21,047 nucleotides of DNA from a virus: IMG/VR virus record IMGVR_UViG_3300033273_000791, positions 1 through 21,047 of that record; one strand, 5' to 3'. The notes under the pieces were generated by a model. That model saw only the letters and a list, made by a program, of their open reading frames with translations, did not search any database and was not told where the DNA came from. Below, piece after piece: positions 1-21,047 of the stretch. The position numbers and the translations under genes were made by a program. The first letter of the stretch is position 1. Every line of letters begins with the position of its first letter.

Positions 1-26
1 AAACACCCTTCGGGGTGTTTTTTTTT
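1..26 (+). terminator. Rho-independent terminator of an upstream gene
   Basis: An 8-bp perfect stem (AAACACCC / GGGTGTTT) closes a TTCG tetraloop at 9-12 and runs into a T tract to about 26. It ends transcription of a gene left of the window, and the first gene then starts with its own promoter-like motif. The stem may begin before base 1. Confidence 0.88.
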
Positions 27-33
27 CTTTGGA

Positions 34-50
34 TATTTATATTAATATAG
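34..50 (+). promoter_or_regulatory. Late-promoter-like motif TATTTATA plus ATTAATATAG
   Basis: TATTTATA at 34-41 lies 16 bases before the ATG at 58, directly after the terminator. It is followed at 41-50 by ATTAATATAG, a 10-mer found again at 7172-7181 and 15449-15458, also in leaders. The promoter role is inferred from recurrence and position. Confidence 0.5.
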
Positions 51-57
51 TATTATT

Positions 58-510
58 ATGAACAAAAAAATTATAAATGAAATCAATCAAATTAAGTCTA
101 TGATGGGTCTTAAAGAATCAGAGGTTGATGAACAAGTTGTACCTGCAGTATCAAAAGGTATTGAATTAGGGCAGAGAGGTACTGATGATGAGTATAAACT
201 ATTAGGTGCGATTAAGGTATTTATGGGATCTCCTTTACATGATCGTGAAAATTTTAAAGGTATGAATGACCAAATGGATTGGATAAAAAACACTAAATCA
301 CCTATAGCTAAATTTGGTGAAGAATTATTTAATTACTTACAAGGTAATACTAAAGAATATGACCAAGATATGTTCGATGCTTTAATGAGGGTATTTAATA
401 AAGAGGGGATTTATACTGAGACGATGGGCGTACCCAAACCCACAGACGAAGATTTGATACGAAGCGGTAAAAACACAAGAGATTTTAAATATAATATAAC
501 ATCAACATAA
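58..510 (+). CDS. Hypothetical phage protein, 150 aa
   Basis: I do not recognise this protein's family. It is soluble-looking, without signal peptide or membrane segment. The first 20 or so residues form a predicted amphipathic helix (MNKKIINEINQIKSMMGLKE); helices of the form 'EIxxIKxMMGL' at protein N termini are something I associate with phages of Bacteroidota, but I cannot verify that here. The LKE-S step near residue 20 would fit the (L/I)xE cleavage rule of T4-type prohead proteases, so the N terminus could be a removable head-targeting segment; this is inference. The body is helix-rich. It is first in a plus-strand run, preceded by a terminator and a TATTTATA motif, and is followed after 7 bases by the KTSC gene. 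The ATG at 58 is chosen because the motif sits just before it; no Shine-Dalgarno is present. Confidence 0.75.
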   Translation: MNKKIINEINQIKSMMGLKESEVDEQVVPAVSKGIELGQRGTDDEYKLLGAIKVFMGSPLHDRENFKGMNDQMDWIKNTKSPIAKFGEELFNYLQGNTKEYDQDMFDALMRVFNKEGIYTETMGVPKPTDEDLIRSGKNTRDFKYNITST

Positions 511-517
511 ACTAACT

Positions 518-766
518 ATGAGTATTAAATCAGAAAAAATAGAAGGAAAAAAGATAATCTGTGAAATAGAATCTTCAAATCTTATGAAAGCGATCTACGA
601 CACTATTTCAAAAACTTTGACGGTTACATTTAAAAATGGGATGGAATATGAATACTATAAAGTCCCACATCAGACATTTACAAAATTAAGAATGGCAGAA
701 TCCCAAGGAAGATTTTTTAACTACGAAATATCAAAGGAATATAAATATAAGAAATTGACTCCATAA
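518..766 (+). CDS. KTSC-domain protein
   Basis: Small 82-residue protein whose residues about 20-80 match the KTSC domain pattern: a short strand, then a segment like 'KTLTVTFKNGMEYEYYKVP', then a helix and 'GRFFNYEISKEYKYKK'. KTSC domains occur alone in many bacteria and phages and at the C terminus of some lysyl-tRNA synthetases; their biochemical role is not settled. Here the domain is nearly the whole protein, after an N-terminal extension of about 20 residues. It lies 7 bases after the previous gene and one base before the nucleotidyltransferase gene, so the two are almost surely co-translated. The tight pairing suggests a common task, possibly in nucleotide or RNA chemistry, but nothing in the sequence shows it. 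Confidence 0.8.
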   Translation: MSIKSEKIEGKKIICEIESSNLMKAIYDTISKTLTVTFKNGMEYEYYKVPHQTFTKLRMAESQGRFFNYEISKEYKYKKLTP

Positions 767-767
767 A

Positions 768-1496
768 ATGGAAACTCAAAAAATACTTAAAAGCTTTAAA
801 ACAAGAAACCAGCTTAATTCTGATATTTGGTTACTTAATTCTAGTTCTATAAAAATGAAACCACAGATAAGAGAATCATTGTTAGAAATAGCCAATAGTT
901 TTATAGAATTTTTAGGTTTTGATTTATTTGTGCAAGATATTACAATGACAGGATCATTGGCCAATTATAATTGGTCAGATTTTTCAGACGTTGATTTACA
1001 CATCTTATACAATTTTAATGATACATTGGATCAGGAGGATTTATTTAAAGATCTTTTTAAACTCAAAAAAACTGTATTTAATTCTACACACGACATAAGT
1101 GTTAAAGGATTTGAAGTTGAATTATACGTACAGGATTCGAACGAACCTCATTTTTCTTCTGGTGTGTATTCTGTTTTGTTTGATAAATGGATTGTTGAAC
1201 CAGAAAAGGTTAGTACAAATATTGATACTAAATTACTTTTTGATAAAGCTCAGTGTTGGATGGAAAAAATAGATAGTCTAATTGATGAGTATGAAGGTGA
1301 AGAGACTGAAGAGACTATAGAAAAAATAAGTAATCTACAGGATAAAATTAAAGATTATAGAGGAGTTGGATTAGAAAAAGGAGGTGAATATTCATACGAA
1401 AATTTAGTTTTCAAATTCCTAAGAAGAAATGGATATATTCAAAAATTATTCGATTTTAAGAATGACACGATAGATAATTTATTGTCTTTTCAGTAA
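768..1496 (+). CDS. Predicted nucleotidyltransferase (pol-beta superfamily)
   Basis: A 242-residue protein with the signature of the DNA polymerase beta-type nucleotidyltransferase fold. TGS is at 61-63, followed after ten residues by the metal-binding pair D74-V-D76 in 'SDFSDVDLHIL'. A likely third carboxylate, E116 or E118, lies on the strand 'GFEVELYVQD'. Spacing GS-x10-DxD is canonical, and all catalytic acids are kept, so it is probably active. The family transfers NMP groups to small molecules, proteins or RNA; the substrate here cannot be read from sequence. The C-terminal half is helical and charged, containing an acidic stretch near 175-190. Related proteins are common in large marine T4-like phages near virion genes. 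ATG at 768 follows the KTSC stop after one base; no Shine-Dalgarno is seen. Confidence 0.82.
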   Translation: METQKILKSFKTRNQLNSDIWLLNSSSIKMKPQIRESLLEIANSFIEFLGFDLFVQDITMTGSLANYNWSDFSDVDLHILYNFNDTLDQEDLFKDLFKLKKTVFNSTHDISVKGFEVELYVQDSNEPHFSSGVYSVLFDKWIVEPEKVSTNIDTKLLFDKAQCWMEKIDSLIDEYEGEETEETIEKISNLQDKIKDYRGVGLEKGGEYSYENLVFKFLRRNGYIQKLFDFKNDTIDNLLSFQ

Positions 1497-1513
1497 TTAA
1501 CCTAGACTTCATA

Positions 1514-1521
1514 TATTTATA
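1514..1521 (+). promoter_or_regulatory. Late-promoter-like motif TATTTATA
   Basis: TATTTATA lies 11 bases before the ATG at 1533, in a 36-base gap after the nucleotidyltransferase gene. With the next four bases it forms the palindrome TATTTATAAATA, so it also contains TATAAATA on the same strand. The promoter role is inferred. Confidence 0.5.
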
Positions 1522-1532
1522 AATAAAATATT

Positions 1533-1709
1533 ATGGCAATATATTCAGCATGTACGGGAAATAGTGTAGCGACGGTACCACCTTTGACTGGTGGGACTGG
1601 ACAAAATGTAGATCACGCGATGTTTTTAACATTTACAGCAAATACATCAGGAGATACTAGAGCACAATGTGCAACTGTCAGAATTGGACATGACGGATTA
1701 CAAAACTAA
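1533..1709 (+). CDS. Small orphan protein, 58 aa
   Basis: A short frame from ATG 1533 to TAA 1709 translates to a compact 58-residue protein rich in Thr, Gly, Ala and Ser (it starts MAIYSACTGNSVATVPPLTG and ends IGHDGLQN). Three points support it as real. It has its own TATTTATA motif 11 bases upstream. It fills an otherwise empty 233-base gap. Its composition is unlike random AT-rich sequence, with more G+C and Thr/Gly than the neighbouring genes. Two Cys (7 and 46) are present. The Thr/Gly-rich, beta-prone character would suit a small virion surface or decoration protein, but that is a guess; I recognise no family. Confidence 0.65.
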   Translation: MAIYSACTGNSVATVPPLTGGTGQNVDHAMFLTFTANTSGDTRAQCATVRIGHDGLQN

Positions 1710-1729
1710 AAATAAAAAATATTTTAAAA

Positions 1730-2884
1730 ATGTCAGATTTAAGACCTTTAGGAAGTGAAAAATTAACTGGTGATGATAAAATCAAAAGAATAATAGAAAT
1801 CGCCAATTTTAAAAATAAAGAAACAAAAACTAAAAATATTACAGAATCTGTTGTTACACTTGCAGATGGTAAAACCTATGGTATTGAAAGAGAAAAAACT
1901 GGTTACATCATTAAAGTACGTGTTGACGAATCTAGTGATTTTGAATATAGAACAAATATAAAAAATAGAAGATATCATAAATCTTTTTCACAAGCATTAA
2001 AAGAAATGAATCTTTTGGCTAAAGAGTTAAATAGATTGAATGATCAAGTTGAAAATGTAGATCTATTTATCTCAGAACAAAAAAAATTCGTTCTAAAAAC
2101 ACCGAAACCTGAAATGGAATTACCACCAGCTGAAGATGATACTACAGATTTAGATCTAGATATGGGTGTTGATCTGGATACGCCAGAAGGTGAAGAAACA
2201 GATTTAAATTTGGATCTTGATTTAGACACTCCAGAAGGTGAAGACACTGACTTAGATCTCGATTTAGATACCCCTGAAGGTGAAGATGAAGATTCGACAT
2301 TCAAATCGATACAAAAATTAACTGGAAAATTAGGTCAAAAGTTAAGAACATTAGAAAGTCAACAAGGTCTTTCATCTGAAGAAATTAAATATGTTTTAAA
2401 CTCTGTAATATCTGCTGTGAATCTGGAAAATTTATCTGAAGAAGATAAAGATGACGTATTAGAAAATTTTGAAGAAGAAGTTGAATATGATGATGTAGAA
2501 GGCGATATCGATATTGATGTTGAGGATGACATGGATTTAGGTGTAGATAGTTTAGGTGATGAGTTACCATCAGAACCTTTAGAAATGGTTATGGATGAGA
2601 TTTTTTCCGAAAGTAAGGCTGAGAAAGTAATTTCTAAATATTATGATAATGAAGTAGATAAAGAACTCGAAAGTAAAAAATACTTAAAAGAAACTATTGA
2701 AAAAGTCAAAGTAAAAAAAGAAATTAACAGATTATCTCAAACAATAGAACAACAAATATCGTCTGAAGAATTAGTCAACGAAAATAATAATATAAAATTA
2801 TTAGGAAGAACTAATAAGAAAAATTTAGTGTTTGAATCTAAAGATAAAAAATACAAAGTAACTCCTTCAGGTGAAATATTATGA
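1730..2884 (+). CDS. Acidic repeat-containing protein, probable head or virion component
   Basis: A 384-residue protein of unknown family. Residues 1-120 form a mixed domain, basic in part, including 'TLADGKTYGIEREKTGYIIKVRV', which looks like a small beta-domain. Residues about 138-190 are almost pure Asp/Leu/Glu with three imperfect repeats ending DTPEGE(E/D). A second acidic block lies at about 240-285 (DVEGDIDIDVEDDMDLG). The C terminus is helical, charged and ends 'KDKKYKVTPSGEIL', a second copy-like beta tail. Such acidic low-complexity proteins in T4-type late regions are often prohead core or internal proteins (T4 gp67 and gp22 are acidic). Position upstream of terminase supports a virion role, but function is inferred. 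Its stop overlaps the next start (ATGA). Confidence 0.72.
   Translation: MSDLRPLGSEKLTGDDKIKRIIEIANFKNKETKTKNITESVVTLADGKTYGIEREKTGYIIKVRVDESSDFEYRTNIKNRRYHKSFSQALKEMNLLAKELNRLNDQVENVDLFISEQKKFVLKTPKPEMELPPAEDDTTDLDLDMGVDLDTPEGEETDLNLDLDLDTPEGEDTDLDLDLDTPEGEDEDSTFKSIQKLTGKLGQKLRTLESQQGLSSEEIKYVLNSVISAVNLENLSEEDKDDVLENFEEEVEYDDVEGDIDIDVEDDMDLGVDSLGDELPSEPLEMVMDEIFSESKAEKVISKYYDNEVDKELESKKYLKETIEKVKVKKEINRLSQTIEQQISSEELVNENNNIKLLGRTNKKNLVFESKDKKYKVTPSGEIL
2141..2292 (+). repeat. In-frame Asp/Leu repeats ending DTPEGE
   Basis: Three imperfect tandem units inside the acidic gene, each a run of alternating Asp and Leu followed by DTPEGE (from about 2171, 2222 and 2261). Synonymous codon differences between units (ACG/ACT/ACC for Thr) show that the repeats are selected or old at protein level and not fresh DNA slippage. 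Confidence 0.8.
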
Positions 2885-3291
2885 AACTTGTATATGTAAA
2901 TGAATTAGGTCCAAACTATAGAGGGGATAATGTTTATGAATTTATCTTCTCTGATCTAGATAATGTTTGGGGTGAAGGATGGGATGAAAGTCCGGCAATG
3001 TCTAAACCAGAACCACCTAATTTAGAATTTATAAAACAAGTAAAAGTGTTAAAAAATTCAGGTCTTGAGCTTAATTTAGTTCAAGACTCTGATTTTTTTT
3101 CGTTTTATGATTCAATAGATGGTGTAATTGCTTTGGCTTGGGAAAATGAAGATTCTTCATTTGTTATTAATAAAAAATTTGATAGATTAGTTTTTTCATA
3201 TGGTGATACTTTAAAACAGGTAGAGGATAAAATATATGAAAGAGATTTAATTTTATTGAATGATAAAATTTTGATTGAAAATGAATTATAA
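2881..3291 (+). CDS. Hypothetical phage protein, 136 aa
   Basis: I do not recognise a family. The protein begins MKLVYVNELGPNYRGDNVYEFIFSD and is acidic and aromatic, predicted alpha/beta, with 'VWGEGWDESPA' near residues 37-47 and no membrane segment. Phrases such as 'YEFIFSDLDNVWGEGWD' give it a conserved, globular look, so it is unlikely to be low-complexity filler. It is translationally coupled on both sides: its ATG overlaps the previous stop by four bases (ATGA at 2881-2884) and the next gene starts inside its last codons. It belongs to the run of proteins upstream of terminase that I take to be head or virion components. Confidence 0.75.
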   Translation: MKLVYVNELGPNYRGDNVYEFIFSDLDNVWGEGWDESPAMSKPEPPNLEFIKQVKVLKNSGLELNLVQDSDFFSFYDSIDGVIALAWENEDSSFVINKKFDRLVFSYGDTLKQVEDKIYERDLILLNDKILIENEL

Positions 3292-4135
3292 TACAAAAAT
3301 ATTAAAATTAGTCGGTGAAGGATTCAAAATTAAAACACTCACGAAAATGAGTGACCGAGACATTGATATGTTACATGAAAAAGTTTTTAGTGAAGCTACA
3401 ACCACTACTGTTAAAAAAACTACATATTCTAAACAAGATGTCCAGGCAATGAAAAATGATAACGCTGGTATAAAAGTTGATGATGGTACAGTAGTCCCTA
3501 ATGATGATGGGTCAGTAACAGTGACCACACAAGAAGCCGAAATGAGTGAATCGGATATCAATACAATTAACCCATATGATGGACAACAAACTCAAGATCC
3601 TAAACAAGTAGGTCCAGATACAGACGATGGTATGGACAATTATCAAGACGGAATGGTCGATGAAGAGGAGGAAGATAATCCATATGCTATTTGCACTTCT
3701 TCATTAGGTTTAGTAGGTAAAAAAAGAGATTCTTACACAAAAGAAGAGGAAAAAAAATTCGAAAGATGTGTTATGGATGTTAAAAAAGAAAGTGTTAGGA
3801 AAATTGAAGAATCTTTAGTATCTTTGATTTTAAAGAATGAAGGTATGATTACAAAAAAAGACCTCTTAGAACAGGAAATAGCACCTGCTAAACCTACGAC
3901 CAAACCAGGAACTAGACCAGAAAGATCAACCCCATACAAACCAAAACATTCACCGAAACCTAAAGCAAGTGATACTGAAACTGCACCAACAAGGGTTAAA
4001 CCAGGAACAAAAGAAAGACCAGATAGAAAAACTCCATATAAACCAAAACATTCACCAAAACCAAAAGCTGAAGATAAATCAATCCCAGATTTTTTAAAAT
4101 TTGATAATATCAATATCACATTTAGAGATGAGTAA
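3281..4135 (+). CDS. Probable virion protein with basic Pro/Lys repeats
   Basis: A 284-residue protein with strong charge segregation. Residues 1-45 are mixed helix. About 50-130 are acidic and polar. About 130-170 form a small conserved-looking two-Cys segment ('NPYAICTSSLGL...KKFERCVMDVKK') that I have seen in other phage and giant-virus proteins. The C-terminal 90 residues carry two copies of a basic Pro-rich unit (RPERSTPYKPKHSPKPKA and RPDRKTPYKPKHSPKPKA). Such a tail could bind DNA or another virion protein; this is inference. I choose the ATG at 3281, overlapping the previous stop by 11 bases, over the in-frame TTG at 3275. The 3' end overlaps the next gene by eight bases. Confidence 0.72.
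   Translation: MNYNTKILKLVGEGFKIKTLTKMSDRDIDMLHEKVFSEATTTTVKKTTYSKQDVQAMKNDNAGIKVDDGTVVPNDDGSVTVTTQEAEMSESDINTINPYDGQQTQDPKQVGPDTDDGMDNYQDGMVDEEEEDNPYAICTSSLGLVGKKRDSYTKEEEKKFERCVMDVKKESVRKIEESLVSLILKNEGMITKKDLLEQEIAPAKPTTKPGTRPERSTPYKPKHSPKPKASDTETAPTRVKPGTKERPDRKTPYKPKHSPKPKAEDKSIPDFLKFDNINITFRDE
3905..4069 (+). repeat. Two Pro/Lys-rich coding repeats
   Basis: Two copies of a roughly 65-base unit (about 3905-3967 and 4001-4069), each encoding PGT..RP-R-TPYKPKHSPKPKA, separated by a short Thr/Ala/Glu linker. The DNA still matches closely, including CATTCACC(G/A)AAACC, which points to internal duplication. Confidence 0.8.
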
Positions 4136-5399
4136 TATTAAAGAACAAATACAATATGATGGTCCAGAAAGAATGGATCCAGACATCGAAAGAAAAATAT
4201 CAGGTGGTGATACACCTTTATCTGACAATCCAGCATTTCCGGGTAAAGAGGAAGATGAATTTGATAATACTTTTGCTGAATTAATTGCTTCAAAAAGATT
4301 CAAAGATGTTGTTGAAAAAGTTAAACAGTATACTGGTATGCAAGAAGTTGTTGGTCAGAACGCTTTTATGCAACTTCAAATGATGTTAATGAATGCAGTT
4401 TCTAAAGTAAAAGAATTAGAATCAAATAATGAAGGTTACTTAGAACAATTAGCGGTAGATCTCGTTAAAAAGGAACTTGCAATTCCAGATGATGCATTTC
4501 AATATGACGTAGAGTTAATGTCAATGCCAGGTGGTATAGACACTTCGAAAATGCAAGGTCAACCCGAAGAGTTTGATGATGAAGAAATCCAACAACAGTT
4601 TGGTGTTGATTCTGACGAAGCTGAAGATGATTTAGAAAACTTCATGGCAGCATTCGAAAAATTTAATTTAGAAAAAGCAAAAAGGAGATTCATTAATTCT
4701 TTGATTCAAGGAGCGTCTAAAAAAGGACACTATATGTTTAATCTTGTTAGTGAAGAGCTTAATAATATTAACCCTGAATTACTTAACCTTTATGGTGTTT
4801 TGATGTCAATTAATGATTTACTTTACTGGATCATGCCAGATGCAATGACAATGGCCGCTGCTGAAGGTGGAGAAGGTGTTCAAGGTTCTGAAGAAATAGA
4901 TGAAACAACAGATCCTCCGACTATAAAAGCTAAAGGACTTTTCTTCCCAGTTTTAGTACACGAACTTATAAAAGGTGTTTACGAAGTTTTAGGTACACAA
5001 GGATTACCTGATGATCCAAGGTCTGCTGAAATGGTTATGGGTGCAGAAGATACTCTACCATACGAAGTGTGGGATTTGAGACTCGGCCCAGTAATTTGGG
5101 AAAAGTTTACCGAATCATATCCAGATAAACTTTTTGAAGACGATATGAGAGAGATCCAGAATTATCTATTCTCAAGATTTTCTTCATTAACTACCGATGA
5201 ATTTTTTGAGGTCGCACGTATGATATTATCTGGTTCTGACGAAGGAAAAAAGATAGTCTCATCAATGGTTGACGAAATTATTGAAGAATTAAAAGGTTAT
5301 GATTATGAAGATGCGATGGATCAATATTCTGATGACGATGATGATGACGATGATGGATTAGAAGGATTTTTAGGTGACTTAGGAATATCATTAACATAA
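4128..5399 (+). CDS. Conserved structural-type protein upstream of terminase
   Basis: A 423-residue acidic protein. Residues about 45-130 form a helical domain ('AELIASKRFKDVVEKVKQYTGMQEV...LMNAVSKVKELE'). A middle part, about 180-260, is helical with Met-rich segments. The C terminus ends in a run of Asp (SDDDDDDDDGLEG) and 'FLGDLGISLT'. No family name comes to mind. It is immediately upstream of, and overlaps by one base, the large terminase (TAATG), where T4 has the small terminase gp16; at 423 residues it is much longer than gp16 (164 aa), so I do not call it that. A head-assembly role is plausible. I use ATG 4128, which overlaps the previous stop by eight bases, not the TTG at 4101. Confidence 0.75.
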   Translation: MSNIKEQIQYDGPERMDPDIERKISGGDTPLSDNPAFPGKEEDEFDNTFAELIASKRFKDVVEKVKQYTGMQEVVGQNAFMQLQMMLMNAVSKVKELESNNEGYLEQLAVDLVKKELAIPDDAFQYDVELMSMPGGIDTSKMQGQPEEFDDEEIQQQFGVDSDEAEDDLENFMAAFEKFNLEKAKRRFINSLIQGASKKGHYMFNLVSEELNNINPELLNLYGVLMSINDLLYWIMPDAMTMAAAEGGEGVQGSEEIDETTDPPTIKAKGLFFPVLVHELIKGVYEVLGTQGLPDDPRSAEMVMGAEDTLPYEVWDLRLGPVIWEKFTESYPDKLFEDDMREIQNYLFSRFSSLTTDEFFEVARMILSGSDEGKKIVSSMVDEIIEELKGYDYEDAMDQYSDDDDDDDDGLEGFLGDLGISLT

Positions 5400-7168
5400 T
5401 GGGTTTAACAAAAGAGAAAGTTTTATTAGAATATGCTAAATGTGTAAAAGATACTGATTACGCACTTAGTACTTATCTACAGACATATGACAATACACAA
5501 AAAGGATATGTCCCATTAAAACTTTTTCCAGATCAAAAACATTTGATCGATGATTTTGAAGAGTATGAAGAAAATATAGCTCTAAAATATCGACAAGCTG
5601 GTGTCTCGACAGTTACTTCAGCTTGGGTATCAAAAAAACTGGTTTTTGCTAAAAAGAGTAAACCTGAAAAAATTCTTATTATTGCAAACAAACTTGATAC
5701 TGCGGTTGAAATGGCTAATAAGATTCGGGGGTTTGTAGATCAGTGGCCAGATTGGTTAGGAGTTAATTTTTCAAACGAAAAGAATTCACAAAGACATTTT
5801 AAATTAACAAACGGGTGTGAAGTAAAAGCGGTTGCAACATCAAAAGATGCTCTTAGGGGTTATACACCTACCACACTTATTTTTGATGAGGCTGCGTATA
5901 TCGAGGCTGATGATGATTTTTGGGCAGCTTGTATGGCCTCCCTCTCTACAGGAGGTAAAGTAATTGTGATTTCAACACCTAATGGATTCGATCCAATATA
6001 TTATCAGATTTATGATCAATCTTTAAAAGGTATGAATGATTTTAAAGTGACTGAAATGTTTTGGTACCGAGATCCAAGATATACATCAGATTTAAAATTA
6101 GTTAAAACAAAGGATATTGTTCACTACTTACTTAATAGAGAAGATTATAATGATAGTGAAATTGTTATTGATTATTCACACATAAAACCAAGAGATAGGG
6201 ATTTTGATGAAATTAAAACCCATTTTGAAAATGGGTATAAACCATTATCCTCTTGGTTTGAATCTATGGCTAAAAAATTAAAATTTGATCGTCGTAAAAT
6301 TTCACAAGAATTAGAATGTAATTTTTTGGGTTCTGGTGATAACGTAATACCTCCTGAAACTGTTGAGTTTCTAAAAAATAATTCTATTTGTGAACCAGAA
6401 AATAAATTTATGGGAGGTGCTCTTTGGCAATGGAAAGAGCCTGTCATTGGTCATAAATACATTATGGGTATTGATGTTTCTAGAGGTGATAGTGAGGACT
6501 TTACGACATTTTGTATAATTGATTTTGACGAGAGAGAACAAGTACTAGAATACCTAGGAAAAATCCCACCTGACGTTGCTGCTGAAGTTGCTTATAAATG
6601 GGCCACAATGTATTCAGCATTTATTGTTATTGATATTACTGGAGGTATGGGAGTATCAACATCTAGAAAATTACAAGAATTAGGATATAAAGATCTTTAT
6701 GTTGACGGAAAGGATATTTTTAATAAATGGAAATATGATCCTAAAATAAATGATAAAATACCTGGATTAAATTTTAATTCTAAAAGAGTACAAATAATAT
6801 CGGCCTTTGAAGAATCATTAAGACATAAATTTGAGGTTAGATCAATTAGGTTATTAAATGAGTTAAATACTTTCGTATATATTAACGGTAGACCTGACCA
6901 CATGAAAGGTCAACACGATGACTTGATTATGGCAATGGCTATGGCGATATATGTCGGTGAAAACTCATTTTCACAGTTGAATAAATTGACTGAACAAACA
7001 AAGGCAATGGTTGATAGTTGGTCGGTGAGAGAGAGTAATCAAAGTCAAAAAGTTGCCAATTTTAATCCTTCAATACCACACATCATGAATGGTCAACAAA
7101 ACAATCGTCAATCCACAAGACAAGATTATATGGATTATTCTTGGTTATTTGGTGGTAGATCTTCTTAA
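5399..7168 (+). CDS. Large terminase subunit (gp17-like)
   Basis: The DNA-packaging motor: an ATPase that pumps genome into the prohead plus a nuclease that cuts the concatemer. The 589 residues match T4 gp17 (610 aa) in size. ATPase motifs: P-loop-like 'KYRQAGVST' at 63-71, Walker B 'LIFDEA' at 160-165 with the catalytic Glu, and coupling motif 'STPNG' at 192-196. The RNase H-like nuclease has its acids at D359 ('GIDVSRGD'), D412 ('VIDITGGMG') and D507/D508 ('QHDDLIMAMA'). The P-loop is deviant: the usual GK(T/S) lysine is replaced by Val, and only K63/R65 at its start could serve. Its ATG overlaps the upstream stop by one base. The portal follows after 31 bases, whereas in T4 the sheath and tube genes lie between. 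Confidence 0.97.
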   Translation: MGLTKEKVLLEYAKCVKDTDYALSTYLQTYDNTQKGYVPLKLFPDQKHLIDDFEEYEENIALKYRQAGVSTVTSAWVSKKLVFAKKSKPEKILIIANKLDTAVEMANKIRGFVDQWPDWLGVNFSNEKNSQRHFKLTNGCEVKAVATSKDALRGYTPTTLIFDEAAYIEADDDFWAACMASLSTGGKVIVISTPNGFDPIYYQIYDQSLKGMNDFKVTEMFWYRDPRYTSDLKLVKTKDIVHYLLNREDYNDSEIVIDYSHIKPRDRDFDEIKTHFENGYKPLSSWFESMAKKLKFDRRKISQELECNFLGSGDNVIPPETVEFLKNNSICEPENKFMGGALWQWKEPVIGHKYIMGIDVSRGDSEDFTTFCIIDFDEREQVLEYLGKIPPDVAAEVAYKWATMYSAFIVIDITGGMGVSTSRKLQELGYKDLYVDGKDIFNKWKYDPKINDKIPGLNFNSKRVQIISAFEESLRHKFEVRSIRLLNELNTFVYINGRPDHMKGQHDDLIMAMAMAIYVGENSFSQLNKLTEQTKAMVDSWSVRESNQSQKVANFNPSIPHIMNGQQNNRQSTRQDYMDYSWLFGGRSS

Positions 7169-7171
7169 CTT

Positions 7172-7196
7172 ATTAATATAGTTTTTTATATTTATA
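7172..7196 (+). promoter_or_regulatory. ATTAATATAG plus TATTTATA before the portal gene
   Basis: ATTAATATAG at 7172-7181 and TATTTATA at 7189-7196 fill the short gap between terminase and portal, in the reverse order to the copies at 34-50. The motif ends only three bases before the ATG at 7200, so if it is a -10 element, transcripts from it would be almost leaderless. Confidence 0.45.
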
Positions 7197-7199
7197 GAC

Positions 7200-9041
7200 A
7201 TGGCAGAAAATAATTTTACAATTTGGCAGAGATTATCAAAGGTATTCGGACCGGATGCTACTCTTGACCAACAATCACCCACAATTAAATTTGACTCTAA
7301 GGAATTACTCAAAACTACAAACAAACAAGAGTTTGAGAGAGAAAAATTACAAGCCCAACAAACCTTTTATTTAGGTCAACAGTGGCAAAAAATAGAAAAT
7401 AACTTATATACTCAAGCGGTTTATTACGAACCAACAAGATTAGCCTCTTTTTATGATTATGAGTCTATGGAATATACTCCAGAAATTTCTGCAGCTTTGG
7501 ACATTTACTCTGAGGAATCAACTACAACTAATGAGGATGGGTTTATCTTACAAATTTATTCTGAAAGTAAAAGAATAAAATCAGTTCTTGCGGATTTGTT
7601 TAATAACAAACTTGATATTAATACAAATCTACCCATGTGGACAAGAAATACTTGTAAGTATGGTGATAACTTTGTATATCTAAAATTGGATCCAGAGAAA
7701 GGTGTAGTAGGGGCACAACAATTACCTAATATTGAGATTACTAGACAAGAAAGAGGTATGAAAATTAGTCCTGATCGTCATACATCAAATACTGAAAATG
7801 ATGCTTTGAAATTTCTATGGAAAAACAAAGATATGAACTTCAACAGTTGGGAAGTCGCACATTTCAGATTATTAGGTGATGATAGAAAACTTCCTTACGG
7901 TACTTCAATGCTAGAAAAGGCTAGAAGAATATGGAAACAATTAATTTTGTCTGAAGATGCGATGTTAATTTACCGAACATCTAGGGCACCTGAAAGAAGA
8001 GTATTTAAAGTATTTGTAGGTAACATGGATGATAAAGATGTCGAACCTTACATCCAAAGAGTTGCAAATAAATTTAAAAGAGATCAGGTTGCAGATCCAC
8101 AAAACGGTAATGTAGATTTAAGATATAATCAGATGGCTGTTGATCAGGATTACTTTATCCCTGTAAGAGATCCTAACGCTCCTAACCCTATAGATACTCT
8201 ACCAGGGGCACAAAATCTATCAGAAATTGCAGATATTGAGTATATACAGAAAAAACTATTAACCGCACTTAGAGTACCTAAAGCGTTTCTTGGTTTCGAA
8301 GAAGTTGTTGGAGATGGTAAAACATTGGCGTTACAAGACATTAGATTTGCAAGGACAATCAACAAGATTCAAAAATCTATGATACAAGAATTAAATAAGA
8401 TTGCTATTATACACTTGTATCTATTAGGTTTTGAGGATGAACTAACAAGCTTTACATTGTCATTAACTAACCCATCCACTCAAGCAGACCTACTCAAAGT
8501 TGAAAATTGGCAAACAAAAGTACAACTCTATAGAGATGCAGTTTCAGATCCAGGTAATGGTATACAGGCAGTATCAAGTTCGTGGGCTAAAAAGCATATT
8601 CTAGGATTTAGTGACGATGAAATAAAATTAGATATTCAGCAACAAAGAATTGAAAAGGCAGTTGCAGCTGAATTAGAAAAAACCCCAGAAGTTATTTCAA
8701 AAACAGGTTTATTTAGTAATATAGATAAACTGTATGGATCCAAATCCACTTCAGATTCTGGTGAGCAAGAAGGTGAAGTTTCAGAACCTTCAGATACTGG
8801 TTTTGGTGATATGGGGGGTGATATAGGTGGAGATATAGGGGGCGATATAGGGGGCGATATTCCAGATATAGGAGGGGATGATACTGGTGGTGAACCACCG
8901 GTAGAAACCTTTGTAAGAAATAAAGATTTGGATTTGATCGTTGAGGATAGTCTGTTAAATGGTATAGATTCAATTGACCTATCTAGAGGTTCAGAAGAGC
9001 TCAAAGAAATAGAAGAAAAGTTAAATAACTTATTATTGTAA
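7200..9041 (+). CDS. Portal protein (gp20-like)
   Basis: Portal vertex protein: it forms the ring through which DNA enters and leaves the head, docks the terminase and nucleates prohead assembly. Segments typical of T4 gp20 are present. 'YTPEISAALDIYSEE' lies near residues 91-105, 'YRTSRAPERRVFKVFVGNM' near 257-275 and 'DTLPGAQNLSEIADIEYIQKKL' near 331-352, followed by 'ALRVPKAFLGFE'. At 613 residues it is longer than gp20 (524 aa). The excess is mostly a C-terminal tail with a Gly-Asp-Ile-Gly repeat (about 535-556) and a final acidic helix. It follows terminase by 31 bases, with a promoter-like motif between, and lacks a Shine-Dalgarno. The tail may be a flexible tether inside the prohead, which is inference. 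Confidence 0.96.
   Translation: MAENNFTIWQRLSKVFGPDATLDQQSPTIKFDSKELLKTTNKQEFEREKLQAQQTFYLGQQWQKIENNLYTQAVYYEPTRLASFYDYESMEYTPEISAALDIYSEESTTTNEDGFILQIYSESKRIKSVLADLFNNKLDINTNLPMWTRNTCKYGDNFVYLKLDPEKGVVGAQQLPNIEITRQERGMKISPDRHTSNTENDALKFLWKNKDMNFNSWEVAHFRLLGDDRKLPYGTSMLEKARRIWKQLILSEDAMLIYRTSRAPERRVFKVFVGNMDDKDVEPYIQRVANKFKRDQVADPQNGNVDLRYNQMAVDQDYFIPVRDPNAPNPIDTLPGAQNLSEIADIEYIQKKLLTALRVPKAFLGFEEVVGDGKTLALQDIRFARTINKIQKSMIQELNKIAIIHLYLLGFEDELTSFTLSLTNPSTQADLLKVENWQTKVQLYRDAVSDPGNGIQAVSSSWAKKHILGFSDDEIKLDIQQQRIEKAVAAELEKTPEVISKTGLFSNIDKLYGSKSTSDSGEQEGEVSEPSDTGFGDMGGDIGGDIGGDIGGDIPDIGGDDTGGEPPVETFVRNKDLDLIVEDSLLNGIDSIDLSRGSEELKEIEEKLNNLLL
8805..8861 (+). repeat. 12-bp tandem repeat coding GDIG in the portal tail
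   Basis: Four full units of GGNGATAT(A/G)GGN (8805-8816, 8817-8828, 8829-8840, 8841-8852) plus a partial fifth, each encoding Gly-Asp-Ile/Met-Gly. Units differ only at wobble positions and ATA/ATG. The G-rich strand contrasts with the AT-rich surroundings and is prone to slippage. Confidence 0.9.
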
Positions 9042-9049
9042 TATTTATA
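9042..9049 (+). promoter_or_regulatory. Late-promoter-like motif TATTTATA
   Basis: TATTTATA lies immediately after the portal stop and 13 bases before the ATG at 9063, the same layout as at the other sites. The role is inferred from recurrence. Confidence 0.5.
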
Positions 9050-9062
9050 ACTAAAATAGATT

Positions 9063-9785
9063 ATGAATACTTTCGGACAACTTAAAACATATATAGAAAA
9101 TTCACTAATAGAATCTTACGGTAAAAAAGATTTTAAAAAACATTTTAAATTTTTCAAAAAGAATATTTTGGAATCTAAGGAACTGAGTGAAATAAGTTAT
9201 CTATACGATACCTTATCCAGTCCACAAAATATTGATAAAGAGATTGTTTCTGAGTTTTTAAATGAATGTATAGAAAATTTGAAAACTAAAATAAGTAGTA
9301 ACTCAGATAAAATAGATTCATTACTATCTGAGATTAGTAGTATTGAAAATAATTATGAAGTTATTGATAACGTAATCTATTCTATCGGTCCGGATTCTAT
9401 ACTAGAAAAAATAGAATCGAAAAACAAAATAAAGTCAGTACTAGTTGAAAAAGATATTACAAAAGTATATAATGAGAACTTAAGTATTCCAATCTCATCT
9501 ATGTCAAATATAGCGGCTAGAACTTTTGTAAAAAAGTACGATCATTTAAATGAATCGGATACTGAAACATTAAAAAAATATCTTACTTTATCAAAAGATA
9601 ATCTAGTAGAAGGATTCGAAGAAACTAAAGGTAAAGTTTTATCATCATTAAATGATCAATACAATAAAGCAAGTGACGATAATGAATTAAAAGAAAAAAT
9701 TACTGAAACGATTAATAAAATTGAGAATACTAAACCTAGTTTGTATAGCTTATATCAGTTAGAACAACTATCAAATAATCTGTAA
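9063..9785 (+). CDS. Helical protein between portal and protease, possible prohead core protein
   Basis: A 240-residue, Lys/Glu/Ser/Asn-rich, mostly helical protein without Cys or membrane segments. I do not recognise a family with certainty. Its place after the portal and before the protease is where T4 encodes the prohead core proteins gp67 and gp68, although those are only 80 and 141 residues. The N terminus (MNTFGQLKTYIENSLIESYG) recalls the capsid-targeting leader of T4 internal proteins (MKTYQEFIAEA), and contains LIE-S, which fits the prohead protease (L/I)xE rule. Core-protein status is therefore an inference from order and this leader. The last 15 bases overlap the end of the convergent bS21 gene. 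Confidence 0.72.
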   Translation: MNTFGQLKTYIENSLIESYGKKDFKKHFKFFKKNILESKELSEISYLYDTLSSPQNIDKEIVSEFLNECIENLKTKISSNSDKIDSLLSEISSIENNYEVIDNVIYSIGPDSILEKIESKNKIKSVLVEKDITKVYNENLSIPISSMSNIAARTFVKKYDHLNESDTETLKKYLTLSKDNLVEGFEETKGKVLSSLNDQYNKASDDNELKEKITETINKIENTKPSLYSLYQLEQLSNNL

Positions 9786-9959
9786 GTAAGTGTTCATATA
9801 AATCGCTTTCTTTTTCTGTCTTCTTTTGGTTACACTCTTTTTCTCGTAAAACATATTTTTTTTGATCTGTTCATTTTGTTTTAATTTTTGAACTTTATAC
9901 TTATACGTTTTAAGAGCTCTATCTATCCCGTCTTTTTTATTTACCTTTACTATAATCAT
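9771..9959 (-). CDS. rpsU: Ribosomal protein bS21, phage-encoded
   Basis: A 62-residue small-subunit ribosomal protein. The sequence MIIVKVNKKDGIDRALKTYK follows the Bacteroidota bS21 pattern (MIIVxVxxxxxIDRALKxYK), followed by 'FYEKKSVTKRRQKKKAIYM'. Basic residues cluster in the C-terminal half, as expected for rRNA binding. Tyr54 falls at the position where Bacteroidota bS21 has a conserved Tyr (KAAY); in that phylum bS21, with bS18 and bS6, is known to help bury the 3' end of 16S rRNA so that Shine-Dalgarno pairing is suppressed. Phage-borne bS21 genes are known and linked to late infection. It lies on the strand opposite its structural neighbours, overlaps the preceding gene tail-to-tail by 15 bases, and has its own TATTTATA motif 17 bases before the ATG. 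It likely replaces or competes with host bS21. Confidence 0.93.
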   Translation of the reverse strand: MIIVKVNKKDGIDRALKTYKYKVQKLKQNEQIKKNMFYEKKSVTKRRQKKKAIYMNTYLQII

Positions 9960-9969
9960 TTTATATGAG

Positions 9970-9986
9970 ACTATTTTATAAATAGT
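9970..9986 (-). promoter_or_regulatory. Late-promoter-like motif of bS21 within an inverted repeat
   Basis: Read on the minus strand, TATTTATA (9984-9977) precedes the bS21 start by 17 bases. It lies in a perfect inverted repeat ACTATTT-TAT-AAATAGT at 9970-9986, which could bind a dimeric regulator. This copy shows that the motif keeps its orientation to the gene when the gene is reversed. Confidence 0.5.
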
Positions 9987-9998
9987 TTATTTATTTTT

Positions 9999-10030
9999 TT
10001 TGACAATTGTAGTAATCAATGATATATTTT
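9999..10030 (+). promoter_or_regulatory. Candidate sigma promoter for the 147-aa gene
   Basis: TTGACA at 10000-10005 is followed after 17 bases by TATATT at 10023-10028, a near-perfect primary sigma promoter of the general type. The same bases fit the Bacteroidota consensus: TTTG at 9999-10002, 20 bases, then TATATTTT (TAnnTTTG with the last base off). It would give a leader of about 30 bases before the ATG at 10066. This is the only gene in the head block with such a promoter. Confidence 0.55.
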
Positions 10031-10065
10031 ACAAATATAAAATAAACTTATCATTATGATATAAT

Positions 10066-10509
10066 ATGAAAAAAGGTAAAACTAGTCGTTTAAATATTTT
10101 ACCAAAGGCTAAATGTTTTTATGGGACTGTTGACTCAAAAAATTTAAAATCTATATATATTGTTCTACAGTGTTGGGTGGAACCTCTAATAGAACTCGAT
10201 AATTGGGATCGAGTCATAGGAAATTTAGAACGACAAATAAAACACACAGTATTAGAATCTATTGATAAAATATATTTCAATAACAATACGATTGTAGATT
10301 TAGACTTAAGAAGTAGCGGTGTAATGTTAGGAAAACGTAGTTTCTTGAATCTTGAAATAACTCTATTTGTAAAAAAGGATATTGAATTTAAGTCACCAAT
10401 TTTAAAAGATAAGATTAAACAGATTGTAATTCCTATCTACAATTTCGATATATGCAAATCTAAATATTTTTTAATATACAAATCAAAATCCACTAAAATT
10501 ATCTCTTAA
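10066..10509 (+). CDS. Hypothetical protein, 147 aa
   Basis: I do not recognise this basic protein. It is mixed alpha/beta with strands such as 'SIYIVLQCWVEPL' and 'SFLNLEITLFVKKDI', two Cys-containing segments, and no membrane helix or signal. The beta-rich pattern and the phrase 'RSSGVMLGKRSFLNLEITLFV' suggest a compact folded domain. It stands alone between divergent bS21 and the protease, with a sigma-type promoter upstream (TTGACA-17-TATATT), whereas its neighbours have the TATTTATA motif, so it may be made earlier than they are. ATG 10066 is the first start after the promoter. Confidence 0.75.
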   Translation: MKKGKTSRLNILPKAKCFYGTVDSKNLKSIYIVLQCWVEPLIELDNWDRVIGNLERQIKHTVLESIDKIYFNNNTIVDLDLRSSGVMLGKRSFLNLEITLFVKKDIEFKSPILKDKIKQIVIPIYNFDICKSKYFLIYKSKSTKIIS

Positions 10510-10522
10510 ATATATTTTTAAC

Positions 10523-10530
10523 TATTTATT
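10523..10530 (+). promoter_or_regulatory. Late-promoter-like motif TATTTATT
   Basis: TATTTATT lies 14 bases before the protease ATG at 10545. The wider block AACTATTTAT(A/T)AAAA matches the minus-strand leader of bS21. Confidence 0.5.
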
Positions 10531-10544
10531 AAAAAAGTTTGAAA

Positions 10545-11270
10545 ATGAAAATTTTAGGACCTAATGACACAGGTAAAGGTATTCTTATTGAATATGATGC
10601 AGGTAACATATCACCTGAAGACAGTAGGAATGCGGAAATCATAAAAGAATCGTATGGTCAATTAGATCATTCTAGACCATTTGAATTTTACGCAACACTA
10701 CAAAAATTTGATACTCCAAATAGGAATGGTAGAATATATCCTGAAAAAATATTACGTAGAGAAGTTGAAAAATATAAGACTAATATAAATAAAGGATTAT
10801 CAATCTCTGAATTAAATCACCCAGAATCATCACTTATAGATTTAGATAGAGTATCACATTTAATTACTGACGTATGGTGGGAAGGGAATACTCTAATGGG
10901 TAAAATAAAATTATTGACATCACCAGGTTTTCACGAAAGAGGTGTTGTTTCATGTCCCGGTGATCAAGCCGCTAATTTAATGAGACAAGGTGTTACAATG
11001 GGTGTTTCATCTAGAGGTGTAGGTTCATTGGTTAACAAAGGTGAAAAAAACGAAGTTCAAGATGATTTTGAACTTATATGTTTTGACCTCGTATCAGCAC
11101 CTTCTACACCGGGGGCTTATTTGTTCTTGAATGCTGATGACAGAATGAAGTATGATGAAAAACTTGATGAAGAAACTAAACAAGAAAATAAAGATGTTGA
11201 TAGTGATTCAGAATATTTTAATCGTTCTCTTGATTTAATGAGTAGACTTTCCGATTATTTAGATAAATAA
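10545..11270 (+). CDS. Prohead maturation protease (gp21-like)
   Basis: Serine protease that digests the scaffold and trims head proteins during prohead maturation. The 241 residues (T4 gp21 has 212) keep the herpesvirus-assemblin-like fold signatures. The catalytic His is in 'ELNHPES' (H92), the Ser in 'GVSSRGVGS' (S155 or S156), and 'FDLVSAPSTPGAY' (from about F180) probably gives the third triad member and the substrate strand. The early segment 'FDTPNRNGRIYPEKIL' is typical of phage proteases of this clan. It precedes scaffold and capsid in the T4 order 21-22-23. I use ATG 10545 and not the in-frame TTG at 10539; the TATTTATT motif supports transcription starting just upstream. Confidence 0.95.
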   Translation: MKILGPNDTGKGILIEYDAGNISPEDSRNAEIIKESYGQLDHSRPFEFYATLQKFDTPNRNGRIYPEKILRREVEKYKTNINKGLSISELNHPESSLIDLDRVSHLITDVWWEGNTLMGKIKLLTSPGFHERGVVSCPGDQAANLMRQGVTMGVSSRGVGSLVNKGEKNEVQDDFELICFDLVSAPSTPGAYLFLNADDRMKYDEKLDEETKQENKDVDSDSEYFNRSLDLMSRLSDYLDK

Positions 11271-11277
11271 AATTAAT

Positions 11278-11493
11278 ATGGTTACAGCTGAAAAATATTT
11301 TGTGGTAAAAATTCAAATAGATGATGTTGATCCACAAACCGGACGAATAAAGAAACTTCGTGAAGAAAAATTGGTTAATGCAATAAGTGTTACTGATTGT
11401 GAGGCCAAAGTTATGGAAAAAATGGGTAATATATCTCTTGATTGGAGAATTACTTCAGTTAGTGAAAGTAAGATAGATGAAGTTTTCGAATAA
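11278..11493 (+). CDS. Small DUF4494-like protein
   Basis: A 71-residue protein reading 'KYFVVKIQIDDVDPQTGRIKKL..EKLVNAISVTDCEAKVMEKMG', which resembles the N-terminal half of DUF4494 proteins found in Bacteroidota and their phages (a strand pair, then 'LVDALSFTEAEARI'). No biochemical role is known to me. It is 7 bases after the protease gene and is followed by a terminator, so it is the last gene of the protease transcript. A small protein between gene 21 and gene 22 is not part of the T4 order. The DUF4494 link is by eye and moderate. Confidence 0.75.
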   Translation: MVTAEKYFVVKIQIDDVDPQTGRIKKLREEKLVNAISVTDCEAKVMEKMGNISLDWRITSVSESKIDEVFE

Positions 11494-11513
11494 GTTTATA
11501 AAAACATTTAAAT

Positions 11514-11542
11514 AAAAAAAGTCAGGGATTCCTGACTTTTTT
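11514..11542 (+). terminator. Rho-independent terminator after the protease operon
   Basis: GTCAGG (11521-11526), loop GATT, CCTGAC (11531-11536), then six T. An A run before the stem pairs with the T run, so it can work in both directions. It isolates the scaffold-capsid operon from the protease operon. Confidence 0.88.
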
Positions 11543-11592
11543 GTTTTTACACATGTAATAGAATACTTTTTTTTATTCTGCACATATTTATT
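11540..11592 (+). promoter_or_regulatory. Promoter region of the scaffold-capsid operon
   Basis: Two candidates lie between the terminator and the ATG at 11619. One is a Bacteroidota-like pair: TTTG at about 11540-11543, 20 bases, then TACTTTTT (one base off TAnnTTTG). The other is the recurrent TATTTATT at 11585-11592, 26 bases before the start, followed by an inverted repeat (TTTATTT / AAATAAA). No other start signal is seen for the highly expressed capsid gene, so one of these should drive it. Confidence 0.45.
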
Positions 11593-11618
11593 TGTAAATA
11601 AACCTTATTAAAAATAAA

Positions 11619-13049
11619 ATGGCAGATAAAAAACAATCTTTAGTTGAAGAGGCACTTTTACAAATGGAAAATTTAAAAGAAGCCGTAACTGAAAATGCAA
11701 AAGGAATACTTGCTTCTACTATGAAGGAAGAAATCAGTCAATTAGTAAAAGAATCTCTTAAAGAAGAAGAGGTTGAAATGGAAGAATCAGCCGAAGTCGA
11801 AACTGAAATGGAAGAAGCGGTCACCGATGAGATGACTGAACAAGAAGATGACACAGAAGACTTAGTCGATGTAGACGATGTTGAAGTGGACGACCTCGAA
11901 CTTGATTTAGATAATGACTCTGATGATGAAGAAGAAACAGAGTTGGATTTAGATATCGAAGATAGTGACGAACTAGACCTTGATGATCTTATGTTATCAG
12001 ATTTACCAGGTGACGATTTGGAAGTCGATAGTGAAGAAGAAATCTTAGCACCATTAGACTTAACAATGGCCACAGACGACGAAGTTTTGGCAGTGTTTAA
12101 GAAAATGGGTGAGGAAGACGGTATCCTAGTCCAACAAACAGAAGATGGTGTTCATATAAAAGATGACACTGAAGATGTTGAATATGAAATCAAAATGGAG
12201 TCAAAGAATACCGATTCAACTGAAGGTGATATCATTTACGAAATCGAAATTGGTGAAGAAGATGATCTCGAAGAAGGTTGGAATGAAATGGTAGATGAAG
12301 AAGAAACCGATGAAGCTAGTTGTGGAACTCATGAAGAAGTGAGTGAAATTAAAGTCGATTTCGGTGAAGAAATGGATGAAATGAAAGTAGACTTTGGTGA
12401 AGACATGGATGAAGTGTATGAAGAAGACATGGAAGAAATGATCGAAGGATACGGTTCAAAACATGAAGTCGAAGAAGGTGAAGAACATGAGATGGTTGAA
12501 GGTGAAACTGAAGAAGGTGAAACTGAAGAAGGTGAAACTGAAGAAGGAGTATCTAGATCATTTAACCAGGGACGTAACCAAAGAGTTAGACCAGACAACT
12601 ATCCAGATAAGTTCAAAAGACCTGGAGCTAGAAATGAATCTTTAGAAAGAAGAAAGTTGTCAAATGAAGTTAAACAATTGAGAGAAAAAAATGAGGAGTA
12701 TAGAAATGCTCTTAATGTTTTCAGAGAGAAGTTAACTGAAGTTGCAGTATTTAATTCTAATCTAGCATACGCTACTCGTTTGTTCACTGAACACACAACT
12801 ACAAAACAGGAAAAAATAAATATACTTAGACGTTTCGATGGTGTCGAAACTCTAAAAGAATCCAAATCATTATATAAAACTATTAAGGATAGTTTGAATG
12901 ATACGGGTTCTGAAACAATTAAGGAATCATTCGAAACTACAGTCGAAAAGACACCTTCTAATGGTTCAGCAACAAACTTAATTGAAAATAAAACATATGA
13001 GAATCCTCAATTTATGAGAATGAAGGATCTTATGAAAAAATTAAAATAA
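11619..13049 (+). CDS. Prohead scaffold / core protein (gp22-like)
   Basis: The internal scaffold round which the capsid shell assembles, later digested by the protease. The 476 residues are far longer than T4 gp22 (269 aa). Residues 1-50 are helical. About 50-330 are extremely acidic low complexity, with D/E runs, two copies of a 'KVDFGE(E/D)MDE' unit, and three perfect GETEE repeats. The C-terminal third is a conserved gp22-type coiled-coil region, 'RRKLSNEVKQLREKNEEYRNALNVFREKL', then 'AVFNSNLAYATRLFTEHTTTKQEKINILRRFD', which identifies the family. It lies between protease and capsid, as in T4, and is followed by the capsid gene after 17 bases. (L/I)xE sites are frequent, as expected of a substrate of the prohead protease. 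Confidence 0.92.
   Translation: MADKKQSLVEEALLQMENLKEAVTENAKGILASTMKEEISQLVKESLKEEEVEMEESAEVETEMEEAVTDEMTEQEDDTEDLVDVDDVEVDDLELDLDNDSDDEEETELDLDIEDSDELDLDDLMLSDLPGDDLEVDSEEEILAPLDLTMATDDEVLAVFKKMGEEDGILVQQTEDGVHIKDDTEDVEYEIKMESKNTDSTEGDIIYEIEIGEEDDLEEGWNEMVDEEETDEASCGTHEEVSEIKVDFGEEMDEMKVDFGEDMDEVYEEDMEEMIEGYGSKHEVEEGEEHEMVEGETEEGETEEGETEEGVSRSFNQGRNQRVRPDNYPDKFKRPGARNESLERRKLSNEVKQLREKNEEYRNALNVFREKLTEVAVFNSNLAYATRLFTEHTTTKQEKINILRRFDGVETLKESKSLYKTIKDSLNDTGSETIKESFETTVEKTPSNGSATNLIENKTYENPQFMRMKDLMKKLK
12501..12545 (+). repeat. Three perfect 15-bp repeats in the scaffold gene
   Basis: GGTGAAACTGAAGAA occurs three times without a change (12501-12515, 12516-12530, 12531-12545), coding GETEE each time. 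The perfect identity suggests recent slippage, unlike the diverged Asp/Leu repeats at 2141-2292. Confidence 0.95.
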
Positions 13050-13066
13050 TCTAAAAAAATAATACA

Positions 13067-14827
13067 ATGGGAGCATTATTAGAATCAGGTCTTGTTGGTA
13101 ACATTGGTCTTAAGCATCTTAAAGTTATCAAGGAAGATACAGTAAACAAGTGGGACAAATTAGGGTTCCTCGACGGTCTTAAAGGACATTTAAAAGAGAA
13201 CATGGCACAACTTTATGAAAACCAGGCTTCTCACCTAATTAACGAAGCTGCTACAGCTGATAGTGGCGGTTCTTTCGAAACAGTTGTTTTCCCAATCATC
13301 AGAAGAGTTTTCTCTAAGTTATTGGCTAACGATATCGTTTCTGTACAAGCTATGAACCTACCGATTGGTAAGTTGTTCTACTTCGTACCTAAAATTCAGA
13401 GTAGAGATACTAATGGATTACACGTTCCTCCATTCGGAGCACCAGGTGGACCAACTACTACATTCTCAGGATACAATGAAAGTGACAAGAATCTATATGA
13501 TAGATTTTATGAAGGTTCTGTTCCAGGTACACAGAGTGAAGGGGTTGATCCAGAAGGTTTATTCGATTACTCGAAAGGTAGATACAGTGCAATGAGTATA
13601 AATGCAATTGTTTTAACTGGTGATCCAGGTAGCTTTACAGATGTGACTTACGCTGCGTTTACTGCAGGTACACCAAACCGTAGATCTGCTTATATCGCAA
13701 TTTCTGGTTTCAGTGAAGTCGGTGCAGGTAGAATGATTGGACCAAGCGGTAATGAGATGGATACGGAAGAATTCCTTTCATATTTGAATGTTAAAGTAGG
13801 AACTACTGCTTATCCTTTCAATGTATTAACACAAAAGTATGGTAAGGGTATTGTGGAATATGGATCTACACAGACGACAACCTTCCCAGATCAAAACGGA
13901 GGAAGATATCAAAGAATCTGTGATGAAAATGGTGTCATGTATTTGGTAGTTGATTTGAAAACTCCAACAAACGATCCAACCACACTTGATGGTTATACAG
14001 GTACTACATGTGGTGAACCTTTCAGTACAAATGAATTCGTAGTAACTTACAGAGTTTATGAAAACTTAGAATTCGAAGATAGAATTGGTGAGGTTTCATT
14101 TGATCTAGAAGCTGTAACCGTAACAGCTATCGAAAGAAAACTAAGAGCACAATGGTCTCCAGAATTAGCACAAGACGTTTCTGCATTCCACAACATTGAC
14201 GCTGAAGCTGAATTGACAGCTTTATTGTCTGAACAAGTGGCAGCGGAAATTGACCGTGAAATTCTAAGAGACTTGAGAAAAGGTGCAGCTTGGAAACTAA
14301 GATGGGATTATGATGGATGGAGAAGATTGAACGTAACTTCTACAGCTTACAACCAGAAGGACTGGAACCAAACATTGATCACTGCGATCAACCAGATTTC
14401 AGCTCAAATCCACAAATCAACTTTGAGAGGTGGTGCTAACTGGGTAGTTTGCTCTTCTGAGGTTTCTGCAATCTTTGACGATCTAGAGTACTTCCACGTT
14501 TCAAACGCGGCTCCTGATCAGGATAACTATAACATGGGTATTGAAAGAGTTGGTACTCTTTCTGGAAGATACCAGGTATACCGTGACCCATACTTCCCAC
14601 CAAACATAGTATTGTTAGGTCACAAGGGTAATTCAATGTTGGATACTGGATATGTATACGCACCATACGTACCACTCCAGTTAACACCAACTATGTACAA
14701 CCCATTCAACTTCACACCAATTAAGGGTATCATGACAAGATACGCTAAGAAGATGGTTAACAACAGATTCTATGGTGTAATCCAAGTTGATGGTGTTAGA
14801 ACATTCGACCTCAACTCTTTAAGATAA
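13067..14827 (+). CDS. Major capsid protein (gp23-like)
   Basis: The shell protein of the head. The 586 residues (T4 gp23 has 521) keep HK97-fold, gp23-type segments: 'LANDIVSVQAMNLPIGKLFY' near 90-108, 'RAQWSPELAQDVSAFHNIDAEAELTALL' near 361-388, 'WVVCSSEVSAIFDDL' near 461-475, and 'LDTGYVYAPYVPLQLTP' with 'GIMTRYAKKMVNNRFYG' near the end. The N-terminal 60 residues are helical and charged and end HLINE-AATADSGG. The cut after E60 fits the (L/I)xE rule and the 65-residue propeptide of gp23. Residues about 120-340 contain beta-rich material probably including an insertion domain. Codons favour AAC, TTC and TAC over AAT, TTT and TAT, unlike neighbours, as expected for the most abundant virion protein. 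Confidence 0.97.
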   Translation: MGALLESGLVGNIGLKHLKVIKEDTVNKWDKLGFLDGLKGHLKENMAQLYENQASHLINEAATADSGGSFETVVFPIIRRVFSKLLANDIVSVQAMNLPIGKLFYFVPKIQSRDTNGLHVPPFGAPGGPTTTFSGYNESDKNLYDRFYEGSVPGTQSEGVDPEGLFDYSKGRYSAMSINAIVLTGDPGSFTDVTYAAFTAGTPNRRSAYIAISGFSEVGAGRMIGPSGNEMDTEEFLSYLNVKVGTTAYPFNVLTQKYGKGIVEYGSTQTTTFPDQNGGRYQRICDENGVMYLVVDLKTPTNDPTTLDGYTGTTCGEPFSTNEFVVTYRVYENLEFEDRIGEVSFDLEAVTVTAIERKLRAQWSPELAQDVSAFHNIDAEAELTALLSEQVAAEIDREILRDLRKGAAWKLRWDYDGWRRLNVTSTAYNQKDWNQTLITAINQISAQIHKSTLRGGANWVVCSSEVSAIFDDLEYFHVSNAAPDQDNYNMGIERVGTLSGRYQVYRDPYFPPNIVLLGHKGNSMLDTGYVYAPYVPLQLTPTMYNPFNFTPIKGIMTRYAKKMVNNRFYGVIQVDGVRTFDLNSLR

Positions 14828-14849
14828 TAATTAAAGTTTTGAAAAAATT

Positions 14850-14876
14850 AAAGGGGGACATTAGTCCCCCTTTTTT
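14850..14876 (+). terminator. Strong, probably bidirectional terminator after the capsid gene
   Basis: GGGGGAC (14853-14859), loop ATTA, GTCCCCC (14864-14870), then six T. An A tract on the left lets it work on the minus strand as well. The stop codon of the convergent 62-aa gene (TTA at 14861-14863 on plus) is in the loop, so one stem encodes that protein's last residues. Confidence 0.93.
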
Positions 14877-15049
14877 ATGTCACAATATTTAGAATCGTAT
14901 CCAAAATATAAACATCGATATAATTTTAATTTTTCTCGATGTTGTTTAAAATGATCATCATCAGATGATTTGTCATAACCTAAAATCACTTCCGTAGTGA
15001 TCTCACTTTGCAACTTTACAATCTCACTTAATAATTCGTCTTTAGTCAT
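14861..15049 (-). CDS. Hypothetical protein, 62 aa
   Basis: A small helical protein (MTKDELLSEIVKLQSEITTE...) with an acidic patch 'SSDDDHF' and two Cys near the end ('LYRCLYFGYDSKYCD'). No family is recognised. The frame is convincing because it fills the space between two terminators exactly. Its ATG lies just after the terminator of the upstream minus-strand gene, and its stop lies in the loop of the capsid terminator. It has no clear promoter of its own, so it may depend on read-through. The opposite orientation to the head block suggests a different time of expression or a recent insertion. Confidence 0.68.
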   Translation of the reverse strand: MTKDELLSEIVKLQSEITTEVILGYDKSSDDDHFKQHREKLKLYRCLYFGYDSKYCDIKKGD

Positions 15050-15052
15050 GAT

Positions 15053-15079
15053 ACAAAAAAAGGAAGAGTTAACTTCCTT
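15053..15079 (-). terminator. Terminator of the 107-aa gene
   Basis: On the minus strand the stem is AAGGAAG / CTTCCTT (15079-15073 and 15066-15060) with a 6-base loop, followed by a T run (15060-15054). It lies 9 bases after the stop of the 107-aa gene and ends 4 bases before the next start. Confidence 0.75.
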
Positions 15080-15087
15080 TTAATTTT

Positions 15088-15411
15088 TTAATTTATTTTT
15101 AATTCTTCATTATTTTGTTTTAACAAACGTATTGATTTGGAAAGTAATTCCGATTCTTCGATTGTAAATATATTTCTATTGTGTGCCATTTTTGTGGCTT
15201 CTATTAAACAAAATAGTGCTTGAGGTTGATTCAAGTTATCAATAAATCGATCTAAATCCTCTAGAGATGCGTAATTAATAGAATTATATAAAGTACCTAT
15301 CGGTTTAGTATTATTTTTTAAAGACTCATATATTTCATTATACTTTTCCTCGATACTACTAGATTTTTTTGATCTTCTCTTTCTTGTTTTTGTATTTTCT
15401 AACTCACTCAT
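15088..15411 (-). CDS. Hypothetical basic-headed protein, 107 aa
   Basis: No family is recognised. Residues 1-20 are strongly basic (ELENTKTRKRRSKKSSS), perhaps nucleic-acid binding. The rest is helical, including 'LEDLDRFIDNLNQPQALFCLIEATKMAHNR' and a C-terminal helix rich in Leu, Ser and Lys. No membrane segment is present. It is transcribed divergently from the 187-aa gene across a 70-base gap and ends at its own terminator. Small proteins of this kind with a basic head and helical body are often regulatory or host-modifying in phages; that is only a guess. Confidence 0.7.
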   Translation of the reverse strand: MSELENTKTRKRRSKKSSSIEEKYNEIYESLKNNTKPIGTLYNSINYASLEDLDRFIDNLNQPQALFCLIEATKMAHNRNIFTIEESELLSKSIRLLKQNNEELKIN

Positions 15412-15430
15412 TTTAATCTGTATTTAATGA

Positions 15431-15458
15431 TATTTATGTTTATACAATATTAATATAG
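15431..15458 (+). promoter_or_regulatory. TATTTATG and ATTAATATAG in a divergent intergenic region
   Basis: TATTTATG at 15431-15438 and the 10-mer ATTAATATAG at 15449-15458 lie upstream of the 187-aa gene, in the same order as at 34-50. The leader to ATG 15482 is longer than at other sites (43 bases from the first motif). The minus-strand 107-aa gene starts on the other side of this gap. Confidence 0.45.
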
Positions 15459-15481
15459 TATAAAAACAAATAGAAAGAAAT

Positions 15482-16045
15482 ATGAACTTCAAAAAATCCA
15501 TAAGAAAAAATTTACTCAATGAGATAATTTCAGAAGAACTAAAATATCATCTTGATAATAAAATTTCACTTACAGAAAATGTATTCAGGTATGGTAGTGA
15601 AAAATATTTTGAAGTGATTAAAGAGGCTAGGGAATTATATAAATTAGGATATGAGTTTGATGAATTTGATACTGACTTATTAGAGTCTGACTTAGGTGTA
15701 ATAGTAAAAACTAAAAATGGTAAAGAAATACCTTTAGACATGCCCTTTGAATATGGATCAATAAATGAAGCAGAATATAAAGGAAAAAAGGTCAAATTGA
15801 ACAAACCTAAAAAAGGTGGACCAAAAAAATGGTATGTATACGTGAGAAATCCAAAGACTGGAAAAGTAAAAAAAGTAAGTTACGGTTCACCTGTCATGAC
15901 AGCAAAATGGAATGATCCCGAAGCTAGAAAATCATTTGCGGCTAGACACCAGTGTGAAAAGAAAAAAGATAAAACAAAAGCGGGATATTGGGCTTGTAGA
16001 GCACACAAAGATTTTGGTAATAACGTATCGGGCAGATTTTGGTAA
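15482..16045 (+). CDS. Probable virion protein with basic C-terminal Cys/Arg domain
   Basis: A 187-residue protein in two parts. Residues 1-95 are helical and acidic. Residues about 97-187 form a basic domain: 'EYKGKKVKLNKPKKGGPKKWYVYVRNPKTGKVKKVSYG', then 'NDPEARKSFAARHQCEKKKDKTKAGYWACRAH'. I recognise this second part as a recurring phage domain (K-rich beta strands, then R-K-S-F-x-A-R-H-x-C and YW-x-C-R), common in marine T4-like phages at the C terminus of otherwise different proteins; its function is not known to me. H and two C at fixed spacing may bind zinc. The stop overlaps the next start by one base (TAATG), so the cupin-like protein is co-translated. Confidence 0.78.
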   Translation: MNFKKSIRKNLLNEIISEELKYHLDNKISLTENVFRYGSEKYFEVIKEARELYKLGYEFDEFDTDLLESDLGVIVKTKNGKEIPLDMPFEYGSINEAEYKGKKVKLNKPKKGGPKKWYVYVRNPKTGKVKKVSYGSPVMTAKWNDPEARKSFAARHQCEKKKDKTKAGYWACRAHKDFGNNVSGRFW

Positions 16046-16308
16046 TGATATATAATCAAAAAAATATAACAGAAAAAAAATTTGTTAGAACATTCTCATC
16101 TGACATACCTAAAACTGAACTAGTATGGCACATGGATGCCGAAAATCGATTAGTTGAAGTTTTAGAAGATAGTCAGTGGTTATTTCAAATGGATAACGAG
16201 CTCCCTAGACCCCTTAAGAAGGGAGTTAAATTTGAAATACCTAAAGAGACCTTCCATAGAGTAATAAAGGGATCAGGAACCCTTAAAATCCTTATAGAGG
16301 AGGATTAA
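16045..16308 (+). CDS. Small cupin-like protein
   Basis: An 87-residue protein reading as a small beta-barrel: 'ELVWHMDAENRLVEVLEDSQWLFQMDN', then 'LPRPLKKGVKFEIPKETFHRVIKGSGTLKILIEE'. A strand with WH-x-D, a central Gly, and 'IPKETFHRV' are cupin-like, with His residues placed where cupins bind metal, but the barrel is minimal and the full GX5HXH motif is absent. No reaction can be assigned. Start is ATG 16045, sharing one base with the upstream stop; a TTG at 16039 is in frame but less likely. Its last bases overlap the end of the convergent 53-aa gene by four. Confidence 0.7.
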   Translation: MIYNQKNITEKKFVRTFSSDIPKTELVWHMDAENRLVEVLEDSQWLFQMDNELPRPLKKGVKFEIPKETFHRVIKGSGTLKILIEED

Positions 16309-16466
16309 AGTTCGTGTGGTAACTTAACAGTCTTGAACGTGTAATTTGAATCAACATATGCGTCAGGATAGAATTCGAAAAAATAATCAATTGCACTATC
16401 AAAACTCGCCGATTGAGTTTCCATTATTACTTTTCCTTCTTTGACTAATTGATATGTTCGTTGCAT
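16305..16466 (-). CDS. Small protein, 53 aa, with a host-type promoter
   Basis: ATG 16466 to TAA 16305 (minus) gives 53 residues: MQRTYQLVKEGKVIMETQSA, then a helix with aromatic residues 'FDSAIDYFFEFYPDAY' and 'TFKTVKLPHEL'. It looks like a compact beta-alpha-beta fold; no family is recognised. Unlike nearly all other genes here it has an AGGA four bases before the ATG and an exact Bacteroidota promoter about 20-50 bases upstream, so it is probably made early by host RNA polymerase. It is tail-to-tail with the cupin-like gene (four-base overlap). Confidence 0.72.
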   Translation of the reverse strand: MQRTYQLVKEGKVIMETQSASFDSAIDYFFEFYPDAYVDSNYTFKTVKLPHEL

Positions 16467-16484
16467 ATGTTCCTGTGATTTTTA

Positions 16485-16515
16485 CAAAAATAATTACTTT
16501 TAACTAATAAACAAA
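16485..16515 (-). promoter_or_regulatory. Exact Bacteroidota-type promoter
   Basis: Read on the minus strand: TTTG at 16515-16512, 19 bases, then TATTTTTG at 16492-16485, an exact fit to TTTG-N19-TAnnTTTG, the housekeeping sigma consensus of Bacteroidota. The ATG of the 53-aa gene follows 18 bases after the -7 element. Confidence 0.65.
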
Positions 16516-16519
16516 ATTT

Positions 16520-16831
16520 TTACTTCTTTTTTCCCCACTTTTTTCCTTTTCCTTTTGTGGAACATGCCGAAGGGGTCGGTCGACATGAAGGGTATTTGGC
16601 TCTCTTTTCACCCTTTTGTCTTCCACATGGTTTACACTTTTTTCTTCCAGTTTTAGAATCCTTTCTACAAGTATTACAATCTACCCAACCACTACTCTTA
16701 CCTTTTCCTCCTTGTCTACTAAACCAACCATGTAAACCACTTTTTTTCTCTTTGGAGTAATCGGTTTTTTCATCGATTATTGTCTTAATCAACTTAACTA
16801 ATTCCTCTTCTGTTAAACGTAACTTTTTCAT
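16520..16831 (-). CDS. Cys-rich small protein, DUF5872-like (paralogue 2)
   Basis: A 103-residue basic protein. Residues 1-22 (MKKLRLTEEELVKLIKTIID) form a predicted amphipathic helix shared with the gene upstream. Residues about 31-90 are 'GLHGWFSRQGGKGKSSGWVDCNTC...CKPCGRQKGEKRAKYPSCRPT', with Cys at 52, 55, 66, 69, 83 and 90: two CxxC pairs, suited to a zinc site. The 'GL-x-x-WF-x-R ... GWVDC ... CGR ... YP-x-CRPT' layout recalls a small domain spread through phages and large DNA viruses (DUF5872-like, by memory). The tail is Lys/Gly-rich. I use ATG 16831, not an in-frame start at 16933 that would lie inside the upstream gene: only 16831 gives the N terminus that matches its paralogue, four bases after that gene's stop. 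Confidence 0.8.
   Translation of the reverse strand: MKKLRLTEEELVKLIKTIIDEKTDYSKEKKSGLHGWFSRQGGKGKSSGWVDCNTCRKDSKTGRKKCKPCGRQKGEKRAKYPSCRPTPSACSTKGKGKKWGKKK
16788..16831 (-). repeat. Duplicated N-terminal coding module, copy 2
   Basis: These 44 bases match 17029-17072 at about 36 positions, and the first 20 bases of the two reading frames at 19 of 20. Both code for MKKLRLTE(E/N)EL-type helices at the start of adjacent genes whose bodies differ, so the module seems to have been copied and fused to different Cys-rich domains. Confidence 0.82.
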
Positions 16832-16835
16832 TACA

Positions 16836-17072
16836 TCAACATTTTTTTCCTTTCCAGATTTTACCTTGTCTACATTTAACCATAGCACCACTTTTATATG
16901 CTGAAGTTTCAGGACCATAAGATTGATCCGCACATCTGTGACACCTATCTTTCTTTTTCTCTTTTTCAGTCACTTCTCTTTTTTCTTTTGTTTCTGAATC
17001 AGTATATTTTTCTTTAATGACTTTTTGAATTATCTCTACTAATTCATTTTCGGTTAAACGTAATTTTTTCAT
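16836..17072 (-). CDS. Cys-rich small protein (paralogue 1)
   Basis: A 78-residue protein: helix MKKLRLTENELVEIIQKVIK (residues 1-20), a very charged linker (about 21-42), then 'DRCHRCADQSYGPETSAYKSG' and 'AMVKCRQGKIWKGKKC', with Cys at 44, 47, 67 and 78 as a likely zinc site. The 'SAYKSGAMVKCR' segment recalls a short domain frequent in phages ('SAYASGALVKCR'), function unknown to me. It is 11 bases downstream of the 503-aa virion gene and four bases upstream of its paralogue, so the three are likely co-transcribed and these small proteins may ride in the virion. Targeting by the common N-terminal helix is inference. Confidence 0.8.
   Translation of the reverse strand: MKKLRLTENELVEIIQKVIKEKYTDSETKEKREVTEKEKKKDRCHRCADQSYGPETSAYKSGAMVKCRQGKIWKGKKC
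17029..17072 (-). repeat. Duplicated N-terminal coding module, copy 1
   Basis: Partner of 16788-16831; codes for the first 14 or so residues of the 78-aa protein. The near identity of the first 20 bases argues for duplication and against convergence. Confidence 0.82.
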
Positions 17073-17083
17073 CTTAATATTTT

Positions 17084-18595
17084 TTATTTCTTACTTACTA
17101 CTTGAAACTTAAGTTCTCTTTTATAAGTATTCGTTTCGTTATTTGTTATTACTTTAAAATCGACATAATACTCGTTTGGTATCTTATCATTCATATCTAA
17201 ATTAAAATAATAATTATTTGGAGTTCTGTTTATCTCGGTCCAATCCTGAACCTGAACTTCTATTTCACCTTCTCTCACATAAACTCTATAGTAACATTTT
17301 AGATCAAATATTTGTGAGTTAGAAGAATAAGCCTTTTTTACTTGAACATTTATTTTTCTAATATCAGATGAAAGTATTTTTTCATCTTGTTTGATTCCAC
17401 TAAAATTAAATGAATACTTATTAGGTTCATATGAATTTATACCGACATCGAATCTTTTAGAATAGTTATCCATGATAAAGGTATTCTCAACATCATTGAT
17501 GACTTTTCCGTCTATTTCTAATCCTGTCCATTTATCGTAAAACATACAAGGTATTGTATCTGCAGTTAAACCATCAATTTTACATTCATAGATACCTTTG
17601 GTAACTTGACATGTTGAAATACCCGTATATCCAAGAATAGGATCGAAATTTAAATCTAGAATATCGACTGTTGGTAATTCGTCTAAATTTTTAGGTATTC
17701 CGTTTTCATAACTGTATAAATACAAAGTGTTCTCAAAGTTATCAACAAAGAAACTCCTATCATCATGTACTAAATCATCATAACTAGTTTCTAGATACGG
17801 CTCATAGAATGTTTGAGTATGTCGTGTAAAAAAACCTACTGAATAGTTTTCTGTTAGATCACCAATCAATTCAATATCAGGAGAAAATGCTATTATATAT
17901 CCCGTAGTTTCAATAAGACCATTCAATCTATTCTCAATTTCTTTAGTCATATCAAACATTATATCTTCATTACCAAACTGGAATTCTTGACTGTCAATTA
18001 AGTAGACATCATTTGTATGAATTGTCGCACCATCTCCTTCAACGTTAGAATATATCATAGGTGTTGACCAAAAAGATGTTGTTTTATTTTGGAAAAAATT
18101 ACTAGGTCTAGTTGAAAACGATTTATCAGATGCTAAAGATGAAGAATTAACTTCCATCCCAGAGGATCCTGAATTTGTGGACTCATAATAGTCATACCCA
18201 ACACCCTCATCCCAATATTGTGGCTCACCTATTAGATTACCTAAAGTGTAGGGTATCCTATAAAGGTTTAGAGTGAATGAACTAGCCCTTCTTCTACCAT
18301 TAGACCAATTATCATTTAATAATTCTTTATCAAATGAAGAGGTATTCTTCATATGAAGAGTGTGAGTAATAGGTCTTTCGCAAATTCTAGTACTTCTAAT
18401 TATAGTCCCATCATCAATCCTGGATTTTAAATTTTCTAAATCTATATCAAATATAAATCTTGAGTATCCAACTTGTGTAATTAAATTATCAACATTTCCA
18501 AAAAACAACTCAGTAACTGGATTCTGACCTGTATTAGTTACTGAACCATATATCAATGTATTATTTTTACTAAAATATGATTTGAATGAAGACAT
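17084..18595 (-). CDS. Probable virion / tail-associated beta-sandwich protein
   Basis: A 503-residue, Asn/Ser/Thr/Tyr-rich, beta-strand-dominated protein without membrane segments, typical of phage tail or baseplate surface proteins. Residues about 40-290 carry a pattern like DNRLRE-type beta-sandwich domains: 'YSRFIFDIDLENLKSRI', 'SSFTLNLYRIP', 'WDEGVGYDYYES', 'PSNFFQNKTTSFWSTP', 'FDMTKEIENRLNGLI'. The C-terminal 130 residues look like an Ig-like or fibronectin-like strand repeat ('RKINVQVKKAYSS' to 'RELKFQVVSKK'). The similarity is by eye and the domain names are tentative. It follows the gp5-like gene by 21 bases with a TATTTATT motif in that short gap. Binding to host surface or capping a tail structure are possible; neither is shown. 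Confidence 0.75.
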   Translation of the reverse strand: MSSFKSYFSKNNTLIYGSVTNTGQNPVTELFFGNVDNLITQVGYSRFIFDIDLENLKSRIDDGTIIRSTRICERPITHTLHMKNTSSFDKELLNDNWSNGRRRASSFTLNLYRIPYTLGNLIGEPQYWDEGVGYDYYESTNSGSSGMEVNSSSLASDKSFSTRPSNFFQNKTTSFWSTPMIYSNVEGDGATIHTNDVYLIDSQEFQFGNEDIMFDMTKEIENRLNGLIETTGYIIAFSPDIELIGDLTENYSVGFFTRHTQTFYEPYLETSYDDLVHDDRSFFVDNFENTLYLYSYENGIPKNLDELPTVDILDLNFDPILGYTGISTCQVTKGIYECKIDGLTADTIPCMFYDKWTGLEIDGKVINDVENTFIMDNYSKRFDVGINSYEPNKYSFNFSGIKQDEKILSSDIRKINVQVKKAYSSNSQIFDLKCYYRVYVREGEIEVQVQDWTEINRTPNNYYFNLDMNDKIPNEYYVDFKVITNNETNTYKRELKFQVVSKK

Positions 18596-18607
18596 ATCGA
18601 TTTTCTT

Positions 18608-18615
18608 AATAAATA
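18608..18615 (-). promoter_or_regulatory. Late-promoter-like motif TATTTATT (minus)
   Basis: On the minus strand TATTTATT lies 12 bases before the ATG at 18595, in the 21-base gap after the gp5-like gene. A motif in so small a gap is unlikely to be chance alone, and it keeps the orientation seen on the plus strand. Confidence 0.5.
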
Positions 18616-18616
18616 T

Positions 18617-20146
18617 TCAGTTTATACGAATATTTGGATTAAGAACTTTTGTATATGCGGCATTCATTTCCCTAATGATGTCATCGATACTAGTTGTACT
18701 ACCCTCACCTATAGGTATCGGACGCATTCCATGATATGCATGTACGTGAGAAAATAAGTAATCAGTAATTAATTCTAACAAAGCAAGAATTTCTTCACCT
18801 CTAACCATACTTGAAGTTTTCGGTTCAATATCATCTGACAATTTATCTTCAGTAATACCATAAATTGAATCTGATAGATCAATTTTATCCGCATTTGGTT
18901 TTTTTGATTTATGTGAAATAAAGTATATGGTATCACTACCTAAAATTGATGAGGTATTAGGTTCTGGAGTTGTAAATTTTGGTATTTCAATATTAACAAC
19001 TTTATTTAATTTGGCAGTAGTATTTAAGTCTTTATCAAAGACTACACTATAACCTTTACTTATTAGATCAGGTTTAACTTTTACTGAAGTGAATATATTT
19101 AATAAATTAGCCTTAACTAGTACGTTATTTGTAACTAAAAAATTATTATATTGTGATTCTGAAGGTCTATAATATAAAGGTACATTGTTAGACGAATGAT
19201 TTGTTTTACCGTTTATCACTATATTTGCAAAATCATCATCTATTATTTTAAGATTATTTAAATTTTTCTTTTGTGCAACAAATGCTACACACTCCGATAC
19301 TAGTTTAGCAAACTTATCATAAGTTATTAAATCATTAATATTAATAAGAGTTAAAAGACTTTTCTCGTCACCAGTCTCTAATTTTGTATCTGGAGAAAAA
19401 GAAGAGGTACTTACTTTTTTAGATGGTTTTAAACTAAAAATATCAATGTGACCTGTAAAACCAGTTGACGAAGTTTCAGGTTGTGTTACAGTATACTCTA
19501 TTAAAATTTTAAGTTTTTCATTATCAGTTTCGAATGTAGTGATTTTTTTTGGTTGACCAAAACTTGTTTTTTTATTGAATTTTGATATCTGTAAAAACCC
19601 TCGACCTATATAAGGTTCGGGATACTGAGTCAAATCTGATTTTTGTATAAATTTACCAGATCTCAATATTAAAGAGTCGTTCTGTACTACAATATCAGAG
19701 GTTCCTCTACCTTGCAAAGAAACATCGTTAGGATTTATATAGACACCATTGTTTTTCTGTTCTTCAGTTAAGTTACCTATAGATAAATTTCTACTACCAT
19801 CTTCCAAATGTGTTATGGCACTATCATAAGGTTCTTTGAAGGTCATTGTTGGAGATGAAAAAACCCCTGCGACATAAAACCTATCTGTAGTTTGTTTGTT
19901 TTCTGGATCAGAATATAGTAAATGTACATACTCACCTTCTTTTGGTGTTACATTACTAAAAAAAGGTAAAAGGGGCTTATAAACTAGTGGGTCTCTACTA
20001 GACCACTCTTCAGGTGCAACACCATCTTCTAAAACTGATGATTCTAGTGAAATAGAATCTTCGGTTTTTGGTTCAGCTCTAATCCTACCTAAACGTTTAG
20101 GGTCATCCGATGATTTACATATACCTCTAAATAGAATTTTACTCAT
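18617..20146 (-). CDS. Baseplate hub/spike OB-fold protein (gp5-like, no lysozyme)
   Basis: A 509-residue baseplate protein. Residues 1-115 match the OB-fold that opens T4 gp5 and VgrG-type spikes: 'RGICKSSDDPKRLGRIRAEP' (about 7-26, compare the gp5 'D-P-x-x-LGR-x-RV' phrase), then 'PLLPFFSNVTPKEGEYVHLLYSD' and 'RFYVAGVFS'. The middle, about 130-450, is beta-rich and unassigned. The C terminus has a helix and 'FSHVHAYHGMRPIP', three His in seven residues (467-473) that could bind metal. The lysozyme domain of gp5 is absent; no glycoside hydrolase motif is seen. It overlaps the upstream 64-aa gene by one base and is next to other tail-type genes. I am sure of the OB-fold, less sure that it is the central spike. 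Confidence 0.82.
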   Translation of the reverse strand: MSKILFRGICKSSDDPKRLGRIRAEPKTEDSISLESSVLEDGVAPEEWSSRDPLVYKPLLPFFSNVTPKEGEYVHLLYSDPENKQTTDRFYVAGVFSSPTMTFKEPYDSAITHLEDGSRNLSIGNLTEEQKNNGVYINPNDVSLQGRGTSDIVVQNDSLILRSGKFIQKSDLTQYPEPYIGRGFLQISKFNKKTSFGQPKKITTFETDNEKLKILIEYTVTQPETSSTGFTGHIDIFSLKPSKKVSTSSFSPDTKLETGDEKSLLTLININDLITYDKFAKLVSECVAFVAQKKNLNNLKIIDDDFANIVINGKTNHSSNNVPLYYRPSESQYNNFLVTNNVLVKANLLNIFTSVKVKPDLISKGYSVVFDKDLNTTAKLNKVVNIEIPKFTTPEPNTSSILGSDTIYFISHKSKKPNADKIDLSDSIYGITEDKLSDDIEPKTSSMVRGEEILALLELITDYLFSHVHAYHGMRPIPIGEGSTTSIDDIIREMNAAYTKVLNPNIRIN

Positions 20147-20340
20147 TATTTCCTGGTATTATATTCTTCTAGTATTTTATTATAATGCTCTTCGGTCAAA
20201 TCTAAAATAACCGTCAAATCAATTACTCTTTCTTTTAATGTATCAAACTTTTCAGATAAGAAAATTAAAGACGATTCTAAATCTTTATTAGAATAGTCTT
20301 TAGGACTAATAATTATTTCTTTGAGTTTATCTAATTCCAT
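20146..20340 (-). CDS. Small helical protein, 64 aa
   Basis: A coiled-coil-like protein (MELDKLKEIIISPKDYSNKD, then 'FLSEKFDTLKERVIDLTVILDLTEEHYNKILEEY') with heptad-type hydrophobics and no Cys. No family is recognised. It is coupled to both neighbours: it starts three bases after the stop of the upstream hydrophobic gene and its stop shares a base with the gp5-like start (TAATG on minus). Its place suggests a small baseplate component or a chaperone of the gp5-like protein; this is inference from context only. Confidence 0.75.
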   Translation of the reverse strand: MELDKLKEIIISPKDYSNKDLESSLIFLSEKFDTLKERVIDLTVILDLTEEHYNKILEEYNTRK

Positions 20341-20343
20341 AAT

Positions 20344-21047
20344 TTATAGTTTTTTTCCGACTCCCCTTCCAGGTAATGTTGTACCGCCACCTAACGCAGC
20401 AACAGCTAATGGTGGAATAAAGACTTCAACTTTACTATTTGCAAGATCTTCATTATTAACCGCCTTTATTTGACCTGACATTGCTTGAATACCTAAATTA
20501 GGTGATCCATCAGGTAATGGTCCTGTAGGTAATCCTAATTTATCTAATTGACCTATCACTCCTGCCATTGCCCTAGTAGGTGAAAACCCACCTAAAAGCC
20601 CTGCACTAGCTAATGCGAAAGTAGGCATTCTGTTCCCTAATAGGGACTTACTTAAATTTAATAATTTTTGAATTTCATCTACAACAGATTTACATGATCG
20701 ATAATCTAAAATAACTTGAGTGACTTGTATCAAAACAAATAATATACCAGATATAGCCTTTAATCTAGCATCTTTCGCCTCCAATACTATTTCTGTTAAT
20801 AATGTCTCAACAAGTAATCGTAGATTTTTTTTAAGTAATAGGACTAATTCTTCGATAAAAATCGCACCAATTTTACTTATAAAATTTGTAACAAATTTTT
20901 TAAATGTTTTTATAAAATCTTGAACGTTTTCAACACTATCACCTATATTATTAGATAAAGCCTTTAAAACTATCATTAAACCCAAAATAGCCTTGGGTGA
21001 AAGTATCGCGAAAGTTACTGATTCTATTATTTTTTTAATAATGTCTA
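20344..21047 (-). CDS. Hydrophobic baseplate/tail-region protein, 5' end beyond the window
   Basis: The frame is open to the right edge, so only the C-terminal 234 or so residues are visible; reading back from the in-frame Met codons the protein continues 'KKIIESVTFAILSPKAIL' to the edge, and the true start lies outside. The visible part has long hydrophobic, amphipathic helices ('FVTNFISKIGAIFIEELVLLLKK', 'GILFVLIQVTQVILDY') and a Gly/Pro/Ala-rich tail ending 'AALGGGTTLPGRGVGKKL'. Such helices suit a tape-measure-like or membrane-interacting baseplate protein; no family is recognised. It ends three bases before the 64-aa gene and heads the visible minus operon with the gp5-like gene. Confidence 0.8.
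   Translation of the reverse strand, partial: DIIKKIIESVTFAILSPKAILGLMIVLKALSNNIGDSVENVQDFIKTFKKFVTNFISKIGAIFIEELVLLLKKNLRLLVETLLTEIVLEAKDARLKAISGILFVLIQVTQVILDYRSCKSVVDEIQKLLNLSKSLLGNRMPTFALASAGLLGGFSPTRAMAGVIGQLDKLGLPTGPLPDGSPNLGIQAMSGQIKAVNNEDLANSKVEVFIPPLAVAALGGGTTLPGRGVGKKL

Follow-up and report, generated by a model that had tools for sequence, protein, structure and literature searches.

A reverse-strand bS21 gene without a Shine-Dalgarno sequence in the head-gene block of a T4-like Bacteroidota phage

Results

A bS21 gene lies antisense within the head-gene block

The window, by which we mean the whole IMG/VR virus record analysed (21,047 bases), carries a T4-like head block in which a short reverse-strand gene, coding for ribosomal protein bS21, sits between the portal and prohead protease genes. 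The features at the locus are as follows.

5399–7168, + strand: terminase large subunit, TerL (PF03237, phrog_2)
7200–9041, + strand: portal protein, gp20-like (PF07230, E 3.4e-78)
9063–9785, + strand: orf240, convergent neighbour of bS21; the two 3' ends overlap by 15 nt
9771–9959, − strand: bS21 gene of the phage, an intact ATG-to-stop frame of 62 aa (PF01165, TIGR00030, PDB 9i5v and 7jil, tree)
9960–9989, − strand: bS21 translation initiation region without a Shine-Dalgarno (SD) sequence (pairing energy +0.8 kcal/mol)
9977–9984, − strand: TATTTATA, late-promoter-like element 18–25 nt before the bS21 ATG, of a type enriched upstream of genes on the coding strand
9998–10035, + strand: TTTTGACAA box with TATATTTT ~20 nt further on, likely a promoter of CN147 and not of bS21
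10066–10509, + strand: CN147, divergent neighbour of bS21 (synteny)
10539–11270, + strand: prohead protease, gp21-like (PF03420, E 5.9e-24)
13067–14827, + strand: major capsid protein, MCP, gp23-like (PF07068, E 3e-74)

TerL, portal, orf240, CN147, protease, scaffold and MCP all lie on the strand opposite to bS21. CN147 has no Pfam or PHROG match, and no tRNA or Rfam family was found within the 21,047-base window. Two adjacent small basic ORFs at 16520–17072 (− strand) have a common N-terminal motif, MKKLRLTExELVxxI; similar starts occur in other structural-region ORFs and possibly represent a common sorting or cleavage leader.

The first-pass annotation had described the ORF at 9771–9959 as a phage-encoded bS21 with a Bacteroidota-type N terminus and a retained Tyr54, and had proposed an HMM search as a check. 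The ORF matched PF01165 (Ribosomal_S21) at 38.6 bits (E 9e-10, profile positions 2–52 of 55; curated cut-off 27 bits), TIGR00030 (S21p) at 36.2 bits (cut-off 28.95 bits) and PHROG 21469, 'ribosomal protein S21', with an E-value of 3.8e-6. Its top PDB sequence matches were the bS21 chains 9i5v and 7jil (F. johnsoniae); these alignments are gapless from residue 1 and place Tyr54 on Tyr54. An AlphaFold2 model (mean pLDDT 92) has helices at residues 11–36 and 41–61, the two-helix fold expected of bS21; when this model was used in a PDB fold search, bS21 chains were the sole matches, with the weak E-values (0.13–0.19) of a very small protein. By sequence, the ORF is a bS21 of Bacteroidota type, and all three parts of the earlier description hold.

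The gene is conserved and under purifying selection, and its viral relatives form one clade

Related viral contigs were fetched with a bS21 query (80 contigs) and with TerL (80 contigs), the two sets partly overlapping. In 79 of the 80 bS21-fetched IMG/VR contigs the order portal, orf240, bS21 (reverse), CN147, protease, orf71, scaffold and MCP recurs within contig reach, in agreement with the antisense placement inside the head block first noted for the window. Among the TerL-fetched contigs bS21, where present, is at the same place and on the same strand. The exception is L003, in which a bS21 of the same clade (9238–9426, + strand) is co-directional with, and directly 3' of, another ORF, with no head genes nearby.

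A tree of Bacteroidota and phage bS21 proteins had also been proposed as a check. In it, 55 distinct viral bS21 proteins form one clade (support 100/96) that adjoins Flavobacteriia-type bS21 and three divergent Bacteroidota sequences (support 99/91), the whole resting on 64 columns, with weak inner forks. The window protein falls within the viral clade, where its partners are L005, L002 and L168, and it shares no more than 74% identity with any fetched sequence. Sister to the viral clade are L307, L315 and L302, the bS21 proteins of Bacteroidota genomes G133, G068 and G079; bS21 is present in three copies in G133 and in two in several other genomes.

Compared with its nearest relatives (L005, L002 and L168), the window gene has a dN/dS of about 0.05–0.1, with synonymous change in these pairs near saturation; the closer pair L002/L168 gave 0.09. 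A value of 0.78 for L012/L013 was rejected as a register artefact of a residue inserted in L013. A chance ORF at 9771–9959 is ruled out by the HMM scores, by the recurrence of gene, strand and site across contigs and by the dN/dS of 0.05–0.1. We conclude that the phage bS21 is real, conserved and selected and, judging by its place in the tree, derived from a Flavobacteriia-type bS21. Tyr54 is present in every aligned viral bS21 (an invariant column), which argues that burial of the anti-Shine-Dalgarno is kept throughout the clade. Three apparent alanines at position 54 were an artefact of pattern matching (as in I-A-K-A-K-Y), the sequences all having A-x-Y there.

Several close relatives are without bS21, and the gene is therefore dispensable to the lifestyle. 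No bS21 match was found in the 309-kb record behind L205 or in the records behind L244, L245, L251, L253, L258 and L208, and Flavobacterium phage immuto, the closest relative in culture, carries no annotated bS21 in the corresponding slot. A profile scan of the genome contigs with the viral bS21 alignment found no bacterial relative, although a F. johnsoniae query did find matches, and a search of an annotated phage collection for bS21 gave weak matches alone, in uncultured huge phages.

bS21 and most head genes have a common upstream motif

The bS21 gene had been credited with a late-like motif of its own, and this is borne out by TATTTATA at 9984–9977 on the reverse strand. The motif reads as the reverse complement of the T4 late element, TATAAATA. 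Over 776 predicted genes from 43 loci, the 50-nt stretches preceding gene starts hold it at 3.99 per kb on the coding strand and at 0.82 per kb in reverse, and gene bodies at 0.027 per kb; the shorter TATTTAT is most frequent 25 to 11 nt before starts. When the distinct upstream sequences of each family were counted, which come from related genomes and are not independent, TATTT[A/G]T was found upstream of portal (37/44), orf240 (43/46), protease (45/45), scaffold (33/33) and bS21 (39/46), and was rare upstream of TerL (5/46), MCP (2/32) and CN147 (1/45). From these counts we infer that coding-strand TATTT[A/G]T is a candidate late-promoter motif of this Bacteroidota T4-like phage clade. In the window itself, all four + strand copies of TATTTATA (34–41, 1514–1521, 7189–7196 and 9042–9049) stand shortly before + strand gene starts, a strand-specific, late-promoter-like arrangement.

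Since the motif is common to bS21 and most head genes, with copies before portal, orf240, protease and scaffold, the further suggestion that bS21 timing could be set apart from that of the structural genes is unsupported; it is also opposed by the published late co-expression of phage bS21 with structural genes (PMC9723584). bS21 probably gives a late transcript from a promoter of the kind that serves the adjacent head genes.

The other side of the intergenic gap appears to belong to CN147. TTTGAC and TATATTTT point towards CN147 and are conserved in relatives. The reverse complement of TTTGAC, GTCAAA, occurs upstream of 41 of 47 bS21 genes, and we considered it as a bS21 element; this was ruled out, since the TTTGAC box also stands before CN147 in close relatives without bS21 (L176, L205, L206, L212 and L214) and fits a CN147-directed promoter. 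Because CN147 and its box persist in these relatives, CN147 is not strictly tied to bS21, and its candidacy as a strict bS21 partner is likewise unsupported. In L205, L206, L212 and L214 the bS21 slot is taken by a hairpin that, with its T run, resembles a terminator; a retained CN147 and box beside such a hairpin suggests a sister lineage that has lost, or otherwise lacks, bS21.

Phage bS21 lacks the extended Shine-Dalgarno of host rpsU

Host rpsU, which codes for bS21, is translated best by bS21-free ribosomes, whereas SD-less messages are translated better with bS21; rpsU is thereby autoregulated, with its extended SD as the basis (McNutt et al. 2023, PMC9976891). We computed SD pairing energies against an assumed 16S tail, AUCACCUCCUUUCU, and took values below -13 kcal/mol to denote an extended SD. 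All 80 host rpsU genes sampled, which are of Flavobacterium type and may not include that of the window contig's host, have one: none pairs more weakly than -17.5 kcal/mol, and the median is -19.8. In a wider Bacteroidota sample in which some start sites are uncertain, 26 of 52 rpsU genes fell below -13 kcal/mol. By contrast, the window bS21 gene, at +0.8 kcal/mol, has no extended SD, and the median over viral bS21 genes is -1.1 kcal/mol, compared with -1.2 for shuffled sequence. L175 is the sole viral bS21 in the set with an SD-like sequence upstream (AAAGGAGA, -9.5 kcal/mol). We found no statement of this contrast between host rpsU and phage bS21 in the literature searched, with preprints and most subscription papers lying outside the search, and its novelty is provisional.

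Discussion

We favour, as fairly probable, the reading that the gene supplies a functional, late bS21 to 30S subunits, that this protein keeps the anti-SD buried and stands outside the host loop, and that it may hold host rpsU down. We infer that phage bS21 is incorporated into 30S subunits, where it would replace or top up host bS21. Since Tyr54 is kept, the 16S 3' tail most likely stays buried, and a buried anti-SD would suit SD-less mRNAs, to which nearly all phage messages belong. Because the phage gene, unlike host rpsU, has no extended SD, its translation would be independent of bS21-free ribosomes and would escape the host autoregulatory loop. Phage bS21 filling the ribosomes would in turn be expected to hold host rpsU down.

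That the host feedback acts as an outright switch, with an SD-less, Tyr54-bearing bS21 filling the ribosomes late, shutting rpsU and converting the pool, is a tentative proposal that we regard as unlikely. If true, no dedicated protease or inhibitor would be needed to turn the ribosome pool over to phage bS21. Among ribosomal proteins, bS21 is the one that phages carry most often, and the pairing of an SD-bearing host rpsU with an SD-less phage bS21 yields a concrete prediction that is testable in F. johnsoniae, for which rpsU reporters and bS21 mutants are available.

Chen et al. and Mizuno et al. have put forward a specialised-ribosome model, in which differences between phage and host bS21 in helix 1, the part facing the mRNA, would lead to phage mRNAs being chosen by some non-SD feature. 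The phage-specific K-Q at positions 27–28, where Flavobacterium has G-T, fits such a model, as does the helix 1 divergence reported by Chen et al. (PMC9723584). However, that divergence could reflect drift or adaptation to assembly, and no selectable phage mRNA feature was found, the window genes being mostly SD-less just as host genes are. We consider this model doubtful, on a par with the feedback switch.

Improbable to a greater degree is host shut-off, in which phage bS21 would poison or slow host initiation instead of aiding phage translation. In vitro, E. coli ribosomes carrying the bS21 of a Pelagibacter phage made ~5% of the normal amount of protein (PMC6375957), which counts against our favoured reading, since such a protein may inhibit translation instead of supporting it. 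That pairing crosses bacterial classes, however, and bS21 here seems to be late, by its motif and by published transcription (PMC9723584), at a time when the same ribosomes must make phage proteins. That the antisense gene mainly regulates orf240 through convergent transcription, its protein being secondary, is extremely improbable: the 3' overlap seen in the window is 4–18 nt in many relatives, but other relatives have none, and the strong purifying selection on the protein largely refutes the idea.

Three known systems invite comparison. Pelagibacter phage HTVC008M, like the window, has a phage-borne bS21 in a myovirus, and this protein enters E. coli ribosomes (Mizuno et al. 2019, PMC6375957); it is, however, of alphaproteobacterial origin, and the ribosome of its host lacks the Bacteroidia anti-SD pocket. 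The host bS21 of F. johnsoniae (7JIL) agrees with the phage protein in length, register, Tyr54 and Bacteroidota-type N terminus at ~37% identity, but autoregulation acts on its rpsU gene, which bears an extended SD, whereas the phage gene has no SD. The closest parallel is the set of Bacteroidetes phages, clades a–e, of Chen et al. 2022 (PMC9723584), in which a reverse-strand bS21 with an aromatic position 54 lies in the head block, diverges in helix 1 and, in metatranscriptomes, is transcribed late with structural genes; McNutt et al. 2023 (PMC9976891) also discuss Bacteroidetes bS21 phages. In common with the window, these are low-GC T4-like myoviruses with a Bacteroidetes-type bS21 between hypothetical genes in a TerL–portal–protease–MCP block. 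CN147 was found here also without bS21, and its equivalence to the bS21_CN of Chen et al. is not certain. The arrangement was thus published in 2022, and the window adds one more case to a phenomenon already described. No promoter motif, autoregulation or SD contrast is mentioned by Chen et al., and what the present sequence comparisons add is the motif that bS21 has in common with head genes and the missing SD.
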